A stretch of DNA of 64,000 nt, taken from NCBI RefSeq assembly GCF_002892535.1, contig NZ_CP024847.1:2108001-2172000 (forward strand), given 5' to 3'. The position numbers were made by a program, and so were the translations under genes. This document shows positions 1 to 64,000 of the stretch, one piece after another. The number at the start of each line of letters is the position of its first letter. Position 1 is the first letter of the stretch. The DNA comes from Aquella oligotrophica. Lineage in GTDB: Bacteria > Pseudomonadota > Gammaproteobacteria > Burkholderiales > UBA11063. Under the pieces are notes generated by a model, which saw nothing but the letters and a program-made list of their open reading frames with translations, did no database searches and had not been told where the DNA came from.

Positions 1-1
1 A

Positions 2-2260
2 GATAATGAAGTAACGGAAGAAAATCTCCACACTACCGGAACTTTAGCTAAAATATTACAAATTCTACAATTACCAGATGGAACCAAAAAAGTTCTAATT
101 GAGGGTAAAATCCGCGCTAAAGCAACTAAAATTGTTGAAAAAGATGGTTTCTTATCCGCTGAAATCCAAGAGATTCAAACCAAACAGGATATCAGTAAAA
201 TAGAGCAGGAGGCTGAACGTCGCGAAATTATTCAGCTATTCGATGAATTTGCAAAACTAAACCAAAAAGTCCCAGATGAAGTTGTATCAATTATCGCTAA
301 AATTGCCAATATTGAACAGCTTGCAGATGTGATAATAACGCATGTGATAGTAGATCTTACAATTCGCCAAGAACTACTTGAAACTTCATCATTAAAAAAA
401 CGTCTGACTATGCTACTTAAAGAATTAAATCGGGAAATCGAAATTCTGACTGTCGAGAAAAAAATTCAAGGACGAGTTAAACAGCAAATCGAAAAAAATC
501 AGAAAGAATATTACCTCCACGAACAACAGAGAGCAATTCAACAAGAACTGGGTGAGATTGAAGAACTAAATGAAATTCAGGAACTTGAAAATAAGATTCA
601 TAAAGCAAAAATGACTGAAGAGGCAGAAAAAAAAGCTTTAGCTGAATTGAAAAAACTAAAAATGATGCCACAGATGTCTTCTGAAAGTGCACTGGTAAGA
701 AACTATATTGAACACCTAGTTGAGCTACCATGGAATAAATCTACCAAAGTTAGTTCAGACCTTGATAAAGCACAAAAAATCCTTGATAAAGATCATTATG
801 GGTTAGATAAGATTAAAGAACGGATTATCGAATATCTTGCAGTCCAACGCCGTACAGAAAATAATAAGTCTCCAATATTATGCTTTGTGGGACCTCCTGG
901 AGTAGGTAAAACATCACTTGGTGAATCAATTGCTAAAGCGACAAACCGTAAGTATGTGAGGATTGCTCTTGGTGGCTTACATGATGAAGCAGAAATTCGT
1001 GGACATCGTAAAACCTATATTGGCGCGATGTCAGGTAAAGTTTTGCAAAATATCAGTAAAATCGGAGTAAAAAACCCATTGTTACTATTTGATGAAGTCG
1101 ATAAAATTGGTGCTGATCACCGTGGAGATCCAGCAGCTGCGCTACTTGAAGTTTTAGATCCTGAACAAAATCGGGCTTTTGTAGACAACTATACTGAAGT
1201 ACCGTTTGATTTATCACAAGTAATGTTTGTATGCACTTCAAACTCAATGAACATTCCTGGTCCGCTACGCGACAGAATGGAAATTATTCGCCTATCTGGC
1301 TATACCGAACAGGAAAAATTAAAAATTGCCGAGCAATACCTATTGCCACGCCAGATCAAAAACAATGGTTTAAAACCAGCAGAAATTGCAGTTGATAGCG
1401 AAACGATTCTGGATGTAATTCGGTATTACACTGCGGAAGCTGGCGTACGGAGTCTAGATCGACAAATAGGTAAACTTTGCCGTAAAGTGGTAACGATGCT
1501 TGATACTAAAAAAGTTACGGGCAAGAAGATTAAGATTACAAAAGACACATTAAAAGATTTTCTAGGTATTCCAATTAATGATTTTGGTATCAGTGCTAAA
1601 GAAAATCGTGTTGGAAGGGTTACTGGTCTTGCATGGACTGAAATTGGAGGGGATATATTGACTATTGAGGTAGTCGCAATCCCAGGAAAAGGAAATATTA
1701 TCAGGACTGGACAACTTGGCGACGTGATGAAAGAGTCAATTCAAGCTGCAATCAGCCTAGTCCGTAGCCGAAGTAATCCTTTGGGAATTGATGAGAAATT
1801 CTATGAAAATAGAGATATCCATGTCCATGTGCCTGAAGGTGCGACCCCCAAAGATGGTCCATCTGCCGGGATTGCAATGGTAACTGCAATTGCTTCAAGC
1901 TTGAATCATGTGCCAATTAAATCAAGTGTTGCAATGACTGGTGAGGTTACCTTATATGGTGAGGTTCTACCAATCGGTGGACTCAAGGAAAAAATGCTAG
2001 CAGCACTTCGTGCTGGCATAAAAACGGTATTGATTCCAGATAAGAACATTAAAGATCTGGATGAAATTCCTGATGACATCAAACAACAACTTGAAGTCAT
2101 ACCTGTTAAAACAGTTGAGCAGGTTCTGGAAATTGCACTCGAATATAAGCCAGTTCCTTGGGATCAGCAAACCAGACTTGACCCTGCACCAGCAGCAAAA
2201 GAAGCACTAAAGAAAAAGCCTGCCAAGTCTAAAAAAACTGGTCTGCGGGTTAATGCCTAG
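2..2260 (+). CDS. lon: ATP-dependent protease Lon (5' end outside window)
   Basis: Lon is the cytoplasmic AAA+ serine protease that degrades misfolded and regulatory proteins. The reading frame is open from base 2, so the true start lies upstream of the window. A GTG at 329 is an internal codon, because the residues before it still read as the Lon substrate-binding domain. In order I see a coiled-coil region, a Walker A motif ([13 protein letters not shown]), a Walker B region ([11 protein letters not shown]) and the C-terminal protease domain with the Ser-Lys dyad, Ser in DGPSAGIAM and Lys in [14 protein letters not shown]. The tail is unusually Lys/Ala/Pro-rich ([13 protein letters not shown]). 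A hairpin terminator follows directly, so lon is transcribed separately from rseP. Family assignment is secure. Confidence 0.97.
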
Positions 2261-2288
2261 ATAGTGTATAATATCTGACCTGTAAAAG

Positions 2289-2317
2289 AAGGTAGTACCG
2301 AAAAGTACTACCTTTTT
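2289..2317 (+). terminator. Rho-independent terminator after lon
   Basis: A perfect 10-bp stem (AAGGTAGTAC / GTACTACCTT) with a short loop is followed by a run of five T. It lies 28 bases after the lon stop and ahead of rseP. Confidence 0.85.
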
Positions 2318-2352
2318 AATTTTATAAATTCGAAATTTATGGAAAAATAGTT

Positions 2353-3693
2353 TTGGCTTTGCTTGGTTTTTTATTAACAATAGGGATTTTGGTAGTTATT
2401 CATGAATTTGGGCACTATTTATTTGCCAGATTATTTAAAGTTAAGGTAATCACCTTCTCTATTGGCTTTGGTCCAAAGCTCTTTTCTTGGCAAGGTAAAA
2501 ACAACCAATGGAAAATTGGTGCAATCCCACTTGGTGGCTATGTACAGATGCTTGATGAAAGAGAAGCACCAGTTACACCAGAACTAAAACATTTAGCCTT
2601 TAACAATAAACCACCGTATCAAAAGCTTCTAATTGCCCTAGCTGGACCACTATTTAATATCTTATTTGCATTTATAGCTTACTATTTTATTGGATTATAT
2701 GGAGTTTATAATCTAAAACCAATTATAGCAAGCATTAATCCCACCCCCCTAGTCCAGAACCTAGAAAAAATAGCACCTGGAAGCACAATTAAAAAAATTA
2801 ATGAACAACCAATAGATAGCTGGTCTCAGGCAGAAACAATTTTTCGTAATGACCTTGCTCATACAGACCAAATAAATTTTACACTAGAAATAGAATCTGT
2901 AAACCAGCAACTACAGCTTAACTTTAATAAATATAAAAATAACCGCAATGATTATTCACTTACTGATTTAGGTTTATATCCGTTCAAGTATATCCCGGTT
3001 ATTGGCTATACTGAACCACAATCAGCAGCCACTAGAGCAGGAATAAAAGAGGGTGATATTGTTTTAAAAATAAACGGGGAATCAATCAACAACTGGTTTC
3101 AAATTAGCAAATTAATAAAATCTTCGCCAAGTGAAAAATTAACATTTATTGTAAAAAGAAATAATACTGAAATATCTCTGCCCGTTATACCTGACTCAAT
3201 CAATGATGAAGATGGACAAATAATTGGCAAAATTGGTATAATGCCTACCTTAGACAATAGCTTAATTGAAAAAAACAGCTTTATCAAGCACTATAACCCA
3301 ATAAATAGTCTGGGATATGCATATAATGCCTGTTTAAATCTGGCGTATAATAATATTACAGCACTCTGGTTAATGCTAAATGGCGATATTTCTTGGCATA
3401 ATCTTGGTGGACCTGTTTCAATAGCCAAAGCATCAAAAATGGCGATGCATCAGGGTGTAAAATCATTTGTTGATTTTCTTGCATTAATTAGCCTAAGTCT
3501 AGCTATCATGAATTTACTGCCCATACCAGTATTAGATGGTGGGCATATATTAATTTATAGTATTGAGTGGTTAACAGGAAAACCTATGGCTATACAAATT
3601 CAGCAACTTCTATTTAAATTCGGGCTGATTGTTGTGCTTGGGGTAACATTCTTGGCTTTATATAATGACTTTCTAAAATTATTTAATCTGTAA
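2353..3693 (+). CDS. rseP: Site-2 zinc metalloprotease RseP
   Basis: RseP is the inner-membrane intramembrane protease that cleaves anti-sigma factor RseA-type substrates and remnant signal peptides. The zinc motif HEFGH sits at about residues 17-21 in the first membrane segment. PDZ-like regions follow in the middle (for example GYTEPQSAATRAGIKEGD), and the second catalytic motif is near the C-terminus (LLPIPVLDGGH). At 446 residues the length is normal. The start is a TTG with only a weak GGA upstream; an ATG at 2340 is followed at once by a stop in its frame, so TTG is the best choice. The stop codon overlaps the bamA start by one base, so the two are probably translationally coupled. In many proteobacteria dxr precedes rseP; here dxr is about 43 kb away. 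Confidence 0.95.
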   Translation: MALLGFLLTIGILVVIHEFGHYLFARLFKVKVITFSIGFGPKLFSWQGKNNQWKIGAIPLGGYVQMLDEREAPVTPELKHLAFNNKPPYQKLLIALAGPLFNILFAFIAYYFIGLYGVYNLKPIIASINPTPLVQNLEKIAPGSTIKKINEQPIDSWSQAETIFRNDLAHTDQINFTLEIESVNQQLQLNFNKYKNNRNDYSLTDLGLYPFKYIPVIGYTEPQSAATRAGIKEGDIVLKINGESINNWFQISKLIKSSPSEKLTFIVKRNNTEISLPVIPDSINDEDGQIIGKIGIMPTLDNSLIEKNSFIKHYNPINSLGYAYNACLNLAYNNITALWLMLNGDISWHNLGGPVSIAKASKMAMHQGVKSFVDFLALISLSLAIMNLLPIPVLDGGHILIYSIEWLTGKPMAIQIQQLLFKFGLIVVLGVTFLALYNDFLKLFNL

Positions 3694-5993
3694 TGAACTT
3701 ACGACTTAAACTACTTAGTACAATATTTTCACTATTTATCCTAAATAGTAGCTATGCTGACAATAATGGCTTTGTTATTCAGCAGATTCGTATTGAAGGT
3801 TTGCAACGGATTGAGATGGGAACAGTTTATAGTTACCTACCAGTCAAAGTTGGAGATACCTTAACCGCAAGTAAAGCGAATGACATAATACACAAATTAT
3901 ATAGCACCGGATTCTTTCAGGATGTAAGGGTTGAGCAACAGGGAAATACTTTAATTGTTGATATTGAAGAACGCCCAGTTATTGCCCGTATTTCTGTTTC
4001 TGGCGACCACGAGTTTGATCACGATAAATTGGTAAAATCGTTAAAAGAAAATGGTCTTGCTGATGGACTTATCTTTGATCAAAGTATTCTTGACAATGCT
4101 GTGATGAGTCTAAAAACAGAATACTATAACCGTGGATTATATTCCGTAATTATCACTCCCACCGTGGTTCAGCTGGAACGAAATCGTGTTAATATACAAA
4201 TCACAATTTCCGAGGGTGTAACCGCAAAAATTGGCGGCATTACTTTTACTGGCAATAAAGCATTTAGTTCCCAAAAACTTCAGAAGCAAATGTTCCTGAC
4301 AACTGGCAACTGGCTTAGTTTCTGGTATAAAGACAACCAGTACTCAAGTGATAAACTTAATGGCGACTTAGAAACCGTTAAAGCATTTTACCAAAATCAA
4401 GGATATATCACCTACCGCCTTAACTCCGTTCAAGTTCAGTTAACACCAGACAAAAAATTAGTTTATATAACTGCAAATATTGACGAAGGACACCAGTATC
4501 GCTTTAAAGATATTAAAATCGCGGGAGACTATAAAGATATTCCACCAGAAGAATTACAAAAATTAATTACCGTTAAGCCTGGGCAGATAATTAATCAGGA
4601 AAAACTAGATAAAGATATTCAGTCAATAAAAACAACAATGGGTAAATATGGTTATGCCTTTGCGGGCATAAATCCGGTGCCTGATATTGATAGCAAAAAA
4701 AATACAGTTGCCTATACTCTATTTATTGACCCCGGTAAGAAAATCTATGTCCGTAATATTAATATTAGTGGTAATGAAAAAACCAGAGATGTAGTTATTC
4801 GTCGCGAATTCAGACAAGAGGAAGCAGGAATTTATAATGCCGCAGCTATTAAACGCTCTAAAGACCGCCTAGATGTATTGGGTTACTTTAAAACGACTGA
4901 TATAGCAACCACTCCAGTACCTGGAGTCAATGATCAGGTTGATTTAAATGTAAAAGTTACTGAAACTAATACTGGTAGTATTAATTTTGGGGTTGGTTTT
5001 GCCCAAGGTCAAGGTATTATCTTAAATGGTGGTATTTCACAAAGTAATTTATTTGGGTCGGGTAAATCTGCATCAATCAATGCATCATACAGTCAATTAA
5101 ATAGCAGTATTTCACTTTCATTTACTGATCCATATTACCTGGCTAATGGAACCAGTCTTGGTTATGATATTTACGATACTACATTTACACCAAATCTAGT
5201 AGGGATTAGCCCATACTCAACTCAAACCCTTGGTGGACGGATTCGAACATCAGTTCCGGTTTCTGAATTTGATCGAATTAATTTAAGTCTTGGCTTTGAA
5301 AATAATCAAATTAGTATTAATAACAATACTGCACCACTCCGATTTATCCAGTTTACTAACCAGTATGGTAACTCGGTAAATGCTATTCCGGTAACTGTTA
5401 GCTGGGCACGAAATACGTCAGATAGCACATTGTGGCCAACAAGCGGTGCTACCTATAATACTAGTTTTACAATTACAGCACCTGGCGTTGGCGCGCAATA
5501 CTATAAATTTGACTCTAAAGACGCATGGTATTTCCCTATCTCACAGGATTTGACTTGGAAGACTAATGGAGAACTAGGATTCATTAACTCGTATGGTGAT
5601 GGGCAAATTGTGCCATTTTATCAAAACTTTATTGAGGGTGGTCCAAATTCAATTCGTGGTTACTACATTGGTAGTATAGGACCAAAAGATACCGATGGTT
5701 CATCACTGGGTGGAACTCGTTGGGTATTCCTGAGTAATAACCTGCTCTTCCCAATGCCGGGGGTAAAAGAAGATAAAACTGTCCGTCTAAGTGCATTCTA
5801 TGATATAGGCTCGTTATATGGGGGAGACCCATTTGGAATCAATCCATTACAAGCAGTTCGTGCCAGTTATGGTTTGGGATTAGTATGGATATCACCAATG
5901 GGACCAATTCAGCTCAGCTATGCAATACCAATGTTTAACCAACCAAACGACAATATCCAGAACTTCCAGTTTACACTTGGCTCAATGTTCTAG
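3693..5993 (+). CDS. bamA: Outer-membrane protein assembly factor BamA
   Basis: BamA is the Omp85 beta-barrel that inserts other outer-membrane proteins. A Sec signal peptide (about residues 1-22, ending SSYA) is followed by five POTRA domains, the first starting near FVIQQIRIEGLQRIE. The C-terminal barrel spans roughly residues 430-766. The conserved L6-loop motif appears as GGPNSIRGYYIG, and the protein ends in Phe (FQFTLGSMF), as expected for a BAM substrate. The length of 766 is typical. The gene begins inside the stop codon of rseP and is followed by skp after about 90 bases. Confidence 0.97.
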   Translation: MNLRLKLLSTIFSLFILNSSYADNNGFVIQQIRIEGLQRIEMGTVYSYLPVKVGDTLTASKANDIIHKLYSTGFFQDVRVEQQGNTLIVDIEERPVIARISVSGDHEFDHDKLVKSLKENGLADGLIFDQSILDNAVMSLKTEYYNRGLYSVIITPTVVQLERNRVNIQITISEGVTAKIGGITFTGNKAFSSQKLQKQMFLTTGNWLSFWYKDNQYSSDKLNGDLETVKAFYQNQGYITYRLNSVQVQLTPDKKLVYITANIDEGHQYRFKDIKIAGDYKDIPPEELQKLITVKPGQIINQEKLDKDIQSIKTTMGKYGYAFAGINPVPDIDSKKNTVAYTLFIDPGKKIYVRNINISGNEKTRDVVIRREFRQEEAGIYNAAAIKRSKDRLDVLGYFKTTDIATTPVPGVNDQVDLNVKVTETNTGSINFGVGFAQGQGIILNGGISQSNLFGSGKSASINASYSQLNSSISLSFTDPYYLANGTSLGYDIYDTTFTPNLVGISPYSTQTLGGRIRTSVPVSEFDRINLSLGFENNQISINNNTAPLRFIQFTNQYGNSVNAIPVTVSWARNTSDSTLWPTSGATYNTSFTITAPGVGAQYYKFDSKDAWYFPISQDLTWKTNGELGFINSYGDGQIVPFYQNFIEGGPNSIRGYYIGSIGPKDTDGSSLGGTRWVFLSNNLLFPMPGVKEDKTVRLSAFYDIGSLYGGDPFGINPLQAVRASYGLGLVWISPMGPIQLSYAIPMFNQPNDNIQNFQFTLGSMF

Positions 5994-6085
5994 ATATAAT
6001 TATTTAACATAAATATGGTCAATTAAGGTAAAGTAATTCACTGATTTAATATTTTAGTCACTTTAATTTTTTGAGGAACCACTCT

Positions 6086-6727
6086 ATGAAAAAACTAAAA
6101 TTTGCACTTTTAGGGTTGGCATGTGCCAGTTCAATGGCTTTTGCAGATGACTTCAAGCTCGGATACATTAATGTAGATCGTGTATTTACTGAAGCGAAGC
6201 CGGCAAAAGCAATTCAACAGGCACTAAAAGACAAATATGGTCCACAACAAAAACAGCTTGAAACCATGAATAATAATATTATCGCTGAACAGCAACAGAT
6301 GCAAAAAATTGCTAACAAAGCACCTAGCTTTGATAAACTTAGCAAATCAGATCAGTCTCAATTAAAAAGTCTAGAAGATAAGTATCGCAAAGATCAAGGG
6401 CAATTCCAACAGCAATATATGGCTTTCCAGCAAAATCTGCAAAAATCACAGGAATACGCACTTGGTTCTTTAATGACCAAGACCAATGCTATTCTTAAAG
6501 ACATTAGTGATAAAAAAGGTTATGATTTAGTTCTTACCTCTAATCAACTAGTATTTGCAAAAGCCAAATATGATTTGACAGATCAAGTAATGGATCAGTT
6601 AAATACAATTGATGCAACTGATATTATCAAACAATTAAATAGCCCACAAACTATCCCGGCTCCAGTAGGTAAACCAGGTGCTGCACCAGCTCCTACTTCG
6701 GCTACAGCTACAACTCCTTCTAAATAA
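6086..6727 (+). CDS. skp: Periplasmic chaperone Skp/OmpH
   Basis: Skp is a trimeric periplasmic holdase for unfolded outer-membrane proteins on their way to BamA. The chosen ATG at 6086 has a good ribosome site (GAGG) ten bases upstream and begins a clean signal peptide (MKKLKFALLGLACASSMAFA). An in-frame TTG at 6071 would add five residues and would sit in front of that ribosome site, so it is rejected. The mature protein starts DDFKLGYINVDRVF, typical of the OmpH family, then carries a long Gln/Lys-rich helical arm. An Ala/Pro/Thr-rich tail ends the protein. Its place between bamA and lpxD is the conserved one. Confidence 0.93.
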   Translation: MKKLKFALLGLACASSMAFADDFKLGYINVDRVFTEAKPAKAIQQALKDKYGPQQKQLETMNNNIIAEQQQMQKIANKAPSFDKLSKSDQSQLKSLEDKYRKDQGQFQQQYMAFQQNLQKSQEYALGSLMTKTNAILKDISDKKGYDLVLTSNQLVFAKAKYDLTDQVMDQLNTIDATDIIKQLNSPQTIPAPVGKPGAAPAPTSATATTPSK

Positions 6728-6745
6728 ATCTGAGTGGTGAAATAG

Positions 6746-7783
6746 ATGGCATATAAACTTTCTCAATTAATTGAGTTATTTGGCGGCAGATTAGAAGGTG
6801 CAGATATCGAAGTTAATGATATAGCCCCAACTAATCTAGCCAGCGAAACTCAAATAACCTTTCTCTCTGATAGTAAATATAAAAAACATCTGTCAGATTG
6901 TAAAGCAGCAGCAATAATAATAAATGAGGCAGATGCTAGCGATATAAATATACCAAAAATTATCACACCTAACCCATACTATTATTTTAGTCAAGTTAGT
7001 AATCTGTTTCATCCACGAAGAAAAATGGCAGCAGGAATTGCAAAATCAGCGTTTATTAGTGACTCTGCAAAACTAGGTAGCAATCCGGCAATTGCACATA
7101 ATGTGGTTATTGGTGACAATGTGATAATTGGTAATAATTGCCAGATATTTGCCAACACCGTCATTGGTAATGATGTGGTTATTGGTGACAATGTAACAAT
7201 TTACCCAAATGTAACCATCTATGATAAAGTATCGATTGGAAATGATTGCGTTTTTCATAGTGGTTGTGCAATTGGTTCTGATGGCTTTGGTAATGCAAAA
7301 GACGAAAAACATCACTATCACCGTATCCCACAAATCGGTGGGGTAAAAATTGGTAATCGGGTCGAAATTGGTTCAAATACTACCATAGACTGTGGTACAT
7401 TTGAAGCAACAATTATCGAAGATGGTGTCCGGATTGATAACCTAGTACAAATCGCACACAATGTAAAAATCGGTGCGCATACAGGTATTGCATCTCAGGT
7501 TGGAATTGCCGGGAACAGCAAAATTGGTAGGCATTGTATGCTTGCAGGTAATGCAGGAATTGCCGATCATGTTTCAATCTGTGACTTCACTGTAATTGGC
7601 GCCAGCAGTAATGTTGGAAAAGACATAACCAAACCAGCATTGTATTCAAATGGCATGACAGCTATGGAATACCGAGATTGGGCAAAAATATTTGTCCACA
7701 TTCGTAATCTAGATAAATTAAACACCAAAGTTCGTGATTTACAAGCAAATTTTGACAAAATAGGGAGCAAACTGGATGAGTGA
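6746..7783 (+). CDS. lpxD: UDP-3-O-acylglucosamine N-acyltransferase LpxD
   Basis: LpxD adds the N-linked hydroxyacyl chain in the third step of lipid A synthesis. After an N-terminal UDP-binding domain the protein consists of hexapeptide repeats (left-handed beta-helix), visible as repeated I-G-D/N-N units between about residues 105 and 290. The likely catalytic His lies in QIAHNVKIG. The C-terminus is helical. The length of 345 matches the family. Its end overlaps the fabZ start by 8 bases, which suggests translational coupling. Confidence 0.95.
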   Translation: MAYKLSQLIELFGGRLEGADIEVNDIAPTNLASETQITFLSDSKYKKHLSDCKAAAIIINEADASDINIPKIITPNPYYYFSQVSNLFHPRRKMAAGIAKSAFISDSAKLGSNPAIAHNVVIGDNVIIGNNCQIFANTVIGNDVVIGDNVTIYPNVTIYDKVSIGNDCVFHSGCAIGSDGFGNAKDEKHHYHRIPQIGGVKIGNRVEIGSNTTIDCGTFEATIIEDGVRIDNLVQIAHNVKIGAHTGIASQVGIAGNSKIGRHCMLAGNAGIADHVSICDFTVIGASSNVGKDITKPALYSNGMTAMEYRDWAKIFVHIRNLDKLNTKVRDLQANFDKIGSKLDE

Positions 7784-8231
7784 AAATACTTCGACCGAGT
7801 TAAATATACTGGAAATTATGAAGTGGTTACCACATAGATATCCGTTACTACTAGTTGACAAGGTAATTAGTCATGATGGTGCAAAACACATTAAAGCATT
7901 AAAAAACGTCACCATGAATGAAGAGTTCTTTACTGGACACTTCCCTGGATTCCCTGTAATGCCAGGAGTATTAATGATAGAGGCAATGGCACAAGTTTCA
8001 GGAATACTTTTTGGACTAATCTATGGCATGCAAAAAGAAAATGAACAGTCTTTTTTTGCCTCAATTGATAAAGCACGTTTTAAACGTCAGGTTATCCCCG
8101 GTGATCAGTTAATTTTTGATATTGAACTACTAAAAGTAACCCGTGGTATTGCCAAATTTCAGGCAGTAGCCACAGTAGAAGGACAGGTAGCAGCTGAAGC
8201 TGAAATCATGATCGCCAGAAGAGAGGTTTAA
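7776..8231 (+). CDS. fabZ: 3-hydroxyacyl-ACP dehydratase FabZ
   Basis: FabZ dehydrates 3-hydroxyacyl-ACP in fatty-acid elongation and competes with LpxA/LpxD for the same substrate. The hot-dog fold active-site stretch is GHFPGFPVMPGVLMIEAMAQ, with the catalytic His and Glu present. The length of 151 is standard. The gene overlaps lpxD by 8 bases and stops one base before the lpxA start, as in the canonical operon. Confidence 0.96.
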   Translation: MSENTSTELNILEIMKWLPHRYPLLLVDKVISHDGAKHIKALKNVTMNEEFFTGHFPGFPVMPGVLMIEAMAQVSGILFGLIYGMQKENEQSFFASIDKARFKRQVIPGDQLIFDIELLKVTRGIAKFQAVATVEGQVAAEAEIMIARREV

Positions 8232-8232
8232 A

Positions 8233-9012
8233 ATGGCTAAAAAAATACATCCTACCGCAATTATTGATAGTAATGCCGTATTGGGTGAAGATATTGAAAT
8301 TGGTGCATATTCAATCGTAGGTCCCAAAGTTGTCCTTGGTGATGGTTGCTTCGTAGGTAATCATGTTAATCTAACAGGTAATACAAATATCGGTAAAAAT
8401 ACTAGAATTTACCATTTTGCATCTATTGGTGAAGCACCTCAAGACAAAAAATATAAGGGTGAAGACACTAAATTAATCATTGGCGAAAATAACACTATCC
8501 GCGAATATTGTACTTTTAATACAGGTACAGTTCAAGGTAATGGACAAACGGTAATTGGTAATAATAATTGGATTATGGCTTATGTACATATAGCACATGA
8601 CTGTATCGTCCAAAATAATACCATCCTTGCCAATGGTGTTACCCTTGCCGGACATGTAATAGTCCAAGACTGGGCAATTCTTGGTGGCTTGTCGCCAATC
8701 CATCAGTTTTGTCTAATTGGTGAGCATGCAATGCTTGGTGGACAATCAGCAGTAAATCAAGATATTCCTCCATACGTACTAGCTTCAGGTTACCGTTCTG
8801 AACCTAAGGGTGTAAATATTGAAGGCATGAAACGCCGTGGCTTTAATCTAGAACAAATTGAGAACGTAAAACAGGTTTATAAAATCCTGTATCGTAACGG
8901 ACTTTCATATAGTGAAGCCAAAGCAATCATTGAAGAAATGGCAATTGACCATCCTGAGCTACAAACCTTTGTTAGCTTTTTCAATCAATCAACGCGTGGC
9001 ATAGTCCGTTAA
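8233..9012 (+). CDS. lpxA: UDP-N-acetylglucosamine acyltransferase LpxA
   Basis: LpxA catalyses the first committed acylation of UDP-GlcNAc in lipid A synthesis. Hexapeptide repeats fill the first two thirds; the catalytic His is in YVHIAHDCIV. The C-terminal helical domain begins after PPYVLASGYRSEPKGVN. The length of 259 is normal. The gene starts one base after the fabZ stop and overlaps the lpxB start by one base, so it belongs to the same message. Confidence 0.96.
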   Translation: MAKKIHPTAIIDSNAVLGEDIEIGAYSIVGPKVVLGDGCFVGNHVNLTGNTNIGKNTRIYHFASIGEAPQDKKYKGEDTKLIIGENNTIREYCTFNTGTVQGNGQTVIGNNNWIMAYVHIAHDCIVQNNTILANGVTLAGHVIVQDWAILGGLSPIHQFCLIGEHAMLGGQSAVNQDIPPYVLASGYRSEPKGVNIEGMKRRGFNLEQIENVKQVYKILYRNGLSYSEAKAIIEEMAIDHPELQTFVSFFNQSTRGIVR

Positions 9013-10163
9013 TGTTAAAAATAGCCATGATTGCAGGAGAGGCTTCAGGCGATATGCTAGCCTCTTCTTTAATTAGAGCCATCCAAAATCAATATCAAGG
9101 CGAAGTTGAATTTGTTGGTATTGGTGGCAAAATGATGCAGGATAATGGTTTTAAATCTTGGCATAAGATGGAAACCCTGTCGGTAATGGGTTATATTGAA
9201 GTTATAAAATCTTTACCGGAAATTTTAAAAGTCCGCTACTCTGTTTTAAAACAACTTCTAGAATATAAGCCCGATGTTTTTATTGGTGTAGATGCACCTG
9301 ATTTTAATTTCTTCATAGAAAACAAGCTTAAACAGGCTGGTATAAAAACTGTACATTATATTAGCCCAACGATCTGGGCTTGGCGTTACAAACGTATTTT
9401 CAAAATAAAAAAATCGACTGATTTAATGTTATGCATTTTTCCGTTTGAAGAAGAGATTTACCATAAAGTTGGAATGGCAGCCAAATTCATTGGACATCCA
9501 ATGGCAAATGATATTGAACTAAATATAGATACTTTAAAGTATCGTAAATTATTGAATCTGCCTGAAGATAAAACAATTATTACCATCCTTAGCGGTAGCC
9601 GGATTCGCGAAGTAAATAGTCTTGCAGAAATTTTAAGCCAGACCTGTCACAAAATAGCAGAAAAAATACCTAACTGTCTTTTTATCTATCCTTTTGCTAG
9701 TCAACATACTCTCGCAATTATGGATAATTACCTAAATGAAAATAAACCAGATTTTGAATATAAACTGGTATTAAATCAAACCCGAGATACAATCAAAGCT
9801 AGTGATATGGTGATTGCCAAAAGTGGCACGGTAAGCCTCGAAACTGCTCTATGCAAAAAGCCAATGCTGATTTGTTATAAAATTAATAAGTTTACTGAAT
9901 GGATGCTTAGACGAATGGTAACTATTGACTATGTTGGTCAGCCAAATATTATTGCTGGTAAGGAGATAGTTAAAGAGTTCCTTCAGGAAGATGCCAATCC
10001 TGATTCTATGAGTGAATACATAATTGAATTATTTAATAATCAGCAAAAGCGTAAGGCAATGATTGACGAGTTTTATAAGCTCCACTATACCCTACTCCAA
10101 GATGGCAGTACTGAGGGTGCCAAAGCAGTGCTAGATTTAATTCATAATAGAGTCAACGATTAG
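9012..10163 (+). CDS. lpxB: Lipid-A-disaccharide synthase LpxB
   Basis: LpxB is the GT19 glycosyltransferase that joins UDP-diacyl-GlcN and lipid X into the lipid A disaccharide. The N-terminal signature AGEASGDMLASSLI and the motifs YISPTIWAWRYKRIFKIKK and KSGTVSLETALCKKPM are typical. The length of 383 is standard. It is the last gene of the rseP-to-lpxB operon. rnhB, the usual next gene, is found about 6 kb further on, beyond inserted genes. Confidence 0.95.
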   Translation: MLKIAMIAGEASGDMLASSLIRAIQNQYQGEVEFVGIGGKMMQDNGFKSWHKMETLSVMGYIEVIKSLPEILKVRYSVLKQLLEYKPDVFIGVDAPDFNFFIENKLKQAGIKTVHYISPTIWAWRYKRIFKIKKSTDLMLCIFPFEEEIYHKVGMAAKFIGHPMANDIELNIDTLKYRKLLNLPEDKTIITILSGSRIREVNSLAEILSQTCHKIAEKIPNCLFIYPFASQHTLAIMDNYLNENKPDFEYKLVLNQTRDTIKASDMVIAKSGTVSLETALCKKPMLICYKINKFTEWMLRRMVTIDYVGQPNIIAGKEIVKEFLQEDANPDSMSEYIIELFNNQQKRKAMIDEFYKLHYTLLQDGSTEGAKAVLDLIHNRVND

Positions 10164-10174
10164 TCGATTAAATT

Positions 10175-10198
10175 GCCGGGAACTATAAATGTCCCGGC
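10175..10198. terminator. Hairpin between convergent lpxB and deaminase genes
   Basis: A perfect 7-bp GC-rich stem (GCCGGGA / TCCCGGC) with a 10-base loop sits 11 bases after the lpxB stop. There is no strong T run on either strand, so its termination strength is uncertain. Confidence 0.5.
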
Positions 10199-10214
10199 GA
10201 AGTATAAAATCTTC

Positions 10215-11549
10215 TTAGCGTTTTATCAACTCTAATTGAGCTTTCCGTTGCTCCTGACGTAATTGAGACATATCAATCCCAACCAGCATGCCGCTTTCTA
10301 CTTTAATTTTACCGGCGACATAGACCATATCAGCTTTAGTTGCACCGCAAATAATCAATGCCGCTAATGGATCATCAGCACCCCAAAACTGAATATCATC
10401 TAGTTTAAACATTGCTATATCTGCTTGTTTACCAACTTTTAATTCACCAATATCACTCCGTCCGAGTGCCTGTGCGCCGCCAAGAGTTCCCCAGCGAAGA
10501 ATATCCTTATGGCTAATCTGAGAGCTATTATGTAAGCGTTGTAATAAAAATGCTTGCCTTAACTCCAACATCATATTCGAATGATCATTTGACGCTGAAC
10601 CATCCACCGCAATGCTTACTTTACAACCGGCTTTTTCCGCCACCACACTTCTAAATACTCCAGATGATAGGATCATATTTGAAGATGGACAATGGCTCAT
10701 TCCTACCCCAGCTTTACCAAGCCTTGCTAATTCTATATCTGTATAATGAATCGCATGAGCAAGCCAAGTCCGATCATTTAGCCAGCCAACCTGCTCCAGA
10801 TAATCTATTGGACGGCAACCAAACATTTTTTCACAGAATTTATTTTCATCTTCGGTTTCAGATAAATGTGTATGCATGCGCACATTATATTTTTCTGATA
10901 ATACTGCTGTTTTTTCCATGATTGATTTGGTTACCGAAAACGGTGAGCAAGGAGCTAACCCAATCTGAATCATCGAACCGTCATGAGTTTCATGATATTT
11001 ATTGATTACGCGTTCACAGTCAGCTAGAATATCATCTTCACTTTGAACGACGCAATCTGGCGGTAAGCCCCCATCTTTTTGGGACAGATTCATTGAGCCA
11101 CGTGTAATCATTGAACGCATGCCCATTTCACGTGCTGCCATAACCTGAACATCAGTACCATTCTCCAAGCCTTTTGGAAACACATAATGATGGTCTGCTG
11201 AAGTAGTGCAGCCTGATAATAATAATTCAGCCATTGCCGTCTTACTCGCGGTATAAAGTAACTCGGGGGTCAAACCACTCCAAACACCATAAAGGGTCGT
11301 CAACCATGCAAAAAGCTCTTTGTCCAGCGAATCATGAAAAGCACGAGTTAAAGTCTGGTAATAATGATGATGCGTACTGACTAACCCTGGAATAACCACG
11401 TGCTCACTAGCATCGATAGTTTTGTCAATAGTAACTGAAGGCGTTGCACCTTTGGCTACCAGCTCAATAATTTTATCATTCTCAATTACCAAGCCATTCG
11501 CGGCATTATCCGCCAAAATTGCTTTCGGGTTTTTAATCCATGTTTTCAT
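10215..11549 (-). CDS. Probable 8-oxoguanine deaminase (amidohydrolase)
   Basis: This is a zinc/iron amidohydrolase of the cytosine/guanine-deaminase group. The metal-binding N-terminal motif is visible as STHHHYYQTLTR, followed by LAPCSPFSVT, the His motif MHTHLSETEDE, LAHAIHYTD, and the catalytic Asp in SIAVDGSASNDHSNM. The N-terminus (WIKNPKAILADNAANGLVIE) and overall layout resemble 8-oxoguanine deaminases, which recover oxidised purines as urate. AtzB-like or other aminohydrolases of the same fold cannot be excluded without a search. The length of 444 fits. A ribosome site (AGGAG) lies just upstream of the start. The IS110-type element lies directly upstream, so the native promoter may have been displaced. 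Confidence 0.8.
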   Translation of the reverse strand: MKTWIKNPKAILADNAANGLVIENDKIIELVAKGATPSVTIDKTIDASEHVVIPGLVSTHHHYYQTLTRAFHDSLDKELFAWLTTLYGVWSGLTPELLYTASKTAMAELLLSGCTTSADHHYVFPKGLENGTDVQVMAAREMGMRSMITRGSMNLSQKDGGLPPDCVVQSEDDILADCERVINKYHETHDGSMIQIGLAPCSPFSVTKSIMEKTAVLSEKYNVRMHTHLSETEDENKFCEKMFGCRPIDYLEQVGWLNDRTWLAHAIHYTDIELARLGKAGVGMSHCPSSNMILSSGVFRSVVAEKAGCKVSIAVDGSASNDHSNMMLELRQAFLLQRLHNSSQISHKDILRWGTLGGAQALGRSDIGELKVGKQADIAMFKLDDIQFWGADDPLAALIICGATKADMVYVAGKIKVESGMLVGIDMSQLRQEQRKAQLELIKR

Positions 11550-11639
11550 ACAAACTCCTATGATGATGTGTCAAGTTACTTTACCAACTAAACACACCTA
11601 ATTAAACTTAACCATCTAATTTATTTGTAAATTATTTCA

Positions 11640-12680
11640 TTAGATGGTACCGATAATTCTTTTTTCTATTGGACGAATTTCACGAATGTTTTTTACAAAA
11701 TCCGTAAAATACCAACCTTTTTTTAACGTATAGTAAACTATCGTTAATAATTTTCTGGCAGTGGCTACAATAGCCTTAGCAAAACCTCGTTTGGTTTTTA
11801 TTTTGTTGTAAAAACCACATAATTTCTGATTGTACTTAATCGCTATTAAGGCGCATTGCAACAGGGATTTTCTTACTAGCCCATCACCGCGCTTGGTTAT
11901 ACGACCGTGATTTACTGTCTCATTTGAATTATTTACTCGCGGTACTAACCCAAAATATGCCGCCAGCTTTTTCTCATCGGCAAAGTCATTTATATTTCCG
12001 ATTGAACTTAATAAGGTAACTGCTGTATTGGTACCAATACCTTTAATACTAGTTACATTCTCAAAGCCCGGTAACTTACTGCCATATTCTGCAATTTTGT
12101 TATCAAATTGATCTACTCGTTCAATTAAGGTTTTGATTTCTGCAATAAGTTGTTCTAATTCAAATCTGACTAATTCATCAACTTCGTAAGCCAAGGCTTT
12201 ATTTAATCCTTTTTGGCTGGTTAAACTAGTTTTCTTAATCTTAATTCCACAACGATTTAATAAGTTATGAACCTTATTTTTTAACTAGGTTCGTAATTCA
12301 ATAAATTTATTACGGCTATCTACCAAACTATGTAAACGGTCATCTAAAATATCTTTAACCCTTGCTCGCGGTAGAATATCTTTACTTAAAAACTCGGCTA
12401 ATAATTTAGCGTCATTTTTATCTGTCTTTTTACATGACTTAGTAATTACTTTAAACTGCATAGTATTTACAACCACTAAATCAAAAACTAAATCCACACA
12501 GTGGCGATAAACGTAACTACTGTTTCCAGTTGCTTCTATAGCTAATTTATCTGTAGGTAATAGCCTTGCTTTAAATGTGTCGATTTCAGTCACAGCTAGT
12601 ACCTCATAACGATATTCTTCATTTTCCAAATAACATATTGTCATTTGATTCGTATGAAGATCCAAACCTATATAGCGCAT
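11640..12680 (-). pseudogene. IS110-family transposase with one in-frame amber stop
   Basis: IS110 transposases are RuvC-like DEDD recombinases that act with a C-terminal Ser domain and a guide RNA. The first part (12285-12680) starts MRYIGLDLHTNQ and carries the acidic motif KKTDKNDAKLLAEF. The second part contains IKGIGTNTAVTLLSSIG, AAYFGLVPR and a probable catalytic Ser in NNSNETVNHGR. Both parts are in the same frame and are separated only by a TAG at 12285-12287. Without it the protein would be 346 residues, normal for the family. A CAG-to-TAG change is the simplest explanation. The element is therefore probably inactive unless the amber codon is suppressed. Confidence 0.85.
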
Positions 12681-12689
12681 GATATCTAC

Positions 12690-12906
12690 TCTCTAAAAAA
12701 ACAGGTTGCTCAGTTTTACAGAGTAAAGTAAAATACGGCTTACAGCCATTCTCCTATACGTGATTCCAGTCACAGATTGGCGATTCGGTAACAGGTTGAA
12801 AAGAGACTAATCTCCTAACCGAGGTCTATGCCTCAAAATGAAATGCAGCCTGATACCTATTTACTCTGCTAAACATCGAAATTTACATCTCAAAGTTTAG
12901 CAGAGT
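12690..12906 (-). ncRNA. Candidate IS110 bridge RNA region
   Basis: About 225 non-coding bases lie 5' of the transposase start, where IS110-group elements encode the bridge RNA that pairs with donor and target DNA. The region is structured: a perfect 12-bp hairpin (ACTCTGCTAAAC at 12863-12874 with 12895-12906, 20-base loop) is near the outer end, and a shorter stem (TTTTAC / GTAAAA) lies near 12713-12733. Location and structure support the call; loop-to-target pairing was not tested. Confidence 0.45.
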
Positions 12907-12993
12907 TCTCTGTAATTCCGCGACTTGAACACATCATCATGCCATCTCCTATATAAAATACATCGGTACTTGATCACTAAGTTTAATTACAAA

Positions 12994-13015
12994 ATAAGTA
13001 CCTTTAAATACTTAT
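12994..13015 (-). terminator. Weak hairpin after the MFS gene
   Basis: A 7-bp stem (ATAAGTA / TACTTAT) with an 8-base loop lies just past the stop of the minus-strand MFS gene and is followed on that strand by TTTTG. Confidence 0.4.
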
Positions 13016-13019
13016 CTGA

Positions 13020-14252
13020 TTACTTGCGAAAACTTTCTTTGATGACACTACTTAGCGCAAAACCAATCGCAACAGCTACACAAAATAAGGAAAATGCTAT
13101 TTTATCTACTGTTAATACATTATGTAGGCTTGCACCCTCCCCACGAATTATAGAAGCAATCGCGGTGCTTAATAATGCACCACTAAGATAAACCACCGTA
13201 TTACATACTCCGACCCCAATCCCTTGTAATGGCGGTACCAAAACTTCCATTATAACTGAGTAAGACAAAATAGCACTACTACAGGAGAGACCAAACAGAA
13301 AATATAAAATTAGTGCAGTATTTGCATCAAGCTTAGGTCCAAGAATTAGTATACTTAATAAAATAAGACTAGCCAGTGCACCGATAAGCAGTATTTTTTT
13401 TCTAGTTTGCAACTTTATGGATAATGCACCAATGACCGGATTACCAACCGCAACTCCCAGAAACATTACCGAATTAACTAGCGCAGAATGTGCCAAACTA
13501 TGGCTATCATAATTACCCTGAAATCCAATTAACCAATTTGCCCCAAAATTAAATAAGGTTCCCAATAACAAACCAGCATAAGCCGTAACTAGCCAGAATT
13601 GTTTATTCGCCGCCAATTGTTTAAATAACTCTAAGATACTGGCGCGATTCGCGGTTTGTTGCATGCTATCCGATTTACTAGCTGGGCTTGATTTAACAAT
13701 TAATCCGATAGCAATCGCCAAAATGAAACCAACTATTGCCAAGACTAGACTGGTATGTTTCCAGCCATGTAAAAAATTGATAATTTGTGGTAAAAACATA
13801 TTAGCACTAACTACACTAATATTGCCCATAGATTGAGTTAGTCCAAAAAACAATGAAAATTTATCTTTGTCTAGCCAGCGTCCGATTAGTACGGCAATGC
13901 TCACAAAGGCAAATGCAGAACCAATGGCTATAACCACCCGGGCAAGTATAAGTTGTTCAACATCATTAGCATGACTATAAATAAGCATTCCGATACTTAC
14001 CAAAATAGTTGAAAGAGTAAGAATTATTCGGATTGAAAATTTACTCACCATAATTCCGGCGGGAAGTTGACATAAAGCGTACACCAAACTTGAAATAGCT
14101 GCCAAACTCCCGATAGCATTGACAGATAGGTTCAAATCATGCTGTTGCAACTGGAGGGAAACTCCATAAAACCCGTTGGCAATAAACAGTTCATAAACTG
14201 CAAACAAGGTTGCAAATAGCCAAACCGTAATAGGAGTAACTCTATTTCTCAC
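13020..14252 (-). CDS. MFS transporter
   Basis: A 410-residue integral membrane protein with about 12 predicted membrane segments in two halves joined by a polar loop around SSPASKSDSMQQTANRAS. The N-terminus (VWLFATLFAVYELFIANGFYG) and the ILIGRWLDKDKFSLFFGLTQ segment are typical of the major facilitator superfamily, possibly of the anion/organic acid or sugar-phosphate-like group. The substrate cannot be read from the sequence. Its neighbours, the purine-type deaminase beyond the IS and an unknown protein upstream, give only weak hints. It was acquired or retained within the block that separates lpxB from rnhB. Confidence 0.85.
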   Translation of the reverse strand: MRNRVTPITVWLFATLFAVYELFIANGFYGVSLQLQQHDLNLSVNAIGSLAAISSLVYALCQLPAGIMVSKFSIRIILTLSTILVSIGMLIYSHANDVEQLILARVVIAIGSAFAFVSIAVLIGRWLDKDKFSLFFGLTQSMGNISVVSANMFLPQIINFLHGWKHTSLVLAIVGFILAIAIGLIVKSSPASKSDSMQQTANRASILELFKQLAANKQFWLVTAYAGLLLGTLFNFGANWLIGFQGNYDSHSLAHSALVNSVMFLGVAVGNPVIGALSIKLQTRKKILLIGALASLILLSILILGPKLDANTALILYFLFGLSCSSAILSYSVIMEVLVPPLQGIGVGVCNTVVYLSGALLSTAIASIIRGEGASLHNVLTVDKIAFSLFCVAVAIGFALSSVIKESFRK

Positions 14253-14308
14253 TAATAAAACCTCACAAATTCATCATTATTAATACTATAGATTGACATG
14301 ATTTATAA

Positions 14309-14893
14309 TTAAAATCCACGCCCGGCACCATCTATTGTTGATTTATGCTTCTTGGGCAATGGGGTATTATTTTTAATTGCGCTAACTAGATAATTCCATG
14401 ATTTATCCCAGTCTTCTCTAGTTTTACCATTAAAATAGACAAATAAATCGTGTAGTGTAGTTTCAAGATCAATCTCGTCATTACTAGTCTCATCCGCATT
14501 AAGAATATGCTTTACTCGTCTGGTAATTTCTGACTCACTTAAACCAGTATCTGCTTCTAGCTGCGACAAAATACATTCGCCTGACGAACTTGGACTAATA
14601 TCTAGGTTAAGTTGATTAGAGTTTTTATCATACTCAAAGTAATCACAGGCTAATGCTTCTTTACCCGGTTTTTCATTGGTATAGACAATAATTCGATATG
14701 CACCATTAGCCAGTGTCGCCAGATTTGCCTGACCGACACAGCTTACTACATAATTAGCATCGACCGAGCAATTTAAACCACCCCGGATTAGTGGGTGATA
14801 TGGCTTATCCTGAATCGTAAAGCCGACATCAGTCAAATCACCGCGTAACCCTTCAGATATTCGCTGCTCTATTTGAATATTAATATCGGTCAT
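14309..14893 (-). CDS. Hypothetical protein, 194 residues
   Basis: I do not recognise this protein. It has no signal peptide or membrane segment and is acidic, so it is probably cytoplasmic. The first half looks beta-rich (VGFTIQDKPYHPLIRGGLNC) with four Cys spread through the sequence; the second half looks helical (LSESEITRRVKHILNADE). It ends in a basic, Gly-rich tail (KKHKSTIDGAGRGF). It is divergent from the LysR regulator gene and shares a 308-base intergenic region with it, so it could be a regulated target. It lies 56 bases upstream of the MFS gene on the same strand. Confidence 0.6.
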   Translation of the reverse strand: MTDINIQIEQRISEGLRGDLTDVGFTIQDKPYHPLIRGGLNCSVDANYVVSCVGQANLATLANGAYRIIVYTNEKPGKEALACDYFEYDKNSNQLNLDISPSSSGECILSQLEADTGLSESEITRRVKHILNADETSNDEIDLETTLHDLFVYFNGKTREDWDKSWNYLVSAIKNNTPLPKKHKSTIDGAGRGF

Positions 14894-15201
14894 TTTAAAC
14901 TTTGCAGTGTTATTATTACTAAGCCAGTATATTATCTAATTCGACTCCAATAAACAATAGACATTTTGGCACAATTTATTGTGCATAAACAGACATAAAA
15001 ATTATTTAACCATACTATGCTAAAATTTACGGATACTAGTTATGCTTATTTTTTAGTTTAATGACAAATTGTAGTATACTCACAGCTATAATGGAATAGA
15101 CAAAACCGCATAAGCCCTATGCAACTTTGTACTATCGACAACTAGATTACTTAGAAAAAATCTAGTTAATTAACAGAAATAATTAGCGCAAAGGATTGAT
15201 A
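14894..15201. other. Divergent intergenic region before the LysR gene
   Basis: These 308 bases separate an unknown minus-strand gene from the LysR gene. They hold a 16-bp palindrome (14969-14984), a TATAAT box near 15090, and a 9-bp hairpin (AACTAGATT at 15140-15148 with 15159-15167) in the likely leader of the LysR mRNA. No RNA gene or further coding frame was seen. Confidence 0.5.
14969..14984. promoter_or_regulatory. Palindromic candidate operator GCACAATTTATTGTGC
   Basis: A perfect 16-base dyad (GCACAA TTTA TTGTGC) lies between the divergent unknown gene and the LysR gene, the usual place for a LysR-type autoregulatory site. Function is inferred from position only; it could also be a small hairpin. 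Confidence 0.45.
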
Positions 15202-16101
15202 ATGGGGGATCTAGCCTATGATGACCTTATTCTCTTCAGCAAGGTGGTTAATTGGGGTAGCTTCAGTGCCGCAGCCAAAATACTTCATTTATCACAATCA
15301 ACAATCAGTCGTAGAATTACAACATTAGAGCAAAAACTTGGTGTACTTTTGCTAAAAAGAAACACTCAAAGAATTGAACTCACAGAGATCGGAACGTTAA
15401 TCTATGAACGTTCACTGGCAAGACATCAGGAGTTTGAACAGGAAATTCAGGCAATTTTAAAAGCAAAGTCAATTTTACGTGGCTCACTCAAAGTTTCCTT
15501 ACCATTGTCTTTTGGTGAAGAGTTTATTTCCCCTCAGATACCAAACTTTATTAAAGCCTACCCTGAGATTAATTTGACGCTAATCTATCAAAACCGCGAA
15601 TTAGATTTGTTACGTGATGGATTTGATATTGCAATTGTTAACCATCTTCCCCGATTCCCCGATCAAAAAGTTAAGCTCTTATTTACAGCTGAAATAGGTG
15701 CATATTGCACCCCAGAATACATAAAACGCCACGGCAAAATAGATACATTAGAAGATCTTAGTGGACAATCTTATTTTATTGGAATTGATTATAGTGGTAA
15801 AGCCATTCATAACGTTGAAGTAATAAATACTAAAACGGGCAAATCAACTATATTTGAAGTTCCAATAAGATACACCACAAATCAAGCAGAACAATCAAAA
15901 TATATGCTCTACTCTCATGAAGTAATTGGTATTGGTTGTGCTTTTGCCTATGAAAAAGAAGTGAAGGAAGGGCGCCTGATCAGGGTACTGACTGATTATC
16001 AAATGGATCCTACCAAATTTTACCTAACAAGGCATAAAGATGAGGAAAATGCAAAAGTTGCAGTATTCTCAAACTTTGTCCAAAATCTTTTCCCTGAGTA
16101 A
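15202..16101 (+). CDS. LysR-family transcriptional regulator
   Basis: An N-terminal winged helix-turn-helix (residues about 6-65, with GSFSAAAKILHLSQSTISRR) is followed by a substrate-binding effector domain starting near LRGSLKVSLPLSFG. The length of 299 is normal. ATG at 15202 is preferred over TTG at 15196 because AAAGGA lies seven bases upstream of it. LysR regulators usually control a divergent gene; here that would be the 194-residue protein at 14309-14893 and perhaps the MFS gene behind it. The effector is unknown. Confidence 0.92.
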   Translation: MGDLAYDDLILFSKVVNWGSFSAAAKILHLSQSTISRRITTLEQKLGVLLLKRNTQRIELTEIGTLIYERSLARHQEFEQEIQAILKAKSILRGSLKVSLPLSFGEEFISPQIPNFIKAYPEINLTLIYQNRELDLLRDGFDIAIVNHLPRFPDQKVKLLFTAEIGAYCTPEYIKRHGKIDTLEDLSGQSYFIGIDYSGKAIHNVEVINTKTGKSTIFEVPIRYTTNQAEQSKYMLYSHEVIGIGCAFAYEKEVKEGRLIRVLTDYQMDPTKFYLTRHKDEENAKVAVFSNFVQNLFPE

Positions 16102-16117
16102 TATAAGTATCTAATAA

Positions 16118-16699
16118 ATGAAAGTAAATAAAATGATTATTTGTGGTGTTGATGAAGCTGGGCGCGGTCCATTAGCTGGCAATGTAGTCGCAGCAGCAGT
16201 AATTTTAGATCCAAGCCATCCAATTATAGGACTAAATGACTCCAAAAAACTATCAGAAACTAAACGGGAATATCTATACCAGCAAATAATTACACATGCT
16301 AAATGCTATGCTATTGCAGAAGCTAGTGTCGCCGAGATTGATTCGATAAATATTCTTCAAGCCAGTTTGCTTGCTATGTCAAGGGCAATTGACAAGTTAA
16401 CAATAAAACCAGATAAAGCAATGATAGATGGCAATAAAATACCAAAATCAGATGTAGTATGTGAAGCTATAATTGGAGGTGACGCGCTGATTGCTGAAAT
16501 ATCCGCAGCATCAATCTTAGCTAAGGTAACTCGCGATAGGCAGCTTATTGAATTAGATAAAGAGTACCCACAATACGGCTTTGCCAAACACAAAGGTTAT
16601 GGAACTAAAGAACATTTACAAGCAATAGAGCAACACGGCATAATTCATGGGATTCATCGAACTAGTTTTGCACCAATTAAGCAGCAACTACTCTTTTAA
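16118..16699 (+). CDS. rnhB: Ribonuclease HII
   Basis: RNase HII removes ribonucleotides from RNA-DNA hybrids and from DNA. The signature [20 protein letters not shown] carries the first catalytic Asp-Glu pair, with further acidic residues in MIDGNKIP and in the [12 protein letters not shown] region. The length of 193 is typical. An internal ATG at 16133 could equally be the start; neither has a strong ribosome site. In many relatives rnhB follows lpxB directly, so its position supports an insertion at 10.2-16.1 kb. Confidence 0.95.
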
Positions 16700-16714
16700 T
16701 AAGAATTTTTCTGG

Positions 16715-18196
16715 TTAATAACTATATGAAACCATCGTCTCCATAAAGAAAAAATTGCCGCCATTAGTTACATCCCAAGTCGGAGCGGTAGCATAATCCG
16801 CTTCCCAGTGGATAATCAGACCTTTTAGACCATTCAAATGTGGCTTATATTTTATATCCAGATCCCATTCGTTTAATGGATTTGCAGTCATGAATTGCTC
16901 ATAGGCAATCTCCATCTTCAAATCATCACCCATTAGTTTATAGGTATTGCCAATTCGCCATGAATTACCAGCCCCCTGCTCTATCATCCCGGCACCAAGC
17001 CCGGAAGTATAGAGTGGATCATTTACTATCGTATAGGTATATGGCGAAACAAATCCACCTTGGTAAAATGAATTATCCGGACCAAACATGCCATCGTAAG
17101 ATAATTCAACATTAAACCAGTCGCTAAAGCCATAAGCAAATTTGACACCAGCCAGGTAACTATCTGGTGCGCCATAGCCAGCTTGCTGCATATTATTTGA
17201 CTGCATTCCCCAAGTATTCTGGTTCCCAATCTGCGCACCGAAATCAAAGCGATTTACCGTATCCAGATGATAGACATAATTAGCATCAGCATAAAGAGTA
17301 TTGGCATAGCCACTAAAGCTATAGCCCCACAGATTTAGCTCATAATCTTTCGAAGGTTTAAAAACACTACCTATAGCATACGAACCATTACTGATATAGT
17401 TGTCTGATAAAACCCAACCATTACCATTAAACCCTTTGTTGTACATGGTTAGTTGGTTAAAGTACTGATCGCCCATTTCCTGATAGCCATTAGTTGCAAT
17501 CCCGATTAGTCGCCAATTAGGTGTCATTTGATAATTAGTCACTACTCCTTGGAATGGTGCCGATACTAGCATTGCATCATCATATGAATTCATCCATGGT
17601 GTCTCAAGTAGTATCCAGCCAGCATCAACCTGAACATGATTTGGTAGCTGATATTCAAGATAAAGTTCGGACATAGTGGTAACCTGCCCGATAGGCAGTA
17701 AGCTATACGGAATATTCCCAGAAAGATAACGATAACCCGGTTGTAAGAATGGATTGACAATTTCCAGCATCCCCCCAACTGCAAAGCCATTAACATGCCC
17801 GGACTGAGCAAAAATATTCGTCCCATAAGCATAATTATTATTTGGTACATTTAGCACTGACCACGCAGCAAGCCCGACCACATTATAGGTACCATTGGTA
17901 AAAAACTGCTCCCACAGCCCTTTATTCGCAATATCGCTTTCAGTTATTTTTTGTGTACCACCGCCACTTGGCGAATGATTATATGGATTCATCGGGTAAT
18001 TATTTACATTAATATAATCATCATGATATGCTTCCGAAATACACACATCGTTTACATCACGGGTACATTCCATGATATTGTTTCCAATAATTGCAGTAGA
18101 TTCGGCACGAAGAGTAGCGGACTCAGAAAGTGCGTTAACCGCATAAGCATCTAAGACAATACCATTAAATAAAAGTAAGAGCAGCAGTTTTTTCAT
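16715..18196 (-). CDS. Outer-membrane porin, OprD-like
   Basis: A signal peptide (MKKLLLLLLFNGIVLDAYA) is followed by about 470 residues with alternating hydrophobic/polar beta-strand character and many aromatic residues, ending in MVSYSY, a C-terminal aromatic typical of outer-membrane barrels. Features such as GYRYLSGNIPYSLLPIGQV, LYLEYQLPNHVQVDAGW and the closing strand of a barrel suggest the OprD family of substrate-specific channels (amino acids, peptides, aromatic acids). The substrate is unknown. The gene lies downstream of the MetQ-like gene, separated by a strong terminator only 14 bases before its start and with no clear ribosome site, so expression may depend on partial read-through or on a promoter inside the hairpin region. 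Confidence 0.75.
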   Translation of the reverse strand: MKKLLLLLLFNGIVLDAYAVNALSESATLRAESTAIIGNNIMECTRDVNDVCISEAYHDDYINVNNYPMNPYNHSPSGGGTQKITESDIANKGLWEQFFTNGTYNVVGLAAWSVLNVPNNNYAYGTNIFAQSGHVNGFAVGGMLEIVNPFLQPGYRYLSGNIPYSLLPIGQVTTMSELYLEYQLPNHVQVDAGWILLETPWMNSYDDAMLVSAPFQGVVTNYQMTPNWRLIGIATNGYQEMGDQYFNQLTMYNKGFNGNGWVLSDNYISNGSYAIGSVFKPSKDYELNLWGYSFSGYANTLYADANYVYHLDTVNRFDFGAQIGNQNTWGMQSNNMQQAGYGAPDSYLAGVKFAYGFSDWFNVELSYDGMFGPDNSFYQGGFVSPYTYTIVNDPLYTSGLGAGMIEQGAGNSWRIGNTYKLMGDDLKMEIAYEQFMTANPLNEWDLDIKYKPHLNGLKGLIIHWEADYATAPTWDVTNGGNFFFMETMVSYSY

Positions 18197-18210
18197 AGTT
18201 TCGGATACGC

Positions 18211-18244
18211 AAAAAAATAACGCAGTCTAAATAGCTGCGTTATT
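18211..18244 (-). terminator. Terminator between MetQ-like and porin genes
   Basis: On the minus strand a perfect 10-bp stem (AATAACGCAG / CTGCGTTATT) with a 9-base loop is followed by seven T. It lies between the MetQ-like stop and the porin start. Confidence 0.85.
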
Positions 18245-18258
18245 AATAAAAATTACAC

Positions 18259-19098
18259 TTAAAAAGAAGGAATCAAAGCCCCCTGATATTCTTTTTCAAT
18301 ATAATCTCTTACCTGCGGTGAGTTAATTGCTTTTGCCAGAGCTTTTATTTTAGGCTCATCTACTTCATCCGGACGAACTGCAACTATGTTTGAATAGACA
18401 TCATTTTGCTTCTCGAGAATAACTGCATCATGCTCCAGACTAAGACCATTTTTAAGCGCGAACCCAGCATTTATCACAGCAAGATCAATCTTGTCCTCTT
18501 TCAGTAATTTTGGTAATACTGACGGATCGATTGCCACAATTTTTGCCTCATGTGGATTACTGATAATATCTTTAACCGTAGCGGGTTTCTTACTCATTTT
18601 CAGAACAATCACACCTGCTGCATCAAGAAACTTCAATGCTCTGGCATTATTGGTTGGATCTGATGGAATACCAATAACCGGATTACTTAAATCATTAATG
18701 TTTTTTGAATCAATAAATTTACGCTGGGTATCCTTATTTGCATAAATACCGAGTGGAGCAAATAATACTTTTGCGATTGGTACCAATGGTTTTTTCTTGC
18801 CTTTATTAAATGCATCAAGGTATGGCTGGTGCTGGAAAAAATTAGCATCAATCTTGCCTTTATAAACAACATCATTAGGCGACTGGGCTTTAGGTGCTCC
18901 ACGTTCAGTAACAATCCCAGGATCTTTATAATTGCTATATTCAATAATCTTTAAATCATAGCCCTGCTTTGCCAGATCTGGTTTTATTTCTTCAAGAATT
19001 TGGGCATGTGGATATTTAGTCGCTGCAATAGTGATAGTCTCATTTGCATAAACTCCAAAAGCCAGTATCGACATAATAACCAACAATTTTTTCATCAT
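18259..19098 (-). CDS. MetQ/NlpA-family substrate-binding protein without lipobox
   Basis: This is the periplasmic binding component of a methionine-type (MUT family) ABC importer. Family hallmarks are visible: ITIAATKYPHAQILEEIKP at the start of the mature protein, the region VVYKGKIDANFFQHQPYLDAF, and GIPSDPTNNARALKFLD. The signal peptide ends VYANET with no Cys, so unlike most MetQ/NlpA proteins it lacks a lipid anchor and should be soluble in the periplasm. No metN or metI lies nearby, so the permease must be elsewhere. Two adjacent ATG codons are possible starts; GAGGGGG lies just upstream and fits the second slightly better. Methionine specificity is inferred from family only. Confidence 0.85.
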   Translation of the reverse strand: MMKKLLVIMSILAFGVYANETITIAATKYPHAQILEEIKPDLAKQGYDLKIIEYSNYKDPGIVTERGAPKAQSPNDVVYKGKIDANFFQHQPYLDAFNKGKKKPLVPIAKVLFAPLGIYANKDTQRKFIDSKNINDLSNPVIGIPSDPTNNARALKFLDAAGVIVLKMSKKPATVKDIISNPHEAKIVAIDPSVLPKLLKEDKIDLAVINAGFALKNGLSLEHDAVILEKQNDVYSNIVAVRPDEVDEPKIKALAKAINSPQVRDYIEKEYQGALIPSF

Positions 19099-19256
19099 AA
19101 CCCCCTCAATTAAACAGACTGAAATATTTTAACATAAGTACTGATTTAAGCTTTTATTAAGTTAGCTCAATCATCCAATTATCTGTAAATGGAAAATAAA
19201 AAAGTACCCAAGATATAATATAATGTTGCATTTATGTATCTGGATAGTTAATTGTT

Positions 19257-20870
19257 ATGCATCAGCTGGAAGTATTATTTCTATTAATGTCAGTCATTAT
19301 TGCGGTGAACCTCCTCGCGATAAGAATAAAATTGCCTTTACCAATAGTTCTCACTCTTACAGGGCTTTTAATCGGTCTTTTTTCAAATCGTGCTTTGATC
19401 GAAGTTGACCCTGAAGTAGTCTTTCTGATTTTTTTGCCACCACTTCTCTTTGAGGCAGCACATAATGTATCATGGCAAGAGTTTAGGGAGTTTAGAAAAA
19501 CCATTCTAACCCTAGCAATTGGATTAGTCATTTTTACGGCATTATGTGTTGCCGGAATTTCAACTTATCTAATCCCGGACATGTCAATAATGGCAGGATT
19601 ACTTCTTGGAGCAATTGTTGCTCCACCAGATGCGGTTGCTGCAACTAGTGCGACTAAAGGATTAAACATTCCCAAACATATTATAACCATATTGGAAGGC
19701 GAAAGCCTAGTTAATGATGCATCTTCATTAATTTTATACCAGTTTACTCTTCTTGCTCTTTTAAGTGGAAAAGTTTCATTAATCCATTTACCATTAAGTT
19801 TTATTGTCATATCTGGGGGTGGGGTCTTACTCGGACTTATATTTGCCATAGTACTGACCAAGATCCTTCGAAAAATAAAAGACCCAACGACAATTACCGT
19901 AATCTCATTACTATTCCCAATGGTTATTTATATAGTTGCCGAAGAGTTACATATCTCTGGAGTTCTGGCAGTTGTCAGTTCTGGATTATATCTATCTTGG
20001 TATTCCTTTTCGTTAATCAACTTCCAAACTAGATTTAAAATGAAAGAATTCTGGGATGTCGTCACCTTTATCCTAAATGGTATGATATTTATACTGATTG
20101 GATTGCAACTACCGAGTCTAGTAAAAGAGTTTAATAATCACCAGCTCTTTTTACTAATAGTTGATGGAATTATCATCAGTTTAGTAGTAATTTTTGCCCG
20201 AATTATCTGGATTTTTCCGATGGCACTCATTAACATTTATCATTACAACAAAAAAAACCATGAGAAAATCATCATTGATAAAAATGCCATCAAGCAAATT
20301 TTTGTCTTGTCATGGGCAGGAATGCGCGGAATGGTATCACTGGCTATCGCACTGGCATTGCCATTAAGCATCACAAATGGCTCAGCATTTCCCTATCGAA
20401 ACGAAATAATTCTAATTGCTTTCACGGTTATAACTGTTACTCTCTTATTACACGGCTTAACTCTGCCGTTGATTATAAAAAAATTCAGGATAAAACACGA
20501 CTTAAGTGCTAGTATAAATACAGAAAAAGAGCTTAGACATGATATTTTAAATAAAAGTATCAGTTATATTGAAAATGAAATGAATGATAACTACCCCCCG
20601 AACACGCTAAAAGAACTCAAGAAAAAAGTTGCGGATGAACTCAAATTTCGGACTTCACAAGATGATAATACCCGTGAAGAAGAGCAATTATTATTATCAG
20701 CGATAAAGGAATTGATTAATTTTCAGCAAGAACTACTTATTGACATACAGAAAAGTAATAATCATCCGACAGAAATTTTACGAAGAATTGAAGAAGATAT
20801 AGACGTATTAAATTTAGCAATCAATCATAAATACCATAAATGGCATCAGAACGATCAAATTAAACATTAG
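19257..20870 (+). CDS. CPA1-type Na+/H+ antiporter
   Basis: A 537-residue inner-membrane protein with about 12 membrane segments in the first 410 residues and a charged cytoplasmic C-terminal domain of about 120 residues. Signature segments are FLIFLPPLLFEAAHNVSW and the ion-binding region GAIVAPPDAVAATSATKG followed by LEGESLVNDASSLILYQF, characteristic of the NhaP/YjcE branch of CPA1 exchangers. It exports Na+ or other monovalent cations in exchange for protons, for pH and salt homeostasis. It stands alone, divergent from the MetQ-like gene and closed by a terminator. The specific cation cannot be read from sequence. Confidence 0.9.
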   Translation: MHQLEVLFLLMSVIIAVNLLAIRIKLPLPIVLTLTGLLIGLFSNRALIEVDPEVVFLIFLPPLLFEAAHNVSWQEFREFRKTILTLAIGLVIFTALCVAGISTYLIPDMSIMAGLLLGAIVAPPDAVAATSATKGLNIPKHIITILEGESLVNDASSLILYQFTLLALLSGKVSLIHLPLSFIVISGGGVLLGLIFAIVLTKILRKIKDPTTITVISLLFPMVIYIVAEELHISGVLAVVSSGLYLSWYSFSLINFQTRFKMKEFWDVVTFILNGMIFILIGLQLPSLVKEFNNHQLFLLIVDGIIISLVVIFARIIWIFPMALINIYHYNKKNHEKIIIDKNAIKQIFVLSWAGMRGMVSLAIALALPLSITNGSAFPYRNEIILIAFTVITVTLLLHGLTLPLIIKKFRIKHDLSASINTEKELRHDILNKSISYIENEMNDNYPPNTLKELKKKVADELKFRTSQDDNTREEEQLLLSAIKELINFQQELLIDIQKSNNHPTEILRRIEEDIDVLNLAINHKYHKWHQNDQIKH

Positions 20871-20941
20871 TCAGCTGATAATTAAATTCCAATGGGATAG
20901 CTTCATTGGTCTTGAAAATTAACTCAACTAAACAAAGACAC

Positions 20942-20971
20942 TGTGGGCAATTTTACCCACAACGTCTTTTT
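20942..20971 (+). terminator. Terminator after the antiporter gene
   Basis: A 6-bp stem TGTGGG / CCCACA with an 8-base loop, then a short spacer and five T. It lies in the convergent region before the FAD oxidase stop. Confidence 0.6.
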
Positions 20972-21009
20972 ATTAATATTGCCAACTTGAAAGTATTAAC
21001 TAGATTCAA

Positions 21010-22824
21010 TCACTTTCTACACATCCCTGACTCACTCCAAAGTTCGCTACCTACACAATGATGGCAGTAGAATAAGCCAGCAGGATCATATTTCTGTTTT
21101 ATCTTCGATAAGCGCTGATAATTACTGCCCCAAAAGTCATTTTGCCAGTTTTGCTGAAAAAAATCAGCCTCATTTACATAAGTCCCACTATTTGGTGCTA
21201 ATTTTCTAAAATCATTCATAGCTACAGAAATTTGTGCAACATGTTTTAAGATTTTTTGATCTTTAGAAATCTTATCTTTACTAACATATTTTTCACTACC
21301 CGCAGCCATTATTACTAATCCAGCAGCATTTAATACTTGCGGATTAGTCGAAGTTTCTCCAACAGCTTTAATAGCAGCAGGATCTGCACCAGCTAAGCCT
21401 TTATTTATATGAACAGAAACAGTTTCTACTCGCGAGGCACTAAAAAACGTATCCGTTAATTTATCAAGACTTCCTTGATTCATAAGTAGCCATTCGGGCA
21501 GCCACCATGATTGATAAGTATAAATATACATTGAGGCTTCAGCTGTATTTGATGCCCACCAGTATTCATCTTTTCCAGCTTCTGGTCTAGTATTTAATTT
21601 GACAAATTGAGGATAGTTTTTATGCCAGTAATCATAATCCCACATACTAGCAGCAGGGATCTCGAACGCTTCTTTATCAAACTTATATTTCTGATTATTA
21701 TCAGTTAGCCATTGATTAAATGATTCCCAGATAGTATTCGCTTTGTTCCCACTTATTCCCTGATAAACCATAAAAACATTAAGCTGATTTTTACTATTAA
21801 AGGCAAATTGCTCACCCCAATTCTGATTATTTAGACTGCTATTATAAAAAACCAAAAATTTCTTAATTAACTCTTTATAAGCCTTATCATTAATCGCACT
21901 AACCGTCTCTTTATATACACCAAAATTTTTAGGTAGATCATGAACCTTGAGTACTAATTTAGTTACAACTCCATAAGTTCCACCTCCGCCACCGCGAATA
22001 GCCCAGAAAAGATCCTGATTCTGATACTCGTTTGCGATCAAAATCTTACCATCAGCAGTAACGACCTCTGCTTGTAATACTCCTGCTGCACCAGTACCAA
22101 ATTCCTTAGAGAAGCTCCCAAAACCGCCACCCTGAATAAAACCACCCGCAGCACCGACACTAGCACAGCCTCCACCCTGAACATACTTATGTTCTTTAGT
22201 TGTAACAACTGAGTAAACATCCAACCAGCGTGCACCAGCTGCAACAGAAACAGCAGCAACAGGAGATTTATCATCAGAAGCACCAGATGGAACAAATGAA
22301 GGAAGATAGTTCACATCACGCATGGCATGAGTCCAAACTAGTAATGAGTCGGGCGCTGAAGAACGACCAAGATAATCATGCCCGCCACCTTTGATGACCA
22401 GTCGCAGATTATATTTACGTGCAAAGCTGACAGCCAAAGCAATATCTTTAGCAGAATGCGCTTCTACAGCATACACACTGGGAGCACTCTGCCAACCATT
22501 AAGCCAGCCTTGAGATTGTGTGCCTCCAGATTGTGATTGAACATAAAATGGATTTTTTATCTTTAGCAGCTGCTCCTGACATTCTTTACTATTGAAGTTA
22601 TTATCACAAGGTTTGGTTAATGACTGGGGCTTAATTAATTTGCCATCTAGTCTGGAGGCTAAATCTGTCCAAGCCTTGGCATCAGGCCAGCATGGTTCAC
22701 TTGGCAAACAGCGGCAATTTTGTATCATCGATTCAGTTTTAATGGTATTTATTGCAAACGCTAGCTTACAAAATAAAAAACACAAGACTGTTACAATAAT
22801 TCTAATTTTTATCTCCAACTTCAT
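21010..22824 (-). CDS. Secreted FAD-linked oxidase, berberine-bridge-enzyme-like
   Basis: A signal peptide (about residues 1-24, ending KLAFA) precedes a PCMH-type FAD-binding domain and a C-terminal BBE segment (LSKIKQKYDPAGLFYCHHC). Two residues that attach FAD covalently in this family appear to be present: His in VIKGGGHDYLG and Cys in GGGCASVGAAGGFIQGGGFG. Bicovalent flavin is typical of oxidases of sugars, oligosaccharides or alkaloids that release H2O2. The substrate is not evident. The length of 604 is somewhat longer than plant enzymes. It lies between the antiporter and a giant lipoprotein on the same strand; no operon partner is obvious. Eight or more Cys suggest disulfides outside the cytoplasm. 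Confidence 0.85.
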   Translation of the reverse strand: MKLEIKIRIIVTVLCFLFCKLAFAINTIKTESMIQNCRCLPSEPCWPDAKAWTDLASRLDGKLIKPQSLTKPCDNNFNSKECQEQLLKIKNPFYVQSQSGGTQSQGWLNGWQSAPSVYAVEAHSAKDIALAVSFARKYNLRLVIKGGGHDYLGRSSAPDSLLVWTHAMRDVNYLPSFVPSGASDDKSPVAAVSVAAGARWLDVYSVVTTKEHKYVQGGGCASVGAAGGFIQGGGFGSFSKEFGTGAAGVLQAEVVTADGKILIANEYQNQDLFWAIRGGGGGTYGVVTKLVLKVHDLPKNFGVYKETVSAINDKAYKELIKKFLVFYNSSLNNQNWGEQFAFNSKNQLNVFMVYQGISGNKANTIWESFNQWLTDNNQKYKFDKEAFEIPAASMWDYDYWHKNYPQFVKLNTRPEAGKDEYWWASNTAEASMYIYTYQSWWLPEWLLMNQGSLDKLTDTFFSASRVETVSVHINKGLAGADPAAIKAVGETSTNPQVLNAAGLVIMAAGSEKYVSKDKISKDQKILKHVAQISVAMNDFRKLAPNSGTYVNEADFFQQNWQNDFWGSNYQRLSKIKQKYDPAGLFYCHHCVGSELWSESGMCRK

Positions 22825-22902
22825 AAATGACCTCTTTTACTAAGCCCAATTCAAATAACAAAACTATTGCCATAGCTAGGCTTTAGGATAAAGGCTCTCA
22901 GC

Positions 22903-25900
22903 CTAATATGAGGAATTACTTAAAAAACCAACATAACCACCAAGAATTTTATTCCAGTTAATACAAACAGCATTACTATCATTACGCCAGTTCATGTTTT
23001 GCCAGTGTACCTCAGCATCACCGCAATCTTGATAAGAGTTATTATCTTGAATCGTAGCAATAGTTGGCTCAATTAGCTCAGGCATAACGTTATTTTGCAG
23101 CTGTGACTGAACAAAGAACTTGGTCTCAGCACTCAAGCCATTAAAACTAAAATGCAGAGTATAAACTCCAATGGGAGTGTTTATATCAGGAGTTATCATC
23201 AAGTTGGCAATTAACCCAGTTTTGGTATGGATAATATCATTAACCCCAACATTGAAATTTCCTGAATCAGGTAAGATTGTTACCTTAGGTAAAACCTCTT
23301 CGTCTGTTACAAGATAATTACTTATCGTAACTAGATTCTGGTTTGGAATCCCCACAAATAATAGACTATTTTCACTGAGGCTATTAAATGAAATTAATGG
23401 AGCAGACATACTAACATGATAATCTAACGGCACAAATCCATTTGCAGATTGTGAGTTATCATATTTGTAGCTGTATCTTAATGAGCTAAATAAATTATCG
23501 CCAGTAAGATCATAATTTTTAAACATTGCGCCCGCTGTTAAGGTAATAAGCTTTATACTACAAGATCCACCATTTGCTGCAATAGTTTTATTATTACAAT
23601 CATTAATAATCTTATAATTGCGAAGCAGATAACTATCTGCAGAAATTATAAAATTTGTTGCAGAAACTGAAGCATTATTAGTAAACGTCAACGTCAATAT
23701 TGCTGGCGTTAATCCAGTTACTCCAGCAAATAAATAGCATGGATTCTCCGTAGAGCCATCACCAATAGAACACCCCGCCATACTACCAGTAACAACTAAG
23801 TCAGGTTGGTTACTTGTATTGATAGCAGCAATAAACTGTTTAGCTGAAGACATTTGTGCAATAAATTTTTGTCGCCCACTATTATAGCCAATCAGTAACT
23901 CTCTATTTAAAGAAAATGGATTGAGCGCATTCGCATTCTTGAGAAATAACTTTAATTGACAACTTGAATCTGGAGCAATTGAGTTACAACCATCCTGATT
24001 TTGAATGAAAAAATTATTTGCATACTTTCCTACTAGCGTTAGACCATCAATGGTTGCTGCTTCACCTATATTTTTAATTTTTAAACTCATGAATGGTAGA
24101 GTTGTATTAATATTTCTTTGTCCTGACAAGCCAACCATAGATTCTCCAGTAATACTAAGTATTGCATAAGGTTTAACTACGTTCACAATAAATGGCAATG
24201 CCGTTATTATAAAATTTGACTTTGTAAGTAGAGGGTTATTCGTGCCTGAATATATATAGTGAGAAGTCTTGATTCTTAGGCTATCAGTTAAACTTACTTC
24301 CTGATCCTTTGTACTAATTTGTAAATTATAGCTACAAGATTCACCCTCAGATAACGTAAATATAGTCTGTTGCAAATCACAAGCATCTTCTTTTTTTATG
24401 CCATCCGTATTCAAACTATAATCAACGTTTGCAGAACCACTTACTGGTTTAAGGCTTGACCTATCAATAAATAAACTACCATCTGCCCCGTTGATAGTTG
24501 TAGATTGATTGATAAGGGTTATTCTCTTGCTGGCAGAACGATCAGTATTAACGGCTATATGATCTGGCGCATCAATAAAAAGAGAAGAAATAAGTTCAGG
24601 CTTTTTTATATAATTAAAGTGTACGGTAATTCCATTAGCAATATGTAGTCCTGCATCATCAATATAGCTGATATCAATAACCGCAACTCCTTCTTTGCTA
24701 TAATTACCACTAATTGTAAGGCTACAACTACTGGAAATATTTAAGCCACCAGTACATCCGCTAACAATTATTTGTGATTCACTAGTTCTATATGTAATGG
24801 ATTTTATATTTGAACTGCCATTATTGCTTAGTATCACAGCATCCTGTACTTTGGAGTTTAACCATGATGCTATTTGATTGACATTAGTTCTACTTACCCC
24901 TAAGTTATGTCGGTCTAGATCATTTAAACTAACCCCAAATAACCCCGAATTAAAGTTGCTACCATTTTCTAGTCTACCCGTTATTTTAGATGTTATAATC
25001 TGATTGTTAGAAGAAACTGCTGATTTATATGCTAACCTAATTCTGCAACTTTGTGCAGGTTGCAACTCTAATATTTTTCCACCGGAAAATTTACAATCAT
25101 CAGAATATTGCGATGGTAAAAGATCAAATCCAGGAAGAACTGGTGAACTAAGATTAAATAAAGGTATGTTCGCTAAATTTTTAATTTGTATAATTGTTTG
25201 GGTCATTTGCCCCATTTGCGCAGCTAGGTTAGCTGGAGAAACCTTAAACTGTAACGCTGGCTGGCTACTATCAGGAATTGAACTAACATTTATAATCAAA
25301 TTTAGACTATTTCCGTTATTGTTATTATAGCTAACAGTAATAATTCCATTACCACTGGAATTCATTGCAGATAACGGCTGATTTTGTGCTGACAGGCTAA
25401 TATTACAACTTGCTCCAGCACCAATATTTCCATTACAATTATTATTAATAATGATATTCTTATCGCTAGCTGTAATACTATTAATAGTTGCATCATGATT
25501 TCCAATATTATTAAGTACAACAGAAGCAGACTGTCCCTTATCAAGAGTAATATTTTCACTATCATTAGCAGCCACAATAACTCCAGCAAAGATTGTGTTA
25601 ATATTTAATTTAACGGGATTATTAAATACTGCTTTCTGTATTTTGCCCACATTATCAATATAGTTTGCACCATCTATCCCAAGATTAACACTAGAATTGA
25701 CGCTTGGTGGCTCCATCCTATAGTTTAAAGTATAGTTGCAACTCTCATTGGCTCTCAAAGTGCCATTACAATTATTATTAACCAAAGATAACCCCTTAAT
25801 TGGCACTGTTACTTTTAATGGAGAAATCTGAGTTAGTGTCGTATTTCCATTATTGGTAATAACAATTATTTTAGACATGCTACTTTGTTGAATGTTAATA

Positions 25901-27048
25901 CCTTCCCCCTTGTTTACAATGATATTGGGAACAGGTGTCGGAGACTCTGCCCCTTTTATCCAATAAATGGGGGTACTAGCTACCAAATTTTGACCATTAT
26001 CGGCATAGTAGACGGATAATAATGAATTACCGATATTTTCCAGAAGTTCAGGTTCACGAGCTTGAACAGTATATTTACAAGTTTGACCTGGAGCTATAGT
26101 CTTATTAGTACACTCATCACTCACTATCTCTAGATTTTTATTATCAAGTAATAGCTTTTTAACCTCCAAACTAGCTAACCCACTATTACCTATATAACCC
26201 ATTGTCAGATAATTATTTGTCAGATTATCTTCAAAGTATAAATCATTTGGTGAGTATAAAATAATATTGGCTTTAGGAGTATTAGTTATAAATAGTGTTG
26301 ATGATTCAATTTCTGTTGTATTCGCAGTAGCCAAATTCATTACTGATATCATCATGGGGAAAACTATTGATGGTTCAAAAGCGATGTCGGAGGTATCTTC
26401 AGAATCAAATCCATCATGGTTAAGGATTATTTGACAAATACCAAACTTAGGTAATGGTTGTGGGCAAATACCCAAACTGTAAGAATAACCACTAGGTAAG
26501 CGATCAGTAGCAGGAAGCTTTACTTCAAGGTTATCATTAATATTATTTACAAGAAAAAATGAATGTTTGGAGCCTTTCGAGCTAGTGTCAATTTCTGATA
26601 CTGAGGAAACTCTGGCCATCTGGTTTGAATTGTGACCAATCTTATAGGCAGCAATAGGATAACTAATACTATACTGATTACCACTAACTTTTAGAAGAGC
26701 AAGTGAATGCATCTTTATTTTTGCAGAGGCTTTAATTAGTAGCGTGCAAGTGCTTCTTGCACCGATACTCTTACACTCTTCGGGATTACCCAAACTAAAA
26801 CTGCTAGTTTTAGCTCCATTCTCTCCATAATCCACTATGGAAATATTTAGATTATCTGCATTTTGCTGCCCACGGTTGCTTATATACACAAGAAAATCCG
26901 TGCCAGTTTGATTAACTACTGGAACTGGAGCAGTCTGGCTAATTTGTAATTGATAACCGCCATTAGATTCTTGCAAGTGCTCACCAGTAGAACAAGCAGT
27001 CATAGATAAAAGCAATAGAACTAAAAAGTAGATGATATTATTTTTCAT
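22903..27048 (-). CDS. Large surface lipoprotein with Ig-like Cys-pair repeats
   Basis: The N-terminus is a lipoprotein signal with lipobox LSMTAC; Ser at +2 favours the outer membrane. The rest of the 1381 residues is built of roughly 80-100-residue beta-rich units resembling ASPM/SPD-2/Hydin-type Ig domains. The repeat cores read like ITNNGNTTLTQISPLKV..., each with a recurring Cys pair (for example NNNCNGTLRANESCNYTL, NNNCNGNIGAGASCNISL, CTNKTIAPGQTCKYTV). At least eight such units can be picked out by eye. The C-terminus (residues about 1340-1381) differs and contains a WxNMNWR stretch. The protein is Asn/Ser-rich. Role unknown; a stalk or adhesin-like surface structure is plausible. It is the longest gene of the window and lies in an accessory region. 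Confidence 0.75.
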   Translation of the reverse strand: MKNNIIYFLVLLLLSMTACSTGEHLQESNGGYQLQISQTAPVPVVNQTGTDFLVYISNRGQQNADNLNISIVDYGENGAKTSSFSLGNPEECKSIGARSTCTLLIKASAKIKMHSLALLKVSGNQYSISYPIAAYKIGHNSNQMARVSSVSEIDTSSKGSKHSFFLVNNINDNLEVKLPATDRLPSGYSYSLGICPQPLPKFGICQIILNHDGFDSEDTSDIAFEPSIVFPMMISVMNLATANTTEIESSTLFITNTPKANIILYSPNDLYFEDNLTNNYLTMGYIGNSGLASLEVKKLLLDNKNLEIVSDECTNKTIAPGQTCKYTVQAREPELLENIGNSLLSVYYADNGQNLVASTPIYWIKGAESPTPVPNIIVNKGEGINIQQSSMSKIIVITNNGNTTLTQISPLKVTVPIKGLSLVNNNCNGTLRANESCNYTLNYRMEPPSVNSSVNLGIDGANYIDNVGKIQKAVFNNPVKLNINTIFAGVIVAANDSENITLDKGQSASVVLNNIGNHDATINSITASDKNIIINNNCNGNIGAGASCNISLSAQNQPLSAMNSSGNGIITVSYNNNNGNSLNLIINVSSIPDSSQPALQFKVSPANLAAQMGQMTQTIIQIKNLANIPLFNLSSPVLPGFDLLPSQYSDDCKFSGGKILELQPAQSCRIRLAYKSAVSSNNQIITSKITGRLENGSNFNSGLFGVSLNDLDRHNLGVSRTNVNQIASWLNSKVQDAVILSNNGSSNIKSITYRTSESQIIVSGCTGGLNISSSCSLTISGNYSKEGVAVIDISYIDDAGLHIANGITVHFNYIKKPELISSLFIDAPDHIAVNTDRSASKRITLINQSTTINGADGSLFIDRSSLKPVSGSANVDYSLNTDGIKKEDACDLQQTIFTLSEGESCSYNLQISTKDQEVSLTDSLRIKTSHYIYSGTNNPLLTKSNFIITALPFIVNVVKPYAILSITGESMVGLSGQRNINTTLPFMSLKIKNIGEAATIDGLTLVGKYANNFFIQNQDGCNSIAPDSSCQLKLFLKNANALNPFSLNRELLIGYNSGRQKFIAQMSSAKQFIAAINTSNQPDLVVTGSMAGCSIGDGSTENPCYLFAGVTGLTPAILTLTFTNNASVSATNFIISADSYLLRNYKIINDCNNKTIAANGGSCSIKLITLTAGAMFKNYDLTGDNLFSSLRYSYKYDNSQSANGFVPLDYHVSMSAPLISFNSLSENSLLFVGIPNQNLVTISNYLVTDEEVLPKVTILPDSGNFNVGVNDIIHTKTGLIANLMITPDINTPIGVYTLHFSFNGLSAETKFFVQSQLQNNVMPELIEPTIATIQDNNSYQDCGDAEVHWQNMNWRNDSNAVCINWNKILGGYVGFLSNSSY

Positions 27049-27284
27049 GAGACTAAGATACTGTTAATACAAACATTATTTTACTTAGTTTAAGTTTTTC
27101 AACTTGTCCCATCATGCGACATTTTAATAAAATCCAGTACTTACCCTCATAGCTGCTTCAAATAGTTACAAAAACATCTACTCTGCATTAAGGCTATAAA
27201 TCTGCATTGTCTTTAACATTATTTAGCTATTAGAGCGTTTAGGATATTAATCGCTATACTAAATAGTTATTTTGGGTTAAAAAT

Positions 27285-27650
27285 CTATAATTTCATTAAG
27301 TCTAGTCCCAATTTTTCAATCCAAGCTTTTCGCATATTTCGTAACTCCCACTTCTGATCATCATTTGGAACTAAATACCCCCCAATTCCATCTACATATA
27401 GCAAGTCAACAACCTGTTCAGTTACAAGCTCCAGTTCGGATAAAATATCATCTTCTGATTCAGGTTTAGCAGGCAGCATGATGATTATAGTGTCTTCATC
27501 CTGTTCAACTATTTCAATATTTGTATTTTTAGCAATACTACAACCATACTCCTGACCTAATACCTCCTTGGGATTAGCTATCAAATTTTTGCGATATTCT
27601 AGATCTGAAGTAATTCGCTGAAAATGCTCTTCCACAAAATCATTACTCAT
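27285..27650 (-). CDS. NHLP-leader-like RiPP precursor candidate (121 residues)
   Basis: The first 70 residues resemble the nitrile-hydratase-like leader peptide family used by proteusin/TOMM precursors: an N-terminal helix (DFVEEHFQRITSDLEYRKNL), the element IANPKEVLGQEYGC, and a strand ending in DTIIIMLPAKPESEDDILSE. The rest (VDLLYVDGIGGYLVPNDDQK and onward) would be the core or a follower region, with a GIGG motif. No radical-SAM, cyclodehydratase, LanM or export gene is visible in the window, so the precursor is orphan here. A ribosome site (AAAGGAGA) precedes the ATG. It may be co-transcribed with the 27762-27980 gene, with a T-tailed hairpin between them. Leader family assignment is by eye. 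Confidence 0.6.
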   Translation of the reverse strand: MSNDFVEEHFQRITSDLEYRKNLIANPKEVLGQEYGCSIAKNTNIEIVEQDEDTIIIMLPAKPESEDDILSELELVTEQVVDLLYVDGIGGYLVPNDDQKWELRNMRKAWIEKLGLDLMKL

Positions 27651-27663
27651 TACAATCTCCTTT

Positions 27664-27692
27664 AAAAAATATACTACTACGCAGTTGTAGTA
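27664..27692 (-). terminator. Hairpin with T tail between the two NHLP-type genes
   Basis: On the minus strand a 6-bp stem TACTAC / GTAGTA is followed by TATATTTTTT, then directly by the ribosome site of the downstream gene. It could be an attenuator or a weak terminator. If the extended frame described in the findings is real, it lies inside coding sequence. Confidence 0.5.
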
Positions 27693-27761
27693 ACTTTACC
27701 TTTTGTTTAGCAGCGGCTAACCAAATAAACATCCTAGAACTTGACCATATATCCATCTGAT

Positions 27762-27980
27762 TCAGTACAAACTTCTCTTTTGAAATGATACTCTTATTAA
27801 CGGGGGTATAGTAAAATATAGCGTATCAGGTTTTTGCAAGATAATTTTTAACTTAACTCCCTCAGGCACAGTAACACCCAGTTGATTTAACGCTTTTTCA
27901 GGATCACTTGCGAGCAAATCTGCAAAATCGGGATTTTCCCAAGCTTTCTTGGTTAAAAGTAATTCAAAATCTTGTTTCAT
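27762..27980 (-). CDS. NHLP-leader-like short precursor, possibly frameshifted
   Basis: This 72-residue protein matches the leader pattern even better than its neighbour: WENPDFADLLASDPEKALNQ, LGVTVPEGVKLKI, then DTLYFTIPP, the usual end of the NHLP leader. After IPP it reads only LIRVSFQKRSLY and stops. The break follows a run of five G on the plus strand (27802-27806). Moving into the -1 frame there opens 52 further codons, and the new stop overlaps the start of the next gene. The visible form may therefore be truncated. The IS4/IS701-type element begins 23 bases upstream of its ATG and probably separates it from its promoter. The ribosome site is AAGGGTG. Confidence 0.6.
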   Translation of the reverse strand: MKQDFELLLTKKAWENPDFADLLASDPEKALNQLGVTVPEGVKLKIILQKPDTLYFTIPPLIRVSFQKRSLY

Positions 27981-28002
27981 TGATAATCACCCTTATTTTT
28001 CT

Positions 28003-29177
28003 TATATAACTGATGTTACGCAGTAAGTCTAGTAAGTTGTGTAAAATTTAGTCAAATAAATATTAAGACGAATCACTAATGGATATTTTTGACCTTTACA
28101 CAGATTATTTACAAATAACACCCGGTCTGGCAACAGCTACGGGATTATCCAGTATACTGGATAAAGCAGTATCCCATGATCAGGTAACCCGTATGTTAGC
28201 TAATCATGAATCTGACAGTAAAGCCTTATGGCACACTGTTAAATCACTGGTTAGAGCACATGAACATATTGACGGTTGCCTAATATTTGATGACACCATT
28301 TTACATAAGCCTCATACTGATGAGAATGAGGTTATATGCTGGCATCATGACCATGCTACTGGTAAAAGTGTAAAAGGTATAAACCTGCTTACAACTTTTT
28401 ACTATAGCCAGAATGGTGAACAACCATTAAAAATACCTGTTGCCTTTGATATCATAGCTAAGGATAGCTACTGTGAGATCAAGAGCAAATCTGAAGTATG
28501 CAAAAGCCCAATAACCAAGAATGAGCTAATGCGTAAGCAGATATTACAGTCACTAAAGAATCAGATCAAGTTCAGTTATGTTCTTGCTGATTCCTGGTAT
28601 TCTTCCGTTGAAAATATGAAGTTCATACACCAGAGGAAGAAATACTTTATATTTGATTTAAAATCCAATCGCCTAGCAACCTTTGGCGATAGGAATAAAC
28701 CTAACTGGACAAATATCAGTCAATTAGATTTGCAAGCATTCAAGCCAGAACGTATTTGGTTAAAAGATGTTGAATTACCGATACTTTTAATTAAACAGGT
28801 CTTTACAAACAAAGACAACTCAACTGGTATCAGATACCTTGCTACTAACAATCTGAATTTAACTAGTGATGACTTCCTTAACATCTATAAAAAACGATGG
28901 AGTGTCGAGGAATACCATAAGAGTTTTAAACAGAATACTTCGATTACCAAATCACCGACAAAAACTGTTAAAACTCAATGTACACACATATTTGCTGCAA
29001 TTGTTTCTTATACTAAACTGGAGAGATACAAATTCAGCACTAAACTAAATCATTTTGCTCTAAAGAGCAAGTTATTCCTAAATGCAGCCAAGGCCGCTTT
29101 TAGGGAATTAGAATTAATTAAACAGCAGCATGCCAAATTTGAAAGATCCAGCATGGCTGCGTAACATCAGTTATATA
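28003..29177 (+). mobile_element. IS4/IS701-type insertion sequence with intact transposase
   Basis: Perfect inverted termini bound this 1.17-kb element: ACTGATGTTACGCAG at 28009-28023 and its complement at 29157-29171. The repeat continues outward through TATATA on both sides; because TATATA is palindromic, it may be either part of the termini or a target duplication. One intact transposase gene fills the element, and its stop codon lies within the right terminus. The element sits immediately upstream of the minus-strand gene at 27762-27980. Intact ends and gene suggest a recent insertion. Confidence 0.85.
28079..29164 (+). CDS. DDE transposase, IS4/IS701 type
   Basis: The catalytic triad is readable: first Asp in LIFDDTILHKP, second in VLADSWYSSVEN, and Glu within a textbook YREK signature of the IS4 superfamily (YKKRWSVEEYHKSFK, i.e. 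Y-x2-R-x3-E-x6-K). The protein is 361 residues with no interruption, and the reading frame runs into the right terminal repeat. The ATG at 28079 has only a weak ribosome site. It moves the element by cut and paste. Its orientation is opposite to the NHLP-type genes beside it. Confidence 0.9.
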   Translation: MDIFDLYTDYLQITPGLATATGLSSILDKAVSHDQVTRMLANHESDSKALWHTVKSLVRAHEHIDGCLIFDDTILHKPHTDENEVICWHHDHATGKSVKGINLLTTFYYSQNGEQPLKIPVAFDIIAKDSYCEIKSKSEVCKSPITKNELMRKQILQSLKNQIKFSYVLADSWYSSVENMKFIHQRKKYFIFDLKSNRLATFGDRNKPNWTNISQLDLQAFKPERIWLKDVELPILLIKQVFTNKDNSTGIRYLATNNLNLTSDDFLNIYKKRWSVEEYHKSFKQNTSITKSPTKTVKTQCTHIFAAIVSYTKLERYKFSTKLNHFALKSKLFLNAAKAAFRELELIKQQHAKFERSSMAA

Positions 29178-29307
29178 ATACAGATTATTAATTAACTACA
29201 TGGTAGTGGAATTTCAATAAAATACTACCGACATTAATATATCATATTCCTCATGTTTTTAACCTCGTAAGGTTAGGGATTATTAGGATAATCACTCCCA
29301 GAGAAAT

Positions 29308-29784
29308 TTATCTGCTTCGTATAAAAAATACATTTGAACTATAAATTGCCGGATTACTAACTGATGTATTGACAATTTCTATGTAGCCACTACTTTCAGC
29401 ATTTAGGTTTAAATCCAGTGAGTTAGTATTCTGTTTAATATCTTTAATTAGTGCATGTCCCCCATTCAAGGTTGGGAATTTTAAATATAATTTCACCCCG
29501 GAAACAGAGAAGCCACAATTAGAAGGAGTTGAAACCTTCTTAATTCTCGTATTCATACATTTATACGTCAAACTATATGAATGTCCGCTCTCTAAATTGG
29601 TAATTATCTTAAAATCCTGAGTATTCAAAAGAACATTATACATAGAAGGAGTTACAAACTCCTTAGATGTTTGATTATCTTTTATACTAGATATAATAAT
29701 TGAATACGTCAGGTTTCTCGGTTGTTCTGCGTAAAGATAACTCATAGCATAAATACTAAAGATAAAAAATATAATCTTTCTCAT
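29308..29784 (-). CDS. Small exported protein of unknown function
   Basis: A signal peptide (about residues 1-19, ending SYLYA) is followed by a beta-rich domain of about 139 residues with two Cys (YKCMNTRI and SNCGFSV) that could form a disulfide. I recognise no family. The overall look (exported, Thr/Ser/Asn-rich, one domain) is like a small periplasmic or surface protein. It lies between the IS element and pyk on the minus strand and has a ribosome site (GGGAGC) before ATG. The pyk terminator does not separate it from any downstream gene, so it is probably monocistronic. Confidence 0.6.
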   Translation of the reverse strand: MRKIIFFIFSIYAMSYLYAEQPRNLTYSIIISSIKDNQTSKEFVTPSMYNVLLNTQDFKIITNLESGHSYSLTYKCMNTRIKKVSTPSNCGFSVSGVKLYLKFPTLNGGHALIKDIKQNTNSLDLNLNAESSGYIEIVNTSVSNPAIYSSNVFFIRSR

Positions 29785-29840
29785 ATCAAGCTCCCAAATG
29801 GTCTTTAATTAACAGTTAGTATAATCTTAAACTTCATAAT

Positions 29841-29870
29841 AAAAAAGGTAGTTGCTATCAACTACCTTTT
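29841..29870 (-). terminator. Terminator after pyk
   Basis: A perfect 12-bp stem (AAAAGGTAGTTG / CAACTACCTTTT) with a 4-base loop is followed on the minus strand by further T. It lies ten bases past the pyk stop. Confidence 0.85.
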
Positions 29871-29880
29871 AACCTAGAGC

Positions 29881-31299
29881 TTAAATTTTGACTACTTTTA
29901 GTGAATTGGTACTACCTATCTGGGAAACCATTTCACCATAAGTAGCAATTACGGTATCACCACTTTGTAAGATATGCTGTCTTGCTAGAAAATCACAAGC
30001 TTCATCAACATGTCCATTTGAGTCTTTTGCCTTATGCTTGAGGAATACCGGAAATACGCCACGGAACATAGACATAGATTGAAAAGCTTCATGAGAATCA
30101 GTAATTGCGTAAATCGGCACATCAGTAATAACCCGAGACATCCAGCGCGCGGTGGCTCCAGAGGTAGTAAGCGCAATAATAGCATCAGCTTCAAGATGAT
30201 AAGCACTAAAAAGAGCTGCCATTGAGATGGTTTGCTGAATATTAGCAAATTTCTCATTGCCAAAATTACCATGCAAATTATCATCCGCCATTTTTTCCGC
30301 TTCTTCACAGACGCGCGCCATCGTTTCTACTGCCTGCAGTGGGTATTTACCACTAGCAGTTTCCGCAGATAACATTACCGCATCGGTACCATCCAAAACC
30401 GCATTGGCAATATCAGAAACTTCTGCTCTGGTTGCGACCGGATTTTCAATCATTGATTCCAGCATTTGGGTTGCAACTATGCTTATCTTATGATATTCAC
30501 GGCATACTTTAATAATCTTTTTCTGTAAACCTGGAACTAGAGCTTCACCAATCTCAACTGCCAAATCTCCGCGAGCAACCATTACCCCATCACTGGCACT
30601 AACTATTGCATTTAAGTGCTGAAAAACTGCCTCAGTCCGTTCCATTTTGGCAATAATTTGTGCCCTTGAGCCAGCTTCAACTAATTTCTGCCTAGCAAAT
30701 TGGATATCCTTCTCATCTTTAGGAAAAGATACTGCCACATAATCAACATCCTGAGTTGCAATAAATTTTATATCTTCAAGATCTTTATCGGTAAGTGCTG
30801 GCGCAGTTAGTCCACCACCCATTTTATTAATACCTTTATTATTTTTAAGAATCCCACCCTGTTCTACCCGGCATGATATTTTAGTTCCATCTACTTTATT
30901 TACGCGAAAAGTAATTTTGCCATCATCAAGAAGTAGCATATCGCCAGCTTTTACATCTTTTGCCAGATTCTCATAATCAACACCAACCAAATTCTTATCA
31001 CCTAGTTCTTTGAATGCTGTATCAAGAATTATGGTATCGCCATTGGCTAACTCAGCTTGATTATTAACAAATTTACTAACCCTGATTTTAGGCCCCTGCA
31101 AATCCCCCATAATAGCAATTGGACGAGAAAGTTTCTCAGCAATTTTACGAATATTGACAATGTTTCTTGCATGATCTTCATGAGTCCCATGAGAAAAATT
31201 AAGCCGGAATACATTTACCCCAGAACCAATAAGCTGTTCAATCATGTCTGGTGCTGCGCTCGCAGGTCCCATTGTCGCAATTATTTTTGTATATTTCAT
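29881..31299 (-). CDS. pyk: Pyruvate kinase
   Basis: Pyruvate kinase makes ATP and pyruvate from phosphoenolpyruvate in the last step of glycolysis. The N-terminus KYTKIIATMGPASAAPDMI, the substrate motif FRLNFSHGTHEDH, the active-site signature AQIIAKMERTEAV with its catalytic Lys, and VMVARGDLAVEIG are all present. The C-terminal allosteric domain is complete (VIALTTSGATARWMSR). The length of 472 is normal. The gene is monocistronic with a clear terminator. Confidence 0.97.
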   Translation of the reverse strand: MKYTKIIATMGPASAAPDMIEQLIGSGVNVFRLNFSHGTHEDHARNIVNIRKIAEKLSRPIAIMGDLQGPKIRVSKFVNNQAELANGDTIILDTAFKELGDKNLVGVDYENLAKDVKAGDMLLLDDGKITFRVNKVDGTKISCRVEQGGILKNNKGINKMGGGLTAPALTDKDLEDIKFIATQDVDYVAVSFPKDEKDIQFARQKLVEAGSRAQIIAKMERTEAVFQHLNAIVSASDGVMVARGDLAVEIGEALVPGLQKKIIKVCREYHKISIVATQMLESMIENPVATRAEVSDIANAVLDGTDAVMLSAETASGKYPLQAVETMARVCEEAEKMADDNLHGNFGNEKFANIQQTISMAALFSAYHLEADAIIALTTSGATARWMSRVITDVPIYAITDSHEAFQSMSMFRGVFPVFLKHKAKDSNGHVDEACDFLARQHILQSGDTVIATYGEMVSQIGSTNSLKVVKI

Positions 31300-31463
31300 A
31301 ATTTTTCCGTATTTAAAAGCTAGTTAACCGCTATTTTATCATTTATCCCTTAATTATTTAAAATTCGTTTCCATAATCATATATAATTAGCATAGTCAAA
31401 TAGTTATAGCCAACTTTACTTTAAACAACAAAATAATCAGTCTAATTTATATAAGGTTAAATT

Positions 31464-31739
31464 ATGAATACATTAAAAATCTGGGGTATTTTTTTAATCT
31501 TGGGAATTAGTAATACCTTTGCACAATCACTATATCTTGGCAATAATAACGTTAGTTGCGGTCGCTATACTCTTACCGAAAATTCAATATTAAATGATGT
31601 TACAAATTATTGTACTGTATTAAACAGCAAAACCAAAAAGAATGGCGATGTCGTTTTAAAGTTACAAACCATAAATAATGGTGTAATCAAATGTAAATTT
31701 ATTAATGGACAGTTAGAAAAATGCCACTCAGATGACTAA
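31464..31739 (+). CDS. Small exported protein, 91 residues
   Basis: A signal peptide (about residues 1-20, ending NTFA) precedes a 71-residue mature part with four Cys (NNVSCGRYTL, NYCTVLN, GVIKCKFI, EKCHSDD), probably two disulfides. I do not recognise the family. A ribosome site (AAGG) lies nine bases before the ATG. The gene stands alone, divergent from pyk and upstream of the phasin gene, which has its own promoter. Confidence 0.6.
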   Translation: MNTLKIWGIFLILGISNTFAQSLYLGNNNVSCGRYTLTENSILNDVTNYCTVLNSKTKKNGDVVLKLQTINNGVIKCKFINGQLEKCHSDD

Positions 31740-31827
31740 TGTTGCATAAACACCCAACCCAACCAATTGATAGAATTAATTTTATTTGATAAGCTGAAAA
31801 ATATTTCATATATTCCCACGAAAAAAC

Positions 31828-31856
31828 TTGACTTTATTTTTGCAATGCAGCATAAT
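31828..31856 (+). promoter_or_regulatory. Sigma-70-type promoter of the phasin gene
   Basis: TTGACT (31828-31833), a 17-base spacer and CATAAT (31851-31856) make a strong candidate promoter. The spacer ends in TGCAATGCAG just before CATAAT, a TGC-rich element that might be a PhaR-type operator. The leader downstream has a 7-bp hairpin (AACCTTA at 31875-31881 with 31887-31893). Confidence 0.65.
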
Positions 31857-31918
31857 ATAGCCTGTCAATAAATTAACCTTACAATATAAGGTTGTATAAT
31901 CCAAGTTAGGGGACAAAA

Positions 31919-32479
31919 ATGTTAAAATCAACTCAATATACTGCTTTCAATTCTCAAATGCAATCTATGATGGATACTTGCCTTAGTCTTGCTGATGCTT
32001 CAATTCAGGGTATCAAACAAGCTGCAATGATTCAGTGTGATGCTGTTCGTTCTTTCATGCAAGAATCAGCTGTTGCTGCAAAAAATATTTGCTCAGCAAC
32101 AAATCCTACTGAAGCGATTAGCTGCATGCAAAAATTTGCAATTAGCTCAGTTGAATCTTCAATTGCTAAAAGTCAAGAGTTATATAGTGTTTTAAATCAG
32201 TCTCAGGCTGTATTTTCAACTGCAGCAAATAGCACAATCAAAGGTGCGCAAGAATCTCTAGTTAAATCTGTTGATCAGTTCTCTGCAGTTAATCCAACTT
32301 TTTCAAAAGCTGCTAGTGAGTCTATCCAAAACATCATTACAACTACTAATCAAGCTGCTGACACAGTAACTAAAGTTACTTCTCAAGTTGCTGAAGTTGC
32401 GTCAAAAAACCTTCAGGCAGCTACGCAAGCTACTTTAAATACAGTTAAAAAAGCTGCGGATACTACAGCTGCTAAATAA
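31919..32479 (+). CDS. Phasin-family granule-associated protein
   Basis: Phasins coat polyhydroxyalkanoate granules. This 186-residue protein is almost wholly helical, rich in Ala, Gln, Ser and Thr, and has no signal peptide. The N-terminal part (YTAFNSQMQSMMDTCLSLAD) and the C-terminal Ala/Thr/Lys heptad-like region (TTTNQAADTVTKVTSQVAEV) fit the Phasin_2 pattern. It includes three Cys, which is unusual. No PHA synthase lies in the window. It has its own promoter, a good ribosome site (TAGGGGAC) and a strong terminator, suggesting high expression. A general helical surface-active protein cannot be excluded. Confidence 0.75.
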   Translation: MLKSTQYTAFNSQMQSMMDTCLSLADASIQGIKQAAMIQCDAVRSFMQESAVAAKNICSATNPTEAISCMQKFAISSVESSIAKSQELYSVLNQSQAVFSTAANSTIKGAQESLVKSVDQFSAVNPTFSKAASESIQNIITTTNQAADTVTKVTSQVAEVASKNLQAATQATLNTVKKAADTTAAK

Positions 32480-32497
32480 TTTTAGCTACTGATTAAT

Positions 32498-32526
32498 AAA
32501 AAAAGACCACTTTGTGGTCTTTTTTT
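32498..32526. terminator. Bidirectional terminator between phasin and ABC genes
   Basis: A 6-bp GC stem (GACCAC / GTGGTC) with a 3-base loop is flanked by seven A before and seven T after, so it can act on both strands. It overlaps the last codon of the convergent ABC ATPase. Confidence 0.9.
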
Positions 32527-33340
32527 ATTTCTTTAGTGAAATATGAGGTTTTCGTTTTCGTTCTGCATAAGCAATCTGCTCATGCTGATGATGACTGATT
32601 TCTTCAACTAGATCAAGAACACTGCGTTTACTCCGTTCACTTCTTGGAATATCAATTTTAAACTCTCTGGCAATTCGTCCAGGATTACTATCCCAAACAA
32701 GTACTCGATCAGACATAATTACAGCTTCTTCAACATTATGAGTTACAATAATCATTGAACGCGTCTTGATTTGTCTTGATTCCCATAATTCAGTAAGATC
32801 AGTCTTAATTTTATGTGCAGTATAGATATCCAAAGCAGAAAAAGGTTCATCTAGCAATAGAATATCAGGTTCAACTGCTAAAGCTCTAGCTAATCCAACC
32901 CGCTGTTTCATCCCACCGGATAGTTCTTTCGGGTATGAATTTTCATAACCCGCAAGCCCAATCATATCTATCATTGCTTGTGCAACCGACTTGATTTTTT
33001 CTTTTGAATAATTCAAAGCTTCTAGTCCAAAAGCAACATTATCAAAAACACTAAGCCAAGGCATTAGTGCAAAACTTTGGAAAACCATGCTCATATCACG
33101 TGAAGGCGCATTAATGACATTCCCATTACAAGTAACTTTACCACTACTAGCCTCCATCAAACCAGCAAGGATCCGTAAAAAAGTTGATTTACCTGTGCCA
33201 GATTTACCAAGAAACGCAACTATTTCACCCTCATAGACTTGTAGACTAATATCCTCAAGAACCTGTAGGTTATGATTTTTATTTATCTCAAAAGATTTTG
33301 ATACATGCTCAGCATGGAGTATAATTTTTTTATCTATCAT
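32525..33340 (-). CDS. ABC transporter ATP-binding protein (nitrate/sulfonate/taurine type)
   Basis: The nucleotide-binding motifs are complete: Walker A FLGKSGTGKSTFLRIL, the signature LSGGMKQRVGLARAL, Walker B ILLLDEPFSALD, and the switch His in IIVTHNVEEAV. The pattern matches the SsuB/TauB/NrtD group of importers. The length of 271 is normal. It is encoded 15 bases downstream of the fused permease, so the two form an operon. There is no periplasmic binding protein nearby, so the substrate cannot be inferred; nitrate, sulfonates, taurine or thiamine precursors are all possible. Confidence 0.9.
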   Translation of the reverse strand: MIDKKIILHAEHVSKSFEINKNHNLQVLEDISLQVYEGEIVAFLGKSGTGKSTFLRILAGLMEASSGKVTCNGNVINAPSRDMSMVFQSFALMPWLSVFDNVAFGLEALNYSKEKIKSVAQAMIDMIGLAGYENSYPKELSGGMKQRVGLARALAVEPDILLLDEPFSALDIYTAHKIKTDLTELWESRQIKTRSMIIVTHNVEEAVIMSDRVLVWDSNPGRIAREFKIDIPRSERSKRSVLDLVEEISHHQHEQIAYAERKRKPHISLKK

Positions 33341-33355
33341 AATGAGTTGTCCCCA

Positions 33356-35101
33356 TTAGTTAATTCTAAATTTAGTTTCAGCAATTGTATATAAAGGTTT
33401 CCAAACGAAAACAATACACAATGCAACCATAAAACACATTACCGTACAGCCAAGTGCTGCTTGTGCCAATTCATTATTGGCAGTAGTATCTGAGATATAA
33501 GCTCCAAGTCCAACCGCTTGTTTAGTCATCTTACCCCAAGTAATTAATTCAGATGCAATTGCTGCATTCCATGCACCACCAGCAGCAGAAATGATCCCAG
33601 TAACAATATATGGAAATACCGCCGGAATCATAAATTTGCGCCACCACATCAATCCTCTAACATGGAACATCCGACTGACTTCAATCAAATTATATGGCAA
33701 GGTCGAAACCCCAGCTATTACATTAAATAATATATACCACTGCGTACCAAGCATAATCAGAAAAATTGACCAAATACTAAGGCTCTGGTGATAGCTAATC
33801 AAAATTATGGCAATTAGCGGATAAAACAAATTAGCTGGTAATGCTGCCAAAACCTGAATAATAGGCTGAAACATTTTAACTAGTTTCTGATTTAGTCCAA
33901 TCCAGACTCCAAGCGGTACAAAAATAATAACGCTTAACGCCATTGCTACAAATACCCGAATAGCAGTATATGACATCAGTAATGGCATTTTAAGTAAATC
34001 AGCTTTGGGTAGGAATTGCCACAATAAAACACCATAATAACCACAAATCAGAATGATTGCAACATACCATAATTTTGCGACTTTCGCCGAGCCACCGGGA
34101 CTTACTTTCACCAGATAATTTAGTTTAAACTTATAGCAAAGTCTTGGTAATCCATAGACCCAAAAGTGTGCAAAAGCTATTAATCCCCTCGTCATATAAA
34201 TGGATGAATAAGAATGGCGAATCAAAGAATAGAACCATGAAGTATTTTGATTTTTACTTGCCGTGTCTTCATATTTGAATTTATGCACCCAACGCACCAA
34301 CGGTCTAAACATTAGCTGATCAAGAAGAATAATATTGACAATTAATGCAATTACCGACCAGACTACTGCGCTTACATTAGCCTGAGTCAATGCTTCAGCC
34401 ATAAATGAACCAACGCCCGGTAATTCAACTGTATTAGTTTTAACCGGAATTGCTTCTGTTGCAAGAATCGCAAACCAAGCCGCTGATTGAGAAACCATTG
34501 TATTCCATAATAATCCCGGCATTGAGTATGGACATTCAATTCGCCAAAAACGTGTCCATGGTCCATGATGAAACATCCGTGATGCCTCATTTAATTCATT
34601 GGGTACGATTCTGATTGTTTGATAAAATATCAGCATCATATTCCATGCTTGACCAGTAAATACGCCAAAAATAGCAGCACACTCAAGCCCCATGATATTA
34701 TGTGGGAAAAGCGCGATAAACATTACGGTGGTAAAGGTAAGGAAACCAACCAAAGGCACTGATTCCATAAAATTTACAAATGGCAATATTACTCGCTCTG
34801 CTGCTTTATATTTTGCAGCCAATACGCCAAAAATAAACGTGAATAATAAAGAAAAAACCAAGCCCAACAATAAACGCATTGTTGTCCGTAATGTATAATA
34901 AGGCAATAAGTGCGGATCAAGATTAACTTCAATATTGCCAGAAGGAGTAGAAAAGGTTGAATGCATATCGTGCCAACCCTTTAAAAGCAGCACGGTGATA
35001 GTTAGCAATAAAACCCATAAAAGTAAATCATTGCGCCAGTGGTAGTGATTTCTTGGCTTGGCTTTAATTAATGGTTTTTTTACCATGAAATTCCATCCCA
35101 A
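33356..35101 (-). CDS. Fused two-domain ABC permease
   Basis: This 581-residue membrane protein holds two binding-protein-dependent permease domains in tandem, at about residues 65-255 and 375-565. Each has an EAA-type coupling loop: NEASRMFHHGPWTRFWRIEC in the first and LIEVSRMFHVRGLMWWRKFM in the second. The family normally uses two separate copies of a single-domain permease; here they are fused. About twelve membrane segments are expected. The start is ambiguous: a second Met five codons in (35086) is equally possible, and neither has a strong ribosome site. It pairs with the ATPase downstream. Confidence 0.88.
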   Translation of the reverse strand: MGWNFMVKKPLIKAKPRNHYHWRNDLLLWVLLLTITVLLLKGWHDMHSTFSTPSGNIEVNLDPHLLPYYTLRTTMRLLLGLVFSLLFTFIFGVLAAKYKAAERVILPFVNFMESVPLVGFLTFTTVMFIALFPHNIMGLECAAIFGVFTGQAWNMMLIFYQTIRIVPNELNEASRMFHHGPWTRFWRIECPYSMPGLLWNTMVSQSAAWFAILATEAIPVKTNTVELPGVGSFMAEALTQANVSAVVWSVIALIVNIILLDQLMFRPLVRWVHKFKYEDTASKNQNTSWFYSLIRHSYSSIYMTRGLIAFAHFWVYGLPRLCYKFKLNYLVKVSPGGSAKVAKLWYVAIILICGYYGVLLWQFLPKADLLKMPLLMSYTAIRVFVAMALSVIIFVPLGVWIGLNQKLVKMFQPIIQVLAALPANLFYPLIAIILISYHQSLSIWSIFLIMLGTQWYILFNVIAGVSTLPYNLIEVSRMFHVRGLMWWRKFMIPAVFPYIVTGIISAAGGAWNAAIASELITWGKMTKQAVGLGAYISDTTANNELAQAALGCTVMCFMVALCIVFVWKPLYTIAETKFRIN

Positions 35102-35212
35102 AATTATGTAAACAATATATTATATTAGTTAACTCATAATTAAATATGGGAGGGAGGGAGAAGCTGACTTAAATAATTAATAAGAAAACGGATTATTTGT
35201 AGCATATCTGGC

Positions 35213-35263
35213 TAATTTAAACAGGTTATAGTTATCAGTGAATATTTTACCCGGTTTAAATTA
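35213..35263. repeat. Inverted repeat upstream of the fused permease
   Basis: A perfect 10-bp inverted repeat (TAATTTAAAC at 35213-35222 and its complement at 35254-35263) with a 31-base loop lies in the 263-base gap upstream of the permease gene. It could be part of a regulatory region. The same gap holds a G-rich run near 35147-35160. Confidence 0.3.
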
Positions 35264-35364
35264 AAATTTGAAAGTATAAACCCATAAATCTTAAATTTCA
35301 GAATTTATACCTTACACATCAATATATTATAGCAATTTTTTAATTGCAAAAATGCAACACTCCC

Positions 35365-35952
35365 TTATTGAGTAAGTGCACACCTCACTTTTTTTGATGA
35401 AACCCCAAAAAATGAATCATTTAAAAGATCCACTTGCATCTGCTTCTGAACTTGCGGCGTTAATCCAGTTTTACTAGCTTCAGTAAATTTATCACAATTT
35501 TGCTTATTGGCAATAGTTGCGGCTGGCTGCCAATAACTAAGCTGATTTTTAACAATATTTATTGGTTCGACGTAAGTATCGTTAAATTGCTGAATATGAT
35601 TATTAGTATCAAAAATTGAAATCTGGCGCAAGTCTGGACCAGTACCATTATCAACAAAAACAAGATTCCGGTATTTACCAAAGTAATAATTTGCTGGTCC
35701 TACAATCTTCCAAGCTGATTTATCCCATTTACACTTTTTATCTGGCACTGCTTTTATCAAAATAACTTCCCCAGCCTCAGAATTACTAGCTTTAGTAATA
35801 ACTGTACTATCTTGATATAAATAACATTTACCATCTGAAGTATTAGTTACTGAAATTGGAGATTCACTTCCAGACAGTAAATCATTATTTAGAGCAAAGA
35901 CATTAGTTATGGCAAAAATATTAATAGTAATCAACAATAAAGGTTTTAGCAT
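35365..35952 (-). CDS. Exported protein of unknown function, 195 residues
   Basis: The frame is open much further upstream, but the ATG at 35952 is the credible start: it has AGGAAG seven bases upstream and opens a signal peptide (MLKPLLLITINIFAITNVFA). A longer reading would overlap the VOC gene and begin with unlike sequence. The mature protein has four Cys (KCYLYQD, KCKWDKS, NCDKFTE, RCALTQ), a Lys/Asp mix and a beta-rich look (ANYYFGKYRNLVFVDNGTGP). I recognise no family; periplasmic localisation is likely. It lies 64 bases downstream of the VOC gene and may share its transcript. Confidence 0.65.
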   Translation of the reverse strand: MLKPLLLITINIFAITNVFALNNDLLSGSESPISVTNTSDGKCYLYQDSTVITKASNSEAGEVILIKAVPDKKCKWDKSAWKIVGPANYYFGKYRNLVFVDNGTGPDLRQISIFDTNNHIQQFNDTYVEPINIVKNQLSYWQPAATIANKQNCDKFTEASKTGLTPQVQKQMQVDLLNDSFFGVSSKKVRCALTQ

Positions 35953-36016
35953 AGTATATCTTCCTGATGTTTTTATCATAAGATTATACCTGAGTTTGAT
36001 CATCGTAATTACAAGA

Positions 36017-36403
36017 TTATTCTTCAACATAAATAATCGAATTTTTATGGCGACTGGTATTCCAAATCTCATCTTCAGAAAGAGTTGTCTCAATAAATTC
36101 AATCGGAACCCCACTTTTAGCAATCATAGCAACTTTAAAGCCCGCAAATGGCTCATATGGTTCAAGAATAACTTCTTCACCAACAATGGCTTCCTCAATA
36201 CTTGATACTTTATAGGCAATATGCGGCATGGTTTTAATTAAGCTATGGAGTGGACAATCATCATCAAAGCGGTGAAACTGAATACGATAACTCTCACTAA
36301 TACTATCAGTTGTGTACATCTTAAATTTGGAACTATACCGTTCCCCTAACTTCGTCTCGGTAGTTGGGATACCCATATGATGAAATTCACAAGTAAAATT
36401 CAT
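36017..36403 (-). CDS. VOC-superfamily (glyoxalase-like) protein
   Basis: A 128-residue cytoplasmic protein with the look of a single vicinal-oxygen-chelate domain pair: FTCEFHHMGIPTTETKLGER near the start, HIAYKVSSIEEAIVGEEVIL in the middle with the typical IAYKV strand, and VPIEFIETT near the end with the usual Glu strand. A metal site would include the N-terminal His and the late Glu, which are present. The catalytic reaction is unknown. It precedes the exported protein on the minus strand and is divergent from the LuxR-type regulator, whose start is 103 bases away. Confidence 0.65.
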   Translation of the reverse strand: MNFTCEFHHMGIPTTETKLGERYSSKFKMYTTDSISESYRIQFHRFDDDCPLHSLIKTMPHIAYKVSSIEEAIVGEEVILEPYEPFAGFKVAMIAKSGVPIEFIETTLSEDEIWNTSRHKNSIIYVEE

Positions 36404-36505
36404 TCCTTTTCCTTTCTTTACTAATCGATAATTATCTAATCAACTTTGAGATAACGTGATTATATGCTATAATTTTTCCGAGTTTAACCGTCTATTTGGA
36501 TACTT

Positions 36506-37213
36506 ATGAATAGTTTTCTAGAAAAAATTGTAGTCCCTTACTATCAAGCACAATCAGCTAATCTAGGTAATTTTATACTTTACGACAGCAATCGTCTGGC
36601 AATTTTAGCGTCCGATTCAGTTTTGACAAAACTAAAATTTAAAACTCAGACTGATATTAGCGGAAAAAAATTTAATGACTTTAATCATATAAAACCACAA
36701 TTTATAATAGAGCTTGAGAAAATATTTGATGATTGCTTAGGACAAAAAAAGCCAGTTAATTTTGTTGGAATCGGAGGACAAATAACCCCACCAAATAAAC
36801 ACTATCATGAACTAATATTTCAGAGTTATGAGCCAGTTTTGGATGATAATGGAGCTGCGATTGCAATACTTGCTAAGAAGTTGCCAATTATCAAAACTAA
36901 TCTGTTTAATCTGTTTTTTCCGGAATATGCTAGCCCAACAGAGCTGTTTGACAAAGATTTAAGCGAGAAGTTATCCAGCCGAGAATTCGAGATTGTTTAT
37001 TTATTAAGTAATGGCTTGTCGCAATATGATATTGCTAGAAAGCTAAAAATTAGCCGAAGTACAGTATTAAAGACATTAACTGAAAAGATCATGCCTAAGT
37101 TTAATTTAACCAGAGCAAACAGCAGTAAACTAATTTACCTTGCCATTTTGGCAGGATTTCATGGTAAGATCCCAAAAACCCTGATAGATGAACAGCTAAT
37201 TATTCTTGACTAA
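36506..37213 (+). CDS. LuxR-type regulator with PAS-like N-terminus
   Basis: The C-terminal 65 residues form a LuxR/FixJ-type DNA-binding domain: LSSREFEIVYLLSNGLSQYD, then IARKLKISRSTVLKTL as the recognition helix. The N-terminal 140 residues look like a PAS-type sensor (NFILYDSNRLAILASDSVL near the start, YEPVLDDNGAAIAILAKKL near its end). No phosphoacceptor receiver domain is visible. The domain plan, including a sensor that ends with a similar LP-KT segment, resembles the degenerate paralogue at 60689-61396. It is divergent from the VOC gene, a likely target, and convergent with the oxidoreductase gene. Confidence 0.8.
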   Translation: MNSFLEKIVVPYYQAQSANLGNFILYDSNRLAILASDSVLTKLKFKTQTDISGKKFNDFNHIKPQFIIELEKIFDDCLGQKKPVNFVGIGGQITPPNKHYHELIFQSYEPVLDDNGAAIAILAKKLPIIKTNLFNLFFPEYASPTELFDKDLSEKLSSREFEIVYLLSNGLSQYDIARKLKISRSTVLKTLTEKIMPKFNLTRANSSKLIYLAILAGFHGKIPKTLIDEQLIILD

Positions 37214-37224
37214 ACAAATTAAAA

Positions 37225-38271
37225 TCAGAATAAACCTTCACAGCTTATTACCCTTTGCTCTTTAGATGAAAGCTGACATAATTCAATAATCTTGATCACA
37301 TTTAGCGCATCATTTGGCATAACAGGATTATGGGTATTATTTACAATACACTGGTGGAGTTGACTATAGTACTCGTTATAACTCCCCCTTTCCGTATTTA
37401 ACTTATGATGGATATTTTCAGCACCAGAAGTAAAATCAGGCTGATTCTCTTTATCAACCCCATAAATATCATCTAGTGGAGTAACTCCAGCTTTTAGTTG
37501 TTCCTCTTGCGGATCCAACCCTGATTTAATATAACTTCCTTTATCACCATGAATAGCAAGAGTCGAACGTGGGCTAGCCATTACTGAAGATGAGCCAAGG
37601 ATAACCCTTAACTTATCATAATATAAGATTATTTCAAAATAATCAATAGCAACTGCATTTTCACGCTGAGTATCTAGATCAGCAAATACCGCAGATGGCT
37701 TACCAAATAATACCAGTGCCTGATCAATCAAATGTGAACCCAGATCATAAAGGATCCCATTACCAACACCATCTTGTTCGCGCCACTTTGCTAAATTAAC
37801 TACTGGACGAAATCTATCGTATGAAGCCTGATATAAATAAATTTTCCCTAATTGAGGCAAATATTTTCTTAAAGTGAGAAAGCCATTATCCCAACGCCGA
37901 TTATGATATACCGATAAAACCAGATTCTTCGACTCTGCCAGCTTGATTAATTCAATACCATCACTTGAGTTAATTACAAAAGGTTTTTCGACAACCACAT
38001 GTTTTCCGGCTTCCAAACATGCTCTACTTATTGAATAATGTTCACTATTGGGTAAGGTATTAATTACCAGATCAATTTCTTTTGAAGCTAATATTTCATC
38101 AATAGACTGGCAAACTGTCACCTCCGGATAAAGTGCTTTAATTTTATCAGTTTGCCTTGATAATATATGTGTTAATTTTAAACCGAACGTAGTAGTAATC
38201 AATGGAGCATGAAATGTAGAACCAGATAAGCCAAAACCAAGAACTGCAACATTAAGATTTCTGGGAGTCAT
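37225..38271 (-). CDS. Gfo/Idh/MocA-family oxidoreductase
   Basis: A Rossmann NAD(P)-binding domain (LNVAVLGFGLSGSTFHAPLI) is followed by the family's Lys motif in HVVVEKPFVINSSDG and a C-terminal alpha/beta domain containing GNGILYDLGSHLIDQAL with the catalytic-type Asp and His. The length of 348 matches YdgJ/YhhX-like members that act on sugars or inositols. It ends close to the regulator stop and lies 21 bases downstream of the SemiSWEET transporter on the same strand, so a sugar uptake and oxidation pair is suggested. The exact substrate is unknown. Confidence 0.88.
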   Translation of the reverse strand: MTPRNLNVAVLGFGLSGSTFHAPLITTTFGLKLTHILSRQTDKIKALYPEVTVCQSIDEILASKEIDLVINTLPNSEHYSISRACLEAGKHVVVEKPFVINSSDGIELIKLAESKNLVLSVYHNRRWDNGFLTLRKYLPQLGKIYLYQASYDRFRPVVNLAKWREQDGVGNGILYDLGSHLIDQALVLFGKPSAVFADLDTQRENAVAIDYFEIILYYDKLRVILGSSSVMASPRSTLAIHGDKGSYIKSGLDPQEEQLKAGVTPLDDIYGVDKENQPDFTSGAENIHHKLNTERGSYNEYYSQLHQCIVNNTHNPVMPNDALNVIKIIELCQLSSKEQRVISCEGLF

Positions 38272-38292
38272 TATTAGATTTCTCTTTTAATA

Positions 38293-38553
38293 TCAGACTA
38301 TTGCAGTAATAGCAGTTACTAAGCCTAAAACAATTCCTGGCAAATTACACATAATAATAGGCCAGTCTCGTTTTTCCTTATTCCAGGCATAAAGTGCCCA
38401 TGCAGAACAGTTAATAGTGGTCGTAATCGGCAATATTACTGAACCAGGATGCCCAGCAATATTCCGCATGATCTGATCAATATAAGATACATACATTAGG
38501 ATTGCCATGATTGAAGCAAACCAGCCTATCTTATTAACAGTTTTTTGATTCAT
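38293..38553 (-). CDS. SemiSWEET-type sugar transporter
   Basis: This 86-residue protein has three membrane segments (about residues 8-28, 40-57 and 64-86) and the layout of SemiSWEETs, the bacterial half-size relatives of SWEET sugar uniporters that work as dimers. Visible features are IGWFASIMAILMYVSYIDQI in helix 1, INCSAWALYAW with the substrate-facing Asn and Trp in helix 2, and NLPGIVLGLVTAITAI in helix 3. The usual Pro-Gln of the PQ-loop appears as Asp-Gln (YIDQI). It is probably co-transcribed with the downstream oxidoreductase. Confidence 0.8.
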   Translation of the reverse strand: MNQKTVNKIGWFASIMAILMYVSYIDQIMRNIAGHPGSVILPITTTINCSAWALYAWNKEKRDWPIIMCNLPGIVLGLVTAITAIV

Positions 38554-38609
38554 TATCTACCCAAAAATCGTTATATAAGTTTATACGAATATTGATCATA
38601 AATACAACT

Positions 38610-40469
38610 TTAATTTCCTGTAGTTCCCTGATTATTTTGCGAGTCAGAGTTTTTGATTCTATCAAGCTTATAAGTTACATTATAATTACTTCGCAATGCA
38701 CCAATATAAGCGTTTAGAGTCATCATCGAATTTTGTGCTGACATCTGTTTCAATAAATCAATATTTTTGCTAATTAAGCTCTTATCAATCGTTTGACTAT
38801 TAATTCGATAAATAACAAACCCGCCAGTTTTATTCGCAGCACCAGTATATGCAGGAAAAGATGTTGCTGGAGTTGTAAATATCTGACGAACCGCCATTGG
38901 ATCGATGTTTTTACTGTTTCCTGTGATGGTAACATTATCACTACCAGTAAAATTCAGTTTAAGTTTACCCTGTTGTAGCTGAGATAAGTTCATTTGCCCC
39001 ATCTGTGCTGCCATCTGAGCCGCCTGATCAGCTTTCATACTGTCAATAATTTGGCTACGTACTTCAGTCAAAGGCTTTTGCTTGGCAGCCTGATAATCAG
39101 TAACTCTAGCAACAACATAGCTGCCATCACCCATATCTACTACTTCACTATTGTGATGTTTCTTTAAAACGTCATCCGTGAATAAAGCTTGCTGTAGTTT
39201 AGGATTAGCCAGTAGTCCGGATGTTCCACCTTTTGATAGCCAGCCTGTTGACTGAATAGTCGCACCAACTTTACCTGCTGCAGGACTAAGGCTATCTGGC
39301 TGATTATAAGCAACATCATTTAGCTTTTCAACTGATGCCTGAAGCTGCGTTGAGGCTTTCTGCTTCTGAAGCAGCGCAATAACAGTGGCTTTCTGACTGG
39401 CTATATCATTACCTTTAATATCATTAAGTTTAAGTATATGATAGCCATATTGAGTCTCAACCAGATCACTGATTTGACCTTTTTTCATGCTAAATGCGAC
39501 CTGTTCAAAGGGTTTTACCATTACCCCTTTACCAAAATACCCCAAATCTCCTCCATTTGCAGCAGAACCAGGATCTTCAGAGTATTGTTTAGCTAAAGCA
39601 GCAAATTTTGCTGGATTAGCTTTTATTTCAGAAAGTACTTTCTCGGCTTTAGCCTTTATCTCAGCTTTTTGTGCTGGGGTAGCATCTGCTGGTACCGCAA
39701 ATAAAATATGTGAAACATCAACCTGCTCATTTGCTACACTAGCTGGATGATCCTGAATATATTTGCTAACCTCATCATCTGATACTTTTATTGTTTTAGC
39801 TATGGCATCTGTTGATAATTGAATATATTGTAATTTGACTTGATCGGGCACAGTAAATTTAGCAATATTTTGCTGATAATAAGCCGCGATATCACTTTCT
39901 GATGGATTTATTTTACTGTAGAACTGCTTGGGATCAATTACATATTGAGAAACATTGCGCTCACGGCTTAACATTTCAGCAAATTTACTTTCAAATGCAC
40001 TTGAAGAGAAATAAGAATTTTTAAAAAAATCCAAATAATCCTGAATTAACTCCTGATTAGCCATATCTTTTTCAAAAGAGGCTGAAGTCATGTAACGTTG
40101 TTTAAGGAAATCCTCATATTTCTTAGGATCAAATGCACCATCTGTCTGGAAAACAGGAATCGCAGCAATTGCACTTTGCAGTTGTTTTGTTGTAACCGTC
40201 ATATGATTATCATCAATTGAGTTAAGCAACAACTGGCGATTAATCAAGCCAAATAGCACTTGCATCTTATCCTGTCCCTGAGAAGGGTTTTGATCCATAG
40301 CACGGTCGATATCTTGCAGGTAAAGCTTATTACTGCCAACCTTAGCCACATAACCATCATCACCAGCCATACCAAGATAACCACTAACCCCCCAGACTAC
40401 AAACGTAGCTGTAAGGGTAATCATAATTCCTTTTACTAATTTCTGATGCTTCTCAACAATGTTAAACAT
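38610..40469 (-). CDS. ppiD: Periplasmic chaperone / peptidyl-prolyl isomerase PpiD
   Basis: PpiD is anchored in the inner membrane by one N-terminal helix (residues about 13-34, [20 protein letters not shown]) and assists proteins leaving the Sec translocon. A SurA_N-like chaperone region follows. A parvulin domain then lies at about residues 245-355, with [38 protein letters not shown] and [21 protein letters not shown] Gln/Ala-rich C-terminal part completes 619 residues, typical length. The gene starts 18 bases after the guaB stop on the same strand. Confidence 0.93.
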
Positions 40470-40487
40470 ACTAATTGATCCTAAAAA

Positions 40488-41950
<1,463 letters not shown>

Positions 41951-42008
41951 ATTATTTTCTTCTTCCTATCTATTTAACTTCTAGTCACTTTGAATCTGGT
42001 GCAAGAAC

Positions 42009-42461
42009 TTATTTATCATCAACCTGTTTAATTATATTAGTGAAATCATCAACATCCTGAAAACTTCTGTATATCGAGGCAAATCGGATATACGCTACCG
42101 TATCAAGCTTGGCTAATTGCTCCATTACCATTTCACCAATGATACGACTACTGATTTCACGTTCACCATGCATCAGTACTTGCTGACGAATTAATTCAAT
42201 TGCTGCATCAACATCTTTAGTTGCAACTGGGCGTTTATGAAGTGCTTTCATAAAGCTGGTACGAACTCTTGATTCATCATACTCCTGCCGTGAACCATCT
42301 GATTTGACAACAGCAGGCATTTGCAACTCAATTTTTTCAAAAGTATTAAAACGCCTATCACAAGCAATACATTTGCGCCTACGTTTTATCACCATCCTAT
42401 CATCACTCAATCGGGTATCAATCACTTGAGTGTCATCATTATTGCAAAATGGGCATTTCAT
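42009..42461 (-). CDS. nrdR: Transcriptional repressor NrdR
   Basis: NrdR represses ribonucleotide reductase genes in response to the ATP/dATP balance. The N-terminal zinc ribbon (CPFCNNDDTQVIDTR and RKCIACDRRFNTFE) and the ATP-cone (VVKSDGSRQEYDESRVRTSF) are complete. The length of 150 is standard. It begins four bases after the glyQ stop and lies upstream of guaB. No NrdR box was searched for. nrd genes are not in the window. Confidence 0.96.
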   Translation of the reverse strand: MKCPFCNNDDTQVIDTRLSDDRMVIKRRRKCIACDRRFNTFEKIELQMPAVVKSDGSRQEYDESRVRTSFMKALHKRPVATKDVDAAIELIRQQVLMHGEREISSRIIGEMVMEQLAKLDTVAYIRFASIYRSFQDVDDFTNIIKQVDDK

Positions 42462-42465
42462 TTTA

Positions 42466-43371
42466 TTATTTTTTTATCAATGGAAAACCTAGTTGCTCTC
42501 TTGACAGATAGTATTTCTCTGCGACCAACTTTGCCAAGGTACGAATACGCCCAATATATGTAGCTCGCTCAGTTACCGAGATAGCACCACGAGCATCAAG
42601 CAAATTAAAGGTATGTGCCGCACTTAAAATCATTTCATAACCTGGCAAGACTAATTCAGCTTCAAGAAGCCTTTTTGCCTCAGTCTCGTAATTATTAAAG
42701 TTGCCAAACAATAGTTCCGCATTACTATATTCAAAGTTATATTTAGACTGCTCCACCTCATTTTGGTGAAAAACATCACCGTAACTTACATGATTACCAT
42801 CTAGCGTCCGTGCCCAAATAAGATCATAAACGCTATCAACACCCTGTAGATACATTGCTAGACGCTCAAGCCCGTAAGTAATTTCACCAAGAACTGGTTT
42901 ACAATCAAGCCCACCAACCTGCTGAAAATAGGTAAATTGAGTAACTTCCATTCCATCAAGCCAAACTTCCCAACCAAGACCCCAAGCACCAAGAGTTGGA
43001 TTTTCCCAATTATCTTCGACAAAACGAATATCATGAGTATCTGTGTCAACCCCTAATTCACGTAAAGAGTCTAAGTATAACTCCTGAATATTACTTGGAG
43101 AAGGCTTTAGCACTACTTGATATTGATAATAATGTTGTAGGCGATTTGGACTTTCACCATAGCGACCATCTTTAGGACGACGCGATGGTTGTACATATGC
43201 GGCAAACCATGGCTCGGGTCCAATACTACGCAAAAAAGTTGCAGTATGTGAAGTCCCTGCACCCATTTCTTTGTCATAAGGCTGTAAAATTACACAGCCA
43301 GCTTTCGCCCAGTAATTTTGAAGTTTTAAGATTATATCCTGAAAGGTCAGTAATTCAGAAGCATTGGACAT
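42466..43371 (-). CDS. glyQ: Glycyl-tRNA synthetase alpha subunit
   Basis: GlyQ is the catalytic-core subunit of the alpha2-beta2 glycyl-tRNA synthetase. Motifs include [20 protein letters not shown] near the start, [20 protein letters not shown], and [19 protein letters not shown]. The length of 301 is typical. The partner glyS, usually directly downstream, is absent; nrdR follows instead. The gene must therefore rely on an unlinked glyS. Confidence 0.97.
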
Positions 43372-43517
43372 AGCCAGATGTATCCTTGGTTTAAAATAAA
43401 GTTAATTAACCGATAATTGTAACAAATTAATGGCTTCTACTGCAAAAAAACAGCTCCCAATCAGCTTTTATGTTAGAATCGGGTGCATTAAAGAATCATT
43501 TTTTACAGTAAATCATT

Positions 43518-43970
43518 ATGAGTATTATAAGTAACAAAAAAGCTTACCACGATTATTTTATCGAAGAAAAATTCGAAGCTGGGGTTGTACTTGAAGGCTG
43601 GGAAGTTAAGGCTATTCGGGCAGGAAAAGGACAGCTCAAAGACAGCTATGTAAAAATCAAAAACAATGAAATTTGGCTAATCGGATTTAATGTTAATCCA
43701 ATGATTTCCACAAGTACACATATTAGAGCAGATGCTAGCCGATTAAAAAAACTTTTGCTCCATCGTCGTGAAATAGATCGATTAATAGGTAAAGTTGAAC
43801 AGCGTGGTTATAGTTTGATAGCATTGGACTTACACTACAAAAAGGGCAAAGTTAAGGCGGAAATCGCGCTAGCCAAAGGTAAGAAGCTCCACGACAAACG
43901 CGCAACTGAAAAAGAAAGAGAAGGACAGAGAGAAGCAGCTCAAGCTATAAAAGCACATAAACGCCTATAA
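43518..43970 (+). CDS. smpB: SsrA-binding protein SmpB
   Basis: SmpB delivers tmRNA to stalled ribosomes. The sequence has the family pattern [40 protein letters not shown], and a basic C-terminal tail ([18 protein letters not shown]) that enters the decoding centre. The length of 150 is normal. It is divergent from glyQ. The ssrA gene is not in the window. Confidence 0.97.
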
Positions 43971-44073
43971 TCTTTAACGCTTCAACTAATGTACGCATAT
44001 TTTCAGAATTGACAAAATTCTGGATTTTTTATATAATCTTGCCCCAGAGAATAAAATTTAAAACAGGAAAACT

Positions 44074-44631
44074 ATGACCAGCGAAATCAAAAAACAGACT
44101 GAAACTAAAATGGCGAAAACACTTGAAAATTACAAGGGTACTTTAGGTAAAATAAGAACTGGTCGCGCTCATGCTGGTATTCTTGATCATGTCCAAGTTG
44201 ATTATTATGGTAGCATGATGCCAATTAATCAGGTTGCAACAGTTAATGTAAGTGATGCAAGAACGCTTAATGTCCAACCATTTGAAGCAAAAATGGCAGG
44301 TATAATCGAAAAAGCAATCCGAGATGCTGATCTAGGATTAAACCCAGCAACCAATGGCAGCACAGTTCGTGTGCCAATGCCACCATTAACAGAAGAGCGC
44401 CGTAAAGAGTTAATCAAGGTTGTAAAAGCTGAAGCTGAAGATGCTAAAGTAGCTGTTCGCAATTTACGCCGAGATGCAAATAACGAATTGAAAGCTAAGC
44501 TTAAAGATAAAGAAATCACCGAAGACGACGATAAACGTGGTCAGGATGAGATTCAAAAAATCACGGATAAATTTATCGTAGAGATTGATAAGTTAACTAT
44601 TGATAAAGAAAAAGAACTATTAACAGTTTAA
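44074..44631 (+). CDS. frr: Ribosome recycling factor
   Basis: RRF splits post-termination ribosomes with EF-G. The 185-residue sequence shows the family motifs [40 protein letters not shown] and [18 protein letters not shown]. In related genomes it follows pyrH; here it follows smpB with its own region upstream. It leads the frr-uppS-cdsA-dxr group. Confidence 0.97.
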
Positions 44632-44669
44632 TAAACATCCACTCCCATTAGAATTTTATCATAATTTGT

Positions 44670-44697
44670 AAATGCAATGCCTGATGGCATTGCATTT
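44670..44697. other. Strong hairpin between frr and uppS
   Basis: A perfect 12-bp stem (AAATGCAATGCC / GGCATTGCATTT) with loop TGAT lies 22 bases before the uppS start. There is no T run after it, so it is unlikely to be a strong intrinsic terminator. It could protect or process the mRNA, or affect uppS translation. Confidence 0.6.
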
Positions 44698-44719
44698 CGA
44701 CTATCATTAGAACACATAT

Positions 44720-45427
44720 ATGACTAGAATAATCCCAAAGCATATTGCCATAATAATGGACGGTAACGGTCGTTGGGCAAAACGACGGTTCCTACCAAGA
44801 GTTGCCGGACATGTAAAAGGTGTCAATACATTAAAAAAAATGGTTATTCATTGTGATGCGATTGGAGTAAAGCACTTAACAGTATTTGCTTTCGGACGGG
44901 AAAATTGGAATAGACCACAATCTGAAGTTTCTTTTCTAATGAAGTTAATGTTAAAACGCCTACAAAAAGAATTGGCAGAAATGCATGAACGGAATGCGAT
45001 TATAAAGTTTATTGGCGACAGAAGCAGACTAAATGATCAACTATTAAGAGAAATTAACCACTCTGAAAAATTAACCGCAAATAACTCTGGATTACACTTC
45101 AATATCTGTCTTGACTATAGTGGGCAATATGATATATTACAGGCAGTAAATCGGATAATTACAGAGAAGCGAACCAGCCAGATCAGTGAAGCTGAATTTG
45201 CAAATTATCTTTTGACGAATGGTCAACCAGCACCAGAATTATTGATCAGAACCAGTGGGGAATCAAGAATTAGTAATTTCATGCTATGGCAAATCGCCTA
45301 TACTGAAATATTTTTATCCGAGTTATGTTGGCCAGATTTTGATACCACTGCTCTTGACAAGGCAATAGAATGGTATAATTCACGGGAACGGCGATTTGGA
45401 AAAACGTCAGAGCAATTGAAGGGGTAA
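44720..45427 (+). CDS. uppS: Undecaprenyl diphosphate synthase
   Basis: UppS makes the C55 lipid carrier for cell-wall and LPS glycans. The catalytic motif IAIIMDGNGRWAKRR, the segment HLTVFAFGRENWNRP and LLIRTSGESRISNFMLWQ are all conserved. The length of 235 is normal. It stops three bases before the cdsA start, so the two are coupled. Confidence 0.96.
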   Translation: MTRIIPKHIAIIMDGNGRWAKRRFLPRVAGHVKGVNTLKKMVIHCDAIGVKHLTVFAFGRENWNRPQSEVSFLMKLMLKRLQKELAEMHERNAIIKFIGDRSRLNDQLLREINHSEKLTANNSGLHFNICLDYSGQYDILQAVNRIITEKRTSQISEAEFANYLLTNGQPAPELLIRTSGESRISNFMLWQIAYTEIFLSELCWPDFDTTALDKAIEWYNSRERRFGKTSEQLKG

Positions 45428-45430
45428 TCT

Positions 45431-46221
45431 ATGCTAAAGCAACGTCTAATAACGTCTATCATTCTATTTATTCTTGCTGGAGTAGTTCTTTTTGCACTCC
45501 CCCCTTGGGCTTTTCCGTTGCCTGCTGGTTACTTTGCCTGATTGCTATCTATGAACTTGCTACAATGTATAAGTTTAATTTGACTGAAACTATAGCATTA
45601 TTAGTAATAAATACCGCCATAGTCGTAGCAATAAATCAAATCAACTATGACTTCAGTCAGGTTATGCGAATAGTTTCCGTCACCATCTGGTGCTTTGTTG
45701 TGCCAATGATTTTGATTTTTACACCGAAACGATTTTCAAAGATTACCATTGCCATATTTGCTATTGCGCTTTTCGTCCCAGCCTACTACTCACTAGTTGT
45801 AATTCATGCCATTTTTGGCTCTTGGCAATTAATTAGTTTGATGGCTATAGCTTGGGTTGCCGATAGTGGTGCTTATTTTGTGGGTAAAGCCTTTGGCAAA
45901 CGCAAGCTTGCCCCTAAAATTAGCCCGGGTAAAAGCATTGAAGGAGCAGCTGGTGGAATCTTACTAGTAATACTTTACCTACTAACCCTTAAATTTTTTA
46001 ATGTAGCAGTGTATCTAGCAAATTATCGAGCAGCAATTAAATTCGCTCTAATCCTTACCGTTGTTAGTGTAATTGGTGATCTTTTTGAATCATGGCTAAA
46101 ACGCGTAGCACAGGTCAAAGATAGTGGAAATATCTTACCAGGACATGGTGGAGTATTTGATCGGGTAGATAGTCTGATTGCAGTTCTATCTATTGGATTT
46201 GCCTTGATTTGGGTTGCATAA
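45431..46221 (+). pseudogene. cdsA: Phosphatidate cytidylyltransferase, frameshifted near the N-terminus
   Basis: CdsA makes CDP-diacylglycerol, needed for all major phospholipids. An ATG at 45431 opens the family's N-terminus (MLKQRLITSIILFILAGVV, then FALPPWAF) but this frame stops at 45539. The remaining protein is in another frame (open from 45505 as GFSVACWLLCLIAIYEL). Adding one T to the run of four at 45511-45514 joins them as LPPWAFSVACWLL, giving 263 residues. The C-terminal signature (KDSGNILPGHGGVFDRVDSL) is intact. Since the gene is essential, either the sequence has an error or the TTG at 45505 serves as a start for a shorter protein lacking the first membrane segment. Confidence 0.85.
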
Positions 46222-46222
46222 G

Positions 46223-47386
46223 ATGCAAAATATAATTATTTTTGGCTCAACTGGCAGCATTGGTAAATCAACACTTGATGTTATCCGGCTACATAAAGAT
46301 AAGTATAAAGTATTTGCATTGTCTGCCAATTCTAATCTGGAGCTAGCTTTTACCCAATGCCAAGAGTTTTCCCCTACTTTTGTTTGGATTAAAAACCCTG
46401 AACATGCTGCCACGCTAAAGATAAAACTAAATGAAGCAAAAATTAAAACAACGGTACTCCATACCGAAAAACAACTGGCAGAGCTAGCAGCACACCCTGA
46501 AGTACAAATAGTTATGTCTGCAATCGTAGGTAGTGCCGGGTTAATTCCAACCTACCACGCAGCAAAAACAGGCAAAAGGATACTCCTTGCCAATAAAGAA
46601 TCCCTCGTTGCTGGTGGAGCTATAATTACTACTACCGTAAGAAAAAACAATGCGCAACTAATACCTGTAGATAGCGAGCACAGCGCCATCTATCAAGCAT
46701 TACCTTACAATTATGCATCACTTAAAGAGGTTGGAGTAAATAAAATTATTCTGACAGCCTCTGGAGGTCCATTTTTAAATACTCCTAAAGAGCAGTTAAT
46801 AAATGCAATGGCAAAAGAAGCGGTAAAGCATCCCAACTGGAGTATGGGGCAAAAAATTTCGATAGATAGTGCAACTTTAATGAATAAGGGGCTCGAATTA
46901 ATTGAGGCGCAATGGTTATTCAGCGCTGCACCGCAAGAACTTGATGTAATTATCCACCCACAAAGCATTATTCACTCAATGGTAGAGTATATCGATAGTT
47001 CAATCATTGCTCAGATGGGAACTCCGGACATGAAAACTCCAATTGCTTATGCACTAAGTAGTCCGAAAAGAATAGCATCAGGAAGTAAAAATTTAAACTT
47101 CGTGGAACTTAGTGAACTCACTTTCCAAAAACCAGACTTAGATAGATTTCCATGTTTGCAAATCGCACTTGATAGCTTGAAAAACAATAGTAAAAATGCT
47201 GCGATAATAAATGCTGCCAATGAAATGGCAGTTGAAAAATATCTAAAGAATCAAATTAAATTTTATGATATACCAAAAACAATTGAGAAGGCCTTGATCA
47301 AATTTGACGGAGAGTTGATTAATGATATTGACGAGCTTCTGGTGTTTGATAAAATAATTAGAGAATATTGTCTTGACATTATTTAA
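46223..47386 (+). CDS. dxr: 1-deoxy-D-xylulose 5-phosphate reductoisomerase
   Basis: Dxr is the second enzyme of the MEP isoprenoid pathway. The NADPH-binding start IIIFGSTGSIGKSTLDVIR, the LLANKESLVAGGA motif and the metal-site region PVDSEHSAIYQAL are conserved, with SIDSATLMNKGLELIEA further on. ATG at 46223 lies one base after the cdsA stop; a TTG at 46214 would overlap cdsA and has no advantage. The predicted 387 residues are slightly short of some homologues but complete. A strong terminator follows, so rseP does not come next as in many relatives. Confidence 0.96.
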   Translation: MQNIIIFGSTGSIGKSTLDVIRLHKDKYKVFALSANSNLELAFTQCQEFSPTFVWIKNPEHAATLKIKLNEAKIKTTVLHTEKQLAELAAHPEVQIVMSAIVGSAGLIPTYHAAKTGKRILLANKESLVAGGAIITTTVRKNNAQLIPVDSEHSAIYQALPYNYASLKEVGVNKIILTASGGPFLNTPKEQLINAMAKEAVKHPNWSMGQKISIDSATLMNKGLELIEAQWLFSAAPQELDVIIHPQSIIHSMVEYIDSSIIAQMGTPDMKTPIAYALSSPKRIASGSKNLNFVELSELTFQKPDLDRFPCLQIALDSLKNNSKNAAIINAANEMAVEKYLKNQIKFYDIPKTIEKALIKFDGELINDIDELLVFDKIIREYCLDII

Positions 47387-47392
47387 TAAATT

Positions 47393-47420
47393 AAAAAATC
47401 AGCCCGTAGGCTGATTTTTT
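47393..47420. terminator. Bidirectional terminator after dxr
   Basis: A perfect 12-bp stem (AAAAAATCAGCC / GGCTGATTTTTT) with a 4-base loop serves both dxr and the convergent small gene that ends at 47419. Confidence 0.9.
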
Positions 47421-47871
47421 AATTACAATTATCACTATCAACATCTGGCTGACAGATAACAACCTTAAATTCTTTACCACTAATTTTCGCACCATTTGAC
47501 AATGTAACTTTGGTTCCATCATCTGCCATTGCCCGATCACCAGAATAGTGAGAGTACGAACGATCCGCTGCAAACAAAAATCCTTTATTCCCAATCCAGT
47601 AACCTGAGCTATTCTTGAGATCAATTCTCGTTGCAACCTGTCCGCTATGTTTATAAACAGTATTACACTTTTTCCCACTTCTTACCTGCGTTACTTGACG
47701 CGTAGGATCTACGGTAATCCAAGCATCTTTACTCTGATCATCTCCATTTTCAAGAAAGTACCCCTGTAGCGTTACCGGAGCGTGAGATTTATTCACAAAC
47801 GTAAAACTACAGTCAGCATAAGCAGCAGAAAAAACAGAAACAGCTACAGCAAACATTAATTTAAGCCTCAT
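47419..47871 (-). CDS. Exported protein of unknown function, 150 residues
   Basis: A signal peptide (about residues 1-19, ending AAYA) precedes a compact mature protein with four Cys (DCSFTFVNK, KKCNTVYKHS, VICQPDVDSDNCN). It starts DCSFTFVNKSHAPVTLQGYF, a beta-strand look that recalls small periplasmic or surface-associated beta-sandwich proteins. I do not recognise a family. It is convergent with dxr and shares its terminator. A second frame over the same region is a shadow and is not counted. Confidence 0.65.
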   Translation of the reverse strand: MRLKLMFAVAVSVFSAAYADCSFTFVNKSHAPVTLQGYFLENGDDQSKDAWITVDPTRQVTQVRSGKKCNTVYKHSGQVATRIDLKNSSGYWIGNKGFLFAADRSYSHYSGDRAMADDGTKVTLSNGAKISGKEFKVVICQPDVDSDNCN

Positions 47872-48047
47872 AAGCCTTCCCTCTCATTAATATGGGTTTA
47901 AATACTTAGCCTATCATTTTATCAAATAAATCGCAGTAATTGTTTACTTTTACTATAATAAAAAATAGATAAATCATCATTTCGCACATGCGTATATCTA
48001 TATCTGAAATAGTTTGATATAATTATTGCTTGATAACCGAATAATAA

Positions 48048-48713
<666 letters not shown>

Positions 48714-48730
48714 ATGTTCAAATCTACCTT

Positions 48731-48754
48731 AGCCTGGATTTAATAATTCAGGCT
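48731..48754 (+). terminator. Probable terminator after adk
   Basis: A stem AGCCTGGA / TTCAGGCT (one G-U pair) with an 8-base loop is followed by CTTTCAATTCT. The T run is weak. Confidence 0.5.
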
Positions 48755-48904
48755 CTTTCAATTCTAATTTCAGTTATCTATAAATAATCCGTAAATAAAC
48801 ACTTGTAATTAATTTCTGGTAAAATACCCTCTTTAATCACTATTAATTAAATCAAATAGTTATTATTTATAACATACTATAATCCAAAAGGAATTTATTA
48901 CTCC

Positions 48905-50140
48905 ATGAATAATTGGTTTAGCTGGATATTCGCAATTCTGCTTATTTTTGATGTAACACTTAAATATCATCTAAATTTGCGACAGAAAGATTCAATCCTC
49001 AAGTTTTTCAATAGAGTACCGGAAGCATTTAGTAAACAGATTACTTTAGAAGAACATCAAAAAGCAGGGAGATACTCTCAGGCAAAATTACAGCTTGCTA
49101 GGGTAGAGTTATTTTTTGGCGCAATTGTGCTACTTTTCTTTACTTTTGGTGGCGGAATTAACATGATTGGGCAGTTAAGCACATTTAGTAATTATCCATT
49201 AACTAGTCAGGTGTGCCTGATAATTGCTTATTCAATTTCTAGTTCAGTGCTATTCATTCCATTTAGTTATTATAGTACGTTTAAAATTGAGCAGGAGTTT
49301 GGTTTCAATAAAATGACTATAAAGCTCTTTATTGCAGACTTAATCAAGGGAACTATTATTGCTTTACTTATTGGTACTCCACTACTCTATCTGGTAATAT
49401 GGCTAATGCAAAATCTTGCTAGTAGTTGGTGGCTATGGGTCTGGCTGGTTTTAGTTGTATTTAATCTGCTGATTTTATTAATCTACCCCACTTTTATTGC
49501 GCCATTATTTAATAAATTTACACCACTAGAAGATCTTGAGTTAAAGACTAAAATTGAAACTTTACTTGAAAGATGTGGATTTAAATCACAAGGCGTTTTT
49601 GTCATGGATGGATCAAAACGCTCTAGCCATGGTAATGCCTACTTTACCGGACTTGGCTCCAGTAAACGAATTGTATTCTTTGACACACTATTAAAGCAGC
49701 TTTCACACGATGAAATTATCGCTGTTCTTGCCCATGAGCTAGGACATTTCAAACATAAGCATATCATTAAACAAATGGTAATCTCATTTGGAATCACCCT
49801 AGTTGGTCTTTATTTATTTAGCCTATTTATAAGTCACGAATGGTTTTATAATGGAATGAATGTAAGTATTATAAATAATGCCAGCGGGCTAATCCTCCTT
49901 TTTATTATTACAAATTTGGTAAGTCTACCTCTGGCGCCAATTAGTAGCTTTATGTCACGTAAGAATGAATTTGAGGCTGATGATTTTGCCAAGAAGCATA
50001 GTAATAGCAAAGATCTAATAAACGGCTTAGTAAAACTATACCGAGATAATGCTAGCACCTTGACTCCTGATGACTTATACGTTAAATTTTATTACTCTCA
50101 TCCTCCAGCAAGCACTAGAATAGCAAACCTGGAAAAATAG
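48905..50140 (+). CDS. M48-family (Ste24-like) membrane metalloprotease
   Basis: A 411-residue membrane protein with the zinc motif HELGH in IAVLAHELGHFKHKH and the distal Glu in EFEADDFAKKH. The N-terminal part holds several membrane segments, and the order matches CAAX-protease-like Ste24 homologues (YPTFIAPLFNKFTPLEDLEL, then RSSHGNAYFTGLG). It may take part in membrane protein quality control. It is followed directly by rsgA, whose start begins one base after its stop, an arrangement seen in related genomes. Confidence 0.9.
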   Translation: MNNWFSWIFAILLIFDVTLKYHLNLRQKDSILKFFNRVPEAFSKQITLEEHQKAGRYSQAKLQLARVELFFGAIVLLFFTFGGGINMIGQLSTFSNYPLTSQVCLIIAYSISSSVLFIPFSYYSTFKIEQEFGFNKMTIKLFIADLIKGTIIALLIGTPLLYLVIWLMQNLASSWWLWVWLVLVVFNLLILLIYPTFIAPLFNKFTPLEDLELKTKIETLLERCGFKSQGVFVMDGSKRSSHGNAYFTGLGSSKRIVFFDTLLKQLSHDEIIAVLAHELGHFKHKHIIKQMVISFGITLVGLYLFSLFISHEWFYNGMNVSIINNASGLILLFIITNLVSLPLAPISSFMSRKNEFEADDFAKKHSNSKDLINGLVKLYRDNASTLTPDDLYVKFYYSHPPASTRIANLEK

Positions 50141-51025
50141 ATGAGACAGCAGCAGGGATTAGTTATCAATAGCCATGGACGCTTTTTTAATGTTGAATCT
50201 AATGGTAAAGTATATCAATCAACAGCAAAAGGTAAAAAAACTGAATTTGTGGTAGGCGATACAGTAGCAATTGATATTATCAATGATAATCAGGCATCAA
50301 TTACTGAGCTAGTACCACGAAACAACCTGATATACCGCAGCGATCATTACCGCAGTAAAATAATTGCCAGTAATCTATCCCAACTATTGATTGTCATTGC
50401 AGTAAAACCTAATTTCAATATCGGGTTTCTTGATAGCTGCCTTATTTGTGCAGAGTCAAGTGCAATAAAACCAGTAATTATCATTAATAAAATGGATTTA
50501 CCAGAATCAACTGAATTTGCTCAAAAGCTTACAGATCTCTATGCCAATACATTGGGTTATGAAATAATCAAGTTAAGTGCACTGAATAATTGTGAACAAT
50601 TAGGAAATTACCTTAAAAACCAACGCACCCTGCTTATTGGTCAATCAGGGGTTGGCAAGTCAACCATTACTAACCAAATCTGCCCGGAAGCTAATGCAAA
50701 AACAGGAGAAATTGCCAAATATGAAACTAGTGGTCGTCATACTACTACACATGCAACACTATATCATATTGATGGAAACTCTGATCTAATTGACTGCCCA
50801 GGATTACAGGAGTTTGGCTTATTTCACCTTGATATTGAAAAAGTTGCTTGGTATTTTCCAGAAATTAGGGATCATCTAGGTAACTGCAAATTTCACAATT
50901 GTTTGCATCTTAATGAGCCTGGATGCCAGATAAAAACCATGCTGAATGAAAATTTAATCGATAGTAATCGATACGCTTTTTATTGCCGTTTAATAAATAA
51001 TTTAAAAACAAAAAAACATTATTAG
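50141..51025 (+). CDS. rsgA: Ribosome small subunit GTPase RsgA
   Basis: RsgA is a circularly permuted GTPase that proofreads 30S assembly. The OB domain at the N-terminus is followed by the G4-like IIINKMDL segment, then G1 (LLIGQSGVGKSTITNQ) and G3 (LIDCPGLQEFG), in the permuted order. The C-terminal zinc region includes CKFHNCLHLNEPGC. The length of 294 is typical. It starts one base after the Ste24-like gene and ends eight bases before the phosphatase start. Confidence 0.95.
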   Translation: MRQQQGLVINSHGRFFNVESNGKVYQSTAKGKKTEFVVGDTVAIDIINDNQASITELVPRNNLIYRSDHYRSKIIASNLSQLLIVIAVKPNFNIGFLDSCLICAESSAIKPVIIINKMDLPESTEFAQKLTDLYANTLGYEIIKLSALNNCEQLGNYLKNQRTLLIGQSGVGKSTITNQICPEANAKTGEIAKYETSGRHTTTHATLYHIDGNSDLIDCPGLQEFGLFHLDIEKVAWYFPEIRDHLGNCKFHNCLHLNEPGCQIKTMLNENLIDSNRYAFYCRLINNLKTKKHY

Positions 51026-51033
51026 GGTCTTAC

Positions 51034-51852
51034 ATGAAAAAACAATTTTCAACTTTATTCATTGGTATCAGTTTAATTTATAGCGGCGGAATCTTTGCCG
51101 AAGCAAATTCTAGTGCACCTATTAACAATAATAAGTCAACCTGCATTTCAGGTAATCCCAAATCATCACAAGGCTATGATGCTACAATGTGGTATCGCGA
51201 TTCAGCCGAGAAAGTAGCATTATATAACCAAGCATTTGCCCTTGGATTGGAGAAAATTAAAACTAGAGTAAAAAATGATCATTTAAAATCTGGGAAATGG
51301 GGGATCATTCTTGATATAGATGAAACAGTTCTCGATAATACTGAATACCAGAAACGCATGGTAATGAGTTGCGGTAAATTTAGTGAGTCAACGATGTATT
51401 CATTTATGGAAGAAGAAATTTCACTAGCAACCCCAGGGGCAAGTAACCTTACTTGCAAGGTACAAAAACTTGGTGGCAAGGTAACTTTAATCTCCAACCG
51501 TAACGGTAGTTTTGATGACAAAATACTACAGGCAACTATAGACAATCTAAAAAAAGCTGATATCTGTTTTGATAATGTAATACTTGCTAAGAACCAGAAG
51601 GATGATGACAAAAATCCAAGATTTCAGGCTGTCGAAACAGGCAAATATGACGGACTAATTAGTTACAGTAAACTGCCACCATTAAAAGTAATTGCTTATT
51701 TTGGTGATAATATCCAAGATTTCCCGAAAATAAAACAAAGTGAGGCAATCAAACAAAATCCAAATGGTGAATTTTATAAAAAATTTGGACAGGAGTATTT
51801 TTCATTACCAAATCCAACCTATGGCAGCTGGCAACGTAATCAATTGAATTAA
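51034..51852 (+). CDS. Secreted HAD-family acid phosphatase (class B/C-like)
   Basis: A signal peptide (about residues 1-22, ending GIFA) precedes a HAD domain: catalytic DIDETVLDNTEYQKR carries the DxDxT motif, GGKVTLISNRNG the second and FGDNIQDFPKI the last acidic motif. The class is that of lipoprotein e(P4)-like enzymes that dephosphorylate nucleotides or NMN outside the cell, but the lipobox Cys of e(P4) is absent. The length of 272 fits. It follows rsgA closely and may be co-transcribed. It would help to recover phosphate or nucleosides. Confidence 0.85.
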   Translation: MKKQFSTLFIGISLIYSGGIFAEANSSAPINNNKSTCISGNPKSSQGYDATMWYRDSAEKVALYNQAFALGLEKIKTRVKNDHLKSGKWGIILDIDETVLDNTEYQKRMVMSCGKFSESTMYSFMEEEISLATPGASNLTCKVQKLGGKVTLISNRNGSFDDKILQATIDNLKKADICFDNVILAKNQKDDDKNPRFQAVETGKYDGLISYSKLPPLKVIAYFGDNIQDFPKIKQSEAIKQNPNGEFYKKFGQEYFSLPNPTYGSWQRNQLN

Positions 51853-51874
51853 AAAATACTATTCTAACTCCAAA

Positions 51875-51902
51875 AAAGGATCCTTATAAAAAAGGATCCT
51901 TT
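51875..51902. terminator. Hairpin after the phosphatase gene
   Basis: A 9-bp stem (AAAGGATCC / GGATCCTTT) lies 22 bases past the phosphatase stop and 33 bases from the convergent gene stop at 51935. A-rich flanks make it a plausible two-way terminator. Confidence 0.6.
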
Positions 51903-51934
51903 GATTACGAATACTTTATTTCTCTACTAACCTA

Positions 51935-54388
51935 TCAATCGGTAGTTACAATTTCAAAATGGTTATTACCTTTATCATAGACACATGTTCTCAGATTCTT
52001 GCCAAACTTGGTTCCATAACTATGGCAGTAATTGTTTTCCATATTTAAATCAAATTGAGGTGTATCATCTTGTCCAATCCTGTTGATATCCTGCATTCCG
52101 AATGAATATCTGAATCTGACTACTTTTTCCGGGTTATAAAAAACATCTGTCGCATTGGGTGCCAAATCATGACTTCCTGATTTGATGGGACCTAGTTTGG
52201 GCGCATAATACATGTAGTTATAGCCTTTTTCTGGAAATTTGGTAGTTATTTGATATTTATTCCAAGCATATTGACTATCTCGAGTTACAAGGATTTTAGC
52301 ATCTGACCATTCGCCAGTAATTTTAACAAAGGTACCATCTGGATAAGCAAGAGTTTGATAGTCAAGCTGTTTGCAGTTAAGTGTTGGGCAGAATAACCTA
52401 AAGCCCCAACTCCAAAGGTCGCGCCAACGATATTCCCGATAATGTAGACTGACACTATAATAGTTACCTTCATTCCAGCCCCAGGCTCCATATTTGATAC
52501 CAAAGACGTATTGCGTATTATTTGGAACACCGCCGCCGCTAACCGAGTAGATTGCATACCGCGGCTCAACGTCTCCTTGACCACTTACCTTGGTTTCATA
52601 ATTAGGGCGATTCATCCGAATATGATTTCCATTAATAACTTCCAGCGGGTGATTCCATTCATATTTGTGAGCATCACCTTCCACATATAACCGAGTAAGA
52701 TTTCTATAGTTAAGTTCAGAAATTACTGGAATATCGTAAAATGCTTTTGAACCATTCTTATGATAAAAGCGGTCTTTTCGCCAGAACATTGCATGACCTT
52801 CTGCACTACCTTGTTCTGCCTTGCTTTCTTTACGCTCTCTACGAGACTCACGATGATCCACATATACTAGTCGCGTAATACCATTATACCCATGTTCCCG
52901 AGCTTCGGCTGGAATAAAAATAGTTTGACCATTAACTACCCGCAACGTACTATTCTGAATGCTTTTAAAAGGAACACTGAAATCTGCGGCAGTAGGCCAA
53001 TTAGATTTGGCGTTACCGCCATAAGTTCCCACCAGTGTTGTCCCATCGTATGATTTGAGGTTCAGTCCTGCCAGTGAGGATAATTTTGTCGGGTCAAGGA
53101 TACCCTCAGTGGTAAATTGTGAAGGATCATCAAATTTCAATCTTATCGAACCATAAATATCTTTTAATGAATTTTTGTCAACTGGAAGTTTATCCATTAA
53201 TAACTTAATTTTTTCAGCGTAAAATTTACGTACAACTTCAGCATTCTGTGCAATAGTATTAGTAGATGATACTCCATTAATTTTAATGGCAATATGTGTA
53301 TTATAAATATTTGCATATGGGAAATCCTTACTGATTAATGTTGCCCCGAGGGTATCAATCTGCTGCATGCTGGCAATAGTAGTAAGAATATCTACGTACA
53401 TTTTTACATATTGTGCATTATAAAAACTATTTAATGCAATGTAGTTTATTTTTGCACCATCACGGCTGGTTTCATGTATCAAAGCATCAAGAGAGGATTT
53501 CAGATTTGTTAAATTATCGCCATTATTACCCATGATATTATTTAGAGCTAATTCAGCAGGGTCGCGCTGTGTTTGGAAAAACTTAATTACAATTGGTAAT
53601 GGTTCTGCTTTTTGAAGAGCTTTGATATATTCAAGCAAGCTTTTATTACTCTGATTCAAAGTGTTACTAATTTGCTGTGAAAGTTGATTAATGATTGCAA
53701 GGTTAGTATTAAGGTTGGCAAGTTTATCCTGAAAGCGATCTTTATTGTATTTGGTATAAAAATTTATTAGCTGATTTTCAACTCTTTGTACCTGAGCTCC
53801 TACTTGAGTAATCAGCTCAATTGCAATAGTTAGCTGTTTACTGGTAGTTGTATCGCCACCACCGCCACCACGGGGAAACATCAGCTCAACTATGCCACCA
53901 CCAAGGTCGCTTACCTGTTTAAACCCGGGGAAAACTGCCGCGATAATTTTAAAACTGGCACTAACTCGCTGTGAGACTAATCTATAATCATCGATACTAT
54001 TACCATCCATATTATTTCTGGATGTCTGCAATAATGGTGCATTAGCAAAATTTATGGAAGCAGCATTCAGGGAAATATTATAAATTTCATCTCCAGGAGT
54101 ATTCGCAAACTTTTCAATTGATGCACTACCAATTTTTTTACCATTATTTGTAGCATAAATACTAACTTCATGCATTCCTGGAGTTAGAGAAAGCCCTGGA
54201 AGTGTTAGATTACAATATGAAACATTATTACAGTTCTGTTCTGCCGATTTAATTCCGGCGGTAGTAGCAATTTCAGCCCTAATAACAGTAAAGCCGCTAA
54301 GTTCAGACGATGGAAGACTGATTATAGTATTTACAGCGTAACTATTAACTGCTAAACAGGTCAATAAGCTAATTAACTTGGTCTTCAT
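51935..54388 (-). CDS. Secreted 817-residue protein, candidate helical pore-forming toxin
   Basis: ATG at 54388 is chosen: AAAGGA lies before it and it opens a signal peptide (MKTKLISLLTCLAVNSYAVN). A longer reading from 54430 lacks such support. After a beta-rich domain with a Cys pair (residues about 20-95) comes a long helical region (about 135-460). It contains a hydrophobic, Gly-rich stretch FPGFKQVSDLGGGIVELMF followed by PRGGGGGD, then Gln/Asn-rich helices (QVGAQVQRVENQLINFYTKY). This layout is reminiscent of the helical domain of Cry-type or other alpha-pore-forming toxins. The C-terminal 350 residues are beta-rich, with many Tyr and Trp. No family is recognised by me, and the toxin idea is inference. 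Confidence 0.65.
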   Translation of the reverse strand: MKTKLISLLTCLAVNSYAVNTIISLPSSELSGFTVIRAEIATTAGIKSAEQNCNNVSYCNLTLPGLSLTPGMHEVSIYATNNGKKIGSASIEKFANTPGDEIYNISLNAASINFANAPLLQTSRNNMDGNSIDDYRLVSQRVSASFKIIAAVFPGFKQVSDLGGGIVELMFPRGGGGGDTTTSKQLTIAIELITQVGAQVQRVENQLINFYTKYNKDRFQDKLANLNTNLAIINQLSQQISNTLNQSNKSLLEYIKALQKAEPLPIVIKFFQTQRDPAELALNNIMGNNGDNLTNLKSSLDALIHETSRDGAKINYIALNSFYNAQYVKMYVDILTTIASMQQIDTLGATLISKDFPYANIYNTHIAIKINGVSSTNTIAQNAEVVRKFYAEKIKLLMDKLPVDKNSLKDIYGSIRLKFDDPSQFTTEGILDPTKLSSLAGLNLKSYDGTTLVGTYGGNAKSNWPTAADFSVPFKSIQNSTLRVVNGQTIFIPAEAREHGYNGITRLVYVDHRESRRERKESKAEQGSAEGHAMFWRKDRFYHKNGSKAFYDIPVISELNYRNLTRLYVEGDAHKYEWNHPLEVINGNHIRMNRPNYETKVSGQGDVEPRYAIYSVSGGGVPNNTQYVFGIKYGAWGWNEGNYYSVSLHYREYRWRDLWSWGFRLFCPTLNCKQLDYQTLAYPDGTFVKITGEWSDAKILVTRDSQYAWNKYQITTKFPEKGYNYMYYAPKLGPIKSGSHDLAPNATDVFYNPEKVVRFRYSFGMQDINRIGQDDTPQFDLNMENNYCHSYGTKFGKNLRTCVYDKGNNHFEIVTTD

Positions 54389-54684
54389 AAATATTCCTTT
54401 TACAAATATTGTGGTAGCTAAAGCTAGCATAAGGTATTATGCATTAATGACAATATGAATGTAAATAACCATTTCCGTATAACAACAATTCACTTTTGAA
54501 AAATAAAATTAAACATCGGCAGTAATAATTGTAAAATTTTACCAGTAAACTGTTAAAACTGCTATACTATATTTATATTTAAACTAGTAAAATATATACC
54601 GTAACCAGTATTAATTACTATACCGAAATTTATAAAACGGTAGATCAAAAACTCGGGGTAGATACAATAAGGAGTTAATTTACC

Positions 54685-55002
54685 ATGAAAAAACTTATTT
54701 TAATTTTAGAATTAATTATCATAAAATCAGTTTTTGCGGTTAATCCTATTCCACCTGTCCCTGGAGCACCCCAAGCAGGCAACTACTATATAAACGGAAC
54801 ATACGGTAGTACTATGACTGTAAATGGTAATACTACCTACTATAGTAATGGTCAATATCAGGGACAATCACCAGCTAATGGTAATAACCCAATTTTCCAG
54901 AACAGAAATCAACAATCAATCATAAATACAGTTCCAGCTGCAAATAATAGTCAGGAGCAATTAATGAACTCTACGCCAACGGATAGCATCAATGCTCCCT
55001 AG
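54685..55002 (+). CDS. Small exported protein, Pro/Asn/Gly-rich
   Basis: A signal peptide (about residues 1-18, ending SVFA) is followed by a low-complexity mature part of about 87 residues rich in Asn, Pro, Gly, Tyr and Gln (PIPPVPGAPQAGNYYINGTY, then TYYSNGQYQGQ). It has no Cys and no recognisable fold. A ribosome site (AAGGAG) precedes ATG by 12 bases. Its last 14 bases overlap the 3' end of the convergent rarA gene. It lies divergent from the large secreted protein. Confidence 0.6.
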   Translation: MKKLILILELIIIKSVFAVNPIPPVPGAPQAGNYYINGTYGSTMTVNGNTTYYSNGQYQGQSPANGNNPIFQNRNQQSIINTVPAANNSQEQLMNSTPTDSINAP

Positions 55003-56266
55003 CCTGTTCATCAAGCTCTCGTAAAAATTGAAGCCTCTCGATAATGCGCTGTTCGAAACCTTGATTTGTTGGTCGATAAAATGTTGGTGATATTTCTAGC
55101 TCATCGGGAAAGTAACTTTCATTTGGTACATAATGACTTGGATAATCATGTGCATAGCGATATTCTTTACCGTAGCCTAATTCTGCCATCAGCTTAGTGG
55201 GAGCATTGCGTAAGTGAACTGGTACCGAGGTGCTACCGCTACTTCTTATATATTCTTTTAGCTGATTATAAGCTAATTCGAGGCTATTGCTCTTATTAGT
55301 AACAGCCAAATAGGTAACCGCCCCAGCAAGCGCAAGTTCACCTTCTGGAGAACCAAGACGTTCATAAGTCTGTAAAGCATTATTTACAACAGTTGCTGCA
55401 TTGATATCTGCTAACCCAATATCTTCCCATGCCATACGCAGTAACCTTCTACCTAGGTATAATGGGTCAGCACCACCAGCTAACATTCTCCCAAACCAAT
55501 ACAATGCTGCATCAGGGTTAGATCCACGTACTGATTTATGTAACGCTGAAATTTGATTATAAAATTCCTCACCACCTTTATCAAACCGTTGCATATTCTT
55601 AGGAAGAACCGATTTTACTAAGGTGGCATCTATATTGGCTTCATCTGTCGAATTTGCTAAAAGCTCATACAAGTTTACCAGCCTTCGTGCATCACCATCA
55701 CAAATGTCAATTAAAAGTTTCTTTGCATCATCATCAAGCTTTGGCTTAATTTTGTACTTGATTGCCCGTGCTAAAAGATTTGACAAATCATCATAAGTCA
55801 AACTTTCAAGTACATAAACTTGCATCCTTGATAATAATGCATTGTTTATTTCAAATGAAGGGTTTTCAGTAGTTGCTCCGATCAGGATAATCTTACCCTC
55901 TTCCAAATGATGAAGAAAAGCATCCTGCTGCGCTTTATTAAATCGGTGAATCTCATCAACAAAAAGAACTGTTGGTTTATCGTTAAATAATCCGCCTTGA
56001 TTTTTTTCTGCGGCTTCTAACGCCTCTTTTATTTCTTTAACCCCACTAAATACAGCTGAGAGATAGATAGCATGACAATCAAACTCTTTAATTAAAATAT
56101 TGGCAAGAGTAGTTTTTCCAACTCCAGGCGGCCCCCAAAATATCATTGAAGTAATTCTTTTACTATTTAATAACCTAGTTAAAAGCCCATTTTCGCCAAC
56201 AAGATGCCCCTGACCAACTACTTCAGACAACTGCTGTGGTCTTAAAATTTCTGTTAATGGCTGCAT
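54989..56266 (-). CDS. rarA: Replication-associated recombination protein A
   Basis: RarA/MgsA is an AAA+ ATPase that acts at stalled replication forks. Walker A ([15 protein letters not shown]), Walker B (VLFVDEIHRFNKAQQD) and the sensor region IGATTENPSFEINNALLSR are complete, followed by the C-terminal tetramerisation domain (ALYWFGRMLAGGADPLYLGR). The length of 425 is normal. It ends inside the convergent small gene by 14 bases. The gap upstream is 383 bases and leads to the promoter of the next gene. Confidence 0.96.
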   Translation of the reverse strand: MQPLTEILRPQQLSEVVGQGHLVGENGLLTRLLNSKRITSMIFWGPPGVGKTTLANILIKEFDCHAIYLSAVFSGVKEIKEALEAAEKNQGGLFNDKPTVLFVDEIHRFNKAQQDAFLHHLEEGKIILIGATTENPSFEINNALLSRMQVYVLESLTYDDLSNLLARAIKYKIKPKLDDDAKKLLIDICDGDARRLVNLYELLANSTDEANIDATLVKSVLPKNMQRFDKGGEEFYNQISALHKSVRGSNPDAALYWFGRMLAGGADPLYLGRRLLRMAWEDIGLADINAATVVNNALQTYERLGSPEGELALAGAVTYLAVTNKSNSLELAYNQLKEYIRSSGSTSVPVHLRNAPTKLMAELGYGKEYRYAHDYPSHYVPNESYFPDELEISPTFYRPTNQGFEQRIIERLQFLRELDEQAREH

Positions 56267-56534
56267 AATTTCCCTAATTTACAATCTAGGCAGATTATAA
56301 CAAATTTCAGGCTTAATCAGAACTATCGATATTTCGATACAAATCGATTTATCAACCACCTCCCTATATCCATACCGCTTGTCAGATTAATCGTTATCTT
56401 GTAACTTTCAAATAAAATGTTGTAAAAAAATACACTTTACCACATATAGCAAGCCCTGTACCCAAAATGAATAACTCTCCATTTTCGACATCAGCCATTG
56501 TAATTATTATATTTACATAACAATAATTCCAACA

Positions 56535-56571
56535 TTGCAAATATGGGAAATGCATTTGCAAATATGGGAAA
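56535..56571 (+). promoter_or_regulatory. Tandem 16-bp operator-like direct repeat
   Basis: TTGCAAATATGGGAAA occurs at 56535-56550 and again at 56556-56571, without mismatch, with a 21-base period (two helical turns). The second copy ends 17 bases before the -35 box of the lipoprotein promoter, an arrangement typical of an activator binding site. Confidence 0.7.
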
Positions 56572-56588
56572 CTAAAACTAATTTCCAT

Positions 56589-56617
56589 TTGTTACAATTC
56601 TAACTGTGAGATATATA
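56589..56617 (+). promoter_or_regulatory. Promoter of the MACPF-like lipoprotein gene
   Basis: TTGTTA (56589-56594), a 17-base spacer and TATATA (56612-56617) form a sigma-70-like promoter. It lies just downstream of the direct repeat, and the start codon follows 33 bases later. Confidence 0.6.
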
Positions 56618-56649
56618 AATTTCATCTTTACCTTAAGGGAGGTCTTAAC

Positions 56650-59151
56650 ATGAACAATAAACTTAAATTAATTAGCCTTGCAGTCATAAGCACATTCACT
56701 CTTGCTGCATGTAATAACGGAACTACCAGTAGTAATGGTAGTTCTACCACTTCAGCCACCCAGTTTGAAGCTGATACTGTCAATGGTAAAATATCTGAAA
56801 TTAGACAATTTACACAAAGCCCTGATGGCAAGAAAAATATTTTAATTTGGACAGGTCATCCTCATGGGCAGCACTTTGCCAATAGACACTCAAAAGATCC
56901 AAATAAAGTTACGCACCACTATTCAAACTTATCAGCATTAAATGCAGACAAACCAAATCTAGACAGTAGTTATAAACATATTGCAGAAACAGCTAAAGCA
57001 ATAAATATTAATGGAATAAATAAAGCCGCTGGTAAAGTTTATACTGGGCTAGATCTTGGAATTACTGCATCTACCCAATCTTCAGTTGAAGGTTCTGGGG
57101 GGTATTTAAGTAATGGAGAACCCGTATGCTATTCATATATTCCAGAAACCCAATCATCGATGAATGGTCCAGGAGTTACAGGATTTGCTAATTTCAATAC
57201 AACAAATTCTGATAGTACCTTCAGTAGTACTTTAAATTTAAAAGCAAGCATATCTGGAGCTGATGGATTATTCAAAGCAAAAGACTCTTTCAGTTACGAC
57301 ACCAATTATAGTGGAACTTACTCAACTGGACAAAATAATTTCTTCTCATATTTTGCATTAAGTACTAATTTCGAAGGAACTCAATTATCAGCAAATGGAA
57401 AATCATTGCTAGCAAGTAATCCAGAACAATTTATGCAAACCTGTGGGACATCATATATTACTAACGAGGCTCTTGGGGTCAGTAATCAATTTACATCGAC
57501 AATAACTTCCTCCAGTAATAGTTCAAGTACGAGCATATCTAACACATTAAACGCAAGTTACTCTTTTGTTGACTTTACAGCAGAACTAACCTCTTTAAGT
57601 AAAAATACAAACCAAACATTTAGTCTAGCAAGCTCCTATGTAAGTAATGGCGATTATACGTTCCAAAATACACATAACATAACAAATGGTATAGTTGCGA
57701 ATAAAGGTGATTCATTTGAAGGAATAATATCTGAATGGATTGGTAATAATAAAAATGGAGCTAATGCCTGTAATGAGCAAATCACTTCCAGCAGTGTAAC
57801 CACATGTACTGGATATTTGACAGACTTAAGCGCATTAATTAGTGCATTAACTGCCGCAGTTGGATCAGATATCCAAACATCAGGGTTTCCTACTGACATG
57901 AGTTTATTTGAACAATTTCCAAGCGGCGTAACTGTAATTAATGCTCAAGGTGGTGGCACACCTCCAACACCATTAACTACCCAGCCTGTAAGTAACTTGG
58001 CTAATGGATCTTTTCCCGATGCTTACGCTCCGTATGTTACAAACTTAGAAAATCATATCCAGTTAATTTTTAATTTAACCTCTCTAGCTGGCAGAGCACA
58101 GTTATATGCAAATATGTTGACACCTACTCTACTTGCTGGAAATAGTACTATTGATATACCCACTGAATTAAATAATTTGGCTAATTCTTATTCGACAGAT
58201 TATTTAAACCTAGCAAGTGAGGTCAACAATTGCATGAATAATCTAAGCAGCTGTGCAACAATGACCCAAATTGCGACTAGTGATCCATATACATTCTATT
58301 CATCAACAACCACTCCATACCGTGTAGGGGACAGTTTATGGGCTGATAAGATGTGGAATTCAATTATTCTTCAATATAATGGCACATATAATGAAGCTGG
58401 TCAAATTGGTGGAGAGTTAAATGCTTATTTTCCTTCTGTAGCTACAACTGTACAACTAAATAATTCCGCACCAATGGCTGTATTTTATGCAAGTAATATG
58501 AACATTAGCGGTGATCAACAAGCAGGAATTACTGGAATAGGATTATCACCAATTGTTGTAACGAACCCTGTATATGGTTTAGAAACAGACTTTAGTAATG
58601 GATATGCAACTTGGGGCGGCTTGGCATCATATCCAATTGCAGGGGAATTTATCATAAACTACCCAATGACAAGTGCGAATGGAACAATAGCACAGCAACA
58701 AGCTGCATTAGCCAACTTGTTACTAGGCTATACTAATGGTCAATCCATGAGTAATGTTTTTACCGCAGGTCCAGTTAAATATCTTGGCGGAGAACCAACA
58801 GTTGATCAGAATGCTAGTAAATTACAAACACCTGTAAGTAATATGGCTTCATCCTTTTCGTCTCCTCAGAGTGGATTTAGTAGTGGTAACGGTTACAGTT
58901 TAGGAGCTATGTCAATACTAGTATCTAACCCCAACAATGATGCTTGGAATTATTCAATATTTACTTATACACCCAATAATGGAGTAGTATCTAATGGATA
59001 CCAAACTTATAATACTAACATGGCAGCTGGCTGTTATCCAATGGTTAATATGGATCCAGATATAATTTCTGATTATAATATTTGTCCAAGTATGTACGGC
59101 GGTATTACTAATGAGCTACAATTAAACGCCATTATCACACCATTTTTTTAA
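56650..59151 (+). CDS. Lipoprotein with MACPF-like signature (833 residues)
   Basis: The N-terminus is a lipoprotein signal with lipobox TLAAC and Asn at +2. A Ser/Thr/Asn-rich stretch follows. At residues 258-275 the segment PEQFMQTCGTSYITNEALG resembles the MACPF/CDC core signature (F..x.YGTHYI....LGG), preceded by a suitable FFSYFALSTNFEGTQLS segment and followed by Ser/Thr-rich strands that could form membrane hairpins. The first conserved Tyr is Cys here, and the second Gly of the LGG pair is Val. The rest (residues about 480-833) is beta/loop-rich and unfamiliar. The upstream region has a regulated-looking promoter. A pore-forming or host/prey-directed surface protein is an inference, not shown. 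Confidence 0.65.
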   Translation: MNNKLKLISLAVISTFTLAACNNGTTSSNGSSTTSATQFEADTVNGKISEIRQFTQSPDGKKNILIWTGHPHGQHFANRHSKDPNKVTHHYSNLSALNADKPNLDSSYKHIAETAKAININGINKAAGKVYTGLDLGITASTQSSVEGSGGYLSNGEPVCYSYIPETQSSMNGPGVTGFANFNTTNSDSTFSSTLNLKASISGADGLFKAKDSFSYDTNYSGTYSTGQNNFFSYFALSTNFEGTQLSANGKSLLASNPEQFMQTCGTSYITNEALGVSNQFTSTITSSSNSSSTSISNTLNASYSFVDFTAELTSLSKNTNQTFSLASSYVSNGDYTFQNTHNITNGIVANKGDSFEGIISEWIGNNKNGANACNEQITSSSVTTCTGYLTDLSALISALTAAVGSDIQTSGFPTDMSLFEQFPSGVTVINAQGGGTPPTPLTTQPVSNLANGSFPDAYAPYVTNLENHIQLIFNLTSLAGRAQLYANMLTPTLLAGNSTIDIPTELNNLANSYSTDYLNLASEVNNCMNNLSSCATMTQIATSDPYTFYSSTTTPYRVGDSLWADKMWNSIILQYNGTYNEAGQIGGELNAYFPSVATTVQLNNSAPMAVFYASNMNISGDQQAGITGIGLSPIVVTNPVYGLETDFSNGYATWGGLASYPIAGEFIINYPMTSANGTIAQQQAALANLLLGYTNGQSMSNVFTAGPVKYLGGEPTVDQNASKLQTPVSNMASSFSSPQSGFSSGNGYSLGAMSILVSNPNNDAWNYSIFTYTPNNGVVSNGYQTYNTNMAAGCYPMVNMDPDIISDYNICPSMYGGITNELQLNAIITPFF

Positions 59152-59170
59152 CCAATGATTACAATTAAAA

Positions 59171-59207
59171 AAAGCATAATGACGGGTTTCTCCCGTCATT
59201 ATGCTTT
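59171..59207. terminator. Strong bidirectional terminator
   Basis: A perfect 16-bp stem (AAAGCATAATGACGGG / CCCGTCATTATGCTTT) with a 5-base loop lies between the convergent lipoprotein and hydroxyacid dehydrogenase genes. A-rich sequence on one side gives a T tail on the minus strand. Confidence 0.85.
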
Positions 59208-59226
59208 GACGTAAATAGTAATTATT

Positions 59227-60174
59227 TCAGTTTAATAAATTCACTGGCTTCCCATCAATAAAAGCGGCAATATTCGCAACCGTAATATCAATACACCGTT
59301 GCCGTGCTTCAACTGGTGCCCAACCAATATGTGGTGTTAGCAGTACATTGTCCAAGCCAAGAAGCGGATTATCTGGCAATGGTGGCTCGCTACTTAATAC
59401 ATCTAGTGCTGCCCCAGCGATCTGCTTATTTTTTATCGCTAAACTAAGTGCAATCTCATCAACAAGACCACCACGCGCAGCATTAATCAGATACGCAGTT
59501 GGCTTCATATGTCTCAAAAACTCCTCGTTTATGATTTTGGCAGTATCTTTAGTAAGTGCACAATTTAGAGAAATAAAATCAGCTTCTTTTGCGACTTCGT
59601 AAAGTTCCAGCTGTTTTATTCCTTCTATATTTTTAATACTACGGTTATAAGCAACTACTTTCATCCCAAAAGCTAACGCTAGTTTTGCCGTAGCGATACC
59701 AATTTCACCCAATCCAATGATACCCAAAGTCTTACCAGCTAATTCATGCATAGGTATCGCCAAACCAGCCATTTTATCCCAGCCCTTTTCTCGCATATAG
59801 TCAAGCTGGGGAACGAACTGAATCGCACAACTAAGCATTAAGAAAATCACCAACTGCGAGACAGCATTCGTACCATAGCCAGGAACATTAGCTACTTTAA
59901 TACCCCGTTTAGCTGCCGCAGCAACATCAACATTATCATATCCAGTTGCTGTAATTGCGATTAGCTTCACACTATCAGGCAATCTATTGATTATTACTTC
60001 AGTCAGATAGACTTTATTTACCACAATAACACCAACCCCCTTAGTAGCACTAATAATTGCTTCGGGTTCATTTAAGTTTTCATGAATAACCATTTCACCA
60101 AATTGCTCAAAACCACGAAAACTAATATCATCATTTACCGTGGTTGTATTTTTATCTAATACCAGAATCTTCAT
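59227..60174 (-). CDS. D-2-hydroxyacid dehydrogenase (hydroxypyruvate reductase-like)
   Basis: This is a D-isomer-specific 2-hydroxyacid dehydrogenase: NAD-binding Rossmann motif GIIGLGEIGIATAKLALAF, catalytic Arg in NAARGGLVDE, Glu in the region after it, and His in TPHIGWAPVEARQ. The pattern is closest to hydroxypyruvate/glycerate dehydrogenases. ATG at 60174 is preferred, since GGAGG lies nine bases upstream; the longer reading from 60207 would overlap the acetyltransferase gene. The length is 315 residues, normal. It lies four bases downstream of the acetyltransferase, third in the operon. The substrate needs biochemical evidence. Confidence 0.88.
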   Translation of the reverse strand: MKILVLDKNTTTVNDDISFRGFEQFGEMVIHENLNEPEAIISATKGVGVIVVNKVYLTEVIINRLPDSVKLIAITATGYDNVDVAAAAKRGIKVANVPGYGTNAVSQLVIFLMLSCAIQFVPQLDYMREKGWDKMAGLAIPMHELAGKTLGIIGLGEIGIATAKLALAFGMKVVAYNRSIKNIEGIKQLELYEVAKEADFISLNCALTKDTAKIINEEFLRHMKPTAYLINAARGGLVDEIALSLAIKNKQIAGAALDVLSSEPPLPDNPLLGLDNVLLTPHIGWAPVEARQRCIDITVANIAAFIDGKPVNLLN

Positions 60175-60178
60175 TATT

Positions 60179-60688
60179 TTATACCTCCAAATCAAGCTGC
60201 ATAACAACTACATCAACAAATTTCTCAAATTTGTAACCAACATTCTTCATAATTCCGATTAATTCAAAACCATGCTTCTTATGTAAATTAACTGAACCAC
60301 GATTATTACTATCCCCGATCAATGCCAGCATTTGCAGATAACCACGCTGCTTACAGGAAACAATCAACTCTTTAAGTAGCATTGATCCAACACCACTACC
60401 CTGATATTGTTTATCAATATAGATGGAGTCTTCAACCGTAAAACGATATGCCGAGCGTTCCCTAAAATGTGATGCATAGGCATAACCAATTACCTTATCG
60501 GTGAGCCTTGCTACCAGAAAAGGGAACCCATCCGCAGTTATTTTATCAAATCTCTTCTCCATATCTTCAATTGTGGGTGGAGTTTCTTCAAAAGTACCTA
60601 AGCCGTTAAGAACATGATGAGCATAAATTGCCTGTATCGCGCTTAGATCTTCAAATCTTGCTACTTCAATCTTGATCTCGCTTGCCAC
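60179..60688 (-). CDS. GNAT-family N-acetyltransferase (phosphinothricin/methionine-derivative type)
   Basis: A 169-residue single-domain acetyltransferase. The acetyl-CoA loop is QYQGSGVGSMLLKEL, and the context (IYAHHVLNGLGTFEETPPT, SHFRERSAYRFTVEDSIYI, ALIGDSNNRGSVNLHKKHGF) is typical of the Pat/MddA/YncA group that acetylates amino-acid analogues. The start is a GTG that follows the regulator stop codon without any gap, so translation is probably coupled. It sits between a LuxR-like regulator and a hydroxyacid dehydrogenase. Confidence 0.85.
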   Translation of the reverse strand: MASEIKIEVARFEDLSAIQAIYAHHVLNGLGTFEETPPTIEDMEKRFDKITADGFPFLVARLTDKVIGYAYASHFRERSAYRFTVEDSIYIDKQYQGSGVGSMLLKELIVSCKQRGYLQMLALIGDSNNRGSVNLHKKHGFELIGIMKNVGYKFEKFVDVVVMQLDLEV

Positions 60689-61396
60689 TTAAACTATCCT
60701 TATACTAAACTGTTCCACCATAATTCGTGGAAGTATGGTATCGTAACCAAGAAAAATTGCTTTATCAATCAGATCTTCCACGGTTAAAACCTCAAACTTC
60801 CTTAATAACTGCTGATGAATAATATTCCTTACAGTACTAACCGCAGTATCTTTATGCATAATGATATTCAGATGATGGGTTACCACTTTTGGCTTTGCAT
60901 GCATAATCAAAAGAAAAATGATTAGCTCTTCTATCTCGGTTAATTCCAAATTCAATCGTCTCTGGTTCGTAAATCCAAGATTATCATATTTAACAATATG
61001 ATTATTAATATATGGCTTAAAGTGCCCTAGCGAAAATATTGGGAAAAAATCAACTCGCACGCCGACTGCCTGATCAATATTAGGATCAACTAGCGGTGTT
61101 TTCTGTTTTAAGTATAACTGAATCTCACCATCATAATTCTGTGAGGTAATATATTGTTGAATTTGTCTATATTTGAGACACTCAACATCCTCTTGAATAC
61201 AACTTTCCGATATCTGCTGGATCGCGGGCAAACTATCGTAAGTTGCCGTACTTAAATCAATTCCAAGGACATTATTTTTTTCCATTAGTAATGGCGAGAC
61301 ATAGACAAAATAAGACTCGGGGTTGACTATAATTGTTTTCTGTTCTGGTAAAACAACCATTTTCAGGGCATTAACATAGTCTTGTAAGTAATTCAT
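60689..61396 (-). CDS. LuxR-like regulator with a divergent DNA-binding domain
   Basis: The 235 residues have the same length and plan as the regulator at 36506-37213: a sensor-like N-terminal part (for example TIIVNPESYFVYVSPLLM) and a C-terminal helix-turn-helix segment (LELTEIEELIIFLLIMHAKP then LNIIMHKDTAVSTVRNIIHQ). The usual LuxR core is degenerate, and the conserved Gly of the turn is not seen. It is divergent from the amino-acid permease gene and starts the three-gene minus-strand operon, so it may control one or both. The effector is unknown. Confidence 0.65.
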   Translation of the reverse strand: MNYLQDYVNALKMVVLPEQKTIIVNPESYFVYVSPLLMEKNNVLGIDLSTATYDSLPAIQQISESCIQEDVECLKYRQIQQYITSQNYDGEIQLYLKQKTPLVDPNIDQAVGVRVDFFPIFSLGHFKPYINNHIVKYDNLGFTNQRRLNLELTEIEELIIFLLIMHAKPKVVTHHLNIIMHKDTAVSTVRNIIHQQLLRKFEVLTVEDLIDKAIFLGYDTILPRIMVEQFSIRIV

Positions 61397-61625
61397 TGCA
61401 TTTTTCCAATCTGGTTTCCCCTCTATTATACTGGAATATTCCAGACAAAGAATGCTCTCTTAAAGATGATCAGTTCCCAAGTTATTCTACTATCAATTTA
61501 ACTTACAAATGATATTCTCCAGTTGCTGTTGGATTTAGTTGCAAATGATAGACAAAATGTTGCAGTGGCACAAACATTAAATAAGGCGGGTATGATAAAA
61601 TCAATTTTTTAAAAAGGTCGGTTAA

Positions 61626-63221
61626 ATGGAATGTTCAATACCAAAACATAAAATCGGGCTACTATCGGTAATTGCCATCTCAACGACGGGAATTATTGGT
61701 AGTGGTTGGTTATTTAGTGCTTACCTCGGCGCAAAGATTGCAGGAGCAGGTGTATATTTATCTTGGGTTCTCACCCTAGTATTTTTTATATTAATGGCAC
61801 TGGTTATTGCCGAAATTGTAGCTATTTTCCCACTACGTGGAATTATTGGGCGAATGGGATCTTTATCCCACAATAAATATTTTGGGGTTATTTTTGCTTT
61901 TGCTATCTGGCTTGAACTAGTTGGTAGTATCCCGGGTGAGGCTCAAGCAAGTGTTGAATATCTGGCAGGAATATCACCTCATTTGTCAAAGCTATTGATT
62001 AGTGATGGTGCATTAACTGCTGCAGGTCTTGCCTTTACTTTTCTATTTTTGGTAGCCTACTGGCTTGCAAATATGTTTGGGATTAAATTTTTTGCCAAAG
62101 TAAATAACTCGATTGCTGCGGTAAAAGTCGTCCTACCAGCACTAATTGCACTGATCATCATCGGCACTTCTTTTCATCCGGCAAATTTTACCGCCTATAA
62201 AGATAGCTTCATGCCATATGGAATGAATTCAATTATTTTGGCAATGACTTCTACAGGAATGATTTATTCATTTAATGGCTTCCAACTATGTGCCTCTTTT
62301 GCCAGTGAAATTGAAAATCCCGGACGCAACCTGCCATTAGGAATGGTTATTTCGATCATTATATGCTTCTTTATTTATGTAATTTTACAGACTGCTTTTA
62401 TCGGTGCACTTGATACACAGCAGTTAGTAACTAATGGTTGGGCTAGCCTAAATTTCAGTTCACCATTTGCCCAGATTGCCACCATGATTGGCCTAAATTT
62501 TGTTACAATGGTTCTATATGCAGATGCCTGTATTTCACCATCAGGTACCGGGATTACTTTTGTGGGTAGCGGTTCACGGGTACTTTACTCAATGGCATCC
62601 GAAAGACAAATGCCAAGTATGCTTGCGGTTCTCGATAAAAAGCATAATTTTGAAAAAAGAGCAATGTTTTTTAATTTTGGAGTTGCAGTAGTATTTTTGT
62701 ATTTATTTCATAGCTGGGCAGTATTAATCAACTTTATTACAGCGCTAATCATTCTAATGTACATGATAATTCCTATTTCATTAATTGCCCTGCGACATAG
62801 TCATGCTACCATGGAAAGAAATTTCCGCCTGCCTTTTGCAAACATCATCTGCGCTATATTATTCCTGGTTCAATCAATCTTCTTCATCTTCATCGGTGCA
62901 AAAGATATGCTCTATCTTACCTTAACCATGAGTGCTTTGATGGCTGTATTTATGATGCTACACGCACGTGGTCAGGATGGATATAGCTTTATGGATGTAG
63001 CAAAAATCTCCTTACCATTTGTCGGTTTCTTATGGATGATAACAATATTGATACTAGTTGGCCCTAGTAACTATGGTGGTCATGACTATCTTAACTATGG
63101 GGCATTTTATGCCGCATATGTAGTTGTTTCATTGTACGCCTTTTATCACTTTACAAATAAAAAGTTTGTTGATAAATGCCAAGAAATCCGGACAATGGAT
63201 AAAGTAAAAATCGTTGAGTAG
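61626..63221 (+). CDS. APC-family amino-acid permease
   Basis: About 12 membrane segments cover most of the 531 residues. The first helix carries the substrate-backbone motif ISTTGIIGSGWLFSAYLGA, with the Gly-rich break characteristic of APC transporters. The segment TSTGMIYSFNGFQLCASFAS and the EIENPGRNLPLGMVISI motif are typical. The closest look is the aspartate/glutamate-proton symporter-like or putative amino-acid permease group; specificity is not fixed. It is divergent from the LuxR-like gene, with 229 bases between them that may hold regulatory sites. It ends in a strong terminator. Confidence 0.88.
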   Translation: MECSIPKHKIGLLSVIAISTTGIIGSGWLFSAYLGAKIAGAGVYLSWVLTLVFFILMALVIAEIVAIFPLRGIIGRMGSLSHNKYFGVIFAFAIWLELVGSIPGEAQASVEYLAGISPHLSKLLISDGALTAAGLAFTFLFLVAYWLANMFGIKFFAKVNNSIAAVKVVLPALIALIIIGTSFHPANFTAYKDSFMPYGMNSIILAMTSTGMIYSFNGFQLCASFASEIENPGRNLPLGMVISIIICFFIYVILQTAFIGALDTQQLVTNGWASLNFSSPFAQIATMIGLNFVTMVLYADACISPSGTGITFVGSGSRVLYSMASERQMPSMLAVLDKKHNFEKRAMFFNFGVAVVFLYLFHSWAVLINFITALIILMYMIIPISLIALRHSHATMERNFRLPFANIICAILFLVQSIFFIFIGAKDMLYLTLTMSALMAVFMMLHARGQDGYSFMDVAKISLPFVGFLWMITILILVGPSNYGGHDYLNYGAFYAAYVVVSLYAFYHFTNKKFVDKCQEIRTMDKVKIVE

Positions 63222-63229
63222 TCAATAAA

Positions 63230-63259
63230 AAAATAGGAGGATATAAATCCTCCTATTTT
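63230..63259. terminator. Bidirectional terminator between permease and carbonic anhydrase genes
   Basis: A perfect 12-bp stem (AAAATAGGAGGA / TCCTCCTATTTT) with a 6-base loop lies between convergent genes and carries A and T flanks. Confidence 0.85.
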
Positions 63260-63276
63260 AGTTCCAAGCAAAAGTC

Positions 63277-63999
63277 TTAAGCTATCACTTCAAAATCACG
63301 TTTACTCTCATCCCATTCCAGCATATTACCTGAATGAACATCATAAATCCAAGCATTAACTGTAATCTGAGTATTTGCAATCATATCAACAATCTTTGGA
63401 TATGTTTTAAGATTATCAACCTGATTTAAAAGATTAACTTTAACCCCGTGTGCTGCATCTGTTGGCTTATGTTTACGAAAACCATCTTTAATAATGCTTA
63501 GCCAGTTATCAAGACCAATATAACCGAGATCCTTATCACCAGTAGCATAAGAAGCCTTAACTGCCCCACACTCGGTATGTCCACAAATTACGATATTTCT
63601 CACACCAAGCTCATAAACAGCATACTCAATTGCTGCAATTTCACTATAAATATTATTTGGCATATATGGAGGAACTACATTACCGACATTCCGGACAATG
63701 AAAATTTCACCAATATTAGCTGAGAAAAACGCATTTGGATTAAGCCGACTATCTGAACAGGTAATCAGTAATGTATGTGGCTTTTGCCCTTTAGCAAGGG
63801 TAGAAATCAGCTCCTGATTATCTTTAGCATAGTTACTAGTAAATTTGACAATACCATGTTTCAACACATCATTAGCAGAATGTTCAATTCCAGATTTCTC
63901 AAGTATTTCCTTGATTTGGCTCTCCATAACAGTAATCTGGTAATGGCTGGCTTCACTACTACTAACCTGTAAAATAACTGCTTGATGGTCGCTAGTCAT
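63277..63999 (-). CDS. Beta-carbonic anhydrase (start at window edge)
   Basis: The zinc ligands and catalytic Asp/Arg are visible: TCSDSRLNPNAF (Cys, Asp, Arg) and VICGHTECGAVKASY (His, Cys). The enzyme interconverts CO2 and bicarbonate. The visible frame of 240 residues begins at an ATG one base from the window end. The first 24 residues (ILQVSSSEASHYQI) are not typical of a free-standing beta-carbonic anhydrase, and an internal Met at 25 is another start. The gene might therefore continue upstream, for example as the C-terminal part of a SulP transporter fusion. Beyond that the assignment is secure. Confidence 0.88.
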   Translation of the reverse strand: MTSDHQAVILQVSSSEASHYQITVMESQIKEILEKSGIEHSANDVLKHGIVKFTSNYAKDNQELISTLAKGQKPHTLLITCSDSRLNPNAFFSANIGEIFIVRNVGNVVPPYMPNNIYSEIAAIEYAVYELGVRNIVICGHTECGAVKASYATGDKDLGYIGLDNWLSIIKDGFRKHKPTDAAHGVKVNLLNQVDNLKTYPKIVDMIANTQITVNAWIYDVHSGNMLEWDESKRDFEVIA

Positions 64000-64000
64000 G

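Follow-up and report, generated by a model that had tools for sequence, protein, structure and literature searches.

Does a lipoprotein whose MACPF signature has changed at three positions still descend from the MACPF proteins, and might it form pores? The question arises from a gene in a 64,000-nucleotide stretch of the Aquella oligotrophica genome (the window; positions 2108001-2172000 of the one contig of 2,820,660 bases). A. oligotrophica P08T is a Gram-negative bacterium from tap water, classed in Neisseriaceae (PMC6612550, partial text). The main text of that paper contains none of the terms toxin, hemolysin, lipoprotein, secretion and virulence.

The 833-aa lipoprotein and its signature

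The features of the locus are as follows.

56535..56571, + strand: tandem operator-like site, the 16-mer TTGCAAATATGGGAAA twice, 21 bp from start to start, ending 78 nt before the ATG (sequence search)
56637..56644, + strand: Shine-Dalgarno-like AGGGAGGT 5' of the ATG (read from the sequence)
56650..59151, + strand: MACPF-like lipoprotein gene, 833 aa, ATG start (ORF and profile match)
56650..56712, + strand: signal peptide and lipobox LAA-C with Cys21 (LAAC, residues 18-21; read from the sequence)
57127..57129, + strand: Cys160, proposed disulfide partner of Cys265 (Cys in 23 of 24 rows of the column)
57154..57651, + strand: MACPF-like core, residues 169-334 (independent family profile, E 4.4e-17, 59.4 bits after a composition-bias correction of 19.8)
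57430..57480, + strand: signature F-MQT-CGTSY-X6-GV, residues 261-277 (sequence and family alignment)
57643..57654, + strand: second glycine site SNGD, residues 332-335 (68 residues past the motif Gly)
57655..59148, + strand: C-terminal region, residues 336-833 (Pfam search, and a relative's gene covering 404-640)
59171..59207, unstranded: hairpin between this gene and a convergent dehydrogenase gene (terminator-like on the - strand)

The initial annotation had called the product a lipoprotein with Ser/Thr-rich strands around its signature, and both points hold, as the lipobox ends at Cys21 and Ser and Thr make up 43% of residues 276-345. Beta amphipathicity is in excess before the signature, where only 3 of 500 shuffles reached it; after the signature (276-345) there is no excess (123 of 500 shuffles). 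A Pfam search found no domain in the C-terminal region, and the sigma-70 promoter pattern occurs near the gene about as often as expected (16 matches in the region, 14.5 expected).

The signature itself had been read as PEQFMQTCGTSYITNEALG at residues 258-276, and this reading was correct. Compared with the consensus Y/W-G-T/S-H-F/Y-X6-GG (PMC2954219, partial text), the protein reads C-G-T-S-Y-X6-G-V, with the X6 spacing exact and three positions changed (Tyr to Cys, His to Ser, second Gly to Val), so that the full signature is absent. Bth-MACPF, an accepted bacterial MACPF protein, also deviates and is printed as YGEFV-X6-GG (PMC2954219, partial text). Using a relaxed motif devised in this analysis, we compared the window ORFs of 100 aa or more (54 in all) with residue shuffles. 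One site was found, which the regular expression counts twice (observed 2), against a shuffle mean of 0.035; 1 of 200 shuffles reached 2. Given this test, the presence of the motif in a conserved family and the recovery of the protein by a profile built without it, the motif is more than a chance match.

An alignment of 28 genus-level members showed which of the changes are peculiar to this copy. The Cys and the following Gly of the motif are present in all members (28/28 each), so the change from Tyr to Cys is a family trait, and the term 'degenerate' was in that respect a misreading. The next residue is D in 20 rows, N in 5, T in 2 and S in 1, and the position of the signature His holds S in 17, K in 6, N in 2, G in 2 and H in a single row (L026, CGTHYI). 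Tyr does occur at the motif in one other genus, in two relatives that are nearly identical. The first Gly after X6 is found in 25/28 rows, and an adjacent GG stands at the second glycine site in 26/28. The distance from motif Gly to second glycine site is 66-73 residues among the members and 72 in each of three Pfam MACPF proteins. Where most relatives show AG-A/V and QxGG, the window protein has GV and NGD. Lacking the second Gly at both conserved sites, it is among the most divergent members of its family, and to this extent 'degenerate' was apt. The absence of the signature His and of both second glycines suggests that its hinge function may be altered.

Sequence homology to MACPF proteins

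No usable hit came from searching Pfam, NCBIfam, PDB, PHROGs and PADLOC with the window protein as a single sequence; the best PDB rows, a xylanase/Kemp eliminase (E 0.012, residues 490-573), were judged to be chance. The initial annotation had proposed MACPF models as a check, and here the Pfam model PF01823 failed, matching neither the window protein, any of the 28 members (28/28), the wider relatives (10/10) nor anything else in the own genome. The model does work in these collections, with matches in 3/398 genomes.

Profiles of the family gave a different picture. As an independent test, we used a 36-row domain profile that excluded the window protein and two further copies in its genome, L054 and L056, with E values calculated for 2600 proteins. 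This profile found all three, the window protein at E 4.4e-17 (residues 169-334), L054 at 2.4e-11 and L056 at 2e-6, after composition-bias corrections of 19.8, 31.1 and 14.3 bits, respectively. Below the hits under E 1e-8 and L056, the next among 424 ORFs were three Pfam-MACPF yardsticks, L038 (4e-6), L047 (0.26) and L039 (0.32), of which L038 alone is significant; the ORF ranked after them had E 2. The L038 alignment extends from the strands preceding the signature across YGSHLV as far as the second GG.

Profile-profile comparison gave 94.4% (E 9e-8) for the window protein against the narrow family profile. The three Pfam MACPFs scored 35% (E 4e-4) against the genus-level alignment A2, 79.9% (E 1.4e-5) against a domain-only alignment, 91.6% (E 8e-7, hhalign) against the class-level alignment A10 and 7.5% (E 0.0046) against the window protein alone. 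Homology to bona fide members of the MACPF/CDC superfamily was detectable across the core, except with the narrow alignment A3, which gave no MACPF signal against the same three proteins (E 0.3). When the columns of the MACPF side were shuffled, using gap-trimmed alignments, the observed score was reached in 0/150 shuffles for A2, 0/100 for A2 without the window protein and L002, 0/100 for the window protein alone and 0/200 for A10 (score 52.6, or 50.5 without the window row; best shuffle 23.8). Real proteins are the harder control, because shuffling preserves composition but not local order. In that control, which covered 149 ORFs of 250 aa or more, the window ORF came first and family members took all of the top four ranks; two of these four align outside the motif, and many other members, scanned one at a time, could not be told from noise.

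In the PDB, the domain profile matched Aeg-L (9uj0, E 5.5e-8), 6fbm (E 0.0026, columns 37-213, covering both glycine sites), stonustoxin alpha (0.024) and six pleurotolysin B rows (0.56 to 9.9), together with two unrelated rows, a spike protein (0.16) and an antifungal protein (2.5). The full-length A10 profile matched Aeg-L (2e-5), stonustoxin (0.086), 6fbm (0.63) and pleurotolysin B (4.1), and also influenza hemagglutinin chains, from 0.038, outside the core. The proteins 6fbm, stonustoxin and pleurotolysin have the MACPF fold. The first of these, a Gram-negative insecticidal protein, was also matched by L038 (E 4.8e-16). A literature search on divergent MACPF motifs yielded nothing new. Another, covering Aeg-L, Aquella pore formers and MACPF in Neisseriaceae, brought up a Chromobacterium biopesticide paper (PMC9596699, partial text).

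Together, the profile evidence (the 36-row profile, hhalign and PDB matches) suggests that the family is very probably homologous to MACPF. The MACPF link proposed in the initial annotation is therefore supported at the level of homology. Since PF01823 gives no match, the window protein carries GV and NGD, and the stretch after the signature has no excess amphipathicity, we file the family as a divergent clade homologous to MACPF and not under PF01823.

Family distribution, cysteines and gene surroundings

The window protein as a query matched two further loci in its own genome (E 2.3e-9 and 1.5e-5); a third match (E 0.117) spans the signal peptide only. A profile added G000:C1:1317962 (E 9.5e-4; 717 aa, L056:4627-6780), giving four copies in the genome. 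The 526-aa copy as a query found relatives in 12/100 genomes, all within the 23 of the same genus, and the 28-row profile had matches in 10/368 other genomes of the class, or 8/272 genera with the own genus included. Inspection showed no open frame in G514 (internal stop codons) and G539 (weak match). There were 13 matching ORFs, two of them own-genome copies, from 6 genera including the own; 10 of the 11 foreign ORFs were carried forward, L112 being omitted as near-identical to L111. In one relative (G016), five of seven matches lie inside 11.5 kb on one contig. The seven related contigs that have names belong to MAGs labelled Neisseriales, Neisseriaceae, Burkholderiales or Proteobacteria. 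Viral contigs gave matches to the motif pattern, yet neither they nor plasmids contained relatives of the window protein; plasmids gave none for the MACPF yardstick L038 either.

Wider relatives carry extra LamG, TPR or Ig-like domains on the same core, which fits variable recognition. L121:95-2707 and L109:502-3879 combine the MACPF-like core with a LamG lectin-like domain or with Ig-like choice-of-anchor repeats. Another gene, L069:5253-6821, encodes a homologue of the region of window residues 404-640 without the MACPF-like part, and none was found in the three forward frames of the preceding 370 bases.

The motif Cys (Cys265) and an upstream Cys (Cys160 in the window protein) are both present in 23/24 aligned rows and both absent in L111, where the motif has Tyr and the upstream position Ala. 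This joint loss, a single event, suggests that Cys265 probably pairs with Cys160 in a disulfide. C378 and C386 (window numbers) are lost together in three of the 24 rows, and C528 and C535 in no row of the same table. The nine cysteines of the protein, C795 and C812 among them, would fit one lipid anchor and four disulfides.

Upstream of the gene, the initial annotation had proposed a dedicated operator. The repeat at 56535-56571 is real, and it is not dedicated, as the tandem recurs before other genes that look exported. With up to 2 mismatches allowed, the single element matches 22 genomic sites and its backward pattern matches 2, and the tandem pattern with up to 3 mismatches occurs at 5 places against 0 for its backward control (the window site and G000:C1 823469, 1671660, 86076 and 2691035). 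The tandem pattern was derived from the window site and that at 823469, so the remaining three did not shape it. Four of the five sites precede genes that look exported; beside the window gene, these encode a 681-aa lipoprotein with a coiled-coil-like stretch (93 nt downstream, L099), a 449-aa lipoprotein (229 nt downstream, L102/L104) and a 63-aa secreted-looking peptide (66 nt downstream, L101). At the fifth (L103), no right-strand ATG gene of at least 45 aa was seen within 1.5 kb. A similar tandem in the relative G022 precedes a 645-aa lipoprotein gene, two genes beyond which lies a homologue of the C-terminal part of the window protein without the MACPF-like part. Each 16-mer is an imperfect palindrome, making it plausible that two dimers would bind one face of the DNA.

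The gene faces rarA (54989-56266) on one side, and on its 3' side convergent genes lie behind the hairpin. In the relative L068, a family gene is found on the opposite side of rarA. A conserved rarA-linked island was considered and dropped, because nine other rarA surroundings (L090-L098, two of them short, from 20 genomes with a rarA match) hold no family gene by profile. We inspected 11 loci with unequal flanks, comprising the four own (window, L054, L055, L056) and the named contigs L040-L046. A LuxR-type regulator lies in the flanks of 8/11 (that of L056 by reading of the sequence), or 9 if window ORF 60689-61396 is counted. This ORF (- strand) lies two genes past the lipoprotein gene and encodes a LuxR-like protein, which across 145 residues is 25% identical (E 3e-5) to the regulator next to the MACPF-like gene of L042. 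The ORF heads a row in which an acetyltransferase-like gene and a dehydrogenase-like gene also stand (names by reading). A gene set recurs in the genus, consisting of a LuxR-type regulator, a MACPF-like protein of ~530 aa, a lipoprotein of ~310 aa and one or more exported proteins of ~800 aa with a coiled-coil-like stretch (L055:7998-9578 with 7033-7965, 9766-14758 and 6186-7019; similar in L040-L044). The window also encodes, at 51935-54430 (- strand), an 831-aa exported-looking protein with a long coiled-coil-like middle. It has no Pfam family above the cut-off and a 66% identical copy at G000:C1:2565102-2567585.

These proteins bear on a possible, if somewhat unlikely, alternative in which the lipoprotein would be part of a two-protein system with a large exported coiled-coil-like protein of 650-850 aa, an arrangement compatible with the pore-forming role proposed below. 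Such a protein, of group A7 or group A8, is present in 7/11 loci; for these groups, 'coiled coil' denotes a reading of the sequence together with weak PDB matches. The window gene and a large lipoprotein gene of this kind (L065/L099) both lie behind the tandem site, as does another such gene in G022 (L069), and the A7 profile weakly matches L060, a relative of the 831-aa neighbour (E 1.1e-5 among 341 ORFs). However, no A7 or A8 protein is found in the other 4/11 loci, the window included, and the large proteins split into groups with little or no mutual match (E 0.016 over 25 columns); a common family for them was not established. The 831-aa neighbour also has a distribution of its own (relatives in 5/61 genomes, own counted), and its weak link to A7 (E 0.0024) lies in the coiled-coil-like part.

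Proposed role and comparison with known systems

The observations made directly on the 833-aa protein are its ORF, lipobox, family membership, sequence homology to MACPF and recurring operator-like site. On this basis we favour, as rather likely, an outer-membrane-anchored MACPF-type pore-forming lipoprotein used against other cells. The N-terminal Cys would be lipidated and the protein anchored in the outer membrane, displayed or shed. Its core (about residues 140-345) would have a divergent MACPF/CDC-superfamily fold, with the signature Cys, in place of Tyr, probably disulfide-bonded to Cys160. Target recognition is probably the task of the C-terminal part (about 336-833). Cores may oligomerise into an arc or ring on a target membrane, where two stretches beside the signature would unfold to form a beta-barrel pore, hinged at the two glycine sites. 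The protein would likely serve to antagonise other bacteria or protist grazers, in the manner of the BSAP lipoproteins of Bacteroidales, and the expansion of the family and its clustered copies fit antagonism. For an actual pore-forming role in antagonism, the balance is even or slightly favourable, and the role may instead be non-lytic.

An unlikely alternative is that a MACPF-fold lipoprotein is kept for binding without forming pores, as a surface adhesin, a scaffold or an immunity or decoy protein blocking a relative's ring. The window copy, L054 and L056 differ from the rest of the family in their hinge glycines and in the Q of QxGG, and non-lytic roles of MACPF-fold proteins have been raised as a possibility (PMC2954219, partial text), but the 833-aa frame is intact and the profile still recovers the core at E 4.4e-17. 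It is very improbable that a Ser/Thr-rich beta lipoprotein merely resembles the MACPF motif by chance: the motif is short, single-sequence searches were empty and composition bias is high (19.8 bits corrected), but the family is conserved and aligns collinearly over ~170 residues, through both glycine sites, with calibrated hits to MACPF chains.

The pore-forming role could be extended to a much more speculative picture, which we consider quite unlikely, in which Aquella and its relatives have lineage-expanded, lipid-anchored or secreted MACPF-type pore formers, a redox-labile Cys160-Cys265 bond locks the core until reduced, each works with a separate large exported coiled-coil protein and some of the genes form one tandem-operator regulon. 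The family appears to be a branch of the MACPF world missed by the standard model, with open frames in 6 genera (8 by raw tally) in a sample of 369 genomes. With its 6 genera, several copies per genome in the own genus and varied extra domains, it is a candidate for a weapon system in bacteria that live free in fresh water. It also offers an opportunity to study how much change in hinge and signature the MACPF fold can tolerate.

Compared with MACPF proteins of PF01823 (Plu-MACPF, Bth-MACPF, 6fbm), the window family shares a collinear core, the X6-G spacing of the signature, a second glycine site ~70 residues on and homology at the profile level. In contrast, it is unmatched by PF01823, has Cys for Tyr in 28/28 genus-level rows and His in 1/28, and shows a cysteine pattern of its own. 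All four family profiles that were tried had Aeg-L (PDB 9uj0, 36 chains) as their closest sequence match in the PDB; a literature search on it found no paper. CDC-like (CDCL) proteins of Bacteroidota belong to the same superfamily. They are described as antibacterial, two-component systems (PMC11169675, partial text), and the CDC/CDCL motif is F/Y-F/Y-Xn-YGR (PMC7527733, partial text). Lipid-anchored MACPF toxins are already known: the BSAPs of Bacteroidales, lipoproteins of the cell surface, combine a MACPF domain with a C-terminal part that varies and binds the receptor (PMC12853789, partial text). They belong to another phylum and, unlike them, the window family is unmatched by PF01823. What the window protein shares with the BSAPs is a lipid anchor, a MACPF-like core and a further C-terminal part (PMC12853789, partial text), which comprises about 500 residues in the window protein and 38 in BSAP-1.
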